DNA of 64,000 nucleotides from Synechococcus sp. CBW1107 (lineage in GTDB: Bacteria > Cyanobacteriota > Cyanobacteriia > PCC-6307 > Cyanobiaceae): assembly GCF_015841355.1 (NCBI RefSeq), contig NZ_CP064908.1, forward strand, positions 1,488,001 through 1,552,000. The letters are read 5' to 3'. Numbering within the stretch: the stretch's first letter is position 1; each line of letters begins with the position of its first letter. The notes under the pieces were generated by a model, which saw only the letters and a program-made list of their open reading frames with translations, was not told the DNA's origin and did not search any database. The translations under genes were made by a program, and so were the position numbers. Shown here piece after piece: positions 1-64,000 of the stretch.

Positions 1-477
1 GGCCACCAGCAGGCCCAACTCGGGCGACCAGCAGATCGAAGTCCAGCTGTTGTCGGCCGGTGTCTGGCGAAGGGTCCAGCTGCGGCCATCCGGCGAGGTC
101 ATCACCCTCTGGCCGGTCCCGCTGTCGCTGACGGCGACAAACAGCCCCAGCTCGGCGGCCCAGCAGAGGGCCACCCAGTTCTGATCGGCGGCCGCAGGTT
201 GGGTGCTCCAGCGGATGCCATCGCTGGAGGTCATCACCCGGTTGCCGCTGCCGCTGTTGGCCACGCAGGCGTACAGGCGCAGTTCCGGCGACCAGCAGAT
301 CGCCTGCCAGCTGTTGTCCGCCGCCGAGCGCACGGTCGACCAGAGCACGCCGCTGATTCCCAGCACCGGCGGCGGGCTCAGGAGGTCTGCCATCGCCGCT
401 GCCTGCAGCTGGTAGGTGCCGGCCTGGAGCCCAGAGGGGCGGGTAATGGCGAGCAGGTCGCCTGGTTGGAGGGTCAT
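1..477 (-). CDS. Repeat protein of the phage tail region (partial, C-terminus missing)
   Basis: The 159 visible residues contain three copies of a repeat of about 44 residues. Each copy has a core like NSWxxICWSPELGL (near residues 55, 99 and 143). The first two are followed by VMTSxDGxxW near residues 81 and 125. Tryptophan-rich repeats of this kind suggest a beta-propeller or similar beta-repeat fold, as in tail fibres or host-binding proteins; that is inference. The ATG at 475-477 follows the preceding gene by 12 bp on the same strand. The reading frame stays open to the window edge. I do not recognise a named family. Confidence 0.75.
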   Translation of the reverse strand, partial: MTLQPGDLLAITRPSGLQAGTYQLQAAAMADLLSPPPVLGISGVLWSTVRSAADNSWQAICWSPELRLYACVANSGSGNRVMTSSDGIRWSTQPAAADQNWVALCWAAELGLFVAVSDSGTGQRVMTSPDGRSWTLRQTPADNSWTSICWSPELGLLVA

Positions 478-489
478 CAGCTGCGGCGA

Positions 490-1167
490 TCAGGGCAGGG
501 CCGGCAAGGTGCTCAGGTCCAGCGGCATGTAGTCCCCGGCCGGTTGGGCGGTGGCCATCGCCGCTTTGAGGGCGGCAGCATCCACAGCGGCGCCCTCGGT
601 GCCGGCGGTGAGGTCGTCGCCGCTGGCCAGCCGCAACACACCGGCTCTCTCGGTGGTGGCTGGATCAACGCTGAGCAGGGGTTGGGCTGGATCGCTCTCA
701 TCAATGGCCAGTGGTGCGGCCACCTGGATGCGGATCACGCCGGCGCCATCGGGCCCCAGGGCGGCGTTGGCGCTCCAGTTGCTGCCGTCAAACAGCAGCA
801 GGCCACCCTGGGCGATCTGCTGGCCAGCGAGGCCGCTCCAGCTCTCGAGGGCAATACCGGAAGCACTGACCAGGTACACATCCCCCGCGGCAGCCCCAGC
901 CGGTGCCTCGGTGGTGGTGGGGTCGATCGCGCCCCTGTAGGTGAGGGCGCCGGGGATGGCGGCATGAAGGGTGCCGTCGGCATCCACCGAGAGGTTGGTG
1001 CCGGGCTTGATCGCACCGATTGCCACCGCCGTGGCTGGGCTGAGCATGAACGCCTTGACCTCATCAGCAGTGGCCCGATAGGGCGTGCTGCCGCGCTGCA
1101 CCAGCAGCAGGTCGGTGGGCTGAGGCAGGGAGCGGCCGGTGGTGCGGCTCTCGGTGGCGGTGGCCAT
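490..1167 (-). CDS. Phage structural protein, tail-fibre-like
   Basis: This 225-residue protein has the composition of a tail fibre or baseplate accessory protein, rich in Ala, Gly, Thr and Asp. The N-terminal segment has PTDLLLVQRGSTPYRATADEV near residue 17, a form common at the head of phage fibre proteins. The middle contains GDVYLVSASG and LLLFDGSNW, which resemble repeated fibre modules. The C-terminal part (ERAGVLRLASGDDLTAGTEG) resembles the end-module seen in many cyanophage and cyanobacterial prophage fibres. It lies in a same-strand series with the genes on each side. The exact role is inferred. Confidence 0.7.
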   Translation of the reverse strand: MATATESRTTGRSLPQPTDLLLVQRGSTPYRATADEVKAFMLSPATAVAIGAIKPGTNLSVDADGTLHAAIPGALTYRGAIDPTTTEAPAGAAAGDVYLVSASGIALESWSGLAGQQIAQGGLLLFDGSNWSANAALGPDGAGVIRIQVAAPLAIDESDPAQPLLSVDPATTERAGVLRLASGDDLTAGTEGAAVDAAALKAAMATAQPAGDYMPLDLSTLPALP

Positions 1168-1207
1168 GGCGATCAGTTCAGAAGGGGAAGGCGGTTGAGA
1201 CGAGGGA

Positions 1208-1450
1208 TCAGGGAGGCAGGGGGCTGAGCAGGCGCAGGTCCAGCGCGATCACCACCACTCCCTCGCCGGCGGCAGCACTGAGCAGCGGCGCCAGGGCCTG
1301 CACTGCGCTGACACCCCCGGAAGGGGGTGGTTCAGGGGTGCCGCCGTCCTGCAGCTGGGCCTGTCCCAGGAAAATCACCCCCTGCGGCCGACTGCTGCTG
1401 CGGCACTGGGCCGTCAGCTGGGCCAGCACAGCCGGATCGGGAGTGGCCAT
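1208..1450 (-). CDS. Small hypothetical phage protein
   Basis: An 80-residue protein with no recognised motif; it has a proline-rich stretch near the middle (TPEPPPSGG) and hydrophobic patches in the C-terminal half. It lies between two structural genes on the same strand, and codon third positions are GC-rich as in its neighbours. The frame is open upstream for about 25 more codons with sensible composition, back to the stop of the preceding gene. A non-ATG start nearer 1527 is therefore possible. Confidence 0.55.
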   Translation of the reverse strand: MATPDPAVLAQLTAQCRSSSRPQGVIFLGQAQLQDGGTPEPPPSGGVSAVQALAPLLSAAAGEGVVVIALDLRLLSPLPP

Positions 1451-1527
1451 CGGCGCCAGGGCAGTGCTGCTGAGCTGTTGCCAGCCCCCAGCCAGGAATG
1501 CGCTGGCTGAGGCACCGCTGGCCCGCG

Positions 1528-2235
1528 TCAGAGCAGGGCATCCCCCAGCTCCAGGGCCGCGAGATCAGCAGGATCGCTGCTGGCAACACCCGTGCCGTCG
1601 CTGGTGGGCATGCTGCTGCCGCTGGCCTGGGCTTCCAGCGCCGTGGCTTGCTCCACGAGCTCAGCCTTGGTCTGGCTGCCATCGAGCTCCACGCCGTAGA
1701 CGGTGGAGCAGAACTCGACGATCTGGGCCTTGGTCATCGCCTGGAAGTCGGTGGGCTGTGAGGCCAGCAGGGCCTCGCCACCATCGGTGGTGGTCTCCAA
1801 CGGGTCGTCGGTAGGAGTGGGCTCATCGGGTGCCGGCGCGGGCTCCGTCACTTCTGGTTGCTCGGGCTCGAGGTCGAGTGCATCCACCAGCTCCGGTTCC
1901 GGCGCGTTGTCCCCGGCATCAACCGGGGTCGGCTCATCGCCACCACTGGCGGGGCTGAGCAACTGCCAGCCCAGGGCCTGCCAGCCGGCCAGGTGCACCG
2001 GCCAGATCGAGCGGGTCCCACCGTCCTTGCCGATCAGCAGCTGGCTCGGAGGCAGCAGGGATGCATCGCCCACACCTGGATCAGGGGTGACGCTGAGCCG
2101 TTGCTCCGGGCCCGAGAGGCGAACAGGCGTGGAGGAGGGGTTGCTGCTGTCAAAGGGTTGCAGCAGCTCCAGCGGCAGAGCCTCAGCCCCGGCCGCCACG
2201 TTGAGGGTGTCGATTGGGTTGCCCATGGCGCTCAC
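1528..2235 (-). CDS. Phage protein with C-terminal SAP/HeH-like helical motif
   Basis: This 235-residue protein has three parts. The N-terminus (about residues 1-95) looks globular. An acidic Pro/Glu/Asp/Thr-rich linker spans about 95-155. A short helical segment follows near residue 165 (MTKAQIVEFCSTVYGVELDG then SQTKAELV). That segment has the pattern of the HeH/LEM or SAP-like motifs often found at the ends of small phage head-tail proteins; the family is assigned by eye only. It starts 1 bp after the stop of the gene at 2237-2671, which fits a packed structural operon. Confidence 0.65.
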   Translation of the reverse strand: MSAMGNPIDTLNVAAGAEALPLELLQPFDSSNPSSTPVRLSGPEQRLSVTPDPGVGDASLLPPSQLLIGKDGGTRSIWPVHLAGWQALGWQLLSPASGGDEPTPVDAGDNAPEPELVDALDLEPEQPEVTEPAPAPDEPTPTDDPLETTTDGGEALLASQPTDFQAMTKAQIVEFCSTVYGVELDGSQTKAELVEQATALEAQASGSSMPTSDGTGVASSDPADLAALELGDALL

Positions 2236-2236
2236 C

Positions 2237-2671
2237 TCACAGCCCCTGGTTGGCAGTGAGCGCCACGGTCATCCCCACCGGCGTGGCGGGAGAGACCGTC
2301 GCCCGCGCCAGCCGCAGGCAGGGCGGGGTGATCAGCGTGCTGTCGGCCGGGTTGATCAGCAGGGCGGCGCCGCTGATGATCGCCTCCACCTTGCCGCCAG
2401 CGGCGGGGATGGCGACGGCCGCGGCGGTGATCCAACTGCCGGCGTTGCCATCGGCCAGCAGCGGCGCCAGCTCCAGCGTCACCGTCACGGCCTCGCTGTG
2501 GCCGGGGTGGGAGGCCACGAGCACAACGGAGCTGGCGGCATCGAGATCGGTGCCGAGGTTGACGACATCACCGCTACTGCGGGTGTGTTCGTAGCAGTCG
2601 GTGGCGGAGTGGTTGATCCAGCCGACGAGCACCGTCTGGGCGTCGAGCAGCCGGGTGGCTTGAGAGGTCAT
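2237..2671 (-). CDS. Phage head-proximal structural protein
   Basis: This 144-residue protein follows the major capsid gene. The ATG at 2671 is chosen because an AGGAG-type ribosome site lies just upstream; the longer frame upstream reads into arginine-rich non-coding-like sequence. The product is rich in beta-branched residues (VGWINHSATDCYEHTRSSGD near the N-terminus and TVTLELAPLLADG later). Size and position suggest a head decoration or head-stabilising protein, but no family is recognised. It is followed directly by the SAP-like protein gene. Confidence 0.65.
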   Translation of the reverse strand: MTSQATRLLDAQTVLVGWINHSATDCYEHTRSSGDVVNLGTDLDAASSVVLVASHPGHSEAVTVTLELAPLLADGNAGSWITAAAVAIPAAGGKVEAIISGAALLINPADSTLITPPCLRLARATVSPATPVGMTVALTANQGL

Positions 2672-2733
2672 CAGGGATCTCCTGTGCGAAAGGGATGAAT
2701 GGGTTTGGGCTGTCCTCCGGGTTGAGGCGTGAC

Positions 2734-3642
2734 TCAGGGCAGCACCAGCGGCATGGGCGCCACGTTGAACAGGCGCGCTGCCGCCTTGCGGTTGCAGACG
2801 GCAAAGCCGACGTACCAATCGACCCGCGTGCGGAACACCGGTGCGTCGTGCACCTCGCCGAAGTCCCGCACCGAGATGCCGTAGCGACCCTCGAACGGCC
2901 CCTGCAGGCCGCAGACCGCCGCATCACCCAGCACGCAGCAGTAGATCGAGGTGGTGTCCCCCGGTTCGTCGTAGCCGAGTACCGCGTTGCCCTCGGCGTC
3001 CTCTTCCACCAGCAGGATCTCCACCCCCTCGAAGTAGTGCCGGCTGTCGATCACCTCATAGAGGTCGCCGCCGGCCTGGCGGGAGGCGGTGCTGATCTGG
3101 CGGCGGGCCGCCTTGCTGGCGATCAGCACCTTGTCGCCGCCGTAGCCGATCACGCTGTCGGTGAGCGCCTCCAGCGCCAGCAGGTTCAGCGTGCTGCCGC
3201 CGTTGTCGATCGTCTGGTCGTCTCCAGGTGTCAGCCGCTTGCTCAGCCCGTTGAACGCCCGCGGATCGAAGGTGTCATCGCCGTTGATGATCGCCGCCTC
3301 AAGCGTCAGCCGCATCGAGCGCACCTTCATCTCGGTCTGGGCAGCGCGGGCCTCAGGACCCTGCAGGTCCACGATCGAGCGGTCCACATCCAGGTCTCCC
3401 CCGAACAGGTGCACGAACTCCGAATCGGAGTTGATGACGCCGTAGCTCTGGCGGTAGCCCTCGTTGACGGCCCGGAAACCGACGCGGGGCAGCTTGGTCT
3501 CTGCCGGGAAGCTCAGGGAGCCGCCCACGAGGTTGCGGAAGGGCAGGCGGCGCAGCAGCTCCCCTTCCGCGAAGGTCTTGAGCACCGCCAACTGTTCAGC
3601 GCGGCGGGCGTATTTCTGCGCCTCGATCAAGGTCAGGCCCAA
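2734..3642 (-). CDS. Major capsid protein
   Basis: The 302-residue product has the features of an HK97-fold major capsid protein. The N-terminus is helical and charged (LIEAQKYARRAEQLAVLKTF). A phrase typical of the class follows (LPFRNLVGGSLSFPAETKLP, then FRAVNEGY). Later segments include DDTFDPRAFNGLSKRLT, LLALEALTDSVIGYGGDKVL and the C-terminal RVDWYVGFAVCNRKAAARL. No ATG fits the start. The TTG at 3640-3642 is chosen because GGAG lies 7 bases upstream and the reading begins GLTLIEAQ. The frame is open far upstream, but that part does not look like protein. The scaffold gene is separated from it by the plus-strand lysis cassette. Confidence 0.85.
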   Translation of the reverse strand: MGLTLIEAQKYARRAEQLAVLKTFAEGELLRRLPFRNLVGGSLSFPAETKLPRVGFRAVNEGYRQSYGVINSDSEFVHLFGGDLDVDRSIVDLQGPEARAAQTEMKVRSMRLTLEAAIINGDDTFDPRAFNGLSKRLTPGDDQTIDNGGSTLNLLALEALTDSVIGYGGDKVLIASKAARRQISTASRQAGGDLYEVIDSRHYFEGVEILLVEEDAEGNAVLGYDEPGDTTSIYCCVLGDAAVCGLQGPFEGRYGISVRDFGEVHDAPVFRTRVDWYVGFAVCNRKAAARLFNVAPMPLVLP

Positions 3643-3903
3643 GGGCACGCTCCAGGGGCCTGGCCCCAGTGACAACAACAGCTGTTGCCAGGTGTCCCCA
3701 CGCCCCAACCACCGAGGAGACAGAACCGTGGTGGCCCAGCTCCTGGTGGAGCGGCTACGCGCAGCCCTCCTCATGGTCCGGGCGGCCTCAAGGGCTGCGC
3801 AAGTCAGCCGGACTGGTGCGTTGGCTTCGCTGCGCTCCGCATTGCAGAGGGGGCTGCCCCTTGACCCCGCCCGGCCTGCTTCGGGGTCTCCGCTACGCCT
3901 GCC

Positions 3904-4101
3904 ATGGCTTCCGCATCCCGGATCCGCGCCTTCCAGCTCCTGAGCTCCCGCACCCTGGAGTGCCTGTGCGAGGAGGCATCGGCCCACCGCCCGGCTCCTC
4001 TTGAGCGGCTGGAGCGCCTCTGCGCCGATCTGCTCTTCGATCGCCAGCTCCTCAATCCTCATCGGGTGAGCTCCTTCCCCGAAAGCGAGCTGCCCTTCTG
4101 A
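3904..4101 (+). CDS. Small hypothetical phage protein at the head of the lysis cassette
   Basis: A 65-residue protein with strong codon bias towards G/C in third positions, which separates it from the other frames here. It is rich in Arg, Leu and Ser, and the middle looks helical (LERLERLCADLLFDRQLL). No family is recognised. It is directly followed by a hairpin and T-run, so it probably ends its own transcript. The 261 bp upstream (3643-3903), between it and the capsid gene on the other strand, holds no other gene that I can support. Confidence 0.6.
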   Translation: MASASRIRAFQLLSSRTLECLCEEASAHRPAPLERLERLCADLLFDRQLLNPHRVSSFPESELPF

Positions 4102-4140
4102 GAGAGGCGGCCCCGGCTGCGGCTGGGGCGCTCTCGTTTT
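4102..4140 (+). terminator. Rho-independent terminator after the small gene
   Basis: The sequence can fold as GAGAG/CTCTC plus GCCCC/GGGGC around a GGCTGCGGCT loop, and it ends in TTTT. It begins one base after the stop codon of the small plus-strand gene. Confidence 0.65.
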
Positions 4141-4198
4141 GCCCGTAGCCGACGGCCCCAAGCCGGCACTGGCAACAGGGCTCAGCAGCACCAAGCCC

Positions 4199-4942
4199 AT
4201 GGCCAGCCCCATGACCCCCGAGCGGTTCCAGGACCGCTTTGAAGCCTTCCGCGGTGAACCCCAGCAGGTTTCCGGCGTCTGGACCCTGCATGCCGCGATC
4301 GCTGCACTTCCCGGCAGCGAGACCGTCCTCGATGAGCAGGCCCCCTGGGCGCTCACCTTCAGCCAGAAACCCGCTGCGCCCCCGGCGCCGGCAGTCCCCA
4401 GCGGCGGCCTCGATCCCCGCGGTTCAGAGGAAGTCGGCATGGCCGGCCCCCAGAAGGCTGCCCCGGTCCAGCCCGGCGACACCTACCTGCTGGTGAATGA
4501 CCGGGACCAGGACATGGAGGCCTACGACCACACCGGGGCCTTCCTCTGGACAATCCCCTGCCTGGCCCGCGGCCAGGGCGCCGACACCGACTGGAGCCAC
4601 AACAGCACTGACACCCCGCCAGGCCTCTACAAGCTCGGCCAGCTCTACGCCGACTACGAGCAGAACCCCAACCCGCCCTGCTCCGACACCGCCATGGGCT
4701 ACGGCTGGTACTCCTTCGACATGGAGGAGCTGGAGAACCAGGAGGTGGCCGTTGGCCGGGCCGGGATCATGCTCCATGGCGGCGGCTCGGCCTGCGGCTG
4801 GCCCGGGGCTTGGGCACCGCAGCAGCCCCTGCACCCCACCCTCGGTTGCGTACGCCTGCACAACGCCGATCTGCGCGACAAGGTGCTGCCCCTCTACCGC
4901 CAGGGCACCGTCTATGTGGGGGTCTTCCAGGAAAAAAAGTGA
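4199..4942 (+). CDS. L,D-transpeptidase (YkuD) domain protein, probable phage lysis enzyme
   Basis: The 247-residue protein carries the YkuD signature. The histidine motif MLHGGGSACG begins at residue 191. The catalytic-cysteine motif HPTLGCVRLHNAD follows, with the Cys at about residue 217. YkuD enzymes act on peptidoglycan peptides. Here, beside a holin-like gene inside phage structural genes, it most likely serves in host lysis or wall remodelling during lysis. The N-terminal 90 residues resemble a separate helical binding segment. A TTG 60 bases upstream is in frame but lies inside a terminator T-run, so the ATG at 4199 is preferred. No signal peptide is seen. Confidence 0.8.
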   Translation: MASPMTPERFQDRFEAFRGEPQQVSGVWTLHAAIAALPGSETVLDEQAPWALTFSQKPAAPPAPAVPSGGLDPRGSEEVGMAGPQKAAPVQPGDTYLLVNDRDQDMEAYDHTGAFLWTIPCLARGQGADTDWSHNSTDTPPGLYKLGQLYADYEQNPNPPCSDTAMGYGWYSFDMEELENQEVAVGRAGIMLHGGGSACGWPGAWAPQQPLHPTLGCVRLHNADLRDKVLPLYRQGTVYVGVFQEKK

Positions 4943-4996
4943 CGCCGGGGCTGGTGCTGCCACCGGCTGGGGCCTGATCGCGACGGAGGAGCGGCG

Positions 4997-5263
4997 ATGC
5001 AAGCCAACCCAGCACCCCGACCGCCCAAGCCGCCGTTCGACCGCGAACGGTTTGTGTTCAAGATCCTGGCGGTGGTGATCGGCACCCAGCTGCTGATCTA
5101 TTCCCTCGCCGCTGGGGTCTGCGGCCAGCGGGCGATGGAGGGCAGGCCGATCGGCCAGATCTGCCCCGGCACGTTGGAGCAGCTGCAGGGCGGCTTTGAT
5201 TCCACCCTCAAGTTGCTGCTGGCTCTGCTGGGTGGAGCAGCGCTGACGCGCATGGACCGGTAA
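4997..5263 (+). CDS. Holin-like small membrane protein
   Basis: This 88-residue protein has a charged N-terminus and two hydrophobic segments (about residues 23-44 and 70-83) separated by a short loop with two Cys, ending in charged MDR. This is the size and layout of a class II phage holin, although other small membrane proteins look the same. A clear GGAGGAG ribosome site lies just before the ATG. It follows the YkuD-domain gene by 54 bp, so the two would form an enzyme-plus-holin lysis pair. Confidence 0.65.
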   Translation: MQANPAPRPPKPPFDRERFVFKILAVVIGTQLLIYSLAAGVCGQRAMEGRPIGQICPGTLEQLQGGFDSTLKLLLALLGGAALTRMDR

Positions 5264-5378
5264 CGCCTGGGAGCGGGAGGAGGGCTTGCTCCGGGCCTCT
5301 CCAGTCTGAGGCCCGTCCTGCAGTCGGGCCTCCGCTGGGATCGGTCCCGTCGCTGCGCCACACCTGGCGCCGATCGTC

Positions 5379-5702
5379 ATGGCCACGCTCTCATCTGCCG
5401 CTTCTCCTTTCTGCAGGCCAGAAGAGGATCCGTTCCTGCTGCTCGAATCCACGCTGCGCTCGGTGGAGGAGATCCTGCTGCGTCGTCGTGGGCTGCCGCT
5501 GCGCCGCACCTGGATCGAGCAGCCCTATGGAGAAGAGGAAATCACCCTGCTGGAGGAGGAGGTGATTCCGGCGATCCGGCAGTGTCTGGCACGGGTCGAT
5601 GAGCTGGATGAGCGGCTTTTGGCCCAGCAGGAGCTGATGCAGCGCTGTGAGCTCGAGCTGCAGCGCCAGCCACTGTCTGTGCAGAAGCTGCAGATGGTCT
5701 GA
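5379..5702 (+). CDS. Hypothetical helical phage protein
   Basis: This 107-residue protein is rich in Glu, Leu, Arg and Gln. Residues 50-100 are likely a coiled coil (ITLLEEEVIPAIRQCLARVD, then ELDERLLAQQELMQRCELEL). No family is recognised. It lies third in the plus-strand lysis cassette. A small helical protein in this place might be a spanin-like or regulatory component, but it has no signal peptide or membrane segment, so this is a guess. It is followed by a hairpin. Confidence 0.6.
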   Translation: MATLSSAASPFCRPEEDPFLLLESTLRSVEEILLRRRGLPLRRTWIEQPYGEEEITLLEEEVIPAIRQCLARVDELDERLLAQQELMQRCELELQRQPLSVQKLQMV

Positions 5703-5714
5703 GCGCCATGGATT

Positions 5715-5738
5715 GGGGGCTGCAACTGCGGCCCCCTT
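5715..5738 (+). terminator. Hairpin after the helical protein gene
   Basis: A 6-bp perfect stem (GGGGGC/GCCCCC) with a 10-base loop is followed by only two T. It is a weak terminator candidate. The 275 bp between 5703 and 5977 shows nothing else that I can support. Confidence 0.4.
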
Positions 5739-5977
5739 GCCTGTCTCTCGATCCCAGGGTTGGTGGAGCAGCTCCACTGCTCGGGCGCGGTGGGCGTTCA
5801 GCACGGAGTTGCATCCATGCCCGTGGGGCGTGGCTGGCCGGGCGAAGCGAAACCCCTCCGCAGCCTGCCCCTGCGGCTTGCGCTGGCCAGGGCTGACGCG
5901 AGGCTCGCTGGGGCTCGCCCCTGGCCAGCACTGCGCCTGCAGGGCGTCTGGTCGGTGTTCTCCGCTCCACCCCAGCC

Positions 5978-6196
5978 ATGGCCACTCCCCAAGGCCCCGT
6001 CTGCGAAGTCCGCCTGCTTGTGGTTCACCGCTATCAGCCAGGAGTCCAGAAGCTCGGCACCACCCCCTGTGAGGTCGAGTTCTTGGGCCGCCGCGGCAAG
6101 CCCGTCAAGAAGATGCGGCTGATCCCCGCCGAGAAGGCGTTCGCCTTTGCCCGCAAGCTGCAGGGCACACCCGGCTGCACCGTCTCGGTCTGCTGA
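5978..6196 (+). CDS. Small hypothetical phage protein
   Basis: A 72-residue basic protein with beta-rich composition (EVRLLVVHRYQPGVQKLG; KKMRLIPAEKAFAFARKLQG) and two Cys in the last 10 residues. No family is recognised. It is the last gene of the plus-strand cassette. The minus-strand gene beginning at 6513 converges on it. Confidence 0.6.
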   Translation: MATPQGPVCEVRLLVVHRYQPGVQKLGTTPCEVEFLGRRGKPVKKMRLIPAEKAFAFARKLQGTPGCTVSVC

Positions 6197-6237
6197 GCCT
6201 GGGGGCTCAGGCCCGGCTGCCGGTTGGTGGCCGGGCC

Positions 6238-6513
6238 TTACAGCCAATGGCGGTAGGCACTCCGCTGCCGGCGGGCCCTGGCTTTGGAGCGAGCACTGCC
6301 GAACTGAGGACTGCTGCCGTCACGGCGACGGCGCACCCAGACGCCACGGCGAATGAGCTGGCTGTCCTGGGGATTGGCCCGACGGGCGGCCACGATCGCC
6401 CCATAGCCCCGTTTCTGCTGGCGTTGAGCACGGGAGCGGGCCTGGCTGGCGCTGGCGGCCGGCACCACCGTGGCGGTGGATCGGTTGCGCCAGAACACCA
6501 GATACCAGGCCAT
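6238..6513 (-). CDS. Small arginine-rich phage protein
   Basis: This 91-residue protein is very basic, with many Arg and Gln, and a tryptophan-containing start (MAWYLVFWRNR). Third-position GC bias supports this frame. It lies just downstream of the scaffold gene on the same strand. A small basic protein beside scaffold and capsid could be a head component or DNA-binding internal protein, but nothing in the sequence proves it. Confidence 0.6.
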   Translation of the reverse strand: MAWYLVFWRNRSTATVVPAASASQARSRAQRQQKRGYGAIVAARRANPQDSQLIRRGVWVRRRRDGSSPQFGSARSKARARRQRSAYRHWL

Positions 6514-6532
6514 CGCTCTACCGGCAGGGTGA

Positions 6533-7492
6533 TCAGCGCCGCGGTGCAGCCGCCCTGGGCGTGGTGCCCTTGACGGCCTCCAGATAGAGCTCGGCCGTAC
6601 TCAGGGTCTGCAGATTCACCGCGCCGCCGTGCTCATGGCCCGTTTCAGGCACAGCAGCCGAATAGAGGCCGCTGCGCTGCTGGAACAGGAAGCTGTACAC
6701 CGGGTGGCGGCGCAGCTCCTCCATGTAGTCGCCATCGCTCAGGGCCACCCCGTCGGCGGTGAGGGGCTGGCCCTTGCCGTCCACCGGCAGCAGCCGCTCG
6801 CGGCCATCCACATCCGCCAGCTGGAAGTGGCCGCCGCACAGCGTCACGAAAGTGTCAAAGAAGGTGCCCCGTTCGTCGCCACCCACGCGGCCCTCGGCCT
6901 CGGAGAACAGGCGCTCCATCAAGCGCTCCTTGCGCAGATTCTGCACCTGAGAGCGGGCCTCGTCCCGTTCCTTTTCAACGCTGCGCACGCGACGCAGGTT
7001 GGCCTCGTTGAGCTGGCGCTCGCGCTCGCCCACCTGGCGCTCGAACTCCTCGCGCTTGCGTTCGGCGTCCTGCAGGCGGGCGTATTCGTCCGGGTTGATC
7101 TCCGAGAACCGCGACAGCTGGGCACGGGCCTTGCGCAGTTCTTTCTCGAGCTGGTTGCTGCGGCGCCGTTCAGCCCGCAGGGGATCAGCATTGCTGGAAG
7201 CGGCTGCAGGGGGGTCGTCGTTGTCGCCGCTGGCGCTGCTCGAGTCCTGGGGAGGAACAGCATCAAAGCTGTCGTCACCTGTGCCGACGTCGTGGCCGCC
7301 GGCCTCGTCGTCGCCCTCATCGAGGGGGTCGAGTTCAGCAGCTAGTGGAGCTAAGGAACCAGCAGGTCCCTGGTTGGGTTGCTGCTGCTGCTGGCGGTAG
7401 GTCTGCCACGGAGCAGAAGAGGCCAGGGGAGCTGGAGCAGCGCCGCTGTTGGCGCCATAGGAATCAGAGGAGAAGAAGGAGGAGGACATCAC
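6533..7492 (-). CDS. Phage scaffold protein
   Basis: The 319-residue protein has the architecture of a capsid scaffold. The N-terminal region (about 1-125) is acidic and low in complexity. A long charged coiled coil spans about 130-200 (SNQLEKELRKARAQLSRF, ERKREEFERQVGERERQLNE). The C-terminal domain contains RVGGDERGTFFDTFVTLCGG near residue 210. Known scaffolds use such a coiled coil to organise capsid subunits and are lost from the mature particle. It is upstream of the capsid gene in the late-gene direction, but a plus-strand lysis cassette separates the two. Confidence 0.75.
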   Translation of the reverse strand: MMSSSFFSSDSYGANSGAAPAPLASSAPWQTYRQQQQQPNQGPAGSLAPLAAELDPLDEGDDEAGGHDVGTGDDSFDAVPPQDSSSASGDNDDPPAAASSNADPLRAERRRSNQLEKELRKARAQLSRFSEINPDEYARLQDAERKREEFERQVGERERQLNEANLRRVRSVEKERDEARSQVQNLRKERLMERLFSEAEGRVGGDERGTFFDTFVTLCGGHFQLADVDGRERLLPVDGKGQPLTADGVALSDGDYMEELRRHPVYSFLFQQRSGLYSAAVPETGHEHGGAVNLQTLSTAELYLEAVKGTTPRAAAPRR

Positions 7493-7569
7493 CCATCACG
7501 GCTGTGGTGTTGCGGGCGCCCCGTCCGGGCTGCGCTCGCTTTCCCTGTTGCCAGCAGCCGATCCCACTG

Positions 7570-7586
7570 CTGGCTAGCAACGCCAG
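7570..7586. promoter_or_regulatory. GGCTAGC-type operator candidate
   Basis: CTGGCTAGCAACGCCAG contains the dyad TGGC-N7-GCCA. It is nearly the same as the site at 22433-22450, and lies in the gap before the plus-strand gene at 7634. Confidence 0.45.
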
Positions 7587-7633
7587 GGGGCGTGCCGGTC
7601 CGCGTCAAGATGGAAAGCCCTGGTGCCTGGGCC

Positions 7634-8554
7634 ATGGCAGATATCACCGCCGTTACTGGTGCCGGCCTGGCCGCAGGAGCCGCCGCCGCTGCCAAGGTCC
7701 GAAAGGGTCTGGATCGCACCACCAAAGTCCTGGCGGTGGCTGCCGGCACGGTTGCGGCTTCGCTCAGCGAGCTCAACAACTTCGGGGTTGACCCCCAGCT
7801 CATCAGCCGCATCACATCTGCGGCCTCCAATCACAGCGTGGCTGCAGCAGATCTGCTGGCCAAGCTGCCCGGGGAACTGGAGCACTACGGCACCGCAGCG
7901 GTTGATGGCTTCCTCAAGGGGGGCGATGCCCTCGGCAAGCACTGGTCCCACATCGAAAGCCGTTTCAACTCCCCCCACCTGGCCGCCGATGCGGCCAATG
8001 GCATCTGGGAGGACGGCTCGGTCAACATTAGCCGCGGCTCCAGCGACATGAGCTGGCTGGAGCGACTCCGGGCCAGCACGGACAACCACCTCGATGGACT
8101 GATCGCCGCAGCTCAGACCCCTGAGTTCTGGCAGCGCACCCTCGGCAATGCCGTGGAGGCCAGTGCCTATTCAGCAGCGATCACCGCGGTGGATCAACTG
8201 CTGGTGCACCGCGACCTGTTGCTCAACGGCACAGCCGATGAACGCAAAGAGAGGCTCTTGCAGATCCTGCAGACCAGCGGCTTGATGGCTGCGGGAGCGC
8301 TGCCTGTCTCGGTGTTTCTGGCAGTGGCACTGATGCTCGTGCCTGGCCTGGCGGTGGTAATGGGTCCGCTGGGGGTGATCGGCAGTGCCGGACTCGGGTT
8401 GAGGCTGATCACCTCTGCCGTGCGTCATCCCAGCCAGCAGGAGCGGAAGGCGGTCCAGCAGTTGCAGGGCTTCCTGCAGGAGCTGGCCTATGCCCAGCAG
8501 CGCGATAGCGACGGCAATCTGACCATCACCGTGCAGGCCCAGCCGGCGAGCTGA
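7634..8554 (+). CDS. Opposite-strand prophage protein with C-terminal membrane segments (function unknown)
   Basis: This 306-residue protein is encoded against the direction of its late-gene neighbours, as phage cargo genes often are. Residues 1-40 are Ala/Gly-rich and amphipathic. The middle is helical and soluble. A strongly hydrophobic region near residues 222-260 (LPVSVFLAVALMLVPGLAVV and a following glycine-rich segment) suggests one or two membrane passes. The C-terminal 45 residues are helical and charged. No family is recognised. The ATG at 7634 is chosen; an in-frame ATG at 7610 is the alternative. An operator-like motif precedes it. Its position suggests a gene expressed in the lysogen, which is inference. 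Confidence 0.6.
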   Translation: MADITAVTGAGLAAGAAAAAKVRKGLDRTTKVLAVAAGTVAASLSELNNFGVDPQLISRITSAASNHSVAAADLLAKLPGELEHYGTAAVDGFLKGGDALGKHWSHIESRFNSPHLAADAANGIWEDGSVNISRGSSDMSWLERLRASTDNHLDGLIAAAQTPEFWQRTLGNAVEASAYSAAITAVDQLLVHRDLLLNGTADERKERLLQILQTSGLMAAGALPVSVFLAVALMLVPGLAVVMGPLGVIGSAGLGLRLITSAVRHPSQQERKAVQQLQGFLQELAYAQQRDSDGNLTITVQAQPAS

Positions 8555-8591
8555 TCGGCTGAGACTTCTCGGGATCAGGATTGTGGCTCCC

Positions 8592-8774
8592 TTACCCGGC
8601 CCTGGTGGCCGGGCTGTCATCGAGCGTCGGGCTGCTGCTTGCATTGGCCGTGGCCAGGGCCAGCTGGTGGCACAGCTCCTCGACCGTGACTTCCATGCCT
8701 ACGTGGAGCATCTGGACTTGGAGGCGGCTTGAGCCGCTGGGCTCTCCATCAGCCCGCCGGATCCGGCAGCTCAT
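8592..8774 (-). CDS. Very small hypothetical phage protein
   Basis: The frame encodes up to 60 residues. The C-terminal 39 (from an internal ATG at 8711; MLHVGMEVTVEELCHQLALA) have normal codon use and look helical. The longer version starts inside the end of the preceding gene. Either start is possible. No family is recognised. Confidence 0.45.
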   Translation of the reverse strand: MSCRIRRADGEPSGSSRLQVQMLHVGMEVTVEELCHQLALATANASSSPTLDDSPATRAG

Positions 8775-9921
8775 CCAGTACAGGCGCCGAGCGCCGGGCC
8801 GGCAGGTAGATCCATTCCCCCGCCGGCAGTTGGGTGGAGGGCAGATAACCCGGCACCAGCAGTTGCATCCCGGCCGGGATCGGCGTGGTGGAGCGGTAGA
8901 GGGGCAACAGCAGGGTGGTGCCTGCCGGCAGGGGTTCCTCGCTGGGCCAGCTGCTCAGCTCCGAGTTGAACTGACGCAGCAGGGAGAGGCTGAGGTTCTG
9001 CTCGGCCGCCACGCTGCTGAGCGTGTCGCCTTCCACGCTGATGTAAGTCTCGCTCTGCTGCACCACCGGGTTGAGGCTGCGCAGCTTGCTTTCCGTGGTG
9101 CCGTGCCGGCCGGCCAGCACCGCCAGGGAGTCGCCCTCGACAGCGGTGATCGTCTGGGTGCTCTCCAGCTGGGGGTTGATCCGCCGCAAGGTGGCCACGG
9201 TGGTGCTGTAGCGCTCGGCGATCAGGTTCAAGGTGTCGCCATCGCGCAGCACCAAGACGCTGTGGGGTCTGAGCACCAGCTGGATCGCTTCCCCCAGCAG
9301 CGGCTGAACCAGCAGGCCGATGCCGCCGGGGCCGTAATCCGCCCCGAAGTGCATCACCTGACAGCCGGCGAACTGGGCCCGCCCGCCACTGGGCAGGCCG
9401 CCCTGGGGCGAGAGCTGGGCCAGGTCCCCGAGCCACATCACCCCCTGGCAAGGGGCCTGCACCGTGCCCAGCAGCGACGGATCCCAGGGCAGCGGCGCCT
9501 CGTCGCGGCAGCCCGGTGTGCCCCAATTCAGTTCAGCAGCCAGCCAGTCGAAGGTGTTGCTGGTGCTCACCGGCAGGATCGCCGCCCGGCAGAGGTAGCC
9601 CCGCAGGAGCACATCGCCCGGGTCGGTGAGAGCGGTGTCGTTGTAGCCGCTGACGATGCCGCTCTGCTCGAGGAAGCAGTCGATCACGTGCCGGCGAATC
9701 GGAATGGGGTTGCGGCTCTCGGGCCGGTCCACTTCAAACAGGCAGAGGCGGGCATTGGCGTAGGGCTGCAGCGCCAGCCAGAGAGGCGCGGCCGCCGCCG
9801 ACTGGGCCAGCCGGCTGTCGATCGCCGGGGTGGCTGCAGGAAGAGACACCAGCTGGCCCCAGAGCGGCGCACCCCGCAGGGGGTTGAGGCCCTGGTTCAG
9901 CGGTGAGAGGGGCTTCTCCAT
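8749..9921 (-). CDS. Phage virion-region protein with three LysM-like repeats
   Basis: This 390-residue protein has an N-terminal domain of about 215 residues with no recognised family. Three LysM-like repeats follow at about 225-250 (LRDGDTLNLIAERYSTTV), 259-285 (VEGDSLAVLAGRHGTTESKL) and 295-320 (VEGDTLSSVAAEQNLSLSLL). LysM modules bind N-acetylglucosamine polymers such as peptidoglycan. A Pro-rich tail ends the protein. Its place among portal-side head genes suggests a structural role with contact to the cell wall, or a lysis-related role. The gene is 3 bp from the preceding one and overlaps the next small one. Confidence 0.7.
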   Translation of the reverse strand: MEKPLSPLNQGLNPLRGAPLWGQLVSLPAATPAIDSRLAQSAAAAPLWLALQPYANARLCLFEVDRPESRNPIPIRRHVIDCFLEQSGIVSGYNDTALTDPGDVLLRGYLCRAAILPVSTSNTFDWLAAELNWGTPGCRDEAPLPWDPSLLGTVQAPCQGVMWLGDLAQLSPQGGLPSGGRAQFAGCQVMHFGADYGPGGIGLLVQPLLGEAIQLVLRPHSVLVLRDGDTLNLIAERYSTTVATLRRINPQLESTQTITAVEGDSLAVLAGRHGTTESKLRSLNPVVQQSETYISVEGDTLSSVAAEQNLSLSLLRQFNSELSSWPSEEPLPAGTTLLLPLYRSTTPIPAGMQLLVPGYLPSTQLPAGEWIYLPARRSAPVLDELPDPAG

Positions 9922-9924
9922 CGC

Positions 9925-10422
9925 TCAGCCCCGCACCAGTGCTCCCTGGAAGGGATCCGGGTTGCACTGGCGCCAGTTCTGCAGCCTTGGCAGCAGCAGC
10001 GCCAGCTGGCCGATGTGCTGGCTGCGCTGCTTCCCCAGCACCACCGCCGGCGAGGGGCCCGCAGGATTCCACTCGCTCTCGGTTTCCTCCAGCAGCAGCT
10101 CGGTGGCGTACTCCACCACCGCCAACTTGCTCAGCGGCAGCGGGTTGGGTACGACGCCACCAGCCACGCCCTTACGGCTGCTGCGGATCGGAGCGTTGAG
10201 ATCGTCCGGCGTCAGTGCCGCTAGCCGCTGGTCCAGTTCGGCAATGGCATCGAGGTGACGCTGAGCTGTGCAGACACCCGTGGGGTATTCGGTCTGCAGC
10301 TGGGCCATCTCCCTATTCAGTGCCGACAGGGCCGCACTGGTGACGGGGATGGACAGGGCGATGCGCAGCGCCTCGCTGTCGCCGGGCCGCCAGCTGCAGG
10401 TGGGTGGAGAGGGCTGGGTCAT
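9925..10422 (-). CDS. Phage head protein downstream of portal
   Basis: This 165-residue protein is encoded 19 bp after the portal gene and 3 bp before the LysM-repeat gene. It has a helical N-terminal half (ALSALNREMAQLQTEYPTGV, AELDQRLAALTPDDL) and a C-terminal half ending in LPRLQNWRQCNPDPFQGALV. No family is recognised. Position and size suggest a head-completion or connector protein. Confidence 0.6.
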   Translation of the reverse strand: MTQPSPPTCSWRPGDSEALRIALSIPVTSAALSALNREMAQLQTEYPTGVCTAQRHLDAIAELDQRLAALTPDDLNAPIRSSRKGVAGGVVPNPLPLSKLAVVEYATELLLEETESEWNPAGPSPAVVLGKQRSQHIGQLALLLPRLQNWRQCNPDPFQGALVRG

Positions 10423-10441
10423 GTCCTCTCTTGCCAGCAGC

Positions 10442-12016
10442 TCACTCGCCAGGGATCGCCAGCCCCAACTGCTTCCGCAACTCCGCCGCGTCGATCACCC
10501 CCCGCTCATGCAGCACCAGCCACTCCTGCACCGAGGGCTCGGGTTTGCACGCTGGCTGCGGCGGCACCAGTGGGCAGATCTCCACCGTGCAGACCTCGGC
10601 ACCTGTGAGCTTCTCGCCGGTGAGCCGGGTCCACTGCTGCAGCAGGGTGCTGAGCATCGAACGTTTCTGACCCGCCAACGACTGCAGCACCGCAAAGCTC
10701 TGGCCGGCAGTGAGCGAAATCTCCAGCTCGGTGCGGGCCGGGCCGTGGCCGCCTGCAGGGATCAGGGCGTCACGCCGCATCGCCTCCTCCAGCTGCAGCA
10801 GGTAGCCGCGGTGCTCCGCCAGTGAGCGGGCTTCTATTTCGACCCACTGGAACTTGGCTCCCTCGGGCAGATCCATGAAGGAGGAGGTGGAGAGCACCAG
10901 CCGCTGCGGACGCTGACCTTCTGCGCCGGTCCCTGCAGCAGAGCCGAGGGCGCCGTCACTGCGCCGGAAGCCGTAGGCATCCACCAGCCCTGTGCGCACG
11001 CCCACCGGCAGGGCCGTGCGGGAGAGGAGGTCTTCGTAGTCGCTGCGGCAGCGGTAGTGGTTGAGGTACTGATGGGCCAGGCCCAGGTGGGGCAGATCGC
11101 CCTCGCCAAAGGCGGTGCCATCCACCGAGTACCAAAGGGCCGGCAGGTCAAAGCGCTGGGGCAGCAGCGAAGGCTCACCCACAGGCACCACGTCGTAGCC
11201 ATCGACAGCGCCGGGGTTGGGGTTGGCCTGCCAGCTGCGCAGCACCAGGCCGTCATCCGTCACCGAGAGGCTGCGGTACAGCCAGGCCGCCGGATCCGGT
11301 ACCAGCCCGCCGTGGGCGTCGAGCACCACCATGGGCACCGCTGCATTGCCACTGGCGAACCGGGGAGGCAGGGCCTGGCGGCGCGGTTCGCGCCAGACGA
11401 TCTCCACCGGCCCCGATGCCGGGGCACCGGTGGCGCCGTCGGTGGGCAGGCGCCAGTTGAGCAGGTCTCCCCGGGGCACCAGCTGCAACCGCGGCAACGA
11501 GAGCCGGTCGCCCTTGGCCAGGGCTTCCAGTCGATCCCCTTCTGAGGGCCAGCGGTGCTGGGGCGGCAGCTGCAGGATCAGGCAGCCGCCATCCCGCAGG
11601 GTGAGCAGGTCGGCCAGGAACAGGAACACCCCCAGGTCAGTTCCCTGGCCGTCCACATCGGTGGCCACCCGGCTGAGGGAATCAGGCAGCTGCTGCCAGG
11701 CCAGCCGCGACAGCATCCCGGCGTAGGTGCGCAGGGCGTCGCGGTAGAAGCCGGTGGGCCGAGCCGCTTCCAGGCGCTTGAGGTAGCAGGACTCGGGCTC
11801 CTCGATGCCGCGGGGCAGATACACCGGCCGGCGGCTGGTGCCGTCAGGGAGCTCCAGCAGGGTCCAGCAGTCGTAGACCAACTGCAAGCGGTCACTCAGG
11901 CCGCTGAGGGTTGGGTGCTCCAGCCAGGGGGGCTGAGCTGGGGCGTGGGGCTGCGTCTCTTGTGGGGAGGAGGGGCTGCGGGGGGTAGTTGTCCTGCGTC
12001 GGCGGGTGGTGGGCAC
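10442..12016 (-). CDS. Phage portal protein (DUF4055-like)
   Basis: The 524-residue protein resembles the DUF4055 group of portal proteins. It has the early LPRGIEEPESCYLKRLEAAR and GFYRDALRTYAGMLSR segments, a central beta-rich region, then LGLAHQYLNHYRCRSDYEDLL and the helical stem segment AEHRGYLLQLEEAMRRDAL. Portals form the 12-subunit ring through which DNA enters the head. The N-terminal 30 residues are basic and low in complexity. The gene follows terminase in the late-gene direction, but a low-GC plus-strand gene and its flanks lie between them. Confidence 0.8.
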   Translation of the reverse strand: MPTTRRRRTTTPRSPSSPQETQPHAPAQPPWLEHPTLSGLSDRLQLVYDCWTLLELPDGTSRRPVYLPRGIEEPESCYLKRLEAARPTGFYRDALRTYAGMLSRLAWQQLPDSLSRVATDVDGQGTDLGVFLFLADLLTLRDGGCLILQLPPQHRWPSEGDRLEALAKGDRLSLPRLQLVPRGDLLNWRLPTDGATGAPASGPVEIVWREPRRQALPPRFASGNAAVPMVVLDAHGGLVPDPAAWLYRSLSVTDDGLVLRSWQANPNPGAVDGYDVVPVGEPSLLPQRFDLPALWYSVDGTAFGEGDLPHLGLAHQYLNHYRCRSDYEDLLSRTALPVGVRTGLVDAYGFRRSDGALGSAAGTGAEGQRPQRLVLSTSSFMDLPEGAKFQWVEIEARSLAEHRGYLLQLEEAMRRDALIPAGGHGPARTELEISLTAGQSFAVLQSLAGQKRSMLSTLLQQWTRLTGEKLTGAEVCTVEICPLVPPQPACKPEPSVQEWLVLHERGVIDAAELRKQLGLAIPGE

Positions 12017-12139
12017 TGGCTGCTGCTTGTGGCCACATCTCTTGCCAGTGGCAGCAATGAACGGCAGGAAGGACCATGCAGGATCGGCATGGATTCGGTC
12101 AAGGCGTCAGAACAAGCAGGGTGATCAGAGCAGGGCTTT

Positions 12140-12156
12140 GCGTTCTTATGTGGGTC
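12140..12156 (+). repeat. Direct repeat copy 1
   Basis: GCGTTCTTATGTGGGTC differs at one base from the copy at 12240-12256. Confidence 0.8.
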
Positions 12157-12239
12157 CGGTGAAGATCCACGCGAGATGAGCTCCCGGGACAGGATTGACT
12201 GCCGTGCAGCCGGCCTAAGCTTCTACTTTTGATGGCTAC

Positions 12240-12256
12240 GCGTTCTTATGTGGATC
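12240..12256 (+). repeat. Direct repeat copy 2
   Basis: GCGTTCTTATGTGGATC matches copy 1 at 16 of 17 bases, 100 bp away. It lies about 90 bp before the start of the low-GC gene and may be a regulatory site or the scar of a cassette insertion. Confidence 0.8.
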
Positions 12257-12346
12257 ACGAAGCGGCGGGCTATTTCTTGGTAAAGGCCCGCTCATTTAGT
12301 ATTAGATAGCGAACTCAAAGCACTTTAGGCCACAATTCCTAAGCAC

Positions 12347-13069
12347 ATGTCAAATTCGACGCCTCTCGCGGATTTTCTTGACGACCCAAAGAACTCAACC
12401 TCGCGTGAGCGCCTGCTCGCTCATCGACTGATCTATGAGTTAAAGCTTGCATCCGCGCGCGCTGGCGTCGATCTCCGAGTCTACGAACCCGATGTTGACC
12501 GAGATGGCTTTGACCTAGTTCTAGAATCTGAGGACGCGCTTCGCAAGGTTCAAACTAAGGTTGTGCAGCAGGATGCAACTACTAATTCTTGGTGCATTCA
12601 CAAGGGATTTCTGCGACCGGACCCGTGGTTTTCTGAGCATCACGGACTGCATCCTACGGTCGCTGGGGCCGGAATGAACGGTGCGATTCTAGTGATGGAC
12701 TTGGCATATCCTCACGATGAATTGCAGGTGACATACCGGTACTTCGACATGTTTGTCCTTACGGCGCGCGAACTCGCGCTGGCTCCATCTGGAGCCGCGA
12801 ATGAGAAGAAGATCCTTCCATTCCTCAGCGAGCTCTCCGCAGATCCGCTTCGCGGCCGGATCTCTGTGCCTTCTTGGATGTTTGTGCGTGTGAAAGACAC
12901 TGACGCACTGCTTTCACTTCTGGGGATGTACTCACTCAGAGGCACGCATTGGCAGCATATATTGAGGAATGCCGCAGCCTCCTATCGGGGCTTGCCCGAC
13001 GCCCAGGGCGAGTATCAGGGATGGCATCGAGCAGCTGAGGAGGAAATCGCCTCATTGACCTTGTTGTGA
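12347..13069 (+). CDS. Low-GC PD-(D/E)XK-like nuclease, prophage cargo and possible defence gene
   Basis: This 240-residue protein has the core of a restriction-endonuclease-like fold. A helix contains Glu31 (LLAHRLIYELKLA). GFDLVLE with Asp56 follows, then VQTK with Gln69 and Lys71, matching D-x(n)-(E/Q)-x-K. The rest has no recognised family. Composition is clearly unlike the neighbours: bases 12541-12600 are 26/60 G+C, while the portal gene is far richer. It is on the plus strand between minus-strand late genes, with a pair of 17-bp direct repeats upstream. Orphan nucleases of this kind in prophages can be restriction or defence genes. No partner methylase or second subunit is visible, so the role is inferred. 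Confidence 0.65.
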   Translation: MSNSTPLADFLDDPKNSTSRERLLAHRLIYELKLASARAGVDLRVYEPDVDRDGFDLVLESEDALRKVQTKVVQQDATTNSWCIHKGFLRPDPWFSEHHGLHPTVAGAGMNGAILVMDLAYPHDELQVTYRYFDMFVLTARELALAPSGAANEKKILPFLSELSADPLRGRISVPSWMFVRVKDTDALLSLLGMYSLRGTHWQHILRNAAASYRGLPDAQGEYQGWHRAAEEEIASLTLL

Positions 13070-13179
13070 GCCCTTGTTCGCAGCTGTCTAGCTTGCCGTT
13101 GCAGCTGAAGGAGTGATCAGGGACGTGTAACGAGCATTCAGGCTTCCTCGAAGGCCGCTCCGCAGCTAAACTTAGGTAT

Positions 13180-13881
13180 TCACTGAAGTGGAAAAGCAAC
13201 TACCCGGAGTGAGCACGCATCGACGATCTGAACCCACCGCTCGCAAGTAATCCCTAGTCTCTCCATCATCTCTCCCGCTCCGACTCCGGAAGTGAGCAAC
13301 CGCTGCCCCCGCGCATGAATCTCCCGCCATGTCGGCGGCACCTTCAGCAAAAATCCGTTGTCTCGCAGAAAGTGCGTGATCTCCCCATTGGCATAGGTGC
13401 GCCCGTAGGGCCGAAATGGACCCCGTGAGGGGTCGTAGCGGCGGGCCGCCTTGATCAGCCCGATCATCGCCAGCTGCAGCAGGTCCTCCTTGGGGTGAAC
13501 AGTGCGCCGAGCGAAGTTGCCGGCGATCTTCTCCGCCAGGTCCATGTGCTCCAGCGCCAGGGCATCAGCAGCGGCATGGGGCCGTACAGCTCGCTGCCGC
13601 CGGTGCCTGCAACGCATCTGCTGCTTTCCCTGAGCTCTGGGTGGGTGATGCCCCGGCGTCTGCAGGTTGATCTCCAGCTGCTGTGCCCGGGCATGGCATG
13701 CCGGCTGCCGGTGACGCCGTTGGTTGAGCATTTGAGCCACACCTGCGGCATCACCCACCAGTACAACTGTCATCGGGAGCTCCAGCTGCACAGCAGCCGG
13801 AGTCAGCACGGCAGAGGGTGGGCTCTCCACCAGGGATGGCGTGGAATCTTCCCGCACCGCGGACACCAGCGGCTTGCTCAT
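13180..13881 (-). CDS. Phage-encoded sigma-70-like factor lacking region 4
   Basis: The ATG overlaps the stop of the large terminase gene (ATGA), which fixes the start. The first 105 of 233 residues form a low-similarity extension with a basic patch near 80-100. A clear sigma region 2 follows: ALEHMDLAEKIAGNFARR, then KEDLLQLAMIGLIKAARRYD and YGRTYANGEITHFLRDNGF. PPTWREIHARGQRL and LGITCERW resemble region 3. The protein stops where region 4 (-35 recognition) would begin. The last 40 codons are lower in GC than the rest. It might direct RNA polymerase to late promoters with extended -10 elements, or it may be truncated. Confidence 0.75.
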   Translation of the reverse strand: MSKPLVSAVREDSTPSLVESPPSAVLTPAAVQLELPMTVVLVGDAAGVAQMLNQRRHRQPACHARAQQLEINLQTPGHHPPRAQGKQQMRCRHRRQRAVRPHAAADALALEHMDLAEKIAGNFARRTVHPKEDLLQLAMIGLIKAARRYDPSRGPFRPYGRTYANGEITHFLRDNGFLLKVPPTWREIHARGQRLLTSGVGAGEMMERLGITCERWVQIVDACSLRVVAFPLQ

Positions 13882-15509
13882 CGGCTCACCAGCAGTGGCG
13901 TCACCACCGGCTGGATGCCCTGGGCCTTCCAGTAGCGGCCCTCCAGCCACAGGGCGCCGTGGCAGAAGGCATCCACCAAGTCCTTGCTGCCCTTGGGGAA
14001 GCGGATCGCTTCTTCCACCAGCGGCTGGGCGCGGTGGTGAAAGCGGATTTGACCTGCTTCCACCAAGGGGGCGACGGCATGGGCGCGGGTTTCCTTGCTG
14101 CCGCGGGCCGTGATCGGCAACATTCCCGGCACGCGGCGCCGGAGCGTCTGCAGCACCGCCGGGCCGTTGGCGGCGTCCTCGATCAGCACGGCATGGGGGC
14201 GCAGACCCTGCTGCTCCAGCGCCTCCAGGCAGCCCAGTAGGAAGCGGATCACCTCCGGCAGGCCAAAGCGGTGCCGTGTGGCCCACAGCACCTCGATCTC
14301 CAACGCCTGCGGGTTCTGGTGCCCCTGTGGTTCACCCGATTGGGGGATGCCATTCCGGGCTGGTGGTGCCAACAGCCCGGCCAGGCAGAAGCCGCAGTAG
14401 TCGCTCTCCGCCTCCCCCTTGAAGCTCAGGTCACAAGAGAGAGCCAGCAGGGCGTACGGGCGCTGGCTGCCGTCCTCGCGAGGGAAGGACGGCCGGATCC
14501 ACTCGCGCAGGAAGATCGATCCGCTCGCCGGGCTGGGCCGCTGCTGATAGAGCGCCGCCCACCAGTAGGCACCGAGGCGGGCGCGGATCTTGAGCAGTTC
14601 CGGCAGGGGGAACCTCTCCGGGCAAAGCGCCTCGCCCGCCTGTCGCCAGTCGGGGATCAGGGTGCAGCTGGGCGGCAGCTTGGGCCGTTCGGCCGGGTCC
14701 TCGGCGATCGCGGGCAGATCAAGCACGGTCCACTGCTGCGGCGCCTCGCCGAGCTCCTGCTCGTACAACCAGCCGATCACGTCCTGGTGGTCCCAGCGGG
14801 TGAGCACCACCACCTGGGCCGAGAGATTCGGCTGCTCCCTGCCGTCCGGTCCCAGCACCGAGGCCGGTTCGGCGCGGGTGAGCCACACCGAGCGCAGCCA
14901 GTCGATCAGCTTCTGGCGCAGCGCAGGGCTGGCCGCATCACCGGGGCCCTTGTAGGGGTCGTCGATGATCCCCAAGCTGTAGCCCTTGCCCGTGAACGGG
15001 CCATCCACACCAGCAGCAATGCAGCCACCGCGCTGGCGGGTCAGCCAGTTGCCCACAGCAGACGAGTCGCGGGCCAGCAGGTGGCCCGTCACCCGGTAAA
15101 AGTGGCGCGCTTCTCTGGAGTGGGCGTAGGCCAGCTCAGCTGAGTACGAGGCGATCGCCGAGAAGAGGTGCGGGTAGCGCTGCAGGAAGTAGGCCGGGAA
15201 CAGCTTGGACACCAGGAGGCTTTTCCCGAGCCGGGGCGGACAGGTGACGATCAAGCGGCTCAGCTGGCCATCGGCGACGGCCTGGAGCAGCTCGATCAGT
15301 TGCTCGGCCCAGCGGTGGAAGCCGTAGCGGGGGTAGGCCTCGGCAATGAAGCTACGCAGGCTCTGGGGCTCTGCTGGCTCGGCTGCCATGGCCATGGGGA
15401 GGTGCAGCAGGCCGCTGTCACCCCAGGGGTCGAGCGCAGGCAGCAGCAGACCGCCGCTGTCTGCGGCAGGACGCTGCACAAGGGCCGTAGGTGAAGGAGC
15501 GCAGGTCAT
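13878..15509 (-). CDS. Phage terminase large subunit
   Basis: The 543-residue protein is the packaging ATPase-nuclease. Residues near 95 carry Walker A (CPPRLGKSLLVSKLF). Walker B follows as LGIIDDPYKG, and VVVLTRWDHQDVIGWLYE matches the coupling motif common in this family. The C-terminal half has the RNase H-like nuclease, with ALSCDLSFKGEAESDY as first acidic motif, LIEDAANG in the middle and KDLVDAFCHGALW near the end. The ATG overlaps the stop of the small subunit gene as ATGA, and its own stop overlaps the sigma gene start the same way. The three products are therefore probably translationally coupled. Confidence 0.92.
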   Translation of the reverse strand: MTCAPSPTALVQRPAADSGGLLLPALDPWGDSGLLHLPMAMAAEPAEPQSLRSFIAEAYPRYGFHRWAEQLIELLQAVADGQLSRLIVTCPPRLGKSLLVSKLFPAYFLQRYPHLFSAIASYSAELAYAHSREARHFYRVTGHLLARDSSAVGNWLTRQRGGCIAAGVDGPFTGKGYSLGIIDDPYKGPGDAASPALRQKLIDWLRSVWLTRAEPASVLGPDGREQPNLSAQVVVLTRWDHQDVIGWLYEQELGEAPQQWTVLDLPAIAEDPAERPKLPPSCTLIPDWRQAGEALCPERFPLPELLKIRARLGAYWWAALYQQRPSPASGSIFLREWIRPSFPREDGSQRPYALLALSCDLSFKGEAESDYCGFCLAGLLAPPARNGIPQSGEPQGHQNPQALEIEVLWATRHRFGLPEVIRFLLGCLEALEQQGLRPHAVLIEDAANGPAVLQTLRRRVPGMLPITARGSKETRAHAVAPLVEAGQIRFHHRAQPLVEEAIRFPKGSKDLVDAFCHGALWLEGRYWKAQGIQPVVTPLLVSR

Positions 15510-16027
15510 GCCCGTGGCTCCGGCGGCTTGATTGGCGCGCGTAGCAGCCCTCCGATCTCGGCGATCACCCGGAAGGCGCCGACGGCTGCCGAAAACTGCT
15601 CGGCGTCCATGGCCCGGCGGGCGCACTCATTGAGGGCAAAAATCTGCTCGGCCTGGTGGCGGCGCCGGTCGGTGATCAGCTCCTCCACCATCCGCTCGCG
15701 GGCGAGGTCGAGGTAGCGATTGATCGTTTTGATGTTGTTCACCCCCCAGCTCTCGCCCGCTTTCGCCCTGATTTCCACCAAAGGAAGCCGCTGCGCGATC
15801 CAGAGCTGCGCTTCTGCAATGCGCCGCTCCACCTCCCCGGCAGTGGCCCTGGGGGTCTGGGCGTGATGGGGTGAACGCCGTGGCGGGTTGGTCTGGCTGA
15901 TCGGCCGGCTCGGGTCCACCGCCACCGGTTCCCACACCGCTTCTCCATCGGAGTCCTGCTCAGCCGGTGCGAAGCGCAGCTCCTCTACCGGATCAGCAGC
16001 GGCCTGGTTGGGAGCGCGCAGCGACAT
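15506..16027 (-). CDS. Phage terminase small subunit (probable)
   Basis: The 173-residue protein precedes the large terminase gene and overlaps it by 4 bp. It has an acidic N-terminal region followed by a helical domain (AEVERRIAEAQLWIAQRLPL-like segment, then EIRAKAGESWGVNNIKTINR) that resembles the helix-turn-helix DNA-recognition part of small terminases. A helical oligomerisation region and a Pro-rich end follow. Assignment rests on position, size and this motif. It would recognise phage DNA and load the packaging motor. Confidence 0.75.
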   Translation of the reverse strand: MSLRAPNQAAADPVEELRFAPAEQDSDGEAVWEPVAVDPSRPISQTNPPRRSPHHAQTPRATAGEVERRIAEAQLWIAQRLPLVEIRAKAGESWGVNNIKTINRYLDLARERMVEELITDRRRHQAEQIFALNECARRAMDAEQFSAAVGAFRVIAEIGGLLRAPIKPPEPRA

Positions 16028-16031
16028 CAGC

Positions 16032-16406
16032 TCAGAACGGCAGGGGCTGGGTCTTCGGGGGGCGGATGGTCCAGAAGGGATTGCCGCGCTTCTCCTTGGC
16101 GCTGCCCAGCTGGATCGCGGATTCTTTGGCGGCCTTGAGCTGCTGCTCGATCTGCTGCACAGCCGCCGGGAAGTCGTAGGTCAGCCGGCCGGGGCTGTGG
16201 GAGAAGGCCCAGTCGTTGTGCGAGAAGGACGGATCCAGCTGACCGGTGGCCATCGCCGTATTGAGGGCCTCCAGCAGGGGCTCGAGCTGCTGCTCCAGCT
16301 CCTTCTGCTGGGCCTTGATGGCGGTGACGTCATCCAGTAGGGCATCGAGATCAGCCGCAGCCGCGGCTGGCGCTGGGGGAGCAGCAGCAAGCAGGAGGTC
16401 TGCCAT
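16032..16406 (-). CDS. Hypothetical helical phage protein
   Basis: This 124-residue protein has an Ala/Pro-rich N-terminus and a helical region with heptads (LDALLDDVTAIKAQQKELEQ, QQLEPLLEALNTAM). A distinct segment follows (FSHNDWAFSHSPGRLTYDF), ending in basic residues. The segment from FSHNDWAFSH to TYDFPAA is reminiscent of phage proteins that accompany recombination nucleases, but I cannot name the family. It lies between the RecB-like nuclease and the small terminase genes on the same strand. Confidence 0.6.
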   Translation of the reverse strand: MADLLLAAAPPAPAAAAADLDALLDDVTAIKAQQKELEQQLEPLLEALNTAMATGQLDPSFSHNDWAFSHSPGRLTYDFPAAVQQIEQQLKAAKESAIQLGSAKEKRGNPFWTIRPPKTQPLPF

Positions 16407-16510
16407 CGAGGAACACCAGAACAGTTGCGCGGATAACTCCGAGCCTGCTCAATCTAGCGGCCAACATCTGCAAGCCAAACTGCTGGGCCAGCTCACATTG
16501 ATCCTGGCTC

Positions 16511-17203
16511 TCAGAAGGGCCTGTGGGCAGAGCAGTAGCGGCTCCAGGCCGCAGCCCAGGCCGCCAGGCACTGCTCACGGCTGTAGAAGGTGCTGGTGAA
16601 CGCCTCGCCGGGCTTGCTCCAGATCGTCTGGCCCAGCTCGTAGTGGTTCCCCTGGGCGGTCTCCAGCACCATGTAGCCGCCCAGCTGCGCGGCGGTGGAG
16701 TAGGGCCGTCCGTGGGCCGAGAGGGTTTTGAGGTCGTAGAGCACCCGCACCTCCCTTCCCCGCCGCTCGCTCAGGGCCGGTGAGATGTAGGCGCCATCGA
16801 AGGCCCCGGCGACGTTGCGGGTCAGACAGCAGGTCAGCCGTTCACTGGCGATGACCTGTACCTCCTCCCAGAGTGGGAGCAGCAGCAGCGGCAGGATCCA
16901 GTCCCGATATGGGTGATGCCCGGGCAATGCCTCGGCGTCCAGCAGCGCCGCAGTGGCGCTCTTGCCCAGCAGAAAACGGGCCTGGGTGTAGTGCTCAAGG
17001 GCCGTGTGCACGGTGGTGCCACGCGGCTCCCAGATCGGCCGCTTGGCCTCAATCGCCCGTTTAGCGGTCTCGCTCAGGCCATGGGCCAGCACGCCGGTGA
17101 TCGACACCGGAAACAAGTGATCGCCGAGCCAGTAGCGATGGGCCTCCTCATCCCGCCAGAGGCCGGGGATGGGATCAAGCCAGGTGGAGGTGGTGGTGAT
17201 CAT
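16511..17203 (-). CDS. RecB/Cas4-like PD-(D/E)XK exonuclease of phage recombination
   Basis: The 230-residue protein carries the ordered motifs of the RecB-type nuclease family. These are a His in GTTVHTALE (His66), Glu121 in ASERLT, Asp136 in GAFDGAY, the DLK triad in LYDLKTLS (Asp157, Lys159), and the QLGGYMVL motif (Gln173, Tyr177). Cysteines of a Cas4-type Fe-S cluster are not evident. Phage members act as 5'-3' exonucleases or in DNA recombination and repair. It is the first gene after a 290-bp repeat-rich gap downstream of the primase-helicase gene. Confidence 0.8.
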   Translation of the reverse strand: MITTTSTWLDPIPGLWRDEEAHRYWLGDHLFPVSITGVLAHGLSETAKRAIEAKRPIWEPRGTTVHTALEHYTQARFLLGKSATAALLDAEALPGHHPYRDWILPLLLLPLWEEVQVIASERLTCCLTRNVAGAFDGAYISPALSERRGREVRVLYDLKTLSAHGRPYSTAAQLGGYMVLETAQGNHYELGQTIWSKPGEAFTSTFYSREQCLAAWAAAWSRYCSAHRPF

Positions 17204-17223
17204 GACCGTTTCAGGTGTGACGC

Positions 17224-17246
17224 GCTGTGACGATGGGCGTCACAGC
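17224..17246. promoter_or_regulatory. Perfect 9-bp inverted repeat upstream of the exonuclease gene
   Basis: GCTGTGACG and CGTCACAGC flank a 5-base spacer. The palindrome lies 21 bp before the exonuclease start codon, where an operator or an mRNA hairpin would be expected. Confidence 0.55.
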
Positions 17247-17283
17247 CGAGAGGGCTTGCCGGCAGGAGCTTCTAGGGGTGGCT

Positions 17284-17494
17284 GTAACGCTGTAACCCTT
17301 TTTCAGAGATAGAAGCAGTAGCAAGCAGCAGTGTCTGGTTGAGCAGGTGTGCATTCGTCTTTGAATTCATAGGGGGCTCTATGTGCTACCTGGAGCGTTA
17401 CATCGTTACGGATGCCCAGATCGCTTGCGGGGCAGGAGATCTGGGCGTTACCGCTGCTGTTATGTCTGGCCGTTTTGTAACGGCTTCTGGTTAC
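17284..17494. repeat. Cluster of GTAAC/GTTAC pentamers, possible iterons
   Basis: Seven copies of GTAAC or its complement GTTAC lie within 211 bp, starting at 17284, 17292, 17397, 17405, 17447, 17477 and 17490. Two tandem pairs have the same 8-bp spacing and face opposite ways. The cluster occupies the gap between the primase-helicase and exonuclease genes. This could be an origin, or operators for a phage regulator. The last copies fall inside the end of the primase-helicase gene. Confidence 0.5.
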
Positions 17495-20115
17495 AGCACG
17501 CTCAGGGGAATGGCGACCGCACGGCTGACCATGCCGGCGCCACAGAAACGCACCGGTCCAGCCCGTTGCGCACCGCTCAGGCGCAGCAGCACCACGGACC
17601 AACTGTTCTGCCAGGCGGTATCGGCGAGGAAGTGCTCGATCGCCTTGGCGGTGTTGCTCACCAACAGACGCTCCTGATCCACACGCAGGCCATGGCGGCC
17701 AAGGGTCTGGGCCGCCAGGCCGGGACTCACATCGATGCAGCTGCTGTGGCAGGCGGCCAGCTCCACCAGTTCGCCGATGGTGCGGGTGACGGGTTTGTCG
17801 TCGGTCTCCACCCGCACCTGCCGCTGCAGGATCGTCTGGATGCAGCGGGCCTCGTCGGGAACTTCGGTGCTCTGGCTGTAGCTGTCCCAGTTGTGGACCT
17901 CAATGCACTCCTCGGCCTCCTTCTGACTGGGAACCGCATCGCTGAGCAGTGACCAGGCGCCGGCCATCAAGGTGCCGTACTGATCCCCCAGGCGCTGGGA
18001 GTCGAAGTGGCGGGCGGCAGCCGCGGAGAAGACCACAACTGACTGACGGATCACCGGGATCAGCGACACCGTCCGGGCGATTAAGCGCCGCGCCAGCTGC
18101 GGGGTGATGTAGCGCTCGAGATCCCGATCGAGGCTCTGCCAGTGGGCCTCGCGCTCCTCCTGGCCCATCTCGGTGGGGCTGCGCAGGGTCAGCTGCGCGA
18201 AGCGGCTCTTGTCGGCCCCCTGCTTGAGGGCGGTGGCGATGGATGACATCAGGAACATCGAGCGCACCCGGTAGCGGCTCACATCGCCGCTGGGGGAACC
18301 CTTGAGCATCTCGGCGCTGCTCTCGCTGCTGGCCACCCGTGCCAGCGACAAGATCGCCTGCATCCGCTGCTGGTCGCCCTTCTCGTTGCTCTCCGCCTCA
18401 TCGAAGACCACCGGCACGGCGTCCGAGCAGATGGTCTGGCGCAGGCCGGCCTCTGTCGTGGCGCCCGACACCGCCAGGCGCAGGTCGCCGAGCAGCGGCA
18501 CCACGAAGCGATCAAGGATCTGACTCTTTCCCGAGCCGGCACCGGCGGTGAGCCAGATATGGGGCCGCCAGCGCAGGGCTCCGCAGATCGGAGCCAGCAC
18601 CACCCAGCCCTGCAGCAGGGTGCCGGAGGCGGGCACCTCCCAGCGAAAGCGGTTGGCGATGCTGACGATCACCGCCGCTTCCTCCACGGTCAGGGGTTTG
18701 ACGCCGCAGGGCCCCTCCTGGCGTTCGAGGCGCTGGTAGATGTGCCGCGAGCGGAATGGCTTGGTGATCGGGTGCTCCCCCTCGGGGGTGATCAGGCGAT
18801 CGCCGAGGTGCAGCACGGTGCGGCCCTCATCCCACCAGGCCCCGCGGCCGCGAATGCGCTCCACCGCAAAGATCCCCATCGCGGCGGAGCTCTTGTGCAG
18901 ATCGCTGGCTGCAGCCGGCCAGTTCACCCCGGTGCGGCTGGGGTAGAGGCTCTCCCAGTACTCCAGTGGTGCCAGGGCGACAAGGTGGGTGGCGGTGTGG
19001 CAGCCGCGGGGCAGCCGGATCACCTGACCGGTGCTGGAAGGTTGGTAGAAGTTCGCGTCGGCGTCGTAGCCCAGGCAGAGGAAGGGCGCTGCCGGCCTGG
19101 GGGCTGCAGCACCTGCCGGCGGGGGAGGAGGCCCATCGCCATTGCCAGCGCCATCCGCCTCGGGCGGGGTCCATGGCTGGGCTGCTTTCGCCAGCTGGCG
19201 TGCGGCCTGCCGGGGCGTCCAGTCGGCATCGGCCAGGTCCCAGCCCTGGGGCAGGTCCGCCGGCAGGGCCACCAGTTGCAGCTGGCAGTCGAGGGGATGC
19301 AGCAGAGCGGCCAGGCTTTGCATGGCTTCCAGCCCCGCGGCATCGGCATCCGGCCAGAGCGTCACCGAACGGCCGGCGAGCGGTGTCCAGTCCGCCTTGG
19401 CGATCGCCTTCGATCCGTTGGGCCAGGTCAGCACCGCGTGCTGCGGGAAAAGGCGGGCGGCGGCATCGGCGGTGCCCTCCCCTTCCACCACCAGCACCGG
19501 AGCCTCGGAGCGTTGCAGCAGATCCGGCAGCCCATAGAGCGGCCGCGGTGCGGGCCAATCGCATGTGAAGGCATCGCGGCGGCTGGGGCGATGCCAGTCC
19601 CCATCGAGCCAGACCCGATGCAGGAAGGCTTTGGCGCCGCTGCGCAGCTTGATCCGCTGGATCCAGAACAGCACCTCTCCGGCGCCATTGCGATAGGCCC
19701 ACTGGGCAGTGGCGCCGCGGTTCAACGGCGGCGGCGGCGCATCGGCAGGCGGCTTCTCGGGCATGCGCCAGGGCTTGCCGTTTCGGCTGGTGGCACTGCC
19801 GGCACGTGGGTCCTGGTGATCGGGCACCAGGCCAAGAAAGGCCTCCACCTGCCGGGCGGCTTCCACAAAGCTCCAGCCCTGCCGGCGCATCAGCAGGTCG
19901 ATGCCGGAGCCGGCACCACCGCGCTGGTCTTTGCCGCCGCATTGGTTGCAGAACCAGGAGCCGCTGCCGTCTTTGTCGTCGAAGCGGTAGCGATCGGTTC
20001 CGCCGCAGAGCGGGCAGGGCTGATGACGATCGCTCAGCTCCGCGTCACTCAGCCCTGCCAGGGCAGCAAGGATCTCCGGCCAGCGGCCCCGGGCCGCAGC
20101 AATGGCATCGGCCAT
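17491..20115 (-). CDS. Phage primase-helicase (zinc ribbon, TOPRIM, SF3-type ATPase)
   Basis: This 874-residue protein combines three units. A zinc ribbon has Cys34, Cys37, Cys56 and Cys59 (CPLCGGTDRYRF, FCNQCGG). A TOPRIM primase region lies near 205-265 (VLVVEGEGTADAA, then TLWPDADAAGLEAM). A helicase ATPase has Walker A near 525 (TAGAGSGKSQIL) and Walker B near 572 (VVFDEAESNEKG). Proteins of this kind make primers and unwind DNA at phage replication forks. The ATG at 20115 is preferred because longer starts run into the preceding RHH gene. It is followed by the GTAAC-repeat gap. Confidence 0.88.
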   Translation of the reverse strand: MADAIAAARGRWPEILAALAGLSDAELSDRHQPCPLCGGTDRYRFDDKDGSGSWFCNQCGGKDQRGGAGSGIDLLMRRQGWSFVEAARQVEAFLGLVPDHQDPRAGSATSRNGKPWRMPEKPPADAPPPPLNRGATAQWAYRNGAGEVLFWIQRIKLRSGAKAFLHRVWLDGDWHRPSRRDAFTCDWPAPRPLYGLPDLLQRSEAPVLVVEGEGTADAAARLFPQHAVLTWPNGSKAIAKADWTPLAGRSVTLWPDADAAGLEAMQSLAALLHPLDCQLQLVALPADLPQGWDLADADWTPRQAARQLAKAAQPWTPPEADGAGNGDGPPPPPAGAAAPRPAAPFLCLGYDADANFYQPSSTGQVIRLPRGCHTATHLVALAPLEYWESLYPSRTGVNWPAAASDLHKSSAAMGIFAVERIRGRGAWWDEGRTVLHLGDRLITPEGEHPITKPFRSRHIYQRLERQEGPCGVKPLTVEEAAVIVSIANRFRWEVPASGTLLQGWVVLAPICGALRWRPHIWLTAGAGSGKSQILDRFVVPLLGDLRLAVSGATTEAGLRQTICSDAVPVVFDEAESNEKGDQQRMQAILSLARVASSESSAEMLKGSPSGDVSRYRVRSMFLMSSIATALKQGADKSRFAQLTLRSPTEMGQEEREAHWQSLDRDLERYITPQLARRLIARTVSLIPVIRQSVVVFSAAAARHFDSQRLGDQYGTLMAGAWSLLSDAVPSQKEAEECIEVHNWDSYSQSTEVPDEARCIQTILQRQVRVETDDKPVTRTIGELVELAACHSSCIDVSPGLAAQTLGRHGLRVDQERLLVSNTAKAIEHFLADTAWQNSWSVVLLRLSGAQRAGPVRFCGAGMVSRAVAIPLSVL

Positions 20116-20125
20116 GGGATGTCGC

Positions 20126-20329
20126 TCACCATCCCTGGCTGGCAGGCGCCTGGTTGCCCGTAGAGCCGCGATCAGGTGCGGGCACCAGGGCCTCACGGTG
20201 AATCACCGCGTCGAGCACCTGGCGCAGGGCGGCTGAGCGGCTCAGGGAGCCATGGCGACGGCGGGCATCCAGCCAGGCCAGCTGCTCTTGGGTGATGGAG
20301 ACACTCACCGGCAGGGCGTAGTCGGACAT
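20126..20329 (-). CDS. Ribbon-helix-helix DNA-binding protein
   Basis: This 67-residue protein begins with a beta strand (YALPVSVSIT) followed by two helices (QEQLAWLDARRR, SRSAALRQVLDAVIH), which is the RHH (CopG/Arc-like) fold. Such proteins are usually autoregulated repressors. It ends 10 bp before the primase-helicase start on the same strand, so it probably controls the replication transcript. The divergent plus-strand helicase gene starts about 107 bp away, so the shared gap may hold its operator. Confidence 0.75.
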   Translation of the reverse strand: MSDYALPVSVSITQEQLAWLDARRRHGSLSRSAALRQVLDAVIHREALVPAPDRGSTGNQAPASQGW

Positions 20330-20400
20330 GGGAACTCTGCTCGTGAACTACAGCCTAATACCGTGGGCCAGCTCTCGCTAGGCTGAGCCAAGAAAGGCCA

Positions 20401-20410
20401 GCGGCTAGCT
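20401..20410. promoter_or_regulatory. GCGGCTAGCT motif in the divergent gap
   Basis: This 10-mer lies between the RHH gene and the SF2 helicase gene. Its reverse complement recurs at 23243-23252, and the core GGCTAGC recurs at 7572 and 22435. Confidence 0.4.
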
Positions 20411-20435
20411 CCTGTCCTGATCGCCTGTGATCCTG

Positions 20436-21848
20436 ATGGCCCCGATCGTTCTGCGCCACTACCAGCAGCAGCTGCTCACCGATCTCCGCGCCGCCCTCAA
20501 GGTCCACCGCCGGGTCTGCGCCGTGATGCCCACCGGTGCTGGCAAGGGCCAGACGATCGGCGCGATTGTCCAGGGCGCGGCTGGCAAGGGCCGGCGAGTG
20601 CTGGTGCTCGCCCACAGGGCCGAGCTGATCGAGCAGCTGACCGACACCGTGCGGGCGTGGGGACTGGAGCCGGATGTGATCGCCCCCGGCATCCGGCTGC
20701 AGGACCGGCAGGTGGCGGTGGGCTCGGTGCAGACCGTGGCCCGGCGGCTGGAGCAGCTGCCGCCGCCGGATCTGATCATTCAGGACGAGGCCCACCACCT
20801 TGTGGCCGGCAATGTCTGGGGCCGAATCATCGAGGCCTGGCCAGGCGCCCATCTGATCGGCAAGACCGCCACCCCCGAACGCCTCGACGGCAAGGGGTTG
20901 GGCGTGGAGGCCGGCGGCTATTTCGAGGCCCTGGTGCTGGGGCCTTCAGCAGCCTGGCTGGTGGAGCAGGGCTGGCTGGCCCGGCCCAGGGTCTTCTCCT
21001 GGCCAGGGGCCCGCAACAGCAAACTCCGCCGGCGGATGGGCGACTTTGACCTGGAGCAGGCGGCACGCGCCTTTGGGGACCGGGCCGCCATCGGCGATGC
21101 CGTCTCCCACTACCGCCGCCGGCTGCACCCGGGCACGGCGATCTGCTTCTGCTGCACGATCGAGCACGCCGAGCAGATGGCCGTGGCCTTTCGCAGTGCG
21201 GGAATTCGGGCCGCCTCGGTGAGCGGCGGCACCCCAGCGGAGGAGCGCAAACGCCTGATCGCCGGACTCGGCACCGGCGAGGTGGAGGTGCTCAGCAGCT
21301 GCATGATCATTTCCGAGGGCACCGACATCCCCTCAGTTGGCGGGGCGATCCTGATGCGCCCCACCGCCAGCCTGTCGCTCTACCTGCAGATGGTCGGCCG
21401 GGCCCTGCGTCCCGCACATGGGAAGCAGGAGGCCGTGATCCTCGATCACGTCGGCAACGCCCATCGCCATGGCCTGCCCACCGATGAGCGCGAGTGGAAC
21501 CTGGCCGGCCGGCGCCGCCGCGAGGGGGTCTCGATCCCGATCAAGGACTGCCCGGCCTGCTTCTGCAGCTGCCCCAGTGCGGCGCAGCTCTGCCCCGACT
21601 GCGGCCATCTGTTCCTGACCGACGAGCGCGATGAGCAGCAGCGCGTGCTGCAGCAGCTTGCAGGCGAGCTGGTGGAAGTCACAGGCGCAGCCCGCCACCG
21701 GCCCAGGCCCAAACACCAGCAACGGCCGCGGCGCACGCACCCGGCCGCAGGCTGTCGCACCTTCGAGGAGCTGCTGCAGCGCGAGCAGGAGCGGGGCTAC
21801 AAGCCGGGCTGGGCCAGACACGTCTGGGCGGCACGGCAGCAGCGATGA
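20436..21848 (+). CDS. Phage SF2 (DEAH-type) helicase
   Basis: The protein (470 residues from the ATG at 20436; a GTG 9 bases earlier is possible) shows the SF2 motifs in order. These are a Q-like start (LRHYQQQLLTDLRAAL), motif I MPTGAGKGQ, motif Ia VLAHRAELIEQL, motif II DEAHH, motif III KTATPERLDG, motif V SEGTDIPSV and motif VI QMVGRALRPA. A C-terminal CxC...CxxC cluster (CPACFCSC, CPDCGH) suggests a small zinc module. Phage helicases of this type act in replication or recombination. It is followed within 22 bp by a VRR-NUC nuclease gene. Confidence 0.88.
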   Translation: MAPIVLRHYQQQLLTDLRAALKVHRRVCAVMPTGAGKGQTIGAIVQGAAGKGRRVLVLAHRAELIEQLTDTVRAWGLEPDVIAPGIRLQDRQVAVGSVQTVARRLEQLPPPDLIIQDEAHHLVAGNVWGRIIEAWPGAHLIGKTATPERLDGKGLGVEAGGYFEALVLGPSAAWLVEQGWLARPRVFSWPGARNSKLRRRMGDFDLEQAARAFGDRAAIGDAVSHYRRRLHPGTAICFCCTIEHAEQMAVAFRSAGIRAASVSGGTPAEERKRLIAGLGTGEVEVLSSCMIISEGTDIPSVGGAILMRPTASLSLYLQMVGRALRPAHGKQEAVILDHVGNAHRHGLPTDEREWNLAGRRRREGVSIPIKDCPACFCSCPSAAQLCPDCGHLFLTDERDEQQRVLQQLAGELVEVTGAARHRPRPKHQQRPRRTHPAAGCRTFEELLQREQERGYKPGWARHVWAARQQR

Positions 21849-21869
21849 GCCAGCCCGGCAAGAGGAAGC

Positions 21870-22250
21870 ATGGCCTCCTCCTCCCCCAGCGAACACGAGA
21901 TCCAGCAGCGCATCCGCCTGGCCTGCGGCCGCGGAGCGGTGCGGCTCTGGCGCAACAACACCGGCGCCCTGGTCGATCAGCAGGGGCGCTTTGTGCGCTT
22001 TGGGCTGTGCAAGGGCAGCAGCGACCTGATCGGCCTGCGCTCCGTGGTGGTGACGACGGAAATGGTGGGCCAGCGCATTGCCCAGTTTGTGGCCCTGGAG
22101 ATCAAGACGGACTGCGGGACCGTCAGCCCGGAGCAGCGGGCCTTTCTGCATCTGGTGCAGCAACTGGGTGGTTTGGGGGCGGTCTGCCGCTCCATTGCAC
22201 AGGCCCAGGCGGTCTTGAACCTGGACCCCATGATCGGGTCGGACGGGTGA
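21870..22250 (+). CDS. VRR-NUC domain nuclease
   Basis: The 126-residue protein is a stand-alone VRR-NUC domain of the PD-(D/E)XK class. It has RLWRNNTGAL near residue 26, GLCKGSSDLIGL with Asp52, LEIKTDCG with Glu77 and Lys79, and SPEQRAFLHLVQ as the closing helix motif. Phage members are small structure-specific or Holliday-junction-type nucleases. It lies between the SF2 helicase gene and a small gene whose GTG start overlaps its stop. Confidence 0.85.
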   Translation: MASSSPSEHEIQQRIRLACGRGAVRLWRNNTGALVDQQGRFVRFGLCKGSSDLIGLRSVVVTTEMVGQRIAQFVALEIKTDCGTVSPEQRAFLHLVQQLGGLGAVCRSIAQAQAVLNLDPMIGSDG

Positions 22251-22426
22251 ACAGGCCCGAACTGCGCCGGCAGCTGCAGGCCCTGGCCCGCCGCCATCCA
22301 GGTCTCCATCCCTACACGCTGGCCCTCCACTTCCAGGCCCAGACGGGCCGGGTCCTCACCGGCCAACAGGTCAAACAGCTCTTGGCCGAGCCAGGAAACC
22401 ACCAAAAGCAGGCTGCCAAGCTGTAA
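22247..22426 (+). CDS. Small hypothetical phage protein with GTG start
   Basis: This 59-residue basic protein starts with a GTG that overlaps the stop of the nuclease gene (GTGA), so translation is probably coupled. It is helical and rich in Gln, Leu and Arg (RRQLQALARRHPGLHPYTLA, LTGQQVKQLLAE). The second half resembles a short helix-turn-helix, but this is weak. It ends the helicase-nuclease transcription unit. Confidence 0.6.
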   Translation: MNRPELRRQLQALARRHPGLHPYTLALHFQAQTGRVLTGQQVKQLLAEPGNHQKQAAKL

Positions 22427-22432
22427 CAAGCT

Positions 22433-22463
22433 CTGGCTAGCAGTGCCAAGCAGCGCTTAGGAT
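22433..22463 (+). promoter_or_regulatory. Operator-like dyad plus -10-like box before the XRE-like gene
   Basis: CTGGCTAGCAGTGCCAAG (22433-22450) contains the dyad TGGC-N7-GCCA and covers the expected -35 position. TAGGAT (22458-22463) is a -10-like box only 6 bases before the ATG at 22470, so transcription from it would give a leaderless or nearly leaderless mRNA. Confidence 0.45.
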
Positions 22464-22469
22464 TGGGCT

Positions 22470-23171
22470 ATGGCACAAGCAAAACAGCCCGTCAAGCGCA
22501 CCTACCAGGCCGTCCTGGACTGGCAGGACGAGTCCCGCAGAGCCTTCGGGAAGATGCTGCTCAATTGGCGCCGCCGTAACGGCTGGACCCAGTACACCGC
22601 CTGCGAGTGGGGCACAGAAGCTGAGTTTGAGGTGATCTCCTACGGCAACCTCTCGGTGATCGAACAGGGCAAGGCCGGTGAGCTGCGTCAGAAGGCCTTC
22701 TTCCAGTTGGAGGAGATCAACCGCCGCCTCGATGACGGGGCCAAGAAACTGGCAGGAGTCACAACCCAGCGCCTCAAGGACCAGCTGAGGGAGGCTGAGC
22801 CCCTGCGCGGCGATGACGGCAAGCTCTGGGATGCGGTGGATTTCTGGAGCTGCTACATCGGCTATGTGCCGGTGCCCAAGGCTTATCAGAACGCTCCGGC
22901 GCCGACCCTGACGTCGAAGCGAGCCGAGGAGCTCTGTCAGAAGTGGCGGCAGCACGTGCGCCGCGTGATCAAGGAAGGCGGCCTCGATGTCAGCCAGGCC
23001 CTGGAGCAGCTGGTCAAGAGTGCGCCGAAGGAGCACCAGAAGCGTTTCTCAGAGGTGCTGGCCATCGACGACTACAGCTCGGTTGAGCTGGCCCAGCTCT
23101 GGGTGGATGGCGAGGAGTTCCTGCCTGAACAGTGGATCAGTGCCTGGGAGCAGACGGCACTGGCCGCCTAG
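22470..23171 (+). CDS. Probable phage regulator with XRE-like helix-turn-helix
   Basis: The 233-residue protein has a helical N-terminal DNA-binding-like region. FGKMLLNWRRRNGWTQ near residue 26 resembles helices 1-2 of XRE-type regulators, and YGNLSVIEQGKAG near 58 resembles the closing helices. The larger C-terminal part (FFQLEEINRRLDDGAKKLAG and later segments) has no recognised family. It has its own promoter-like sequence, with an operator-like dyad over the -35 area. This fits an autoregulated phage repressor, but that role is inferred. The usual S24 peptidase part of CI-type repressors is absent. Confidence 0.6.
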   Translation: MAQAKQPVKRTYQAVLDWQDESRRAFGKMLLNWRRRNGWTQYTACEWGTEAEFEVISYGNLSVIEQGKAGELRQKAFFQLEEINRRLDDGAKKLAGVTTQRLKDQLREAEPLRGDDGKLWDAVDFWSCYIGYVPVPKAYQNAPAPTLTSKRAEELCQKWRQHVRRVIKEGGLDVSQALEQLVKSAPKEHQKRFSEVLAIDDYSSVELAQLWVDGEEFLPEQWISAWEQTALAA

Positions 23172-23242
23172 GAGCTCACCTAGGCAGGGGTCGACCGCGA
23201 CCCGGACGATTCAGAGGATGAGCAATGGTTGCGCCTAGCATC

Positions 23243-23252
23243 AGCTAGCCGC
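23243..23252. promoter_or_regulatory. AGCTAGCCGC motif upstream of the SSB operon
   Basis: The reverse complement of the 10-mer at 20401-20410. It lies about 45 bp before the ATG at 23294 and close to a -10-like TAAGCT. Confidence 0.4.
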
Positions 23253-23293
23253 TAAGCTCAGGCCAGCGGGCACAAGCCCGGCTCTCAGTTGCC

Positions 23294-24019
23294 ATGACGC
23301 AATCCCCCGCACGCGCAGGCGTGCCACCCGACGCTCTCGAGCTGCTCAGCGAAAAGGGCAGCGCCGAGCGCGCGCTCACAGCCGCCCTGGCCTCCTTTCA
23401 GGAGCAGGTGCAGGCCGTTCCATCCCTAGATCTGGCTGCCGTGGTCGAAGCAGCCAAGCCAGCTTTCTCCTCTGGCATTGCCTTCAGCGCCCAGCTGGTC
23501 GACGTCCGCGGCCGCCACAAGTTGCGAGTCATCGTGATGCACGCCGGCGGCGCTGAGGTCACCAGCGAGGAGTGGGCTGACGAGGTCGACGACTTGCTCC
23601 AGGCCGCCGGCTGGATGCTGGCAATGCTGCTGGGCATTCCCTTGGCCAAGCAGGCTCGGCCTGTAGAGGCTGAGATAGCAGAGGCAGAGTGCCTTGCAGT
23701 TGTCGGGGTTCCTGATGCATCGGCTGGGCCTGAGCCCAGCAAGAAGGAAGACGCGGCTCCAGTGGTTGACCTCGATGTCGCTCTGGAGCCGCTAACGCCC
23801 CAGGAGATCGAGGCCACCCACCAGCGAATCCTCGCCCTCCCGCAGGCCTCTCGTCAGGCGCTGACCAAGGCGTTCCGCGAGCACTTCCAGGTGCCGCGCA
23901 ATGCCCGCTCCATCGGCGATCGCATCACCCAGCACCAGCACGCTGCCTTCATCGATCACTTCCTTGAGGAGTGCGAAGAACAATCCCTCGATGGCGCCGC
24001 GGCGCCGGCAGAGCCATGA
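23294..24019 (+). CDS. Hypothetical phage early protein
   Basis: The 241-residue acidic protein opens a tightly overlapping operon. It has a helical N-terminal half. The C-terminal part (EIEATHQRILALPQASRQAL, TKAFREHFQVPRNARSIGDR, TQHQHAAFIDHFLEE) looks like a compact helical domain. No family is recognised. Neighbours downstream are an RHH protein and an SSB-like protein, so a role in replication or recombination is likely. Its stop overlaps the next start (ATGA). Confidence 0.65.
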   Translation: MTQSPARAGVPPDALELLSEKGSAERALTAALASFQEQVQAVPSLDLAAVVEAAKPAFSSGIAFSAQLVDVRGRHKLRVIVMHAGGAEVTSEEWADEVDDLLQAAGWMLAMLLGIPLAKQARPVEAEIAEAECLAVVGVPDASAGPEPSKKEDAAPVVDLDVALEPLTPQEIEATHQRILALPQASRQALTKAFREHFQVPRNARSIGDRITQHQHAAFIDHFLEECEEQSLDGAAAPAEP

Positions 24020-24252
24020 AAGGGCTTCGTCGCTACGGCGAGCAGCCCCGCTCCCAGGCCGGTCGCCACTTCATCCAGACCCAGGTGCGCACCGATGTGT
24101 ACCTGCGGGTCCGCGAGGTGATGGAGCGCCACAACCTCTCGGCCAGCGGCGCGGTGCATCACCTGCTGCGTGAGCGCTTTGACCTGCCGCCGCTCCCCCC
24201 TTTCGATCAACAGCCCATTTCCACCGTTCACCCCGATCCAACCCATGGCTAA
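24016..24252 (+). CDS. Small RHH-like DNA-binding protein
   Basis: The 78-residue protein starts at an ATG overlapping the previous stop (ATGA). Residues 20-55 (FIQTQVRTDVYLRVREVMER, NLSASGAVHHLLRERF) match the beta-strand plus two-helix pattern of ribbon-helix-helix proteins. The C-terminal 20 residues are Pro-rich. The gene overlaps the SSB-like gene by 8 bp. It may regulate the operon or help DNA binding. Confidence 0.6.
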   Translation: MKGLRRYGEQPRSQAGRHFIQTQVRTDVYLRVREVMERHNLSASGAVHHLLRERFDLPPLPPFDQQPISTVHPDPTHG

Positions 24253-24832
24253 GGACATCTTTCGCACGCCCCTCGCTGAAGTGCGTTGGGCCCACCTGAT
24301 CACCCCCCGGCACCAGCTCGATAAGAGCAAGCCCAAGGCCTGGACGGCCGACCTGCTTCTCCCCAACGGTGACGAGAAGGCCCAGTCTTTTCTGCTGGCG
24401 ATGGAGGATCAGTTCATCGCCCTGCACGGCAGCCGCAAGCGCCGCGCCGAGAAGGGCTTCCCCTGGAAGCCCGACAAGGAGAAGCCGAGCGAGATCACGG
24501 TGGTGCGCTTCAAGGTGCCGCAGTTCCAGCGGCGCGACGGCTCCCTGTCCGAGGGGCCGCGCATCGTCGATGCCAAGAAGCAGCCCTGGGATGGGGCCGC
24601 CATCGGCAACGGCTCAAAGGTTGTGGTGGCCTTCGACATCTACGACTGGGACGGGGAGAACGGCTGCGGCATGACCTTCCAGCCCCGGGCTGTCCAGGTG
24701 GTCGAGTTCGTGCCCTACGAGCAGGTCGATCCCACCGACGGGTTTGAGGAGGTCGAGGGCTACACCACCACCGGCGCTGGTTCCGGTGATTGGAGCGCCG
24801 GCGCTGCCGACGACGACGAGGAGCTGTTCTGA
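24245..24832 (+). CDS. Phage single-stranded DNA-binding protein (DUF2815/gp2.5-like)
   Basis: The 195-residue protein begins MAKDIFRTPLAEVRWAHL and has an OB-fold-like beta-rich body: TADLLLPNGDEKAQSFLLAM, ITVVRFKVPQFQRRDGS, GSKVVVAFDIYDWDG, then PRAVQVVEFVPYEQV. The last residues, DDDEELF, are an acidic tail ending in an aromatic, the hallmark of SSB and T7 gp2.5-type proteins that recruit replication enzymes. It lies in an operon with small DNA-binding proteins. Assignment is by tail and fold pattern. Confidence 0.78.
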   Translation: MAKDIFRTPLAEVRWAHLITPRHQLDKSKPKAWTADLLLPNGDEKAQSFLLAMEDQFIALHGSRKRRAEKGFPWKPDKEKPSEITVVRFKVPQFQRRDGSLSEGPRIVDAKKQPWDGAAIGNGSKVVVAFDIYDWDGENGCGMTFQPRAVQVVEFVPYEQVDPTDGFEEVEGYTTTGAGSGDWSAGAADDDEELF

Positions 24833-25521
24833 TGCCGCTCGATCGTCAGGACCACAACGCCGGGGCCTGGAGGGGCAGGCCCCTTCACCGGCCCGGTCCC
24901 CAGCTGCCTGCCTTCTGCCGCACCCGCCGGCCCACCACCGTGGCCGTCACGGCCAGCAGCCTCGTCGCCCTGCGGCTGCTGGTTCTGCTGGGGCTGTTGT
25001 TTCAGCTCAGCACCCTGCTGCTGGTGCTCGCCGGGCCGGTGCCGCCGCGGCCCGGGATCAGCGCCAACACCGCCTTTCGCTCCGCCGTCGCCGGTGGGAG
25101 TTCAGCCACACCGCTGTCAGACCGATGTGTCAGGCGACAGCGAAAACTGGTCCGGAGGCGACACGAAAACTGGTCCACCCCGTGGAGCGAGCCAGGCAGG
25201 ACGACAAGGGCAGCGCAGGGGCGCCATCTCTGGAGCCGATGGTTCTGGAGACAGCTGTGCAGACCCCTCAGGACGTGGAGGCGATGCGACGGCTATCGGC
25301 AGCAGGTTGGGGCCGGAGGCGGATTGCTAAAGAACTGGGCTGTTCACCGGAGACGGTGCGCAAGTACCTGCGGCAGGGTGGCTGGCAGCCCTACGGGAAG
25401 CCCTGCCGCAACACGGTTCTCGATGGCCAACGGGAGTGGCTGCGGCAGCGGTTTATGGCCCACCGCGGCAATGCCGATGTGGTGCGGCAGGAGCTGGCCA
25501 GTGAGAAGGGAATCGAGGTGA
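24832..25521 (+). CDS. Small membrane protein that lost its stop codon to an IS21 insertion
   Basis: The ATG overlaps the stop of the SSB-like gene (TGATG). Removing the IS element and one copy of its target duplication restores an ORF of 98 codons ending CGA TGA. It has one or two membrane segments at about residues 37-70 (ALRLLVLLGLLFQLSTLLLV). In the present sequence the first bases of the IS turn TGA into TGT, so the reading continues for 131 extra residues to a stop at 25521 inside the transposase gene. The membrane part is intact; whether the extended form works is unknown. Its role is not recognised. Confidence 0.7.
   Translation: MPLDRQDHNAGAWRGRPLHRPGPQLPAFCRTRRPTTVAVTASSLVALRLLVLLGLLFQLSTLLLVLAGPVPPRPGISANTAFRSAVAGGSSATPLSDRCVRRQRKLVRRRHENWSTPWSEPGRTTRAAQGRHLWSRWFWRQLCRPLRTWRRCDGYRQQVGAGGGLLKNWAVHRRRCASTCGRVAGSPTGSPAATRFSMANGSGCGSGLWPTAAMPMWCGRSWPVRRESR
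25158..25179 (+). repeat. IS21 internal terminal repeat, left copy
   Basis: A 22-bp sequence starting GCGACACGAAAACTGG is perfectly repeated in inverted form at 27510-27531. Such repeats are transposase binding sites in IS21 elements. A related degenerate copy (GCGACAGCGAAAACTGG) lies just outside it. Confidence 0.85.
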
Positions 25522-26534
25522 GCCTGCGGACAGTGGAGCGTGCCGTGGAGCCGTGGCGGCGGGAGCTGCGCAACGCGGCCCTGGCGACGGTGCGGTTTGA
25601 GACCCCGCCGGGCCGGCAACTGCAGGCAGACTTTGGCCAGTGCCTGGTGAGCATTGGCGGCGAGCGGGTGCGGGTGCACCTGGCGGTGCTCACCCTGGGG
25701 TACTCGCGCCGGCTGCTGGTGCGGGCATTCCGCAGCGAGAAGCAGGACCACTGGCTCCAGGCCCTGGAGGAGGGTTTCCGCCACTGGGGCGGGGTACCGC
25801 AGGAGGTGCTGGTGGATAACGCCCGTGCGCTGGTGAGCCAGCACGATCCCGAGCGCAACATCCTGGTTTTTGCCGAGCGGCTGGAGGAGTTCGCCCGTTA
25901 CTGGGGGTTCAAGCCCCGTGCCTGTCGGCCGTACCGGGCCAGAACCAAAGGCAAGGACGAGCGTGGGGTGGCGTACGTCAAGAGGAACGCCATCGCTGGG
26001 CGGGAGTTCAGCAGCTGGGCGGAGTTTGAGGCCCATCTGGTGCGCTGGACCCGCGAGGTGGCCGACCTGCGGGTGCACGGCACCACCGGCGAGGCGCCGC
26101 TGGACCGGTTTGTGCGGGCAGAAGCCCAGGCGTTGCAGCCGCTGGAGGCCAAGCCGTCGTTCCTGGCGGAGCGGGAGCTGGTGCGGATCGTGCACAGCGA
26201 CTGCTGCGTGGAGGTGGAGGCGAACTGGTACTCGGCGCCGCAGGCGCTGATCCGTCAGCGGGTGAGCGTGCTGGTGCGCGATCAACAGGTACTGATCCGC
26301 CACGGCGGCCGGATCGTCGCTGAGCACAGGCGCCAGCGGCCCGGTAGCCGCAGCCGCCAGGTGATCGACGGCCATTGGGAGGGCCTGCTGCCGCAACGGC
26401 AGCAGCGCGAGGCGGAGCGATCGCTGCGGGATGGCAACGCAAGACGTGATCAGGAGCAGCGCCCGGTCCGCAGCTCTGAACTGGCCCGGCCTCTGGCGGT
26501 TTATGCCGAGCTGATCGGGGAGGTGGCGGCATGA
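25239..26534 (+). CDS. istA: IS21 transposase IstA
   Basis: The 431-residue transposase has an N-terminal helix-turn-helix (AMRRLSAAGWGRRRIAKELG, SPETVRKYLRQGG, residues 15-48) and a DDE catalytic core. Asp131 lies in LQADFGQ, Asp193 in LVDNARA and Glu241 in KGKDERGVAYVK. The C-terminal beta-rich domain (VRIVHSDCCVEVEANWYSAP) is typical of IstA. The ATG at 25239 lies just inside the left repeats. Its stop overlaps the istB start by 4 bp (ATGA), the usual coupling in this family. Confidence 0.93.
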   Translation: MVLETAVQTPQDVEAMRRLSAAGWGRRRIAKELGCSPETVRKYLRQGGWQPYGKPCRNTVLDGQREWLRQRFMAHRGNADVVRQELASEKGIEVSLRTVERAVEPWRRELRNAALATVRFETPPGRQLQADFGQCLVSIGGERVRVHLAVLTLGYSRRLLVRAFRSEKQDHWLQALEEGFRHWGGVPQEVLVDNARALVSQHDPERNILVFAERLEEFARYWGFKPRACRPYRARTKGKDERGVAYVKRNAIAGREFSSWAEFEAHLVRWTREVADLRVHGTTGEAPLDRFVRAEAQALQPLEAKPSFLAERELVRIVHSDCCVEVEANWYSAPQALIRQRVSVLVRDQQVLIRHGGRIVAEHRRQRPGSRSRQVIDGHWEGLLPQRQQREAERSLRDGNARRDQEQRPVRSSELARPLAVYAELIGEVAA

Positions 26535-27397
26535 GTCCCACCAACCCACGCAACCGATCCACAGCGGCGATACCACCGGTACCGACCGAGGAGCTGGAGG
26601 CAATGCTCACCCGCCTACGGCTCCCAGCAATCCGCGACCGCCTCGATGCGCTGCTGGAGGAAGCGGCAAGGCGGGAGATGAACCTGCGCGAGGCCCTGGC
26701 CTGGCTGTGCGCGGCCGAGGTGGCACGCAAAGACCAGCTGCGGATGGAGATGGCGCTGCGGCTGGCGCGCTTCCCCTATGTGCGCACGCTGGAAGCGTTC
26801 GATTTCGAGGCCCAGCCGTCGATCGACCCGGCCCAGATCCGTGAGTTGGCCACCTGCCGCTGGGTGGCCAACGGCGACACCCTGCTGCTGCTCGGGCCGC
26901 CGGGTGTGGGCAAGACCCACCTGGCGGTGGCGCTGGGCCGGGAGGCGGTGCGTCTCGGTCACAGCGTCCAGTACGTCGGTGCCATGGAGCTGATCAGCGC
27001 CCTGGCCAAGGCCCAGGCGCAGCACGCCCTGGAGGGCCGGCTGACGCAGTACGCCAAAACCCGGCTGCTGATCATCGATGAGCTGGGCTACCTGCCGCTG
27101 GAGCCGAACGCTGCGTACCTGTTCTTCCAGCTGATCTCCCGCTGCTACCAGCGCGGCAGCGTGCTGATCACCTCCAACCGCCCCGTCATGGAATGGGGCG
27201 AGGTGTTTGGCGATCAGGTGGTCGCCACAGCGATCCTCGACCGGCTGCTGCACCACAGCCACGTGCTGACGATCCGGGGCGACAGCTACCGGCTCAGGGA
27301 GAAGCGGCGCAGCGGCCTGATCCGCCCGCAGGCGGGCGGTTCCTCCTCACCGGACAGCGCTGGCCTACGGCCACCACCGCCCGGTGAGAAGGCCTAA
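26531..27397 (+). CDS. istB: IS21 transposition helper ATPase IstB
   Basis: The 288-residue AAA+ protein has Walker A at about 122-130 (GPPGVGKTH) and Walker B at about 180-190 (LLIIDELGYLPL), with the sensor motif VLITSNRPVMEW. IstB helps IstA choose and bind target DNA. The C-terminal tail beyond the ATPase is Pro/Gly-rich and variable. The gene overlaps istA. Confidence 0.93.
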   Translation: MSPTNPRNRSTAAIPPVPTEELEAMLTRLRLPAIRDRLDALLEEAARREMNLREALAWLCAAEVARKDQLRMEMALRLARFPYVRTLEAFDFEAQPSIDPAQIRELATCRWVANGDTLLLLGPPGVGKTHLAVALGREAVRLGHSVQYVGAMELISALAKAQAQHALEGRLTQYAKTRLLIIDELGYLPLEPNAAYLFFQLISRCYQRGSVLITSNRPVMEWGEVFGDQVVATAILDRLLHHSHVLTIRGDSYRLREKRRSGLIRPQAGGSSSPDSAGLRPPPPGEKA

Positions 27398-27509
27398 GGG
27401 GAACCCGGATCAAGCGGCACAGATGCCGCAGCCAACAACAACGACACGACACCCACCGATGAAACACCGATCCAAGGGCAGCCGTAAGGCCCCCATCAGC
27501 AAGCCATCA

Positions 27510-27531
27510 GGTGGACCAGTTTTCGTGTCGC
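27510..27531 (-). repeat. IS21 internal terminal repeat, right copy
   Basis: Exact inverted copy of 25158-25179, about 110 bp after the istB stop. Confidence 0.85.
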
Positions 27532-27563
27532 CGGAGGACCAAAAGCGGATGTCGCTTGACACG

Positions 27564-28364
27564 ATGAACACCACAACCACCGGCTCCTTTCCTGTCAGTC
27601 CTTTCGCCTCGATGGATCACCCCGCTCTGGTCTCCCGTTCCTGGAACGGCACGCCAATTTCTCGGCGCACCACCGATGGCTACGTCAATGCCACAGCCAT
27701 GTGCAGGGCCAACGGCAAGCAATGGTCGAAGTACCGGGAGAGCGACCGCTGCCAGACCTATCTCGATGCCCTGGCTGAAACCTCCGAAATTCGGATGTTT
27801 GACCTGATCGAGTCCCGCCAGGGCCAGGGCGGCGGCACCTGGGTCCATCCTCAAGTCGCAGTCGACCTGGCCCGCTGGATCAGTGCACCGTTCGCGGTCT
27901 GGATGGACGGCTGGTTCCTGGAGAGCATCCAGCAGGCTCAGCCCGCTCCTGTAGACACGCCCGCACCTCGGCTCAGGGAGGCCGAGGTGATCGCCTTGGT
28001 GGAGCGCAGCATTGTCTTGTTCGAGCGGCTGGGCGGACTGGATCAGCGCGACCAGCTCCTGTTCAAGGACATCGTCCGCAGCAACGTCCTCACTGCCAGT
28101 TCAGGACTGCTGCCCGGCACCCCCCCCTCCGACGAACTGACCCTCAGCGATGCCTGGCTGGAAGTGTTCCAGGAAGTGCTGCCGCGTGCCAAGTACCGCT
28201 CGGCCGGGATGCTGGTGGCCGAGGCCTACCGAACAGACTTTGGCCAGGAGCCGCCGCTGCGGCAGCAGTTCGTTGATGGGGCCCCGCGTCAGGTCAAGAG
28301 CTACCGACGCTCCTGGCTGATCGACACCCTCAAGCGCTTCCGCGCCCAGCTGGCAGGGGGCTGA
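27564..28364 (+). CDS. KilA-N domain DNA-binding protein
   Basis: The 266-residue protein has a KilA-N domain at about residues 27-118: SWNGTPISRRTTDGYVNATA, then MCRANGKQWSKYRESDRCQT and the closing TWVHPQVAVDLARWISAPFA. Its C-terminal half is helical (EVIALVERSIVLFERLGGLD). KilA-N proteins are common in phages and large viruses and bind nucleic acid. The ATG lies inside the right copy of the CGATG target duplication, so the IS insertion left the coding sequence intact. Promoter access may have changed, because the operon upstream is now separated by 2.4 kb. Confidence 0.88.
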   Translation: MNTTTTGSFPVSPFASMDHPALVSRSWNGTPISRRTTDGYVNATAMCRANGKQWSKYRESDRCQTYLDALAETSEIRMFDLIESRQGQGGGTWVHPQVAVDLARWISAPFAVWMDGWFLESIQQAQPAPVDTPAPRLREAEVIALVERSIVLFERLGGLDQRDQLLFKDIVRSNVLTASSGLLPGTPPSDELTLSDAWLEVFQEVLPRAKYRSAGMLVAEAYRTDFGQEPPLRQQFVDGAPRQVKSYRRSWLIDTLKRFRAQLAGG

Positions 28365-28603
28365 TGGACACCGCCATCACCACACCAACCCGCCAGCGGG
28401 TCTGGGTGACCACAGCAGAAGCCTGTGAAGCACTCGGGATGAGCCGTGAAACCCTCCGCCAGCTGCGGCTGCGGGGGGTGTTACAAGCCGGCAAGCACTA
28501 TCGACGCTGGGGCTGCACCCAGGGTCGGGGGCCCCTGCAGTGGCACCTGGAGAACGTTGAGGCCACGATCACCTCTTGGAGCCGGCGGAACCTGAAGTCT
28601 TAG
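28364..28603 (+). CDS. Excisionase-like small DNA-binding protein
   Basis: The 79-residue protein starts at an ATG overlapping the KilA-N stop (TGATG). It has a MerR/Xis-type winged-helix pattern (VTTAEACEALGMSRETLRQL, LRGVLQAGKHYRRWG). Such proteins, placed near integrase genes, usually direct excision and can repress the integrase promoter. The integrase is about 0.85 kb away on the opposite strand, with a cargo gene between. The role is inferred from motif and place. Confidence 0.7.
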   Translation: MDTAITTPTRQRVWVTTAEACEALGMSRETLRQLRLRGVLQAGKHYRRWGCTQGRGPLQWHLENVEATITSWSRRNLKS

Positions 28604-28715
28604 GGCCAGCAACGTGTTCTACAGATTCCGACGGGCCTTCACGGGCGACCTTTTGTTCCGATAGTCCTGCCACTACAGGGCTTGGCGCTAGAAAAGGAAT
28701 GAGTCGAGCCTGTCC

Positions 28716-29435
28716 ATGAAGACCAATAGAGCCTTTGTGGTAGCGCTTACCTGTTTTCAGCTGATGCTGCCGTTTGCGGCGGCTGCCAACCCTTCGGTCA
28801 CGAGTGGCGAGGTTGTCGACTACTTTGACCTGAATATTAGAGACTACAAGGCAAAATCGCTGCCTTTTTCCAAGGTCCTTGCTTCGGGGGAGACGGGTGG
28901 TAATGAAAAAGTTCTTTTCGACCAGGCTTATCGTGGCAGGCTTTGCTTTATTTCCTGCCACTTCTATGATGGCTACACGTCAAGATGGAGCGGGTACTAC
29001 CTGGATCTGCAGCCTTATGAAAGCACGTGCTTTGCGCTGGCTGGGGGCTGCAACACCATCACGTTTCCCAGGCCTGACTCTCGCATAAAAATTAGTGTCG
29101 GGAGCCAGGAGTATGAGCTGTTGATGGTCGATGAAAGTCGCTACAGATATTACTTGCCGTTGGCAGCAAGGCAGGCTATCTCGTCAAGCGAAACCGCTGC
29201 TGTTACCATCAAGACGACATGGGACAAGTATCGCGAGTACAGGGTTGGCGATAAATCGAGAAGATTGCTTGGTGCCGTGCTCAACCGCAATAATGAGCTT
29301 GCAACTCCGGATTCAGGTGTGCCTGCAGCTTTAAGTATCGAAGAGAAACTCAATGAGCTGAAGAGGCTCAGAGAGAAAGGGCTGATTGATGAGAGCGAGT
29401 ATAATCGGCTTAGGCAAAAAGCCCTTGGTCTCTAA
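28716..29435 (+). CDS. Secreted protein with SHOCT tail, probable lysogenic cargo
   Basis: The 239-residue protein has a signal peptide (hydrophobic VALTCFQLMLPFAAAA with cleavage likely after AAA). An unrecognised beta-rich domain with four Cys follows, and then a SHOCT motif in the last 30 residues (SIEEKLNELKRLREKGLIDE then SEYNRLRQKALG). Composition is lower in GC than phage core genes (32 of 60 bases in 29221-29280). It lies between the excisionase-like gene and the integrase gene at the end of the prophage, the usual site for genes that change the lysogen. Partner and function are unknown. Confidence 0.7.
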   Translation: MKTNRAFVVALTCFQLMLPFAAAANPSVTSGEVVDYFDLNIRDYKAKSLPFSKVLASGETGGNEKVLFDQAYRGRLCFISCHFYDGYTSRWSGYYLDLQPYESTCFALAGGCNTITFPRPDSRIKISVGSQEYELLMVDESRYRYYLPLAARQAISSSETAAVTIKTTWDKYREYRVGDKSRRLLGAVLNRNNELATPDSGVPAALSIEEKLNELKRLREKGLIDESEYNRLRQKALGL

Positions 29436-29452
29436 TGCTGGACTGGGGGGGA

Positions 29453-30715
29453 TTATGCCGCTGAGCTCGACTCGTCGACGCTAAAGCGGCTTGCGGCCTT
29501 GGCAAACGCGTCATCCACCACATCATCCCCGCACCAGCGGCTGTAGGCCACCAGGTGGGTCTGGACGCTATGGCCCATGGCCGCGGCCACCACCTTGGGT
29601 GGTAGATCGCAGATCACGTGGGCGCGGTGGGCGTAGCCGTGCCGGCAGGAGTAGGGCACGAGCTTCTCGCCCTTGGCTTCGTACTCCTGACGCAGCTGGT
29701 TCCAGAGAGGGCGCCGGTGCAGGTACTGCCTGATGTCGTTGCCGCAGAAGCCGGAACGCATCGGAGGGAGATCGGCAGGGCAGAACTGGTCGGCGAGCTT
29801 CCAGTCGGCTGCCCAGTCATCGCAGGGCAGCAGCCGCAGGGCTCGAGGCTTGGTCTTGCCGCGGGATGCCACCTTTTCATAGGTGCACCACAGGCGCCCA
29901 TCGCGCAGCTGCAGGTGCTGAAGCTCCTCGGGGCGCAATCCATAGGCGGCCATCAGCTGGAAAGCGAGTCGCCAACGCGGGTCGGGCAGCGCCCGTACCA
30001 ACGCCAGGATGTGGCCCACTTCGATGGGGGTGGTAATCGCTTTCGCGGAGCGTGACCGCCCCACGAAGGAGCTCAGGTCGGTTGGCGGCTCCCACCTGGT
30101 TGCTGCGAGTTCGCCCTGGGCCACCGCCCAGCGGAGCAGGGCCGAGGTGGCCTGCATCTGAATCTGCCGGGTGCGACCCCCGGGCTTGTCGGCCCAGTGC
30201 AGGGTGAGCCGATCCAGCAGCAGGGTGGCGCTTTGGGGCGGCTGACGGCTGACGAAGGCATCCAGCACATGCTTCATGTGGTGGCGATGCACCCTGGTCC
30301 AGGTCGACTCCTTGATCTCACCAGTGCGGATTTTGTACTCGCGATACCGTTCGATCAGTGCATTCCAGTCTGTTTGTTGCTCAGGATTTGCCTTTTGGGT
30401 GTCAGCAGTCCTGGTATCTGATTCGCTTGCTGATGTATAGGTGATTGTCTTTGCTGCCTGTTCTGGTTCTATTCCGCTGCTGAAGTCGTCATAGATCTTG
30501 CAAACAGCTGCGCCAATCTTCTTGGCGTTGTCGAAATGCCAGGGGATCGGAAGTTGTATTTGACGCCGCTTACCGCCGCCCGCTTTGGCGGTGATGTTGA
30601 GCCTGGCGAAGCCTCGGTGCTCTGTGAGCGCCCAGCCCCTTGGACATCCCTTGCGGGACAAGGCGTGAGCGGTTTCGACGCGGATGGCGATCTCCCAGGG
30701 GGCTGCCTCAGCCAT
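29453..30715 (-). CDS. int: Tyrosine recombinase, phage integrase
   Basis: The 420-residue protein has an N-terminal arm-binding region, a helical core-binding domain (about 115-205) and the catalytic domain. Catalytic Arg261 is in AAYGLRPEELQ, a Lys follows in the ASRGKTKPRALRLLP strand, box II appears as YSCRHGYAHR (Arg358), the later His is in AAMGHSVQTH, and nucleophile Tyr391 is in LVAYSRW. The first box II residue is Tyr rather than the usual His. The gene lies 127 bp from the 3' end of tRNA-Gly(CCC), the probable attachment site. Confidence 0.92.
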   Translation of the reverse strand: MAEAAPWEIAIRVETAHALSRKGCPRGWALTEHRGFARLNITAKAGGGKRRQIQLPIPWHFDNAKKIGAAVCKIYDDFSSGIEPEQAAKTITYTSASESDTRTADTQKANPEQQTDWNALIERYREYKIRTGEIKESTWTRVHRHHMKHVLDAFVSRQPPQSATLLLDRLTLHWADKPGGRTRQIQMQATSALLRWAVAQGELAATRWEPPTDLSSFVGRSRSAKAITTPIEVGHILALVRALPDPRWRLAFQLMAAYGLRPEELQHLQLRDGRLWCTYEKVASRGKTKPRALRLLPCDDWAADWKLADQFCPADLPPMRSGFCGNDIRQYLHRRPLWNQLRQEYEAKGEKLVPYSCRHGYAHRAHVICDLPPKVVAAAMGHSVQTHLVAYSRWCGDDVVDDAFAKAASRFSVDESSSAA

Positions 30716-30790
30716 GTGAGAAGGTCTGTGAGAAGGTCGGCCCTACAGCCTGGCACGGCCTGTCAGGAGCAGTCAGCCGCTGGCAGCCTT

Positions 30791-30815
30791 AAAGCCAGTG
30801 CCAGACTGGCTTTTT
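30791..30815 (+). terminator. Hairpin with T-run between tRNA and integrase
   Basis: AAAGCCAG and CTGGCTTT form a perfect 8-bp stem with a 7-base loop, followed by T residues. On the minus strand it lies 29 bp beyond the tRNA 3' end and could also end the tRNA transcript. It could alternatively be part of the attachment region. Confidence 0.6.
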
Positions 30816-30841
30816 GGGGGATTTCTCAGTCCTGGACTAGA

Positions 30842-30913
30842 AGCGGGTGACCGGACTCGAACCGGCGACGTTCAGCTTGGGAAGCTGACATTCTACCACT
30901 GAATTACACCCGC
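30842..30913 (-). tRNA. tRNA-Gly (anticodon CCC)
   Basis: The minus strand folds as a full cloverleaf of 72 bases. The acceptor stem GCGGGTG/CACCCGC has 7 pairs, with T as discriminator. The D arm is ATTC-loop-GAAT. The anticodon stem is TCAGC/GCTGA around the loop TTCCCAA (anticodon CCC). The T arm has loop TTCGAAT. CCA is not encoded. The 3' end borders the prophage. Confidence 0.95.
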
Positions 30914-30984
30914 ACACACTCACCTTAGCAAAGGGTGAACAGGTGGGAGCTGAACTGTTCAGCCCCCACTCCTGGTCTGGATCC

Positions 30985-32136
30985 TCAGGCCGCCAGCTCC
31001 CGGGCTGCCGCGGCCAGTCCTGCCCCCACCGGCTGGCGGTTGCACCCCAGCTCCTGCAGAGTCGCCTCGATAGCGGCCACCGCTGTCAGCACGTCGCGAT
31101 CACAGACGAAGCCCAGGTGGCCGATCCGGAACACCTTGCCCTTGAGGTGGTCCTGTCCGCCCGCCAGCAGGATGTCGTAGCGCTCCTTGATCTTCTTGCG
31201 CAGCACCTCCGCGTCAAGACCTTCGGGGGCCACCGCTGTGATCGCCGGGCTGCCGTGGCCTTCAGCGGCGTAGAGGGGAAGGCCGATGGCACGCATCGCC
31301 GACTGCGTGGCCCGTTGCAGTCTGGCGTGGCGGGCGAAGATGGCTTCCAGGCCTTCCTCTTCCATCATCCCCAGGGCGGCTTCCAGGGCGTAATACAGCG
31401 TCACAGGAGGCGTGAAGGGGTTGCTGTCAGCGGCGGCCGACTTCCGGTACTTGCCCAGATCCAGGTAGAACTTGGGCAGATCGGAGCGCTTGTGCGCCTC
31501 CCAGGCCCGTTCGCTCATCGCCACGAAAGCCAGGCCGGGCGGCATCATGTATCCCTTCTGGGAGCCCGAGCCCACCACATCGAGGCCCCAGGCATCCACA
31601 GGCACCGGACAGGCTCCCAGGCTGGTGACACAGTCAGCCACCACCAGGGCCTGGCCATGGGCATGGACGTGCCGGGCGATCGTCTCCAGGTCGTTGATCA
31701 CCCCGGTGGATGTTTCCGAATGGGTGAGGATCACCGCGCGGATCTTCTTCTCGCTGTCGGCTTCGAGGGCCAGGCGGAAGGCCTCCGGATCCAGGGGCTG
31801 GCCCCAGTCGGCGCTGATCACCTCCACCTCCAGGCCATAGGCCCTGGCCACCTTCACCCAGCGCTCGCCGAACTTGCCGTTGTCACCGCAGAGGACTTTG
31901 TCGCCCCGGCTCAGTACGTTGATGATGCCCGCCTCCATCGCGGCGGTGCCGCTGCCGGTGAGCGCCAGCACATCACCTTCGGTCTGGTGAAGCCACTTGA
32001 GCTGGGCGGTGGTGCGTTTCACGATCGCCTGGAATTCGCCGCTGCGATGGCCGATCGGGTGGCGGCTCATGGCCAGCAGGACGGTCTCCGGCACCGGCGT
32101 GGGACCGGGGATCATCAGGCTGAGCTTGTCCTGCAT
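30985..32136 (-). CDS. Serine/alanine-glyoxylate aminotransferase (PLP class V)
   Basis: The 383-residue protein is a class V aminotransferase. It begins with LSLMIPGPTPVPETVL and the PIGHRSGEF motif. GSGTAAMEAGI binds the cofactor phosphate, and ADCVTSLGACPVPVDAWGLD contains the aspartate that contacts the PLP ring. GSGSQKGYMMPPGL has the Schiff-base lysine. Cyanobacterial members are often annotated as soluble hydrogenase 42-kDa subunit, a misleading name; transamination of glyoxylate in photorespiration is the likely role. It diverges from cbiD across a 110-bp gap. It is the first protein gene beyond the tRNA. Confidence 0.9.
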   Translation of the reverse strand: MQDKLSLMIPGPTPVPETVLLAMSRHPIGHRSGEFQAIVKRTTAQLKWLHQTEGDVLALTGSGTAAMEAGIINVLSRGDKVLCGDNGKFGERWVKVARAYGLEVEVISADWGQPLDPEAFRLALEADSEKKIRAVILTHSETSTGVINDLETIARHVHAHGQALVVADCVTSLGACPVPVDAWGLDVVGSGSQKGYMMPPGLAFVAMSERAWEAHKRSDLPKFYLDLGKYRKSAAADSNPFTPPVTLYYALEAALGMMEEEGLEAIFARHARLQRATQSAMRAIGLPLYAAEGHGSPAITAVAPEGLDAEVLRKKIKERYDILLAGGQDHLKGKVFRIGHLGFVCDRDVLTAVAAIEATLQELGCNRQPVGAGLAAAARELAA

Positions 32137-32138
32137 GG

Positions 32139-32218
32139 GGGGCGCTGGGGGGACGGGCGCGGCGGCCCAATCCACCACCTTAAAAAACCAGGGTCCCCCC
32201 ACCCCGGTCCAGCGCCCC
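32139..32218. promoter_or_regulatory. 10-bp inverted repeat between aminotransferase and cbiD
   Basis: GGGGCGCTGG (32139-32148) and CCAGCGCCCC (32209-32218) are perfect inverted copies 60 bp apart in the divergent promoter gap. They could bind a regulator or be chance in GC-rich DNA. Confidence 0.4.
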
Positions 32219-32246
32219 GACCGAAACACCAGCCATCTCCCTGCCG

Positions 32247-33407
32247 ATGACCCAAGCGACGCCCTTCACCCTGCCGGTCTGGGTGGCGGCAGCAGCCCGC
32301 GCAGGCCTGGAGGCGCTGCTGGAGGACGAGGGCCTTCTGCCCGGCGCGGTGGCGAGCAGGGGCTCCAGCGAGGCTCAGCCGCTGGAGCTGCTCGAGCCGC
32401 CGGGGGTCGAGCTGGTGCCGGTGGAGGCCGCTGCCACCCTCGGTCATGGTCAGGCTCTGGGCATGGCCCGCTGCGATCCGGGTGATGGCCTGGATCTCAC
32501 GCGGGGCCTGCTGGTGTGGGTTCGGGTCAGCTGGTGGGATCCACCGCAGGGGGCGGAGCCATCCCAGCGGCTGCTCCTGGAGGCGGGGGAGGGGCTGGGT
32601 GTGATGGCCGGCAGCCGGGAGCTGTGCCTCTCGGCCTATGCCCGCCGCCTGCTGGAGGTCAACCTTCTGCCGCTGGTGCCCGCCGGCCGCGGAGTGCGGC
32701 TCCAGCTGGTGTTCCCCCGGGGCCGGGAGCTTGCTGGCCGCACCAGCAATGAAGCCTTCGGGGTGGTGGACGGTCTGGCCCTGATCGGCACCCAGGCTGT
32801 GGTTCAGCGCAGCGCCGCACCCGAACGGCTCGAGCAGTGCCTGGAGATCCTGCGCCAGTGGCCGGATTCGGCCCACCCCTGCGATCTGGTGCTGGTGATC
32901 GGCGAGAACGGGCTCGATCTGGCTCCCCGGCTCGGCCTGCCTGCCGGCCTGCTGCTCAAGGCCGGCAACTGGCTCGGACCACTGATCGTGGCGGCGGCCG
33001 AAGCCGGCGTCGAGCGTCTGCTGCTGTTCGGCTATCACGGCAAGCTGATCAAGCTGGCGGGCGGGATCTTCCACACCCACCACCACCTGGCCGATGGTCG
33101 CGCCGAGGTGCTCACGGCTCTGGCGGCTCTCGAGGGGTTGGCAGGTCCTGAGCTGAAGCGGCTGTTCGCGGCCTCCACGGTGGAGGCCGCCCTGGCGGAC
33201 TTGCAGCAGCTCGATGGGCCGCTGGCGGCCCGGGTCGAGGCACGGCTGGCGCTGGCGATCGAGACCCGCAGCCAGGCCTACCTGGCCCGTTATGGCCGGT
33301 TCGGGATGCGGATCGGCGCGGCGCTCTTCGATCGACAGCGGCAACTGCGGGTGCTGGGCCCCTGCGGTCAGGAGCTGCTGGAGGCTTTCCGGCACGACCT
33401 AGGGTGA
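32247..33407 (+). CDS. cbiD: Cobalt-precorrin-5B C1-methyltransferase
   Basis: The 386-residue protein matches CbiD of the anaerobic cobalamin (or pseudocobalamin) pathway. It has the early [18 protein letters not shown], the [17 protein letters not shown] region, and the conserved [33 protein letters not shown] and [20 protein letters not shown]. The enzyme adds the C1 methyl group during ring contraction in corrin synthesis. The usual N-terminal GYTTGTCAAAA segment is replaced by a divergent one, as in picocyanobacteria. It is followed by guaA in the same direction. Confidence 0.9.
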
Positions 33408-33442
33408 GCCCAGAAGGCCATGCAGGCCGTGATTCGGTCGTT

Positions 33443-35041
33443 ATGTCCCACCCGTCTCCCTCGACCGAACAGCCCGAAAGCGCACGCCTGCCGGCGATCG
33501 TCATCCTTGATTTCGGCTCCCAGTACTCCGAGCTGATCGCCCGTCGGGTGCGGGAGACCGAGGTGTATTCCCTGGTGCTTGGGTATGCCACCAGCGTGGA
33601 TGAGATCAGACGCCTGGCCCCGAAGGGAATCATCCTCAGCGGGGGTCCCAGCTCGGTGTACGACGAGGGGGCGCCCCTGTGCGATCCCGCCATCTGGAGC
33701 CTGGGCATCCCCGTGCTGGGGGTCTGCTACGGCATGCAGCTGATGGTTCAGCAGCTCGGCGGTCAGGTGGAAGCCGCCGGCCGGGGCGAATACGGCAAGG
33801 CACCCCTCTACGTGGACGACCCGATTGATCTGCTCACCAACGTGGAGCACGGCTCGACGATGTGGATGAGCCACGGGGATTCGGTGCAGGCCCTGCCGCC
33901 TGGCTTCAGCCGCCTGGCCCACACCGACAACACGCCGGAAGCAGCGGTGGCCGATCACCAGAGGCGGTTGTACGGGGTGCAGTTCCACCCTGAGGTGGTG
34001 CATTCCCGTGGCGGGATGGCGATGATTCGCAACTTCGTCTATCACATCTGCGGCTGTGAACCCGACTGGACCACCGCGGCCTTCATCGATGAAGCCCTTG
34101 CCGATGTTCGGGAGCGGGTGGGAAACAAGAGGGTGCTTCTGGCGCTCTCGGGCGGAGTCGATTCCTCCACGCTGGCCTTCCTGTTGCACCGGGCCATCGG
34201 AGATCAGCTCACCTGCATGTTCATCGACCAGGGTTTCATGCGCAAGGGGGAACCGGAGTTCCTCACCGAATTCTTCGATGCGCAGTTTCACATTCGAGTC
34301 GAATACATCAATGCCCGCGATCGCTTTCTGGCCAAACTCGAAGGGGTCACCGATCCTGAGCAGAAGCGCAAGATCATCGGTGGTGAATTCATTCGGGTGT
34401 TCGAGGAGGAAAGCAGGCGGCTCGGACCCTTCGACTACCTCGCCCAGGGCACTCTCTACCCCGATGTGATCGAATCGGCCGGCACCAACCTCGATCCGAA
34501 GACCGGCGAGCGAGTGGCGGTGAAGATCAAGAGCCACCACAACGTGGGAGGGCTGCCCAAGGATCTGCAGTTCAAGCTGGTGGAACCCCTGCGGCGTCTC
34601 TTCAAGGACGAGGTGCGCAAGGTGGGCCGCAGCCTCGGGCTGCCCGAGGAGATCGTGCGCCGCCACCCCTTCCCGGGGCCCGGTCTGGCCATCCGCATCC
34701 TCGGGGAGGTCACGGCCGAGAAGCTGAACATCCTTCGGGATGCCGACCTGATCGTGCGCGAGGAGGTGCAGGAGGCCGGGCTGTATCACGAGATCTGGCA
34801 GGCCTTCGCGGTGCTGCTGCCGGTGCGCAGCGTCGGCGTGATGGGCGATAAACGCACCTATGCCTATCCAATCGTGCTGCGCTGTGTGTCCAGCGAAGAC
34901 GGCATGACCGCCGACTGGTCCCGCCTGCCCTACGACCTGCTGGAGCGCATCTCCAACCGGATCGTCAATGAGGTGCAGGGGGTGAACCGTGTGGTCCTCG
35001 ACATCACCAGCAAGCCCCCCGGCACGATCGAGTGGGAATGA
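33443..35041 (+). CDS. guaA: GMP synthase (glutamine-hydrolysing)
   Basis: The 532-residue enzyme makes GMP from XMP. Its N-terminal glutaminase domain has Cys95 in GVCYGMQL and the His-Glu pair in QFHPEV. The C-terminal ATP pyrophosphatase has [14 protein letters not shown], and a dimerisation domain ends the protein ([19 protein letters not shown]). The ATG at 33443 is chosen because the first clear homology begins about 15 residues later; a GTG at 33404 is in frame but overlaps cbiD. Confidence 0.96.
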
Positions 35042-35099
35042 GCCCGGCGCTGGCCTGTTTGGTCGGCGTTCGATACCATCGGCTCCCAGCCTGTTTCCC

Positions 35100-35708
35100 T
35101 TGACCGCCGTCAGCCAGCAGGATCCCCAGATGCAGCGCCGCCTGCAGCAGGACAGCATCCTGCTGGGGGGGAAAACCATCTATCTCAATCCCTTTCTGTA
35201 CTGGCGTCGCTTCGATGCCAACACCGACCGCTGGTTGCGGGAGCCCGGTCAGCTGCAGGAGGAGCAGATTCTGGCCAACCGTGGCCGTTTCTACCCGGAA
35301 GTCCACTGGGAGGAACTCAGCGACGGTGACCGCCAGATCAAGGATGGCGCGGTGGAGATGTTCATCAAGAGCCTGGAGCTGATCAGCACCTTCCATCCCG
35401 ATCTCAGCGCCGGTCACCTGCTGGAGGTGGAGCGCAAGATGGCGGTCACCAAGAAGCGGGCCTTCGAGCGCTGGGTTGAGAAATCGCTGCAGCGTCGTCA
35501 GAAGCTGGAACAGCGGGAACGGCGCCGGTTTGATCGTGAGCGTGCCCTGCGTGGCTGGGGCGAGTGGTTCAGCCTCGACATGACCCGCCAGGCCCTGCTG
35601 CCCCTCACAGCCGCCCTTGCACTGGCCGTGGTGGGCGGCTGGTGGGTGGGATCACGCGAATTCTGCCGGGCGGTCATTCTCGAGCCTGGGATCCAGCGCA
35701 CCCCCTGA
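35100..35708 (+). CDS. Conserved cyanobacterial protein with C-terminal membrane anchor
   Basis: The product has a soluble N-terminal domain with SILLGGKTIYLNPFLYWRRF and a helical DRQIKDGAVEMFIKSLELIS segment. A basic coiled coil follows (SLQRRQKLEQRERRRFDRER), then one membrane span near the end (LLPLTAALALAVVGGWWVG). Function is not known. The start may be the TTG at 35100 or the ATG at 35130; the TTG form is 202 residues. It follows guaA by 58 bp, so it may be cotranscribed. Confidence 0.7.
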   Translation: MTAVSQQDPQMQRRLQQDSILLGGKTIYLNPFLYWRRFDANTDRWLREPGQLQEEQILANRGRFYPEVHWEELSDGDRQIKDGAVEMFIKSLELISTFHPDLSAGHLLEVERKMAVTKKRAFERWVEKSLQRRQKLEQRERRRFDRERALRGWGEWFSLDMTRQALLPLTAALALAVVGGWWVGSREFCRAVILEPGIQRTP

Positions 35709-35791
35709 ACCCTCCAGGGCTCCCCTGCGAGTCAGACTGGGGAGACGGTCCGATGGTGCTTGCCAGCGGCGTTCGCTTCAGGAGTTGTGCC

Positions 35792-36184
35792 ATGGCTGCC
35801 GATCCCTTTGATGCCCTGCGGCTCAGCCTGATGGAAGACCTGCTTCCGGTCGGCATCGCTGTGGTCGACCGGGCCCGCCGGGGCGGACCCCGCCAGGTGG
35901 TCGAGGCCTTCACCTCCACGGATGATCCCCTTGGGCAGTTGCGTCAGGAGGGGGATGCGGCCGCGAAGAAGGTGCGTGAGAGCCTCGATCAGGTGCAACC
36001 TGGGCTGGGCAACCCTGTCGTGAGGGTGGAGGTGCGCGACGTGCCCTCTTCCCCACCCCCTGATCCCAGCGGTACGCCACCCGTCGCCTCCCCCACCGGG
36101 CCTGAGGAGAGACGGGCGCTGCAGGAGGCCCTGGTGCGCATCTCCGGGCGCCTGGAGGAACTCGAGCGCCGCCTCGGGGCCTGA
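35792..36184 (+). CDS. Conserved small protein with C-terminal coiled coil
   Basis: The 130-residue protein has an AGGAG ribosome site 7 bases before its ATG. The N-terminal half (PFDALRLSLMEDLLPVGIAV, VDRARRGGPRQVVEAF) is conserved-looking. A Pro-rich linker and a short coiled coil (LVRISGRLEELERRLGA) follow. No family is named. It ends 5 bp before the PBP2 gene, so they may be one unit and it may act at the envelope. Confidence 0.65.
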   Translation: MAADPFDALRLSLMEDLLPVGIAVVDRARRGGPRQVVEAFTSTDDPLGQLRQEGDAAAKKVRESLDQVQPGLGNPVVRVEVRDVPSSPPPDPSGTPPVASPTGPEERRALQEALVRISGRLEELERRLGA

Positions 36185-36189
36185 AGCCG

Positions 36190-37941
36190 ATGGCCAGTGG
36201 ATTCCAGACCGGCTCGTCTCGGCAGTCGGGAATGAGTCATCAGCCGGCCTGGTTGCTGGCGGTGGTCCTGCTGGCAGCCTCGGCGATGGGGGCTCGCCTG
36301 GCCTGGCTGCAGCTGGTCCAGGGCTCCGAAAACCGCCTGCGGGCCGATCAGAACCGCATCCGCCTGGTGCCCCGTCACCCCGTCCGCGGCCGTCTGCTCG
36401 ATCGCCATGGGGAGGTGCTGGCCACCAGCCGCCTCACCTACAACCTCTACCTGCCGCCTCGTCTGGTGTCGAAGGAACGCTGGCCCGCCCTGCGCGACAA
36501 GCTGGCGGCGCTGCTGGCGCTGCCGGTTGATCAGCTGGACCTGAACTACAGGGAAGGGCTCCAGAGTGATGGCTACCGGATCGAGCTGGCCAGTTCGCTG
36601 AGCAGCGTCCAGGTTCTGCGCTTCCGGGAGCAGGCGGTCAATCTCGATGGCGCCGAGGTGGATGTCGATTACCTGCGCTCCTATCCCGGCGGCCCCCTGG
36701 CTGCCCATGTGCTCGGCTACACCAGTGGCATCACGGAGGAGGAATACACCCGGCTGGCCGACAAGGGCTACCGGGTGCAGGACCGCATCGGGCGTACCGG
36801 GCTGGAGCAGGTCTACGAATCCCATCTGAGGGGCGAGTGGGGCGGCCAGCAGCTGGAGGTGAATGCCGCGGGCCAGGTGCAGCGGGTGCTGGGGGACAAA
36901 CAGGCCCGCGCCGGCAAGGACCTGCGCCTGACCCTGGATCTGGAGCTGCAGCGCACCGCCGAGAAGGCCCTCGATGGCGTGGCCAAAGGGGCGATCGTGG
37001 CCATGGATCCCCGCACCGGCGCGATCCGAGCCATGGCGAGCCGCCCCAACTTCGATCCCAACATCTTCTCCACCGGCCCCACCACGGCCCAGTGGAACAA
37101 TCTCAACCGCCCGGAAGCCCCCATGCTCAACCGGGCGATGCGGGCCTTTCCTCCCGCCAGCACCTTCAAGCTGATCAGCACGATCGCCGGTCTCGAATCG
37201 GGGCAGTACGGCCCCACGTCCACCATCCCCACCTCCGGTTCCTTCTGCTACGACGGCCAGTGCTACGCCGACCATGGCAGCTTCGGCAGCATCGGTTTCC
37301 CCTTCGCCCTGGCGGTGAGCAGCAACAGCTTCTTCTACCGGCTGGGCCTGAAGGTGGGCTCCGAGGAGCTGTTCAAGGCGGCGCGCCGCCTGGGTTATGG
37401 CAGCTACACCGGCATCGAGCTGCGCGATGAGGAGAGTCCGGGGCTGCTGGGGGACAAGGCCTGGAAGAAGAAAGTGCTGGGCGAATCCTGGACGTCCGTT
37501 GACACGATCACCTCGGCGATCGGTCAGGGGGCCGTTTCGGTGACGCCGCTGCAGATGGCCAGGCTCTACGCGGCCGTGGCCAATGGCGGCTGGCTGGTCA
37601 CACCGCACCTGGTGGAGCGGGACACCCCGAGGACCTGGATCGGCCTCAAGCCCACCACCCTCCAGGTGCTGCGCCAGGGCCTGCGCGAAGTGGTCACCAA
37701 CGGCACCGCCACCATGCTCAACGATCCCAGCCTGCCGCCGGTGGCCGGCAAGACCGGCACCGCCGAAGATCCACCGCGGCCTGATCATGCCTGGTTCGGC
37801 GGTTATGCCCCGGCGGGCCAACCCGATCTGGTGATCATTGCCTTCGGCGAGAACAGTGGTGGCTACGGCGGCACCGTCGCGGTACCGATGGTGAAGGCTC
37901 TGCTGGCCGCCTGGTTCAAGCCGGCTCAGGCCGCCAGCTGA
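36190..37941 (+). CDS. mrdA: Penicillin-binding protein 2 (peptidoglycan transpeptidase)
   Basis: The 583-residue class B PBP has an N-terminal membrane anchor (about 20-42), a dimerisation domain starting VPRHPVRGRLLDRHGEVLAT, and a transpeptidase domain. The active-site SxxK is in PPASTFKLI near residue 322, SSN follows in AVSSNSFFYRLG, and KTG is in AGKTGTAED near 520. It cross-links septal or lateral wall peptides and works with RodA in elongation. Its 3' end overlaps the convergent sqdX by 16 bp. Confidence 0.93.
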   Translation: MASGFQTGSSRQSGMSHQPAWLLAVVLLAASAMGARLAWLQLVQGSENRLRADQNRIRLVPRHPVRGRLLDRHGEVLATSRLTYNLYLPPRLVSKERWPALRDKLAALLALPVDQLDLNYREGLQSDGYRIELASSLSSVQVLRFREQAVNLDGAEVDVDYLRSYPGGPLAAHVLGYTSGITEEEYTRLADKGYRVQDRIGRTGLEQVYESHLRGEWGGQQLEVNAAGQVQRVLGDKQARAGKDLRLTLDLELQRTAEKALDGVAKGAIVAMDPRTGAIRAMASRPNFDPNIFSTGPTTAQWNNLNRPEAPMLNRAMRAFPPASTFKLISTIAGLESGQYGPTSTIPTSGSFCYDGQCYADHGSFGSIGFPFALAVSSNSFFYRLGLKVGSEELFKAARRLGYGSYTGIELRDEESPGLLGDKAWKKKVLGESWTSVDTITSAIGQGAVSVTPLQMARLYAAVANGGWLVTPHLVERDTPRTWIGLKPTTLQVLRQGLREVVTNGTATMLNDPSLPPVAGKTGTAEDPPRPDHAWFGGYAPAGQPDLVIIAFGENSGGYGGTVAVPMVKALLAAWFKPAQAAS

Positions 37942-39059
37942 AGTCCGGCACCGGCCACATCGCGGTAGAAGCGGCGAAGCTGGGCGGTGGCACCGGCCCA
38001 GCCCCAGCGTTCGGCCTCATGGCGAGCTGCCAGCCGCAGCTGTTCGCGCCGCTCGGGACTGGCCAGCAGCCGCAGGGTGGCCGCGGTGAGGGAAGCGTCG
38101 TCGTCGGGGTCATACAGACAGCCGTTGACCCCATCGGTGACGATGTCGGGGATGCCGCCCCGGTTGGCACCCACCACAGGACAGCCTGCCGCCATCGCTT
38201 CCAGCAGCACCAGACCCAGGGTTTCGGTGCTGGAGGGGAAGAGGAAGGCATCGGCACTGGCAAAGGCGCCGGCCAGTTCCTCACCGCCCAGATAGCCCAC
38301 GAAGGTGGTGGCCGTTCCCTCGAACACTTTCTCCAGCTGGGCCCGGTGCGGGCCGTCTCCCACCAGAGCCAACCGGGCCTGGGGCAGGGCGTCGAGCACG
38401 GGCCGGATCCGCTCGATCTGTTTTTCGGCTGACAGACGACCCACGTAGAGGAGCAGGCTGTCACTGTCCGGATGGCGGCCCATCAGCCGCCGTCGCATGG
38501 CGTCCGAGCGCAGCTCGGGTCTGAACATCTCGGTGTCGACGCCTCGCTGCCAGAGGGCGGTGTGCTGGATGCCCCGCTGACTGAGCTCCTCCACCATCAC
38601 CGAGGACGTGCACAGATTGAGAACGGCCTGGTTGTGGGCGGCCTTGAGCAGTTCCCAGAGCAAAGGCTCCAGCACGCCCATGCCGTAGTGCTCCAGGTAT
38701 TTGGGCAGATGGGTGTGATAGCTGGCCACCAGCGGGATCTGGCGGGTTCGTGCCATCCAGATGCCCCCCAGGCCCAGCACGGCCGGGTTGACCACATGCA
38801 CCACATCCGGCTGGAACACCTCCAGGGCCTCGGCCACGGCCGGTCGGGGCAGGGCTAGCTTCAGCTCCGGGTAGAGCGGCAGGGGCAGGGCCGGTACGCC
38901 GATCACCCGGGCTCCCATGTAGAGCGATGGGGCGCCCTCCGGGCAGAACAGCAGCACCTCGTCCCCAGCACGGACCAGGTGTTCCACGGTCTTGGTGAGA
39001 CGCGTGACGATGCCGTCGACCTTGGGCAGGAAGGTTTCGGTGAACAGGGCGATCTTCAC
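37926..39059 (-). CDS. sqdX: Sulfoquinovosyltransferase, sulfolipid synthase
   Basis: The 377-residue GT4-family enzyme transfers sulfoquinovose from the UDP sugar to diacylglycerol to make SQDG of the thylakoid membrane. It begins MKIALFTETFLPKVDGIVTR and has the ASYHTHLPKYLEHYG segment, LLYVGRLSAEKQIERI (start of the second domain) and the EX7E-type motif SSTETLGLVLLEAMAAG. It is encoded 36 bp after sqdB on the same strand, the usual sulfolipid pair. It ends within the last codons of the convergent PBP2 gene. Confidence 0.93.
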   Translation of the reverse strand: MKIALFTETFLPKVDGIVTRLTKTVEHLVRAGDEVLLFCPEGAPSLYMGARVIGVPALPLPLYPELKLALPRPAVAEALEVFQPDVVHVVNPAVLGLGGIWMARTRQIPLVASYHTHLPKYLEHYGMGVLEPLLWELLKAAHNQAVLNLCTSSVMVEELSQRGIQHTALWQRGVDTEMFRPELRSDAMRRRLMGRHPDSDSLLLYVGRLSAEKQIERIRPVLDALPQARLALVGDGPHRAQLEKVFEGTATTFVGYLGGEELAGAFASADAFLFPSSTETLGLVLLEAMAAGCPVVGANRGGIPDIVTDGVNGCLYDPDDDASLTAATLRLLASPERREQLRLAARHEAERWGWAGATAQLRRFYRDVAGAGLQLAA

Positions 39060-39095
39060 GGGAACCGCTGTCGGGGCATGGTCCTGGTCATCGGC

Positions 39096-40292
39096 TCAGA
39101 CGGCGGCCTTGAGGGCGGCCGCCTGGGTGGTGGTCCAGGAGGACACGCAGGGAATGCGTGAGCGGTCGCAGCGGTCGGCCCAGCGCCGGGCCACATCCAC
39201 CACTTCGCTGAGCAGACCGTCTTCAAGGGTGGTGGGCTTGAGGCCCAGCTCGATCAGACAGCGGTTGTCGACGATCAGATCGTTCTCGATCGCCTCCTTG
39301 CGCGGGTTCGGCAGATGGCTCACCTGGGCGCCGGTCACGGCCGCGACCTTCTCAGCGAGATCCTTGACCTTGTGGCTTTCGGTCATCTGGTTGTAGATGC
39401 GCACTTTTTCGCCGGACACGGGCGGGTGATCGATCGCCAGCTCCACGCACTTGACCGAATCACGGATGTGGATGAAGGCGCGGGTCTGGCCGCCCGTGCC
39501 GTGCACGGTGAGGGGATAGCCGATCGCGGCCTGCATCAGGAAGCGGTTGAGCACCGTGCCGTAATCGCCGTCGTAGTCGAAGCGGTTCACCAGTCGGGGG
39601 TCCCGGTCGGTGAGATCGGTGTTGGTGCCCCAGACGATGCCCTGGTGCAGGTCGGTGACGCGGATTCCGTCGTTCTTGTTGTAGTAGTAAAAAAGCAGCT
39701 GATCGAGGGTCTTGGTCATGTGGTAGACGCTGCCCGGATCCGTGGGGTGCAGGATCTTCTCCCGGAAGCGGGTGCCGTCGGCCTGGGGCACCTCCACCGT
39801 GAGGTAGCCCTCGGGGATGGTGGCGCCCCGGTGGGAGCCATAGCCGTACACCCCCATCGTCCCCAGATGGACGATATGGATGTCGAGGCCGCTCTCAACG
39901 ATCGCGCAGAGCAGGTTGTGGGTGCCGTTGACGTTGTTGTCCACCGTGTAGCGCTTGGTGGCGCTCGACTTCATCGAGTAGGGCGCCGCCCGCTGCTCGG
40001 CGAAATGAACCACCGCCTCGGGGTGTTCGCTGCGCAGCAGCTCGAGCAGCAGGTGGTAGTCCTGGGCGATGTCGAGGTGCACGAAGCGGATGGCGCGGCC
40101 ACCCGTCTCCTCCCAGGCCCGCAGGCGGTCGTGCACGGTGGCGATCGGGGTCAGTGATTCCACCCCCAGATCCACGTCGATCTTGCGCCGGCTGAGGTTG
40201 TCGACCATGACGACGTCGTGGCCAGCCTCGGCCAGATTCACGCAGCAGGGCCAGCCGCAGAAGCCGTCGCCGCCGAGAACGAGAACCTTCAC
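39096..40292 (-). CDS. sqdB: UDP-sulfoquinovose synthase
   Basis: The 398-residue protein is a short-chain dehydrogenase/epimerase-type enzyme. GGDGFCGWPCCVNLAEAG binds NAD, and HFAEQRAAPYSMKS contains the SqdB-specific segment. The catalytic region has LGTMGVYGYG and YHMTKTLDQLLFYYY. It makes UDP-sulfoquinovose from UDP-glucose and sulfite. The order sqdB-sqdX on the minus strand is consistent with one transcript. Confidence 0.95.
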   Translation of the reverse strand: MKVLVLGGDGFCGWPCCVNLAEAGHDVVMVDNLSRRKIDVDLGVESLTPIATVHDRLRAWEETGGRAIRFVHLDIAQDYHLLLELLRSEHPEAVVHFAEQRAAPYSMKSSATKRYTVDNNVNGTHNLLCAIVESGLDIHIVHLGTMGVYGYGSHRGATIPEGYLTVEVPQADGTRFREKILHPTDPGSVYHMTKTLDQLLFYYYNKNDGIRVTDLHQGIVWGTNTDLTDRDPRLVNRFDYDGDYGTVLNRFLMQAAIGYPLTVHGTGGQTRAFIHIRDSVKCVELAIDHPPVSGEKVRIYNQMTESHKVKDLAEKVAAVTGAQVSHLPNPRKEAIENDLIVDNRCLIELGLKPTTLEDGLLSEVVDVARRWADRCDRSRIPCVSSWTTTQAAALKAAV

Positions 40293-40384
40293 GTCTGAAC
40301 TCCTGCTGAACGAGCCGATGCTCCTGGGGGCAAGCTACTACAGGCGTTCCGCCCCCCCTCAGCAGGCCGCCGGGATCCAGGGGC

Positions 40385-40552
40385 TCAGCTGATCCCCGCC
40401 GCCACCGCCACCATCAGCAGCACCAGCACCACACCCCCCAGCAGCAGCAGGGTGGTCGACCGGCTCCGCCCTGTCCCCGTCTCGATCACCTCCATGCGGG
40501 GCTCCCTGGCAAAGGCATTGAGCTTGCCGCCGTCTTCCTCGGTGACCGACAT
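40385..40552 (-). CDS. psb34: Psb34-like single-span photosystem II protein
   Basis: This 55-residue protein has a conserved soluble start (EEDGGKLNAFAREPRMEV), a short charged linker and one membrane span (LLLLGGVVLVLLMVAVAA). The start matches, from memory, the pattern of Psb34 (EEGGxLNNFAxEPKMY-like), a small PSII-assembly subunit with an Hlip-like N-terminus. The name is therefore probable rather than proven. It has its own short gap to each neighbour. Small size makes it easy to miss. Confidence 0.7.
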   Translation of the reverse strand: MSVTEEDGGKLNAFAREPRMEVIETGTGRSRSTTLLLLGGVVLVLLMVAVAAGIS

Positions 40553-40621
40553 GGATGGGGCGCAGGTGAAGCCGCAAGCTACCCAGTGCCGGCGGTTCCG
40601 GCCCTGCCCTGAGAAGGACTG

Positions 40622-41440
40622 TTACGGGACCTCGGCCTGAGCCGGGGCACCGACCAGGCCCTGCTGCGGTGAGCTGGCGCTGGCCTCGGAGCGCACCGGC
40701 AGCCGTCCGGCCAGGTAAGCGGTGCGGCCAGCCACGGTGGCCATGGCCATGGCGCGGGCCATGGCCTCCGGATCTCCCGCCAAGGCGATGGCGCTGTTGA
40801 TCAGCAGGGCATCCGCGCCCATCTCCATCGCCTGGGCCGCTTCGCTGGGAACACCGATGCCGGCGTCCACCACCACGGGAACGCGGGCGCTCTCGATGAT
40901 CAGAGCGATATTGGCGGCATTGCGTATCCCCTGGCCGGAGCCGATCGGAGAGCCCAGCGGCATCACCGTGGCGCAGCCGGCCTCCTCCAGCCGCCGCGCC
41001 AGCATCGGATCGGCGTTGATGTAGGGGAGCACCACGAAGCCTTCCCGCACGAGGGTCTCAGCGGCCTGGAGGGTGCCGATCGGATCCGGCAGCAGGTGCC
41101 GGCTGTCAGGAATCACCTCCAGCTTCACGAAGTTGTTGTCCTCCTGCCCGGCAAGCCGTGCCAGCTCCCGGCCCAGCCGTGCCACCCGCACCGCCTCCTC
41201 GGCGGTGGCGCAGCCAGCGGTGTTGGGCAGCATCCAGTGACGGCTCCAGTCGATCGCCTCGATCAGTCCCTCATGTCCGGCGGCCAGTGACTGCACCCGG
41301 CGAACCGCCACGGTGACGATCTCGCAGGAGCTGGCCGCGAGGCTGGCTTTCATCGCCGCCAGGCTCGGATACTTGCCGGTGCCGGTCATCAGGCGGCTGC
41401 GGAAGGGCCGGCCCGCGATCACCAGGGTGTCGCTGTCCAT
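40622..41440 (-). CDS. thiG: Thiazole synthase
   Basis: The 272-residue TIM-barrel enzyme makes the thiazole phosphate of thiamine. It shows [15 protein letters not shown] at the N-terminus, the lysine segment FVKLEVIPD that forms the imine with deoxyxylulose phosphate, [18 protein letters not shown], and the phosphate site [20 protein letters not shown]. The ATG at 41440 is chosen because the typical protein begins with SDTLVIAG. It ends in a Ser/Ala/Gln-rich tail of about 20 residues that is often absent elsewhere. Confidence 0.95.
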
Positions 41441-41565
41441 TGGGGTGTCGTCGAAGCCCGGGCCATGCCGCGAAACTACCGCGAACGGTGGCCCCGGCGG
41501 CCGTTTCGGTCCGCCGGATCGCACTGCCGCCCTTAGCCTTGATCCACGTGCCCTGAATCGTCCCG

Positions 41566-42132
41566 ATGCCGCTGCTCCTGCCGCTGCTCCTGGCTGCCGC
41601 CGACCCCCAGCTGGCGATGAATCCCTTGCCGGTGGGAAGCGTCGTGCCTTTCGGAGCCCCTCCCACGCCAGCGGTGCAGGTCTTCGAGGCCGAGCTCGGA
41701 CCGGTGGAAACCTTTGATCCCAAGGGCCGGGCCGTCGATCTGGCCCGCGACCTGCCGAGGGTGTGGTCGGGCGTCTACCGCTCCTTCAGTGGAGGCGCGC
41801 CCCTGCCGGTGGAGCTGCGCCTTTCGCAGGCCACCCCCATGGGCCAGATGGTCGACCTGCGCGGCGAGATGCAGGTGGGAGAGACCACTGTGGCGGTGCA
41901 GGGCAACCTCAACGCCAAATCCGACCAGCTCGATCTGCTGATGCTCTGCGACTGCGAAGTCGGTGGGATGGAATCGGGTGGTGAAATCAGCGGGGTTCAG
42001 GGGCTGGAGCTGGCTGGATGGGTGGCCCCCCGTCTCACAAATCCAGGCGGTCGCTACGACCTGCGTCCAGTGGCCCAGATGCCAGCCGGGCCTTCACGCT
42101 CCACTGGAGCGCCGGTCCGGGGCCTGTGGTGA
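41566..42132 (+). CDS. Conserved exported cyanobacterial protein
   Basis: The 188-residue protein starts with a hydrophobic segment ([10 protein letters not shown]) like a signal peptide. A beta-rich domain with [40 protein letters not shown] and [10 protein letters not shown] follows. No function is known. It is divergent from thiG and convergent with the Ycf37-like gene. Confidence 0.65.
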
Positions 42133-42197
42133 CCTGCAGCAGGCGGATTGAGGCGTGCGCCTGAAGGTCAAGTCGGAGGATACTGAAAGAATCAGGT

Positions 42198-42854
42198 TCA
42201 GGCCGCTTTCTTCGGTCCAGAGCTGTCGTTCCTGGCCGGGCTTGAAGTGGCGGACCCGGCGTTGGTTCCGCTGGTCGAGCGGCCGCCAGTCGGGGCCATT
42301 CCCTTGGAAGGGCCTGACGACTCGACTGCCTCGGCAGGAAAGCGACGGTCGAGCAGCTTCAGGCGCTTGGTCGCGGTCTTGTTGGTGGGATCGAGGACCA
42401 GGGACTGGTTATAGGCCTGGCGGGCCTCCTCGTTCAGGGACTGCCTCTCGAGGGCATAGCCCAGGTTGTTGAGGGCGACGGGGTAATCCGCTTTCGCCTG
42501 AAGGGCCGATCTGTAGTGACGCACGGCCGCGGCGTGGTTGCCCTGGGCTGCCAGAGCGAAGCCCAGAGCGTTCTGGATCAGCGCACGGGCCTCTCCAGGT
42601 TCGCCCTCCGAGCGCTTCAAAGCCAGCTTGAGTGTGTCGACCGCCTGGTCGTAGAGGCGCTTTCGCAACTGCACCGAAGCCAGCTCATAAAGCGTGGCGG
42701 AATCCTTGGGGTCGTCCTTGACTTGTGACTCCAGCTTGGCCAGGCGAACCTCATCAGCACGTACCCGCCAGACCTGCAGGCCGATCACCACGGCAGCCCC
42801 CCCGAGAAGAACGATCAGGCCGATCAGGTAGGCCTGCGGAAGGAGAAGGTCCAT
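42198..42854 (-). CDS. Ycf37-like TPR protein with N-terminal anchor
   Basis: The 218-residue protein has one N-terminal membrane segment (AYLIGLIVLLGGAAVVIGLQ) and about three TPR repeats between residues 45 and 160 (for example ALGFALAAQGNHAAAVRHYR; NNLGYALERQSLNEEARQAY). A Ser/Gly-rich tail follows. Such a layout resembles Ycf37/Pyg7, an assembly factor for photosystem I, but other TPR proteins look the same, so the name is tentative. The rplT gene is upstream on the same strand. Confidence 0.65.
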   Translation of the reverse strand: MDLLLPQAYLIGLIVLLGGAAVVIGLQVWRVRADEVRLAKLESQVKDDPKDSATLYELASVQLRKRLYDQAVDTLKLALKRSEGEPGEARALIQNALGFALAAQGNHAAAVRHYRSALQAKADYPVALNNLGYALERQSLNEEARQAYNQSLVLDPTNKTATKRLKLLDRRFPAEAVESSGPSKGMAPTGGRSTSGTNAGSATSSPARNDSSGPKKAA

Positions 42855-42907
42855 CGGGCCTGCGGGGGGTTGGCGAATGCGCTGAGTTGGTTCGGTGAGC
42901 CTTAGGG

Positions 42908-43255
42908 TCAGGCGCGGGCGGCGCCGACCACCTCGCTGAAGCTGCCGGGATCGGCCAGGGCGAGCTGGGCGAGCATCTTGCGGTTCAGAAGCACGTCGGA
43001 GCGCTTGAGACCACCGATCAGGCGGCTGTAGCTGAGGCCGTTGAGGCGAGCGGCCGCATTGATGCGGGCAATCCAGAGGCGACGGAAATCACGCTTGCGA
43101 CGACGACGGTCGCGGTAGGCATTGCACAGAGCCTTCATCACCCGCTGGTTGGCGGTGCGGAAGAGGCTGCCGTTGCTGCCCTGGAAACCGCGGGCGAGGC
43201 GGAGGACCTTGTTGCGGCGTTTACGGGCGACATTGCCCCTCTTGACGCGGGCCAT
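42908..43255 (-). CDS. rplT: 50S ribosomal protein L20
   Basis: The 115-residue protein is a typical L20, very basic and helical. It begins [20 protein letters not shown], includes [20 protein letters not shown] and [20 protein letters not shown], and ends in the globular part. It binds 23S rRNA early in assembly. The rpmI gene lies 56 bp upstream on the same strand. Confidence 0.98.
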
Positions 43256-43311
43256 GGAAATCTCTCGGTTGAACGGTGGGAATCAGGAACCGCCGGCTTG
43301 CGCCTGGCGTC

Positions 43312-43512
43312 TCAGCCTGCGTAGGGGAGCATGCGGCTCACGTTGTCGGCATCGCGCTCATCGACAACCGCCATGGTGCCGAGGTAGCGCTTGCGCTTGG
43401 GGCTCTTGTGATCGAGCAGGTGGTTGTGGAAGGCGCGCCGACGCATGAACTTGCCACTGCCGGTCACCTTGAACCGCTTGGCAGCTGCTCGGCGGGTCTT
43501 GAGCTTCGGCAT
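43312..43512 (-). CDS. rpmI: 50S ribosomal protein L35
   Basis: The 66-residue protein has the L35 signature [20 protein letters not shown], then [18 protein letters not shown]. The ATG at 43512 begins it; longer reading upstream is not conserved. rpmI and rplT form the usual pair. The infC gene is not adjacent here. Confidence 0.97.
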
Positions 43513-43605
43513 GTCTGGCGCCTGTTCACAAACAACCAAAGTACGACGCGGATGCCCCTTCCGCCAACTCCCCCAGGATCATTACCTCGGCCGTACGGTT
43601 TTTCG

Positions 43606-45165
43606 ATGCGATTCCCCGCTCTGCCCTCACCGCTTTCCCTGCCCCGTCTGGCCCCTCTGGCCCTGGGCCTCGGCAGCTCCCTGCTCCTGGCTCCGGGCTG
43701 TCGTGCCATGCCTGCGGCGGCCCTGCACTGGCCCACATCCCCTCGTCCCGCCATCGATCGCAGCCAACCGGTGCTCTGGGTTGCCCTCGGTGCCCGGCTC
43801 GGACCGACTCCTGGGACGGCTGCCGCCAAGGCGCCACCTCTTGTGCTGACTGCCGCCGCCGGCAGTCTCGAGCTGGAGGATGCCAGTGGCCTCAAGCTTC
43901 AGGGCACCAGCCTGAGTCTGCGCTGGCGGCAGCGGCCCCTATCGGAGCCCCTGCTGCTGGAGCGCACCGTGCTGGGCCCCTTTCCCAGTTTCGAAACAGC
44001 GGATCAGGCCGCCTCGGCCTGGCGCCTGCAGGGTGTGGAACCCGTGATCGCCCATCCGGGGGAGTGGGAAGTGTGGGCCCCACCCCGCACGGCTCCGCCT
44101 GAGGGGTTCCAGGCCAGGGCCTGGATGCGGGAGGAGACCGCCCGCCTGGAGCTGGAGGCCACGGCCGCCGACGGCCGTGTTGTTGCCCTGGAGGGCCCCG
44201 TGCGGCTGAAGGCCCCGCAGGGCCTGCGCTGGGGCAAGGGCGTATTCCAGGGCCCCTTCCGCCTGCAGGCCAATGCCTATGGCGGCTGGAGCCTGATCGA
44301 GCAGGTGCCCCTGGAGCGCTATCTGCTGGGGGTCGTTCCCCATGAGATCGGCGCCGGCTCCCCAGCGGCGGCGCTTGCCGCCCAGGCTGTTCTCGCCCGC
44401 ACCTGGGCCCTGCGCAACAGCCATCGCTACGACGTCGACGGCTACCACCTCTGCTCCGACACCCAGTGCCAGGTGTATGCCGATCCCCGACAGGCCGGCG
44501 CCGCTGTGCGTCGTGCCGTGGAGGCCACCCGCGGGCAGGTGCTGAGCTGGGAGGGGCAGCCCATCCACGCCGTCTACCACGCCAGCAACGGGGGCATCTC
44601 CGCCGGATTCGAGGAGGTCTGGAGCGGTCCGCCCCTGCCTTACCTCCAGGCCCGTCCCGATGGGCCGCCGGCCTTTGCCCAGCGCTTCGCTCTGCCCCTG
44701 TCCGCAGCCTCCCTGCCGGAGTTGCTGCGTCAGGGAAGCGCCGCCTATGGAGCGGATCATCCCCTGTTTCGCTGGACCCGGCAGCTGGATGACACCCGCA
44801 TCCGCCAGTCCCTGGAGAAGGGACCCGGCGGCGTCGGAGAACCCCGGGAGATCAAGGTGCTCGAGCGCGGCCCCAGCGGCCGGGTGCTGGCCCTCTCGGT
44901 GGTGGGCAGCAGCGGCCAGCGGGTGCTGCGCCGCGACGCCATCCGCCGCACGTTCCGGCAACTGCCGAGCACCCTCTTCGTGCTCAAGTCCGATGGACCC
45001 GGCCGATGGAGCTTCACGGGTGGTGGCTTCGGCCATGGTGCCGGCCTCTCCCAGCAGGGGGCCATCGATCTGGGCGGTCGTGGCTGGAGCCAGAACCGGA
45101 TCCTGGCGCACTATTACCCGGGCACCACGCTGGTCGGCATCGAAGCCCTCAGTGGTGGCCTTTAG
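43606..45165 (+). CDS. SpoIID/LytB-domain secreted protein
   Basis: The 519-residue protein has a signal-like N-terminus (LAPLALGLGSSLLLAPGC) with a possible but non-canonical lipobox. After a region of about 200 residues comes the SpoIID domain (VPLERYLLGVVPHEIGAGSP, AALAAQAVLARTWALRNSHR), with CSDTQCQVY and HAVYHASNGGISAG. The last part (FTGGGFGHGAGLSQQGAIDL) completes the domain. SpoIID-type enzymes are lytic transglycosylases acting on peptidoglycan; cyanobacterial members are exported wall proteins. A glycosyltransferase gene follows in the same direction. Confidence 0.88.
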   Translation: MRFPALPSPLSLPRLAPLALGLGSSLLLAPGCRAMPAAALHWPTSPRPAIDRSQPVLWVALGARLGPTPGTAAAKAPPLVLTAAAGSLELEDASGLKLQGTSLSLRWRQRPLSEPLLLERTVLGPFPSFETADQAASAWRLQGVEPVIAHPGEWEVWAPPRTAPPEGFQARAWMREETARLELEATAADGRVVALEGPVRLKAPQGLRWGKGVFQGPFRLQANAYGGWSLIEQVPLERYLLGVVPHEIGAGSPAAALAAQAVLARTWALRNSHRYDVDGYHLCSDTQCQVYADPRQAGAAVRRAVEATRGQVLSWEGQPIHAVYHASNGGISAGFEEVWSGPPLPYLQARPDGPPAFAQRFALPLSAASLPELLRQGSAAYGADHPLFRWTRQLDDTRIRQSLEKGPGGVGEPREIKVLERGPSGRVLALSVVGSSGQRVLRRDAIRRTFRQLPSTLFVLKSDGPGRWSFTGGGFGHGAGLSQQGAIDLGGRGWSQNRILAHYYPGTTLVGIEALSGGL

Positions 45166-45219
45166 AGTTCGCCCTGACGCGGACCAGCCACGCCGGCGCG
45201 TTGCCATGACGGAGTTGCC

Positions 45220-46647
45220 ATGACAGCCACCGGTTCCAGCCCCAGGGGGCGTCGTGGCAAAGCTGCCCTCTTCGTTGTGCTCTGCAGCTGGGCCGGGGTG
45301 GCGCCCCACTGGCTGGAGCCACCACGCAACCTTCTGCCCGCCGCCAGTCTCACCCTGCTGCTGGGTGCCTATGTGGTGCGCACCGTGCTGGGCCAGCTCT
45401 GGCGTCGCAACCCGGCCCAGAGCTCAGACGAAGCCCCCGCCCCAGGGACCGCCAGCGGCGATGGTCCCTGGCCGGGGCCCTGGCCACCGGTGGATGTGGT
45501 GGTGGCGGCCCGCGACGAGCAGGCCGTGGTCGGCCGTCTGGTGGAGCGGGTCAGCCGTCTGCTTTACCGCCATGGGGTTCTGCGGCTCTGGGTGGTGGAT
45601 GACGGCAGCGAGGACCGCACGCCCGAGGTGCTGAAGGCCCTCGAGGCCAGTACGCCGATGCTGCGGGTGCTGCGGCGGCCCCGCCATGCCGGCGGCGGCA
45701 AGTCGGGGGCCCTCAATGCGGTGCTCGAGCAGCTCGAAGGCCGCTGGATGCTGGTTCTCGACGCTGATGCCGGCCTGCAGGAGGATCTGCTCGAGCAGCT
45801 GATCCCTCGGGCGGAGCAGGGGGGCTGGTCGGCGATGCAACTGCGCAAGGCGGTGGTGAATGCAGGCAGCAACCTGCTCACCCGTGCCCAGGCCATGGAA
45901 ATGGCCCTTGATGCGGTGGTGCAGGAGGGCCGCCTGGCCGGTGGTGGTGTGGCGGAATTGCGGGGGAACGGCCAGTTGCTGCGCCGGGACGCGATCACCC
46001 GGGTCGGAGGCTTCAATGAGGACACCGTCACCGATGATCTCGACCTCAGTTTTCGCTTGCTGCTGGCCGGTGAGCCCGTGGGCGTGCTCTGGGATCCCCC
46101 TGTGGAGGAGGAAGCGGTGCTCACCGTCCCCGCACTCTGGCGCCAACGCCAGCGCTGGGCGGAAGGCGGCCTGCAGCGCTTCTTCGATTACTGGCCTGGG
46201 TTGTGCTCGGAGCGCCTGAACCCGGCCCAGAAACTCGACCTCAGCAGCTTCTTCCTGCTGCAGTACGTTCTGCCGATGGTTTCGGTCGTCGACCTGTTCA
46301 CCGCGTTGGTCACCCGCACCGCCCCCACGATCTGGCCGCTGTCGATCGTGGCCCTCGGCCTCTCCGGCGCAGCGATCGTGGCCGGGTGCCGTCGCCCCAG
46401 CGAAGGCCCTCCCCTGCCGGTGATGAACCCCCTGGCGGCCGCGGTTGGGATTGCTTATCTCACGCACTGGTTCGTGGTCATCCCCTGGGTCACCCTGCGC
46501 ATGGCCCTGCTGCCCAAGCGCCTGGTGTGGGCCAAGACCCAGCACCTGGGCGGCGACAGCGGGACTGAGGCCAGCCCCGACGACCTCGCTGTCGCCATCG
46601 ATCCCCTGGCGGAGCCGCTCTCCGATCCCTCCACCCAGGTCTACTGA
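45220..46647 (+). CDS. Family 2 glycosyltransferase, processive-type membrane enzyme
   Basis: The 475-residue protein has two N-terminal membrane segments and a GT2 catalytic domain. VDVVVAARDEQAVVGRLVER begins the nucleotide-sugar fold, followed by WVVDDGSEDRT, LDADAG (DxD motif), RGNGQLLRRDA, the TDDLDLSFR acid and the QRQRWAEGG motif. Several membrane segments end the protein. These are the marks of cellulose-synthase-like or glycolipid transferases. The sugar is not known. Confidence 0.85.
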   Translation: MTATGSSPRGRRGKAALFVVLCSWAGVAPHWLEPPRNLLPAASLTLLLGAYVVRTVLGQLWRRNPAQSSDEAPAPGTASGDGPWPGPWPPVDVVVAARDEQAVVGRLVERVSRLLYRHGVLRLWVVDDGSEDRTPEVLKALEASTPMLRVLRRPRHAGGGKSGALNAVLEQLEGRWMLVLDADAGLQEDLLEQLIPRAEQGGWSAMQLRKAVVNAGSNLLTRAQAMEMALDAVVQEGRLAGGGVAELRGNGQLLRRDAITRVGGFNEDTVTDDLDLSFRLLLAGEPVGVLWDPPVEEEAVLTVPALWRQRQRWAEGGLQRFFDYWPGLCSERLNPAQKLDLSSFFLLQYVLPMVSVVDLFTALVTRTAPTIWPLSIVALGLSGAAIVAGCRRPSEGPPLPVMNPLAAAVGIAYLTHWFVVIPWVTLRMALLPKRLVWAKTQHLGGDSGTEASPDDLAVAIDPLAEPLSDPSTQVY

Positions 46648-46658
46648 GCCGGCCCGGC

Positions 46659-48431
46659 TCACTCCTCCAGGCTCACCACCTCGCCGTTGAAGAAGTCCGC
46701 CAGACGGCGGGCCTGGTCATCGAGCGGTCGGCGCTCAGATCGATCAGGTGCTGGGTTCGGTGCTGCCTTCACAGCATCAGGAGAGGGCGTCTGGGCTGCG
46801 GCCATCGCCTGGGGGGCCGCAATCTGGGACGTCGTCGCCTGGGTGGCCACCGCTGCCTCAGCCGCTGAAGACGCGTGGTCCTGGGGTGGTTCCGTGGGCC
46901 TGGCCACCAGTGGTGGAGTGACCACCACCGGGCTGCTGGGCTGGTCGGAGGCTTCCAGCAGCACCTGGCGGGGGCTGCCCAGGGCGTGGCGCAGCGCCGA
47001 CTCCAGCAGGGGCAGGCGGCTCTGCACCATGGCGATCCACTTGCTGCTGACCCGCACCACCGCCCGCTGGCCATCGAGGCGCAGCAGGGAGGCCTGCTGG
47101 GAGAGCAGCATGCGGGTGGAGGGCAGCTCCAGGCTGGAGAGAATCTGCTGCCAGAGCTCCCCGAGATCCTGGTGCTCCGGTTCCGGCTCCGGGCCGGCAG
47201 CAGGGGTGTTGGACGGAGCCGGGCTGGCTGGGGTGACGACAGCAGCAGGAGAGGCTGTTGCTGTCACTCCTGCCTGGGGGCGGGGGGCTGTCGGCGTTGC
47301 CTCGGGCGCCTGGGGCCGAGCCGCAGCCACCGGCTCCGCCAGCAGACCCAGCAGCAGCACCTCCAGCCAGAGCCTCGGCTGGGCGCTCTGGCGCAGCTGC
47401 TGTTCGCTGCCCCTGAGCTGCGCCTGCCAGCTGAGCAGCCGCGCCTTGCCGATACGGCGGGCCTGTTCGGGCAACAGCGGCTGCACCTGGGCGCTGACCG
47501 CCGTGAGCTCCAGTCGGTCCGGGGCCACCCCGGCCAGCACCAGATCCCGCAGCAGGCTGACCAGACCCTGCAGCACGGCCCCGGGCTCCCGCCCCCGTTC
47601 GAGCAGCCGCCGGCAGGTCTCGAGGAGTCCCACGGGATCAGTCTCTCCCATGGCGGCCACCAGCTCGAGCAGCTCCTGATCAGGCACGGCGCCGAGCAGG
47701 TCCCACACCGCCAGGGCCTCGATCGGCGGGCTCAGCAGGCTGAGCTGGTCGAGCAGGCTCTCGGCATCGCGCAGGCCACCCTGGGCCCGCAGCGCCACCA
47801 CATGCAGCGCCTCGGGGGTGATAGCGATCTCCTCCTCGCTGGCGATGAAGCGCAGATGACCCTCCAGGGCCTCCAGGGGAATGCGACGGAAGTCGAAGCG
47901 CTGGCAGCGGGAGAGGATGGTCGGCAGCACCCGCTGGGGATCGGTGGTGGCCAGGACGAAGACCACCCGAGGTGGTGGTTCCTCCAGGGTCTTGAGCAGG
48001 GCGTTGAAGGCGGCGGTCGAGAGCATGTGGCACTCATCGATCACGTAGACCTTCCAGCGGGCCTGGACCGGCGCGAAGCGGGAGCGCTCGATCAGCTCGC
48101 GGATGTTGTCGACGCCGGTGTTGGAGGCGGCATCGATTTCGATCACATCAAGGGCGTTGCCGGCCGTGATCGAGCGGCAGAGCTCACAGCTGCCGCAGGG
48201 GTCGGGGGTGGGGCCCGGGGCCGTCAGGCAATTGAGCGACCGCGCCAGGATCCGGGCGCTGGAGGTCTTGCCCGTGCCCCGGGGCCCGCTGAACAGGTAA
48301 GCCGGTGCGATGCGGTTCTGGCGCAGGGCACTGGTGAGGGTTGAGGCGACCGCCTCCTGCCCCACCAGCTGGTCGAAGCGCTGCGGCCTGTACTTCTGGG
48401 GCAGGGGCAGGTAGGCGCTGGCCTGGGTCAT
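46659..48431 (-). CDS. dnaX: DNA polymerase III subunit tau/gamma
   Basis: The 590-residue clamp-loader subunit has Walker A at about 49-56 (GPRGTGKT) and a zinc module with Cys68, Cys79, Cys82 and Cys85. Walker B appears as VYVIDECHMLS, and the SRC motif as ILSRCQRFDFRR. The C-terminal third is low in complexity (Ala/Pro/Thr), as in tau. I see no obvious frameshift slip site at the gamma boundary. It lies last in the tig-clpP-clpX run. Confidence 0.95.
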   Translation of the reverse strand: MTQASAYLPLPQKYRPQRFDQLVGQEAVASTLTSALRQNRIAPAYLFSGPRGTGKTSSARILARSLNCLTAPGPTPDPCGSCELCRSITAGNALDVIEIDAASNTGVDNIRELIERSRFAPVQARWKVYVIDECHMLSTAAFNALLKTLEEPPPRVVFVLATTDPQRVLPTILSRCQRFDFRRIPLEALEGHLRFIASEEEIAITPEALHVVALRAQGGLRDAESLLDQLSLLSPPIEALAVWDLLGAVPDQELLELVAAMGETDPVGLLETCRRLLERGREPGAVLQGLVSLLRDLVLAGVAPDRLELTAVSAQVQPLLPEQARRIGKARLLSWQAQLRGSEQQLRQSAQPRLWLEVLLLGLLAEPVAAARPQAPEATPTAPRPQAGVTATASPAAVVTPASPAPSNTPAAGPEPEPEHQDLGELWQQILSSLELPSTRMLLSQQASLLRLDGQRAVVRVSSKWIAMVQSRLPLLESALRHALGSPRQVLLEASDQPSSPVVVTPPLVARPTEPPQDHASSAAEAAVATQATTSQIAAPQAMAAAQTPSPDAVKAAPNPAPDRSERRPLDDQARRLADFFNGEVVSLEE

Positions 48432-48465
48432 GGAGGCTGCTCCCCGGACGGCCTGGCCCATGAGG

Positions 48466-49146
48466 CTACTCAGAGGGTTTCGGGGCGAGCAGGCGCTCCA
48501 GACGGTCCTCCATCTCCTCCACCTCCTCGAGCTGGTCGGCCAGGGTCTGGGCCGCCTGCCGCAGCTTGAGGAACGCCTCCGAGGCCTCGTCCCGGCCTTC
48601 CCCCCAGCGAGCCTCCGCCCGGGCCAGCTCCGCCTCCAGCCTCTGCTGCAGCTTCAGGCGCAGACCATCCAGCTGCTCCAGGCTCTGCAGCGCGAGTGTT
48701 CGACCCTTCTCCAGCTGTTCCCCATCCAGGTTGAGGCCCTGCCTGAGCAGCAGACGCACGCCGGTGATCAGGGCCGCCGGCACCAGCTGGCCGAGCATCA
48801 GGGCTCCGAGGCTGCCGGTGTGCAGCCAGCCCTCCACCTGGGCGCTGCGATGACGACCGGTCTTGCACCAGATGGCGAAATGCTCGCAGTTGTTGAAGAT
48901 CAGGTTGTACCGCTGCTCTCCAAGCCGGCCCATGGCACGGCGCAGGGTCATGCCCGCCGGAGAGATCTCGGCAGGGTCATAGGCCACCACCGCCACGGGT
49001 TCACCGCGGCTGAAGTCCTCGAGGGTTGAGCGCAGGATTGCCCGGCCCTCCAGGTAATGGGCCACGCTGCCATCTCCCAGGTCGATGCCGTGGTGGTGGA
49101 ACAGACCATGCTGCCTAGGCACCTGGAGATGGTCGGCGGCTGCCAT
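48466..49146 (-). CDS. LRAT-like NlpC/P60-superfamily protein
   Basis: The 226-residue protein has the permuted papain-like (LRAT) motif. HHHGIDLGDGSVAHYLEG supplies the conserved His, and FNNCEHFAIWCKTG has the Cys nucleophile. A hydrophobic segment (LGALMLGQLVPAALITGVRL) may anchor it, and a long helical tail follows (LKLQQRLEAELARAEARWGE, then LADQLEEVEEMEDRLERLLA). Members are acyltransferases, phospholipases or peptidases. Its place between clpX and dnaX suggests cotranscription, but the substrate is unknown. Confidence 0.8.
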   Translation of the reverse strand: MAAADHLQVPRQHGLFHHHGIDLGDGSVAHYLEGRAILRSTLEDFSRGEPVAVVAYDPAEISPAGMTLRRAMGRLGEQRYNLIFNNCEHFAIWCKTGRHRSAQVEGWLHTGSLGALMLGQLVPAALITGVRLLLRQGLNLDGEQLEKGRTLALQSLEQLDGLRLKLQQRLEAELARAEARWGEGRDEASEAFLKLRQAAQTLADQLEEVEEMEDRLERLLAPKPSE

Positions 49147-49229
49147 GGGCCGTGATCGCGGGTCAGGACCGATTCAGCCTGCCGCCGGGTCTGCAGGCCG
49201 GACAAGAACGGTCAGGGGTGGATTGCCGT

Positions 49230-50570
49230 TCAGGCCGATTCCTGCTGGCTGACCACACTGGGATAAGGGAGCACCTTGGCCTTGCTGCGCTGCTCCACCA
49301 GCTCGCGGGTGATCGTGTACGTGCTGACCTCGTTGTTGGAGGGCAGGTCGTACATCAGATCCAGCATCAGCTCCTCGACGATGCCGCGCAGGGCGCGGGC
49401 ACCGGTGCGGCGGCGGTGGGCCTCATGAGCGATTTCCTCGATGGCGCCGGGCTCGAACTCCAGGCGCACGCTGTCCATGCTCATCAGCGTCTGGAACTGC
49501 TTGACCAGGGCATCGCGCGGTTCGGTGAGGATCGACTCCAGGGAGCGCACATCAAGGGGTTCCAGCACCGCGCTCACAGGCAGCCGGCCGGTGAACTCCG
49601 GGATCAGGCCGTAGCGCACCAGATCGTCGGGTTCGAGGTGACGCAGCACGTGGCTGGCCTTGAGTTCGCGGTGACCGCGGCCGCGGCCATCCGCAGGCAC
49701 GAAACCGATCGAATTGCGCCCCAGGCGCCGCTGCACCACCTCTTCGAGGCCGACGAAGGCCCCGCCGCAGATGAAGAGGATCTGGCTGGTGTCGATCTGG
49801 ATGCAGTCCTGGTAGGGATGCTTGCGGCCCCCCTGGGGCGGCACGTTGGCGACAGTGCCTTCCAGCATCTTGAGCAGTGCCTGCTGCACCCCTTCACCGG
49901 AGACGTCGCGGGTGATCGAGGGGTTCTCGCTCTTGCGGGCGATCTTGTCGATCTCGTCGATGTAGATGATTCCGCGCTGGGCCTGCTCGACGTCGAGGTC
50001 GGCTTTCTGCAGCAGGCGCAGGAGGATGTTCTCCACGTCCTCGCCCACGTAGCCCGCTTCGGTGAGGGTGGTGGCGTCAGCCACAGCGAAGGGCACATCG
50101 AGCAGTTCGGCCAGGGTCTGGGCCAGCAGGGTCTTGCCGCAGCCGGTGGGGCCGATCAGCAGGATGTTCGATTTGTGCAGACGGGTGGCGCTGCGATCGG
50201 TCTCACCCTTGCCGTCCCCTTGCCAGGCCAGGCGTTTGTAGTGGTTGTAGACCGCCACCGAGAGGACCTTCTTGGCCTCGTCCTGACCCACTACCTGCTG
50301 ATCGAGGAAGGCCTTGATCTCCTTGGGTCTGGGGATGCTCGCCAGGGTGGGGGCGGGCTTGCTGGTCTTCTTGACGGCAGGTTTGCGGCCGTGGTCTCCG
50401 CCGGACCTGGCGGTCCCATGGCTTTCAACCAGCTCCTCATCCAGGATCTCGTTGCAGAGATCGATGCACTCGTCGCAGATGTAGACCCCTGGTCCGGCGA
50501 TCAGTTTTCGCACCTGCTCCTGAGACTTGCCGCAGAACGAGCACTTGAGATGGGCGTCGAACTTGGCCAT
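49230..50570 (-). CDS. clpX: ATP-dependent Clp protease ATP-binding subunit ClpX
   Basis: The 446-residue AAA+ unfoldase begins with the zinc-binding domain (Cys10, Cys13, Cys32, Cys35). Walker A follows ([16 protein letters not shown]), then the GYVGED pore loop, Walker B in [12 protein letters not shown], and a C-terminal lid with [17 protein letters not shown]. It delivers substrates to ClpP. clpP is encoded upstream on the same strand, 89 bp away. Confidence 0.97.
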
Positions 50571-50659
50571 CGGGCTGGGGCGTCCTGGTCAGGGGGTGGG
50601 GCGTGGGCCGGCCTTCCAGGATGGGCCGAAACCAGAGGTTCGTCAGCAGACCTTAAGGA

Positions 50660-51301
50660 TCAAACCGTGACGGTGTCATCCACGACACGATCGATCAGTC
50701 CGTAGCTGACGGCTTCAGGCGGAGACAAAAAGTAGTCCCTGTCGGTGTCCTCCGCAATCTTCTCGAGGGGCTGACCGGTGTGCTCTGCCATCAGGCCGTT
50801 GAGGGTGTCCTTGAGGAAAAGGATCTCCTTGGCCTGGATTTCGATGTCGACGGCCTGTCCCTGGGCGCCCCCGAGGGGCTGGTGGATCATGATCCGCGCA
50901 CTCGGCAGGGCCATGCGCTTGCCTTTGGTTCCACCCGAGAGCAGGAACGCGCCCATGCTGGCCGCCAGGCCGTAACAGATGGTCACCACGTCGGGAGCCA
51001 CCTGCTGCATGGTGTCGTAGATCGCCAGCCCGGCCGTGACGGATCCGCCCGGGGAGTTGACGTAGATCTGGATGTCCTTCTCGGGATCTTCCGCTTCCAG
51101 GAACAGGAGCTGGGCCACCAGGGAGTCGGCCACCTGATCGTCGATGCCGGTGCCCAGGAAGATGATCCGCTCCCGCAGGAGGCGGGAATAGATGTCGAAG
51201 GCCCGCTCGCCGCGCCCCGACTGCTCCACCACGGTGGGCAGCACGCCTGGCGAGGCCTGCCAGCTGTTGTGGATCGGATGGGAGCGAAGGGCTTCGATCA
51301 C
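50660..51301 (-). CDS. clpP: Clp protease proteolytic subunit
   Basis: The 213-residue serine protease has the catalytic triad Ser115 ([12 protein letters not shown]), His140 ([10 protein letters not shown]) and Asp189 ([11 protein letters not shown]). It includes [20 protein letters not shown], and [14 protein letters not shown]-like residues lie near the N-terminus. It is placed between tig and clpX in the same direction. Cyanobacteria usually have several ClpP paralogues; this one sits in the tig-clpX block, which is the clpP2-type context. Confidence 0.96.
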
Positions 51302-51348
51302 GCGGCCGGGGCAGGGGAAACGGTTCAGGTGTTCAATCTATGGCGGCC

Positions 51349-52704
51349 TCAGGCCTGGTCGTCGGCGCCGGGAGCAGGCTCGGCGGCCTCAGGGGCTTTC
51401 TCCGTGAGGGTGCTGTTGGCCTCAAGCCACTCCAGCAGGCTCTCGCGCAGGAGATCCTCGGCCACGGCTTCGCGCAGCCGCAGCGGATCGATCGAACTGG
51501 TGTCGCTCAGCCCCTGACTGACCTCCTTGACCTTGGCCTCGATGGCGTCGGCCTCCGGGCGGATGCCTTCGGCTTCGGCCAGGGCCTTGAGGGCGAAACT
51601 GCGCCGCAGCCGCTGCTCGGCCTCGGGGCGGGAGCTGTCCATGAGGCTGCGCACCAGCTCAGGGGTGAACAGCTTCTTCACATCCATCCCCTGCTGGGCG
51701 ATCTGGGAGGCGGTCTGCTCGATCAGCGAGCGGATCTCCTGCTGAATCAGCGTCTCGGGCAGGTCCACCTCGAGCTGCTCCACCAGTGCCGCCAGGAGCG
51801 CGTCGTGGCGGCTGCTGCGGGCCCGCCGTTCGGCGTCCTCGCGCAGGCGGGTCTCGAGATCCGATCTGAGCTCTTCGAGGCTGTCCTTGTCACTGGCCTC
51901 CCTGGCGAAGGCGTCATCCAGGGCCGGCAGTTCGCGCGCCTTGAGTTCCTTGAGGGTGATGTGGAAGCTGGCCTCGCGGCCCCGGGCGTCCTCCTGGGGG
52001 TAGTCGTCAGGGAAGCGGCAGCTCACCTCGCGCTCCTCGCCCACGGACATGCCGAGGATGCCTGCCACGAAGCCGGGGATCATCCGCTGCTCCTCGAGTT
52101 CCACCTCCATGGCGTCGGAGCTGCCGCCCTCGATCGCCGCGCCGGTGTCGACGAAGGTGCCGCTGAAGGCCACCACCGCCACGTCGCCCGTGGCGGCGGG
52201 CCGATCCTCCACAGGCACGAGGGTGGCCAGCTGGCGGCGTGATTGCTCGAGCATCTCCTCAACCCGCGCGGGGTCGTAGGTGATCAGCTCGGCTTCGGCC
52301 TTGAGCCCTTTGGTGGTTTTGAGGCTGGGGGTGGGTTGAACGTCCAGCTCGAGGGTGAGGGTGAGCTCCTCGCCGGGGCTGAAGCGTTCGAGCAGGGCCT
52401 CGAAGCCCCCGCTCAGCTCGGGGCTGCTGAGAGCCTCGATCTTCTCCTGCTCCAGGGCATCCCGCCAGACGCTGTCCACCAGGTCTTCAAGGGCGGTGGC
52501 CCGGATCCGCAGAGGTCCGATCTGCTGGAGCAGCACCGGCCGGGGCACCTTGCCCTGACGGAATCCGGGCAGGCGGACACTGCGGCTCAGTTTCACCACA
52601 GCGGCCTCGTAGCTGGCCTGGGAGCGGCCGCCGGGGACGGCCACCTCCAGCGCCAGGCGGCTGCCGGGGCGGGGGCTGGTCTTGACCTTCAGGGCGGAGC
52701 TCAT
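51349..52704 (-). CDS. tig: Trigger factor (ribosome-associated chaperone)
   Basis: The 451-residue chaperone has three regions. The N-terminal ribosome-binding domain contains [20 protein letters not shown]. The PPIase domain spans about 150-240 ([40 protein letters not shown]). The C-terminal helical part includes [20 protein letters not shown]. The ATG at 52704 fits the family start. The first gene of the tig-clpP-clpX-dnaX series, it is preceded by a good -10 box. Confidence 0.96.
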
Positions 52705-52797
52705 GGCGAAACGGCCGGGCCGCGGCGATGCAGCCCCCAATCCTATGAACTCGACCTCCAGCGCATTCAGCCGACCCGCGAGAGGCCCGGGGAGCGT

Positions 52798-52825
52798 ATT
52801 GTAAGAGGAACGACATGTGGTCGTT
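52798..52825 (-). promoter_or_regulatory. Probable tig promoter with overlapping inverted repeat
   Basis: On the minus strand TACAAT (52798-52803) is a strong -10 box about 94 bases before the tig ATG. AACGAC and GTCGTT form a perfect 6-bp inverted repeat around ATGTG (52809-52825), just where the -35 area lies. The whole gap 52705-53104 shows no gene; the right part should hold the asd promoter, which I cannot pinpoint. Confidence 0.55.
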
Positions 52826-53104
52826 GATATCCACCAGGACCATCCGGTTCCACTTCGAGCCTCCGGTCCACCGTGCACAGCTCCCTCCGCCCCACGGAGC
52901 GTGACGCTGGCCCAGGCTCACCAAGTCTTTCCCGTTCCTCTGCAACCCTCCCCACTTCCCTCCGCTCTTTCCCTGATGGCCCGGCCCTGATCAGCGGGCT
53001 CGGCCTCTTCTGCGGACCTCGCGTCCTCCTCAGCCGAGCTTCCGTCGCACCCCGGCGAGCTCCAGGCCCAGCCTCAGCACCAGAGCTTTCGCCCCTTCCT
53101 GCCG

Positions 53105-54208
53105 TTGTCAAGCACCACCTCCTTTCAACCTCTTCCCAGTCGTCCCCTGACGGTGGCGGTTTTGGGTGCGACCGGTGCTGTGGGGCACGAGCTGCTGTCC
53201 CTGCTGGCGGAACGCCGTTTTCCGGTCGGTGATCTGCGGCTGCTGGCCTCCCCCCGCTCCGCTGGACGCCGGCTGGCGTGGCAGGGCCGCGATCTCTCCA
53301 TCAAGGCTGTTGACGCTGCCGCCTTCGAGGGGGTTGATGTGGTGCTGGCCTCCGCCGGTGGCTCCATCTCACGGCGCTGGGCTCCGGTGGCGGCGGCGGC
53401 AGGGGCTGTTGTCATCGACAATTCCAGCGCCTTCCGCCTGGATCCGGAGGTGCCGCTGGTGGTGCCAGAGGTGAATCCGCAGGCGGCCCTGGGTCACCGG
53501 GGGATCATCGCCAACCCCAACTGCACCACGATCCTGCTCACCCTGGCCCTGGCGCCTCTGCAGGCCCGCCGTCCGATCCGTCGTGTGGTCGTGAGCACCT
53601 ACCAGTCGGTCAGCGGCGCCGGGGCCCGGGCGATGGAGGAGCTGCGCACCCTCAGCCGCACGGTTCTTGATGGGGGTGAGCCGGTGAGCGAGGTGCTGCC
53701 CCACTCCCTCGCCTTCAATCTCTTCCTGCACAACTCCCCCCTGCAACCCAGTGGCTACTGCGAGGAGGAGCTCAAGATGCTGCACGAAACCCGCAAGATC
53801 ATGGATCTGCCGGAGTTGCGGCTCTCAGCCACCTGTGTGCGGGTGCCCGTTCTGAGGGCCCACTCCGAGGCGGTGAACATCGAGTTCGAGCAGCCCTTCC
53901 CAGTCGAGGAGGCCAGAGCCCTGCTGGCTGCGGCACCTGGGGTGGAGCTGCTGGAGGATTTCGCCACCAACCGCTTCCCGATGCCCACCGATGTCACCGG
54001 CCGCGATCCGGTGGCGGTGGGACGCATTCGCCAGGACCTGAGCGATCCCAACGCTCTCGAGCTCTGGCTCTGTGGCGATCAGATCCGCAAGGGGGCGGCC
54101 CTCAATGCCGTGCAGATCGCGGAGTTGCTGCTGGATCCAGCCTGGCGCCAGGCCGACCCCCAGCCACCGGTGACCCCATCCGCTTCTGCCGTCGGAGGTG
54201 CCGCTTGA
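53105..54208 (+). CDS. asd: Aspartate-semialdehyde dehydrogenase
   Basis: The 367-residue enzyme has [15 protein letters not shown] (NADP site), the catalytic Cys140 in ANPNCTTI, and the [16 protein letters not shown]-type segment. Later motifs are [19 protein letters not shown] and [20 protein letters not shown]. It makes aspartate semialdehyde for lysine, threonine and methionine. TTG at 53105 is the only start near the N-terminal homology. Its stop overlaps the dapA start (TTGA). Confidence 0.95.
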
Positions 54209-55125
54209 GCGCCACGGCTGATCAGGCCATCACGGCTGAGCATCCTCCCTTCGGCCGGATGCTGACCGCCATGGTCACCCCCTTCCGTGTGGATGGCGCG
54301 GTGGATCTCGATCTGGCCGCGCGCCTGGCCGTGCATCTGGTGGATCAAGGCTCCGACGGACTGGTGCTCTGCGGCACCACCGGCGAGTCCCCCACCCTGA
54401 GCTGGCAGGAGCAGCACGAGCTGTTCGAAGCTGTGAAGCGCGCCGTGGCGGGCCGGGCCCTGGTGCTCGCCGGCACGGGCAGCAACTGCACAGCCGAGGC
54501 CATCGAAGCGATCGAGCGGGCGGCCGAGGAAGGCGCCGACGGGGCCCTGGTGGTGGTTCCGTATTACAACAAGCCGCCCCAGGAGGGGCTGGAAGCCCAT
54601 TTCCGAGCGATCGCCCAGGCGGCCCCCAGCCTTCCGGTGATGCTCTACAACATTCCCGGTCGCACCGGCTGCAGCCTTGAGCCCCGCACCACGGCCCGCC
54701 TGCTCGATCTGCCCAACGTGGTGAGCTACAAGGCCGCCAGCGGCAGCACCGATGAAGTCAGCCAGCTGCGTCTGCTCTGCGGCGACCGGCTGGCGATCTA
54801 CAGCGGCGACGATGCCCTCACCCTGCCGATGCTGTCCGTGGGTGCCGTCGGCGTGGTGAGCGTGGCCAGCCATCTGGTGGGGCGCGAGATCCAGCGCATG
54901 ATTTCCGCTTTTCTCGCCGGTGAGCTGGCGGCCGCCCTGGCCCTGCATGAACGCCTGCTGCCCCTCTGCCGGGCCCTGTTCGCCTCCACCAATCCGATTC
55001 CCGTCAAAGCCGCCCTTGAACTGGAGGGCTGGCCCGTGGGCTCCCCCCGTCTTCCGCTGGTTTCCGCCGACAGCGACGTCCGTGCCCGATTGACCTCCGC
55101 CCTGGCTGCCCTGCGTCCCACCTGA
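54205..55125 (+). CDS. dapA: 4-hydroxy-tetrahydrodipicolinate synthase
   Basis: The 306-residue TIM-barrel enzyme condenses pyruvate and aspartate semialdehyde. Tyr148 is in [10 protein letters not shown], Lys176 (Schiff base) in VVSYKAASG, and [14 protein letters not shown] is the binding motif. The TTG start is supported by GGAGG 6 bases upstream and by the TTGA overlap with asd. The RNase J gene follows, the common cyanobacterial order asd-dapA-rnj. Confidence 0.96.
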
Positions 55126-55223
55126 CGCCATGGCTTAGCTCCAGCGCAGTGCGGCCTGGAGTTCTCGCAACAGCAACACTCCGATTCCATCCATCTTTTC
55201 TGCATTCCTTCGTTCCTCACCCC

Positions 55224-57230
55224 ATGAGCTCAAGCAACAACAAGACGTCCCCCACCACCAAGCAGCCGACTCTGCGGGTTATTCCCCTCGGTGGTCTTCA
55301 TGAAATCGGTAAGAATACCTGCGTTTTTGAATATGGCGATGACCTGATGCTTGTGGATGCCGGGCTGGCCTTCCCCAGTGATGGCATGCACGGCGTCAAT
55401 GTGGTGCTGCCCGACACCAGCTATCTGCGTGAAAATCAGAAGCGTATCCGCGGCATGATCGTGACCCACGGTCACGAAGATCACATTGGAGGGATTCCCC
55501 ATCACCTCAAGAACTTCAATATTCCGGTGATCTATGGCCCACGTCTGGCCATGTCGATGCTCCAGGGAAAGATGGAGGAAGCTGCCGTCACCGATCGCAC
55601 CGTGATTCAGACGGTGAGCCCCCGGGATGTGGTCAAGGTTGGCCAACACTTCCAGGTGGAGTTCATCCGGAACACCCACTCCATCGCCGACAGCTTCAGC
55701 CTGGCGATCACCACACCCGTGGGCGTGGTGATCTTCACCGGAGACTTCAAGTTCGACCACACCCCTGTCGATGGCGAATATTTTGACATCCAGCGCATGG
55801 CCCATTACGGCGAGCAGGGCGTGCTCTGCCTGTTCAGTGACTCCACCAATGCCGAGGTGCCCGGCTTCACGCCGCCGGAGCGGTCGGTGTTTCCGAACCT
55901 CGACCGCCACTTCTCCAATTCGGAAGGCCGGGTGATCGTCACCACGTTCGCCAGTTCTGTCCACCGGGTTTCGATGATCCTGGAACTGGCGATGAAGCAT
56001 GGCCGCAAGGTGGGCCTGCTGGGTCGCTCCATGCTCAACGTGATCGCCAAGGCGCGCGAACTCGGTTACATCCGCTGCCCGGATGAGCTGTTCGTGCCGA
56101 TCAAGCAGATCCGCGACCTTCCTGATCGCGAAACCCTGTTGCTGATGACCGGCAGCCAGGGTGAGCCCCTGGCGGCACTCAGCCGAATCTCCCGCGGTGA
56201 GCACCCCCAGGTGCAGGTGAAACCCACCGACACGATCATCTTCTCCGCCAGCCCGATCCCCGGCAACACCATCTCGGTGGTGAACACCATCGACCGGTTG
56301 ATGATGATGGGAGCCAAGGTGGTCTACGGCAAGGGCGAAGGCATCCACGTGTCGGGCCATGGCTGCCAGGAAGATCACAAGCTGATGCTTGCTCTCACCC
56401 GGCCGAAGTTCTTCGTGCCGGTGCACGGAGAGCACCGCATGCTCGTGTGCCACTCGCGCACGGCTCAGTCGATGGGAATTCCCGCCGACAACATGCTCAT
56501 CATCGACAACGGCGATGTGGTGGAACTCACCCCCACGACCATCCACAAGGGGGATCCGGTCAAGGCCGGCATCGAATTGCTGGATGCCTCCCGCAACGGC
56601 ATCGTTGATAACCGTGTGCTCAAGGAGCGTCAGCAACTGGCCGAGGACGGTGTGATCACCCTGCTGACCGTGATCAGCACCGATGGCGTCATGGCAGCCC
56701 CGCCGCGGGTCAACCTGCGCGGAGTGGTCACCACCGCTGATGCCCGCCGGCTCTCGATCTGGGCCGAGCGGGAGATCGGCTGGGTGCTGGACAACCGCTG
56801 GAATCAGCTGGCCCGCAACACCGGTGGAACGGCCCCCGAGGTCGACTGGGTGGGCGTGCAGAGGGAGATCGAGGTCGGTCTCCAGCGCCGCTTGCGGCGC
56901 GAACTGCAGGTGGAGCCCCTGATCATCTGCCTGGTGCAACCGGCTCCGGCAGGCACCCCTGCCTACAAGGGCCGTGCCGATGCCGAGCCGGACAGCCGTC
57001 CGGCCCCCCGCAGCGGTCGCCGGGAGAGCTCAGGGCGTGAACCCGTGATCCGCAACCACGCCCCTGCCCCTCAGCGTGTTCAGGCCTCTGGCGCGGCCAC
57101 GGCCACGACGCCTGTTGCCACGATGACGCCAGCCAGCGCGCCTGCCGTGCAGGTGGCCGTGGCCAAGCGGGAGGAACCGGAGATGCCCGCCAACCGGGTG
57201 CGCCGCCGCCGCTCCACCGCCGCGAGCTGA
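55224..57230 (+). CDS. rnj: Ribonuclease J
   Basis: The 668-residue metallo-beta-lactamase/beta-CASP nuclease has the metal motif THGHEDHIGG (His82, His84, Asp86, His87). HSIADSFSLAITTPVGVVIF, FTGDFKFD, SDSTNAEVPG and the SGHGCQEDHKLM beta-CASP motif follow. A Pro/Ala-rich tail of about 90 residues follows the core and is typical of cyanobacterial forms. It takes part in RNA decay and 5'-end processing. The gap to dapA is 98 bp, so it may have its own promoter. Confidence 0.96.
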   Translation: MSSSNNKTSPTTKQPTLRVIPLGGLHEIGKNTCVFEYGDDLMLVDAGLAFPSDGMHGVNVVLPDTSYLRENQKRIRGMIVTHGHEDHIGGIPHHLKNFNIPVIYGPRLAMSMLQGKMEEAAVTDRTVIQTVSPRDVVKVGQHFQVEFIRNTHSIADSFSLAITTPVGVVIFTGDFKFDHTPVDGEYFDIQRMAHYGEQGVLCLFSDSTNAEVPGFTPPERSVFPNLDRHFSNSEGRVIVTTFASSVHRVSMILELAMKHGRKVGLLGRSMLNVIAKARELGYIRCPDELFVPIKQIRDLPDRETLLLMTGSQGEPLAALSRISRGEHPQVQVKPTDTIIFSASPIPGNTISVVNTIDRLMMMGAKVVYGKGEGIHVSGHGCQEDHKLMLALTRPKFFVPVHGEHRMLVCHSRTAQSMGIPADNMLIIDNGDVVELTPTTIHKGDPVKAGIELLDASRNGIVDNRVLKERQQLAEDGVITLLTVISTDGVMAAPPRVNLRGVVTTADARRLSIWAEREIGWVLDNRWNQLARNTGGTAPEVDWVGVQREIEVGLQRRLRRELQVEPLIICLVQPAPAGTPAYKGRADAEPDSRPAPRSGRRESSGREPVIRNHAPAPQRVQASGAATATTPVATMTPASAPAVQVAVAKREEPEMPANRVRRRRSTAAS

Positions 57231-57237
57231 TGGCTGC

Positions 57238-57267
57238 GGGCTGAGGGGCCCTCGGCCCCCTCAGCCC
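57238..57267. terminator. GC-rich hairpin between rnj and a convergent gene
   Basis: GGGCTGAGGGGCC pairs with GGCCCCCTCAGCCC around CTC, with one bulge. It lies 7 bp after the rnj stop and covers the last codons of the convergent gene. No T-run follows, so its strength is uncertain. Confidence 0.5.
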
Positions 57268-57785
57268 AGCACCACCCTCAGCAGACCCTTCGCCAGCTCA
57301 GCCTCCTCCTCGGGACTGAAGCGCCTCCTGCCTGCCCCGTCGTGGACGGACGCGGCAGGTTCGTCCAGCACTTCCACCCGCACGGCCTCCATGTCGCTGT
57401 CCGGAGGAGCCGGTGCCAGGCTCAGGGGCGCAGACCCCACCGATTGCAGATCCGCGGCCCAGGGCATGGCGGCCGCCGGGTTGGCTTCGGGCTTGCTCTG
57501 CTCGCAGAGCGCCAGTCCCTCGGCGGCCAGATCGCTGTACGTGCTTCCCCTGGTGGCAGTCGTCAGCACCTGGCGGTAGAGCTCTCCGGCCTCGTCGGGC
57601 TGGCGTAATCCATAGAAGTGGATGTGGCCCAGCAGCAGTTTCAGCCGCAGGCTGTGGGGATCACCGGCCTCGAGCGGTGTGCCCTCCAGCAGGTCCTGCC
57701 CCTCCTGAAGCGCCTCGGCGAAGCGACCCTGGCTGTAGGCCAGCTCCACACGCTTGTAGGTCTGATCAAAGCCGCTGGATGTCAT
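57261..57785 (-). CDS. Conserved TPR-like cyanobacterial protein
   Basis: The 174-residue protein has a helical start resembling two TPR units (FDQTYKRVELAYSQGRFAEA, then HSLRLKLLLGHIHFYGLRQP). A Pro/Ala linker and a charged C-terminal segment (RRRFSPEEEAELAKGLLRVV) follow. Its ATG overlaps the tilS stop (ATGA), so the two are probably cotranslated. Function is unknown. Confidence 0.7.
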   Translation of the reverse strand: MTSSGFDQTYKRVELAYSQGRFAEALQEGQDLLEGTPLEAGDPHSLRLKLLLGHIHFYGLRQPDEAGELYRQVLTTATRGSTYSDLAAEGLALCEQSKPEANPAAAMPWAADLQSVGSAPLSLAPAPPDSDMEAVRVEVLDEPAASVHDGAGRRRFSPEEEAELAKGLLRVVLG

Positions 57786-58879
57786 CGGTTGGAGGGGGAA
57801 GAGACCGCGCCGGGTTCGGGGGGGCCGGATGGATCAGCAGGCTCGTTCGGTTCCGGCTGTAGTCGCACACTCTGCCGGTCCCAGACGAGCCTGCTGCCTC
57901 CAGGCAAGGTCAAGCTGCCAGGCCCCTGGCTCAGCGGCAACCGGCGCCGCAGGGATTCCAGGCTCCGGGCCCCCAGCCGCACTCCGGCGCTGCGCTCCAG
58001 CCAGAGATCGAGCAGCAGCTCCTGGCTGCGGGCGCTGAGCTCGCTCAGCCATTGGCGTTGCAGTCCTGGTCCCTGCTGCGGAGGCTCACCTGCGGTGAGC
58101 GGGCCTGCTGGCGTCTGCAGGGCCACAAGGGCCAGCCGGGCCAGCTCTTCGGTGAGTTCCTGGGTGCCTTCCAGGCGTTCGGCCAGGGCACCCAGACGCC
58201 GCCAGGCGCCGGGATGGAGCTCCTCCAGCACCGGCATCACCTCCTGGCGGAGGCGGTTGCGGCTGAAGCGGGGATCGTCGTTGCCAGGATCCAGCCACAG
58301 GGGCAGCTGCTGCTGCTCGCAGTACGAGGCGGTCTCGGCACGGGAGAAGCCGAGCAGGGGACGCACCAGAGCGATGCTGCCGCTGAGGGGACGGCTCGCC
58401 CGCAGGCTGCTCAGTCCCCGCAGGCCGCATCCCCTGGCCAGGTTGAACAACAGGGTCTCGGCACGGTCACTGCCGGTATGGCCGGTCACGACGCGGGTGC
58501 AGCCGAGACTGAGGGCCTGCCGGTTCAAACGCTCGTAGCGCCAGCGGCGCCCGGCCTCCTCAGTGCTGATGTCGCGGGAGGCAGGCCCAGTGGCGGCGTT
58601 CTCCACGCGCATGGGCAGGCCGAGGCTGGCGGCCCACGCCGTCAGCTCCCCGGCCTGATCGGCGGCCTCCTTCCGCCAGCCATGGTTGCCGTGCCAGAGG
58701 TGCAGGTCCCAGTCGTGCAGGCGCTGCAGCTCCAGCAGCAAGGTCGTCAGGGCCATCGAATCCTGGCCACCGGAGACAGCCAGCAGCAGCCGCCTCCCCC
58801 GGGGCAGGAGCTGGGGGTCCTTCAGCAGCCTCCGGTGCAGCCGGTGCTGCAGGGGACCCCATGGGAGAATCGCCTCCAT
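57782..58879 (-). CDS. tilS: tRNA(Ile)-lysidine synthase
   Basis: The 365-residue protein has the P-loop pyrophosphatase motif SGGQDSMAL at 36-44, followed by LHLWHGNHGWR and the VVTGHTGSDRAETLLFNLAR motif of TilS. It modifies C34 of the CAU anticodon of tRNA-Ile to lysidine. The C-terminal lysidine-binding part is Leu/Arg-rich. It diverges from ycf23 across 15 bp, so the two promoters must overlap coding DNA or each other. Confidence 0.93.
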   Translation of the reverse strand: MEAILPWGPLQHRLHRRLLKDPQLLPRGRRLLLAVSGGQDSMALTTLLLELQRLHDWDLHLWHGNHGWRKEAADQAGELTAWAASLGLPMRVENAATGPASRDISTEEAGRRWRYERLNRQALSLGCTRVVTGHTGSDRAETLLFNLARGCGLRGLSSLRASRPLSGSIALVRPLLGFSRAETASYCEQQQLPLWLDPGNDDPRFSRNRLRQEVMPVLEELHPGAWRRLGALAERLEGTQELTEELARLALVALQTPAGPLTAGEPPQQGPGLQRQWLSELSARSQELLLDLWLERSAGVRLGARSLESLRRRLPLSQGPGSLTLPGGSRLVWDRQSVRLQPEPNEPADPSGPPEPGAVSSPSNR

Positions 58880-58894
58880 CTGCCCTGCTCGCCG

Positions 58895-59656
58895 ATGTCG
58901 CGCCTCACCAGCCTGCCCTCCTCCCTGCAAGCGGCGCTGCTCTCCCGGCGGCTGTTGAAGGTGATCGCCGGCCTGAGCAATTTCGAGGCGGCCAGCGTGG
59001 AGCGGATCAGTCGGGCCGCCGGTGCCGGTGGAGCCGACCTGCTCGATGTGGCCTGCGATCCCGACCTGGTGCGCCTGGCTGCAGCGGCCTCGGGCCTGCC
59101 GGTCTGCGTCTCGGCCGTTGATCCGGACCTGTTCCCCGCGGCCGTGGCCGCTGGTGCCGCGATGGTGGAGATCGGCAATTTCGATTCGTTCTACCCCGAT
59201 GGGCGGATCTTCACTGCCGACGAGGTGCTCGGCCTCACGCGGCGCACCCGGGAGCTGCTGCCGGAGGTGGTCCTGTCGGTCACGGTCCCCCATGGACTTC
59301 CCCTCGATCAGCAGCAGCAGCTGTCCTGCGATCTGGTCGCCGCCGGCGCCGATCTGATCCAGACCGAAGGTGGCACCAGCGCCCGGCCCTTCAGCCCTGG
59401 AACCCTCGGCCTGATCGAGAAGGCCGCGCCCACCCTGGCGGCGGCCCATGCCATCAGCCGGGCGGTGCAGAGTCCCGTGCTCTGCGCCTCAGGGCTCTCC
59501 GCCGTCACGCTGCCCCTGGCCATCGCTGCCGGCGCCCACGGGGTGGGTGTCGGTTCAGCCGTCAACCGGCTTGAGGATGAACTCGCCATGGTGGCGGTGG
59601 TGCGCAGTCTGCGGGAGGCCCTGACCCCAGCGCCTGTGGCCGTGGTGGTCCACTGA
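58895..59656 (+). CDS. ycf23: Ycf23 protein (DUF561)
   Basis: The 253-residue TIM-barrel protein matches the Ycf23/DUF561 family, conserved in cyanobacteria and red-algal plastids. It has VIAGLSNFEAASVERISRAA, GGADLLDVACDP, VEIGNFDSFYPDGRIFTADE, DLIQTEGGTSARPF and the phosphate-site-like GAHGVGVGSAVNRLED. The function is not firmly known. It starts 15 bp from the divergent tilS. Confidence 0.9.
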   Translation: MSRLTSLPSSLQAALLSRRLLKVIAGLSNFEAASVERISRAAGAGGADLLDVACDPDLVRLAAAASGLPVCVSAVDPDLFPAAVAAGAAMVEIGNFDSFYPDGRIFTADEVLGLTRRTRELLPEVVLSVTVPHGLPLDQQQQLSCDLVAAGADLIQTEGGTSARPFSPGTLGLIEKAAPTLAAAHAISRAVQSPVLCASGLSAVTLPLAIAAGAHGVGVGSAVNRLEDELAMVAVVRSLREALTPAPVAVVVH

Positions 59657-59739
59657 GATCTCCTGCCGGCTTGTGACGGTTCGGCACCCCTGTCCTGGCT
59701 GGGTCAGGGAATGTTGATTAGCGTGGCATCGATCCTGAA

Positions 59740-60180
59740 ATGATGTCCATGGGCCCGTTCATCTGGCTCCTGCAATGGCCCATCCGGGCAGTTGTTCTGT
59801 TGATCGTGGGCGTTTTGCCCCTCGGGGTTGAGTTCAGCGGTTTCGGCACCGCCCTGCTCTCCGCTGTGGTGATCGGCCTGCTGGGAACACTGCTGATCTG
59901 GCCGTTGAAGCTGGTGCTGGCCCTGCCCTGGGCCATCACCAGCCTGGGTGGTCTGGTGACGCCGATCACCGCGGTCTACAACTGGGTGATCACGATCGTC
60001 CTGTTTGCCCTGGCGGCCTGGCTGATCCAGGGCTTCCGCCTCAAGAACGGTCTGATCAGCGCGGCCCTCGGCGCCATTGTCTACAGCGTGCTCAGCACCC
60101 TGATCCTCGGCTGGCTCGGTCTTGATGTCAGCTTCACCCGGGCGGCAGCCGCCCTCTCCGCAGCCGTCGGCGTGGCCTGA
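59740..60180 (+). CDS. Four-span membrane protein of the phage-holin-IV-like superfamily
   Basis: The 146-residue protein has four hydrophobic segments at about 10-30, 36-65, 82-103 and 105-125, with short loops. PLGVEFSGFGTALLSAVVIG and QGFRLKNGLISAALGAIVYS match the pattern of PF04020, a widely conserved family named after mycobacteriophage holins. In cyanobacteria it is a chromosomal gene without known role, so no phage link is implied. uvrB follows after 101 bp. Confidence 0.8.
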   Translation: MMSMGPFIWLLQWPIRAVVLLIVGVLPLGVEFSGFGTALLSAVVIGLLGTLLIWPLKLVLALPWAITSLGGLVTPITAVYNWVITIVLFALAAWLIQGFRLKNGLISAALGAIVYSVLSTLILGWLGLDVSFTRAAAALSAAVGVA

Positions 60181-60281
60181 GGGCCTGCCGATCCTGGTCG
60201 CCTGCTGTGGTGGACGCCGGCCGTGACTGATTCCTAGGATCGACGCTGTCTTTGTCCAGGGGCCACCTGGATCCAGCGGCC

Positions 60282-62288
60282 ATGGCGCGCTTCGAGCTCC
60301 AGGCTCCCTATGAGCCCAAGGGCGATCAACCCACGGCCATCGAAGCCCTTGTGGACGGTGTCGATGCGGGTGAGCGCTACCAGACCCTGCTGGGGGCCAC
60401 GGGCACCGGCAAGACCTTCACCATCGCCAATGTGATCGCCCGCACCGGCCGTCCGGCCCTTGTGCTGGCCCATAACAAAACCCTCGCTGCCCAGCTCTGC
60501 AATGAATTGCGGGAGTTCTTCCCGCACAACGCCGTCGAATATTTCATCTCCTACTACGACTACTACCAGCCGGAGGCCTACGTTCCGGTTTCGGATACCT
60601 ATATCGCCAAAACGGCATCGATCAACGAAGAGATCGACATGTTGCGGCACTCAGCCACCCGCTCGTTGTTCGAGCGTCAGGATGTGATCGTGGTGGCCTC
60701 GATCAGCTGCATCTACGGCCTCGGTATTCCCTCGGAATACCTGAAGGCCGCAGTGCGTTTTCAGGTGGGTGAGGCCATCAACCTGCGCGGCTCCCTGCGC
60801 GAGCTGGTCAACAACCAGTATTCCCGCAACGACATCGAAGTTGGGCGAGGTCGCTTCCGGGTCAAGGGAGATGTGCTCGAGATCGGACCCGCCTACGAAG
60901 ACCGCCTGGTGCGCATCGAGCTCTTCGGCGATGAGGTGGAGGCGATTCGCTACGTCGATCCCACCACAGGTGAAATCCTGCAGAGCCTGGAAACTATCAA
61001 TATCTATCCCGCCAAGCACTTCGTCACTCCCAAGGACCGGCTCGAATCGGCGATCGCCGCCATCCGCGACGAACTGCATCAGCGCCTGGAGGTGCTCCAT
61101 GGCCAGGGACGCCTGCTGGAAGCTCAGCGGCTGGAGCAGCGCACCACCTACGACCTCGAGATGCTGCAGCAGGTGGGCTACTGCAACGGCGTCGAGAATT
61201 ACGCCCGCCACCTGGCTGGTCGCCCGGCCGGCACTCCACCCGAATGCCTGATCGACTATTTCCCCGACGATTGGTTGCTGGTGGTGGATGAGAGCCATGT
61301 CACCTGCTCCCAGCTCCATGCCATGTACAACGGGGACCAGGCCCGCAAGCAGGTTCTGGTGGAGCATGGTTTCCGCCTGCCCAGCGCCGCTGACAACCGC
61401 CCACTCAAGGCGGAGGAGTTCTGGTCGAAGGCCCGCCAGACGATCTTCGTGTCGGCCACCCCGGGAACCTGGGAGATGGAGCAGAGCCAGGGTCATGTGG
61501 CCCAGCAGGTGATCCGCCCCACAGGTGTGCTCGATCCGGTGGTTGAGGTCCGCCCCACCGAGGGGCAGGTGGATGATCTCCTCGGTGAAATCAGGCTGCG
61601 GGCCGGGCGGGATGAGCGCACGCTGATCACCACTCTGACCAAGCGGATGGCCGAGGACCTCACGGATTATCTGGCAGAAAATGGTGTGCGCGTGCGCTAT
61701 CTGCACTCGGAGATCCATTCGATCGAGCGGATCGAGATCATCCAGGATCTTCGCAACGGTGAATTCGATGCTCTGGTGGGGGTGAATCTGCTGCGCGAAG
61801 GGCTGGATCTTCCCGAGGTGTCCCTGGTGGCGATTCTTGATGCGGACAAGGAGGGATTTCTGAGGGCTGAGCGCTCCCTGATCCAGACCATCGGCCGGGC
61901 GGCCCGCCATGTGGACGGGATGGCTCTGCTCTATGCCGACAACCTCACCGACTCGATGGCCCGCGCCATCTCCGAGACCGAGCGGCGCCGGGCGATTCAG
62001 CGGACCTACAACGAGACCCACGGCATCACCCCCAGCGCTGCCGGCAAACGAGCCGGCAATGCCATTCTCAGTTTTCTGGAGGTGTCCAGGCGCGCTCAGG
62101 ATGAGGCGCCGACAGCCGAAGCTGAGCCGGCATCCTTCGCGATGGTGCCCCTCGATGCCCTGCCGGAGCTGATTCTGGAGCTGGAGGACAAGATGAAGGC
62201 CGCTGCCAAGAACCTGGAATTCGAGGAGGCCGCCAATCTTCGCGATCGCATCAAGAAGCTGCGCCAGAAACTCGTCGGCCGCACCTGA
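60282..62288 (+). CDS. uvrB: UvrABC system protein B
   Basis: The 668-residue excision repair helicase has Walker A at about 38-45 (GATGTGKT), the beta-hairpin [20 protein letters not shown], and motif II in [23 protein letters not shown]-like motif V and [13 protein letters not shown] motif VI follow. The C-terminal UVR motif ([20 protein letters not shown]) binds UvrC. It verifies damage in nucleotide excision repair. The ATG at 60282 begins [17 protein letters not shown]. Confidence 0.97.
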
Positions 62289-62328
62289 GTTGACCTGTGG
62301 CTGCCGGCTGGTCGAGCCGCTTCGAGCT

Positions 62329-63663
62329 TCAGCGGCCGGCGGCCTTGAGCACGATCTTGATCGTCTTGACCAGGATGAGCAGATCCAGCCAGACGCTGCA
62401 GTTGCGCAGATAGAAGAGGTCGTAACTGAGTTTCAGTTCAGCGTCCTCAACCGTGGAGGTGTACGGCATGTTCACCTGGGCCCAGCCGCTCAGGCCCGGC
62501 CGGATCCAGTGACGCAGGCGGTAGTTGGGAATGCACTGTTCCAGGTCCGTCTCCAGCTCGGGTCGCTCCGGGCGTGGACCGATCAGGCTCATCTCACCCC
62601 GCAGCACATTGATCAGCTGCGGCAGCTCGTCGAGGCGGGTGCGCCGCAGCCAGAGGCCCACCGGTGTGATCCGTCCGTCGTTCGGACCCGACCAGATCGC
62701 CTCCCCCTGTCCCTCCGCATCGGGGACCATCGTCCGCAGTTTGATCACCTCGAAGGACTTGCCCCTCAGGCCCGTGCGCTTCTGCCGGTAGAGCACCGGT
62801 CCGCCATCGCCCAGGCGGATCAACGCGGCGGTGATGGCCAGCACCGGAGACGACAGCAGCAGCAGCAGCAGACTCACCATCACATCGGCATAGCGTTTGA
62901 GCTGACGCTCGAAGCCACCACCGCGCTGCTCGCTGCGATCGGAGAACAGCAGCCATTGATCCTCCACCCAGTGGGGCGGGATGCGCTGCAGCTCCTGTTC
63001 CGCCGCCAGAGCCAGGGAGGTGACGGGCCGGCCCTCCGCCAGAGCCCTGGCGCAGGAGTCGAGTCCATCGGATTGCTTGAGCACCCCCTGACTGAGGGCA
63101 AGGCCGCAGGCCTCGTTGCCCTCGGTCCCCTGCATCAGCTGGACGATCTCCTGACCCAGCACATGGATGGAGGGGGCCTGAATGGCCCCGATGCGCTCCC
63201 ATTCAGCCCTGATCGCCTCCCGCTCGCCGGGAAGACTGACGATGTCCCACTGGTCCTGTCTGGTGGAGTGGGCCAGCTGGCGCAGCAGCAGGCGCACGCC
63301 ACCGCTCCAGAGCGCCGCCAGGGTGAAGAGCGGCATCAGGCTGCCGCGGTGCAGCAGTGTCACTTCCGGTGACGTGCGCAGCAGCCAGCCCACAAGGGCA
63401 CCGGTGGCCGTGGTGGCCGCACTGGTGATGGCCAGGCGTAACACCAGCTGGCTCCAGCGCAGTCGCCTCGCCTTGAGGAGTGTGAACGACCCGAACAGCC
63501 AGCCGAGGCTGAGATAGATGACGACCAGCATCGCCAGCAGGCCCAGCTGGTTGTCCAGGAAGCCATTCCGTTCCCGGTCGATCCAGGCCGCCAGCAGGCA
63601 GACCCCGAGGGCATCCAGGCCCGCGGCCAGGGCCAGCCAGCGGCGGTGGCGCAACCAGTGCAC
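62329..63663 (-). CDS. Polyprenyl-phosphate sugar phosphotransferase
   Basis: The 444-residue protein has four to five N-terminal membrane segments, a central soluble region, one more membrane helix (VMVSLLLLLLSSPVLAITAA) and the bacterial sugar transferase domain. That domain has VLYRQKRTGLRGKSFEVIKL, RRTRLDELPQLINVLRGEMS and LIGPRPERPEL. It starts exopolysaccharide or O-antigen-type chains by moving a sugar phosphate to undecaprenyl phosphate. The GTG at 63661-63663 overlaps the stop of the aspartate kinase gene by one base. Confidence 0.9.
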   Translation of the reverse strand: MHWLRHRRWLALAAGLDALGVCLLAAWIDRERNGFLDNQLGLLAMLVVIYLSLGWLFGSFTLLKARRLRWSQLVLRLAITSAATTATGALVGWLLRTSPEVTLLHRGSLMPLFTLAALWSGGVRLLLRQLAHSTRQDQWDIVSLPGEREAIRAEWERIGAIQAPSIHVLGQEIVQLMQGTEGNEACGLALSQGVLKQSDGLDSCARALAEGRPVTSLALAAEQELQRIPPHWVEDQWLLFSDRSEQRGGGFERQLKRYADVMVSLLLLLLSSPVLAITAALIRLGDGGPVLYRQKRTGLRGKSFEVIKLRTMVPDAEGQGEAIWSGPNDGRITPVGLWLRRTRLDELPQLINVLRGEMSLIGPRPERPELETDLEQCIPNYRLRHWIRPGLSGWAQVNMPYTSTVEDAELKLSYDLFYLRNCSVWLDLLILVKTIKIVLKAAGR

Positions 63664-64000
63664 TAGGCCATGGCCTCCTGCGCCGTGGTGGTGCTGTCGC
63701 CCAGCTGGAAGCAGGCATGCACCGCCTGGAGCGCTTTGACCCCATCGGCTTCCGCCACCACACAGCTGGTGCGGATTTCGCTGGTGGCGATCATCTCGAT
63801 GTTCACTCCGGCCTCCGCCAGGGCCCGGAACATGCGGGCGGCGGTGCCGGGGGTGCAGGGCATGCCCGCGCCCACGGCGCTCACCCGGGCGATGGCCAGG
63901 CCTTCTTCGAAGCGGGCCTCGGGCCAGGGGGCGAGCACCGGTTGCAGGGCGCCGCGGGCTCGGTTGAGATCGTCACGACGCAGGGTGAAGCTCATGTCGC
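63663..64000 (-). CDS. lysC: Aspartate kinase, C-terminal ACT part (partial)
   Basis: The visible 112 residues are the last ACT domain of aspartate kinase. VSAVGAGMPCTPGTAARMFR matches the VSxVGxGM motif. AEAGVNIEMIATSEIRTSCV is the allosteric Ile/Met/Thr segment, and ALQAVHACFQLG ends the domain. The frame is open to the window edge. The enzyme starts the aspartate pathway that asd and dapA continue, though it is 9 kb away. Confidence 0.9.
   Translation of the reverse strand, partial: DMSFTLRRDDLNRARGALQPVLAPWPEARFEEGLAIARVSAVGAGMPCTPGTAARMFRALAEAGVNIEMIATSEIRTSCVVAEADGVKALQAVHACFQLGDSTTTAQEAMA

Follow-up and report, generated by a model that had tools for sequence, protein, structure and literature searches.

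Why does a single gene of low GC content, read against its neighbors and encoding a nuclease-like protein, lie among the late genes of a cyanobacterial prophage? The gene was first singled out in a preliminary description of the window, by which we mean the whole analyzed stretch of 64,000 nucleotides from Synechococcus sp. CBW1107 (contig NZ_CP064908.1, positions 1,488,001 to 1,552,000). That description took the gene for a lone insertion into phage late genes and for a possible new single-gene defense system carried as prophage cargo. The gene and the phage features that frame it are the following, in window coordinates.

10442 to 12016, minus strand: portal protein gene (phrog_145, E 1.6e-18)
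12134 to 12156 and 12234 to 12256, no strand assigned: two 23-nt direct repeats in the portal leader, part of the phage flank and not of the cargo
12347 to 13069, plus strand: cargo gene for a putative PD-(D/E)XK-like nuclease of 240 aa, an intact ORF with an ATG start
13180 to 13866, minus strand: sigma-factor-like phage gene, which borders the cargo slot (phrog_351, E 1.5e-18)
13878 to 15626, minus strand: terminase large subunit gene, terL (phrog_38, E 6.7e-74)
29453 to 30715, minus strand: prophage integrase gene (phrog_1, E 2.9e-20), which adjoins tRNA-Gly
30840 to 30886, no strand assigned: prophage attachment site in tRNA-Gly (30842 to 30913), a 47-nt direct repeat

The cargo gene lies between the sigma-like gene and the portal gene, both of which, like terL, are on the opposite strand. 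It coincides with a regional dip in GC content, with a GC of 0.55 and a GC3 of 0.57, compared with 0.68-0.70 and 0.83-0.85, respectively, for terL, portal, and the next late gene. The difference in strand and composition reported in the preliminary description was thereby confirmed. No sigma-70-type promoter was found in the region from 12000 to 13400. The two repeats in the portal leader are 100 bp apart, and in part of the other loci similar motifs occur ~240 and/or 140 nt before portal; these repeats are possibly a late-promoter element.

The assignment of the gene to a prophage as cargo was likewise upheld. The host genome, which we searched as one contig of 3.2 Mb (G000, contig C1), contains another copy of the attachment repeat at genome position 1470081 (L016), 17.9 kb to the left of the window, and the two 47-nt repeats bound a prophage of ~48.8 kb. 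The best-ranked phage records for its terL were Synechococcus phages with 37% identity. A further copy of the 47-nt repeat lies at genome position 1455868 (L015), 14 kb from the prophage on its left side, which suggests that a second element is present in tandem.

To place the insertion site in a broader context, we compared the terL-portal interval across relatives. Relatives of terL (E 1e-30 or better) were present in 51 of 300 family genomes, and viral contigs yielded 69 terL loci, including 12 with 88-96% identity in the best segment. The comparison comprised 51 sources (40 genome stretches, 10 viral contigs, and the window), of which 46, including the window, hold both genes, while L136, L143, L148, L161, and L165 have no portal gene in the stretch. 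The 46 intervals are 1.4-7.6 kb long with a GC of 0.48-0.63, and phage flank accounts for ~1 kb of each, namely the sigma-like ORF (~700 nt) and a portal leader (~290 nt). Thirty intervals have a terL identity of 88-94%, and the genomes with such a terL span eight genera. This close group was set by list, so that L166 (terL 90%, portal 76%) was counted as divergent and L146 (88% and 76%) as close. Among the intervals listed, nearly all open with the sigma-like ORF, which is followed by differing cargo that for the most part is read against the late genes. None of the 46 intervals is empty; each carries an insert, down to the shortest (L131), which has one 132-aa ORF, and L132, which has just two ORFs of ~110 aa. 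In a DNA comparison, cargo nearly always differed among the 46 intervals, and the few matches between loci were a Lamassu block, the pair L133/L134, whose cargo is identical, and further stretches that in part resemble transposases. The Lamassu block is 99.7% identical between L047 and L139, one a viral contig and the other a bacterial genome. The cargo of the window matched only its own copies and had no DNA match in the other intervals. The gene, then, is not a lone insertion as initially proposed but occupies a conserved cargo slot, which appears to be integron derived. The idea that the same locus might recur in other prophages with different cargo held for the locus, which recurs with many defense families, and not for the gene itself.

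To characterize the cargo, we collected 90 ORFs of at least 110 aa from 43 intervals (leaving out the window, L134, and L139) and dropped four by hand as doubtful (one each in L132, L151, L154, and L160), leaving 86 in two sets. At E 1e-5, set A4 (42 ORFs) matched 120 PADLOC families and set A5 (44 ORFs) matched 145, counts that overstate the number of systems because many ATPase models overlap. Among the 25 families listed for A4 were LmuA, LmuB, LmuC, IetA, IetS, HEC-06, PDC-S13, and PDC-S59, while the 25 listed for A5 included HEC-04, HEC-01A, AriA, AbiLi, GajA, and PtuA ATPases. The cargo includes known defense families, namely Lamassu, Iet, HEC-06, PARIS/OLD-like, and Mrr. Pfam searches identified GmrSD, DUF4365, ABC-3C components, HEPN, Peptidase_S8, Mrr, SIR2_2, FRG, RelA_SpoT, and trypsin-like domains, along with GTP cyclohydrolase II, transposases, and pentapeptide repeats. 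When 10 cargo proteins were scanned singly, 6 had a PADLOC match (L129, AriA/Old; L055, HEC-06; L130, Aga_REase; L137, PDC-S59; L140, Lit with E 7e-7; and L050, PDC-S13) and 4 had none. We describe the slot as defense-rich in a qualitative sense only, as the family tallies have no matched control region behind them.

The sequences flanking the cargo hinted at cassette borders and hence at an integron, a device for gene capture that is known above all as a vehicle of antibiotic resistance. The host encodes an integron integrase (IntI) at C1:905398-906330 (461 bits versus a cutoff of 265); a second copy at C1:1269858-1270613 contains two stop codons. IntI was detected in 60 of 300 family genomes, and with an identical threshold none of 14 control genomes had a match. 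By raw counts, uncorrected for phylogeny or genome size, it was present in 32 of the 51 terL genomes versus 28 of the 249 others and in 16 of the 20 genomes with a close terL. The host chromosomal integron (C1:896001-907600; L170) has a low-GC array at ~900.1-905.1 kb on the intI strand, in which an ORF at 900136-901401 resembles a reverse transcriptase by eye.

A repeat search next to intI revealed no attC sites, while a comparison of conserved arms did. The attC beside the host intI resembles slot sequences, with both arms present in 11 slots as sites of 85-87 nt. From these 11 slot sites, chosen by their likeness to this one host attC, we built a covariance model (R1), which covers one attC type only; a similar site of 77 nt in L155 was left out of training. 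The R1 alignment displays covariation, with 17 cells changed on both sides compared with a shuffled mean of 6.9, and 83% of its cells pair compared with 30-38% when slid. At E <1e-3, R1 had 23 matches (11 training sites and 12 outside training) in 18 of 49 terL stretches and no match in the other 31. All 19 matches that could be placed lie within the slot and share the strand of the cargo. Most of them fall between ORFs or overlap the final bases of the sigma-like gene; the four remaining matches are in portal-less stretches. Slots of relatives thus contain attC sites that can be recognized from sequence and structure. R1 had no match in 57 other phage contigs (448 kb) or in the 40 kb around the second host IntI copy (L172 and L173). 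Matches adjoin 7 of 29 intI genes of other genomes (flanks of up to ~1.5 kb), and three sites lie in the host integron. Among the three is the host attC that guided the choice of training sites, and a match to it is expected because these sites were selected for likeness to it; the other two, and those beside the intI genes of other genomes, are not expected from this choice.

Two further signs of an integron were found. First, an attI-like motif lies 256-269 nt before portal with up to six mismatches in 14 of the 30 close loci, while none of the 16 divergent intervals has it at the usual distance; the associated P values are not independent since the consensus was read from the very loci scored. 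Independently of those loci, a similar motif occurs with up to four mismatches near 8 of 30 intI genes, 7 times at ~160-190 nt past the end of intI. Second, 5 of the 46 slots, all in the divergent group, contain 3' remnants of intI (tblastn, E 8e-10 to 8e-4). An intact intI beside attI was not found in the slots, where only these remnants appeared, and an intact gene lies elsewhere in the host genome. We also scored inverted repeats in two tests, in both of which shuffling was confined to the partner region, with the arm closest to the phage gene left as it was. The first was positive at P ≤0.05 for 8 of 30 loci (Fisher 0.005), and a refined attC scorer, in which L134 (a duplicate of L133) was left out and one boundary (L050) was set by hand, was positive for 7 of 29 (Fisher 2e-4). 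Complementarity between the cassette front and R'' was not significant in 15 hand-picked loci (P 0.12).

By comparison, then, the relatives have variable, defense-containing cargo, attC sites, attI-like sequences, and intI remnants, and the host has an IntI. On sequence grounds, the slot in many relatives appears to be an integron platform. The captured platform would consist of attI and the end of intI, the host chromosomal IntI would work it in trans, and the prophage lineage would in this way keep the slot loaded with interchangeable cassettes.

What does the window gene contribute to such a slot? Its product has the following feature.

12407 to 12559, plus strand: putative catalytic core, with E21 at 12407-12409, D56 at 12512-12514, and Q69-T-K71 at 12551-12559; conserved in alignments

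The roles of E21, D56, Q69, and K71 are assigned by reference to PD-(D/E)XK enzymes. The residues are spaced as E21-x34-D56(GFD)-x12-Q69-T-K71, in agreement with the pattern E...D-xn-(E/Q)xK of the catalytic residues in these enzymes, and residues 20-85 look like a PD-(D/E)XK core. D56, Q69, and K71 are present in all six aligned rows and E21 in five (a G in the truncated P0003), and the window protein and P0005 have all four in common. An AlphaFold model based on two sequences has a helix at 14-38 and strands at 43-51, 54-61, and 67-76, in the order of an alpha-beta-beta-beta core; with a mean pLDDT of 42, the model does not suffice to confirm this fold. The window protein matched no family in PADLOC-DB 2.0.0 up to E 10 and none in NCBIfam, and in PHROGs it matched only one weak, nameless family (E 0.056). 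Pfam PDDEXK_5 (PF11645) aligned with residues 40-77 (E 5e-4, 20.5 bits), below the gathering cutoff of 26.1. The core E-xn-GFD-xn-QxK named in the preliminary description is therefore present, and outside it the protein has no recognized family, as that description stated.

Searches of a phage collection, of viral contigs (pattern based), and in a first scan of genome contigs returned no relatives of the protein, and nothing was confirmed when viral contigs were scanned with the Aeromonas relative. In five plasmid records (Massilia, Agrobacterium, Neptuniibacter, Halomonas, and Aeromonas), the similarity is confined to the N-terminal third. The Neptuniibacter copy has an integrase-SAM-like N-terminal extension (E 0.004, below the cutoff), and a Shewanella relative has an extension that is similar to it by eye. 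We found one full-length relative, a Phyllobacterium protein encoded in L008 (E 1e-15 among the candidates), which is 26% identical to the window protein over 194 aa, with similarity that reaches residue 191. Because the core is kept at this level of identity, the ORF at 12347-13069 is a real gene and not a chance reading frame. A search with P0005 of 397 genomes of the Phyllobacterium order returned its own source only.

In L008, a gene for a 216-aa partner precedes the nuclease homologue on the same strand, and the other strand has a DpdB-like gene of the DndB family (E 1e-16) and a TGT-like gene (E 3e-5, below the cutoff) that we call DpdA-like because of its position and the annotation in Agrobacterium. 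In Agrobacterium vitis, a 216-aa protein that is 90% identical to the L008 partner is followed by a truncated homologue, which adjoins annotated dpdA, dpdB, queC, queD, and queE, with dpdD, dpdJ, and dpdK further on. The Shewanella relative lies directly downstream of a type I restriction-modification operon, while the Massilia and Neptuniibacter relatives have no DNA-modification neighbors in the annotation. The L008, Agrobacterium, and Shewanella relatives thus keep company with DNA-modification defense. In Rhizobiales, the two-gene unit of a 216-aa protein and a PD-(D/E)XK-like protein that neighbors dpd genes is at L008:9348-10720 and L003:5333-6516. Distant relatives of the 216-aa protein are encoded on five Agrobacterium/Rhizobium plasmids, in which a nuclease search had no match.

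The dpd cluster modifies DNA by inserting a 7-deazaguanine and targets DNA without the modification (PMC6884629). The window gene could, in consequence of where its closest homologues lie, be an orphan restriction subunit of a dpd modification-restriction island that, together with its partner, cuts unmodified DNA and is stranded here, perhaps inactive. The position of both the L008 homologue and the truncated Agrobacterium copy behind the 216-aa partner, next to dpdA- and dpdB-type genes, fits this explanation, which we nevertheless consider unlikely. A DpdA-like protein and the 216-aa partner were both absent in searches of the host genome, while the same searches found both in the Phyllobacterium genome G727, which served as a positive control; moreover, a nuclease directed against unmodified DNA would be lethal in this host if active. 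In a PHROGs scan of the ten neighboring genes, three of which had no match at all, no methylase was found either, in line with the earlier observation that no methylase or partner is adjacent. The proposal of a single-gene system accordingly stands for this copy alone: the full-length and truncated relatives sit with a partner and DNA-modification genes, so that "single-gene" is a property of this copy and not of the family.

We therefore favor, with somewhat better than even confidence, the explanation that the window gene encodes a single-gene, probably conditional nuclease that serves as interchangeable phage-defense cargo in the integron-derived slot of a cyanobacterial prophage group that is widespread. 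The protein would most likely be a single-chain, Mg2+-dependent PD-(D/E)XK endonuclease, made from the prophage in the lysogen, that cuts the DNA of incoming rival phages; we infer its expression, DNA cutting, target recognition, and anti-phage effect. Its specificity is most likely conditional on modified bases or another phage-specific signal, because no methylase, dpd genes, or partner was found. A modification-dependent, type IV-like mode is our first choice, and a tentative one. The broader proposal, that this prophage lineage has an integrase-less attI slot that is filled via the host IntI and shuttles defense genes, with the window gene as a new conditional single-chain nuclease, is one to which we give even chances.

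The edges of the slot in the window bear on how the gene arrived and on whether it is still in use.

12284 to 12303, plus strand: diverged attI-like sequence at the portal-side slot edge, with 7 mismatches to the slot consensus
13086 to 13182, plus strand: candidate attC, degenerate, at the slot edge facing the sigma-like gene; scorer, fold, and covariance model did not confirm it

The attI-like sequence is 267 nt from the portal start, in the homologous place, with a P value of 0.04 for the window alone against a consensus read from scored loci. The candidate attC had a fold z of 0.55 and P values of 0.67 in the first inverted-repeat test and 0.21 with the refined scorer. The best match of the covariance model in the region from 12000 to 14000 overlaps the end of the ORF and, at 8.4 bits and E 0.15, falls short of an attC. 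Entry of the gene as a cassette is something we infer from its address and not from its own borders. The diverged attI-like edge and the lack of a confirmed attC would also suit a decaying passenger gene without present function, as would the observation that, among 399 genomes of the order and, with profile A1, 386 of the phylum (both including the host), the protein had a match in the host only. With the 240-aa frame intact and the catalytic residues kept, we regard decay as improbable.

A still less probable origin is a freestanding homing-endonuclease-like gene. A profile of the six relatives had its best match among PDB entries in 2ost (annotated as a "putative endonuclease"; E 0.015), which we take to be I-Ssp6803I, while the window protein alone had no match to PDB sequences; PDDEXK_5 is the other best profile match. 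The likeness of the window protein to both is in the D-x12-QxK stretch, aligned without gaps over 42 profile positions with 2ost at an E value of only 0.015. It is thus limited to the catalytic stretch and leaves the C-terminal half unexplained, whereas the similarity to the L008 homologue runs to residue 191, and the other occupants of the slot include many defense genes. A role in the lytic cycle, for instance as a nuclease that degrades host DNA, is suggested by the position among packaging genes and is very improbable given the opposite strand, the different composition, and the absence of a DNA match in the other intervals.

How does the slot compare with known systems? P2 and P4 prophages have defense hotspots, in which one phage locus holds many alternative defense genes, and to our knowledge these hotspots are not integron based. 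The slot described here has the same pattern of one locus and many defense genes and differs in being, as we propose, integron derived. Integrons and CALINs in phage genomes have been described by Qi et al. 2023 (PMC9892861). The phages in that study have attC cassettes, which in one prophage of Shewanella have genes for tail, scaffolding, and terminase proteins as neighbors; here, in contrast, one position, from the sigma-like gene to portal, is loaded in 46 of 46 intervals across at least eight genera and with many defense families. In the main text of PMC9892861, no word begins with "cyano." Chromosomal and mobile integrons carry anti-phage cassettes (Darracq 2025, Kieffer 2025, and Getz 2025, as described or cited in PMC12409362 and PMC12444791), while the platform described here belongs to a prophage, showed no intact intI at the slot, and would depend on the integrase of the host. 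Integrons have been described in Cyanobacteria (PMC8618304 and PMC8352920), and a Synechococcus sp. appears in figure legends of PMC3108266. We found no report of an integron-derived defense slot in cyanobacterial prophages in the open-access literature, a scope that leaves subscription papers mostly outside. If correct, our proposal would join integrons in phages with integron cassettes that defend against phages and would provide a route for defense genes between chromosomal integrons and phages. Each lysogen would be equipped with a changeable weapon, of which the window gene would be one. The slot would also be a place to find defense genes without prior knowledge, its nameless genes being candidates by address.

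Another low-GC gene (28716-29435; GC 0.50; 239 aa) lies near the prophage integrase gene. Additional terL copies are located in the host genome at G000:C1:853768-855393, with an R1 attC match downstream (L143), and at 3107570-3109222, with slot cargo of its own (L162).
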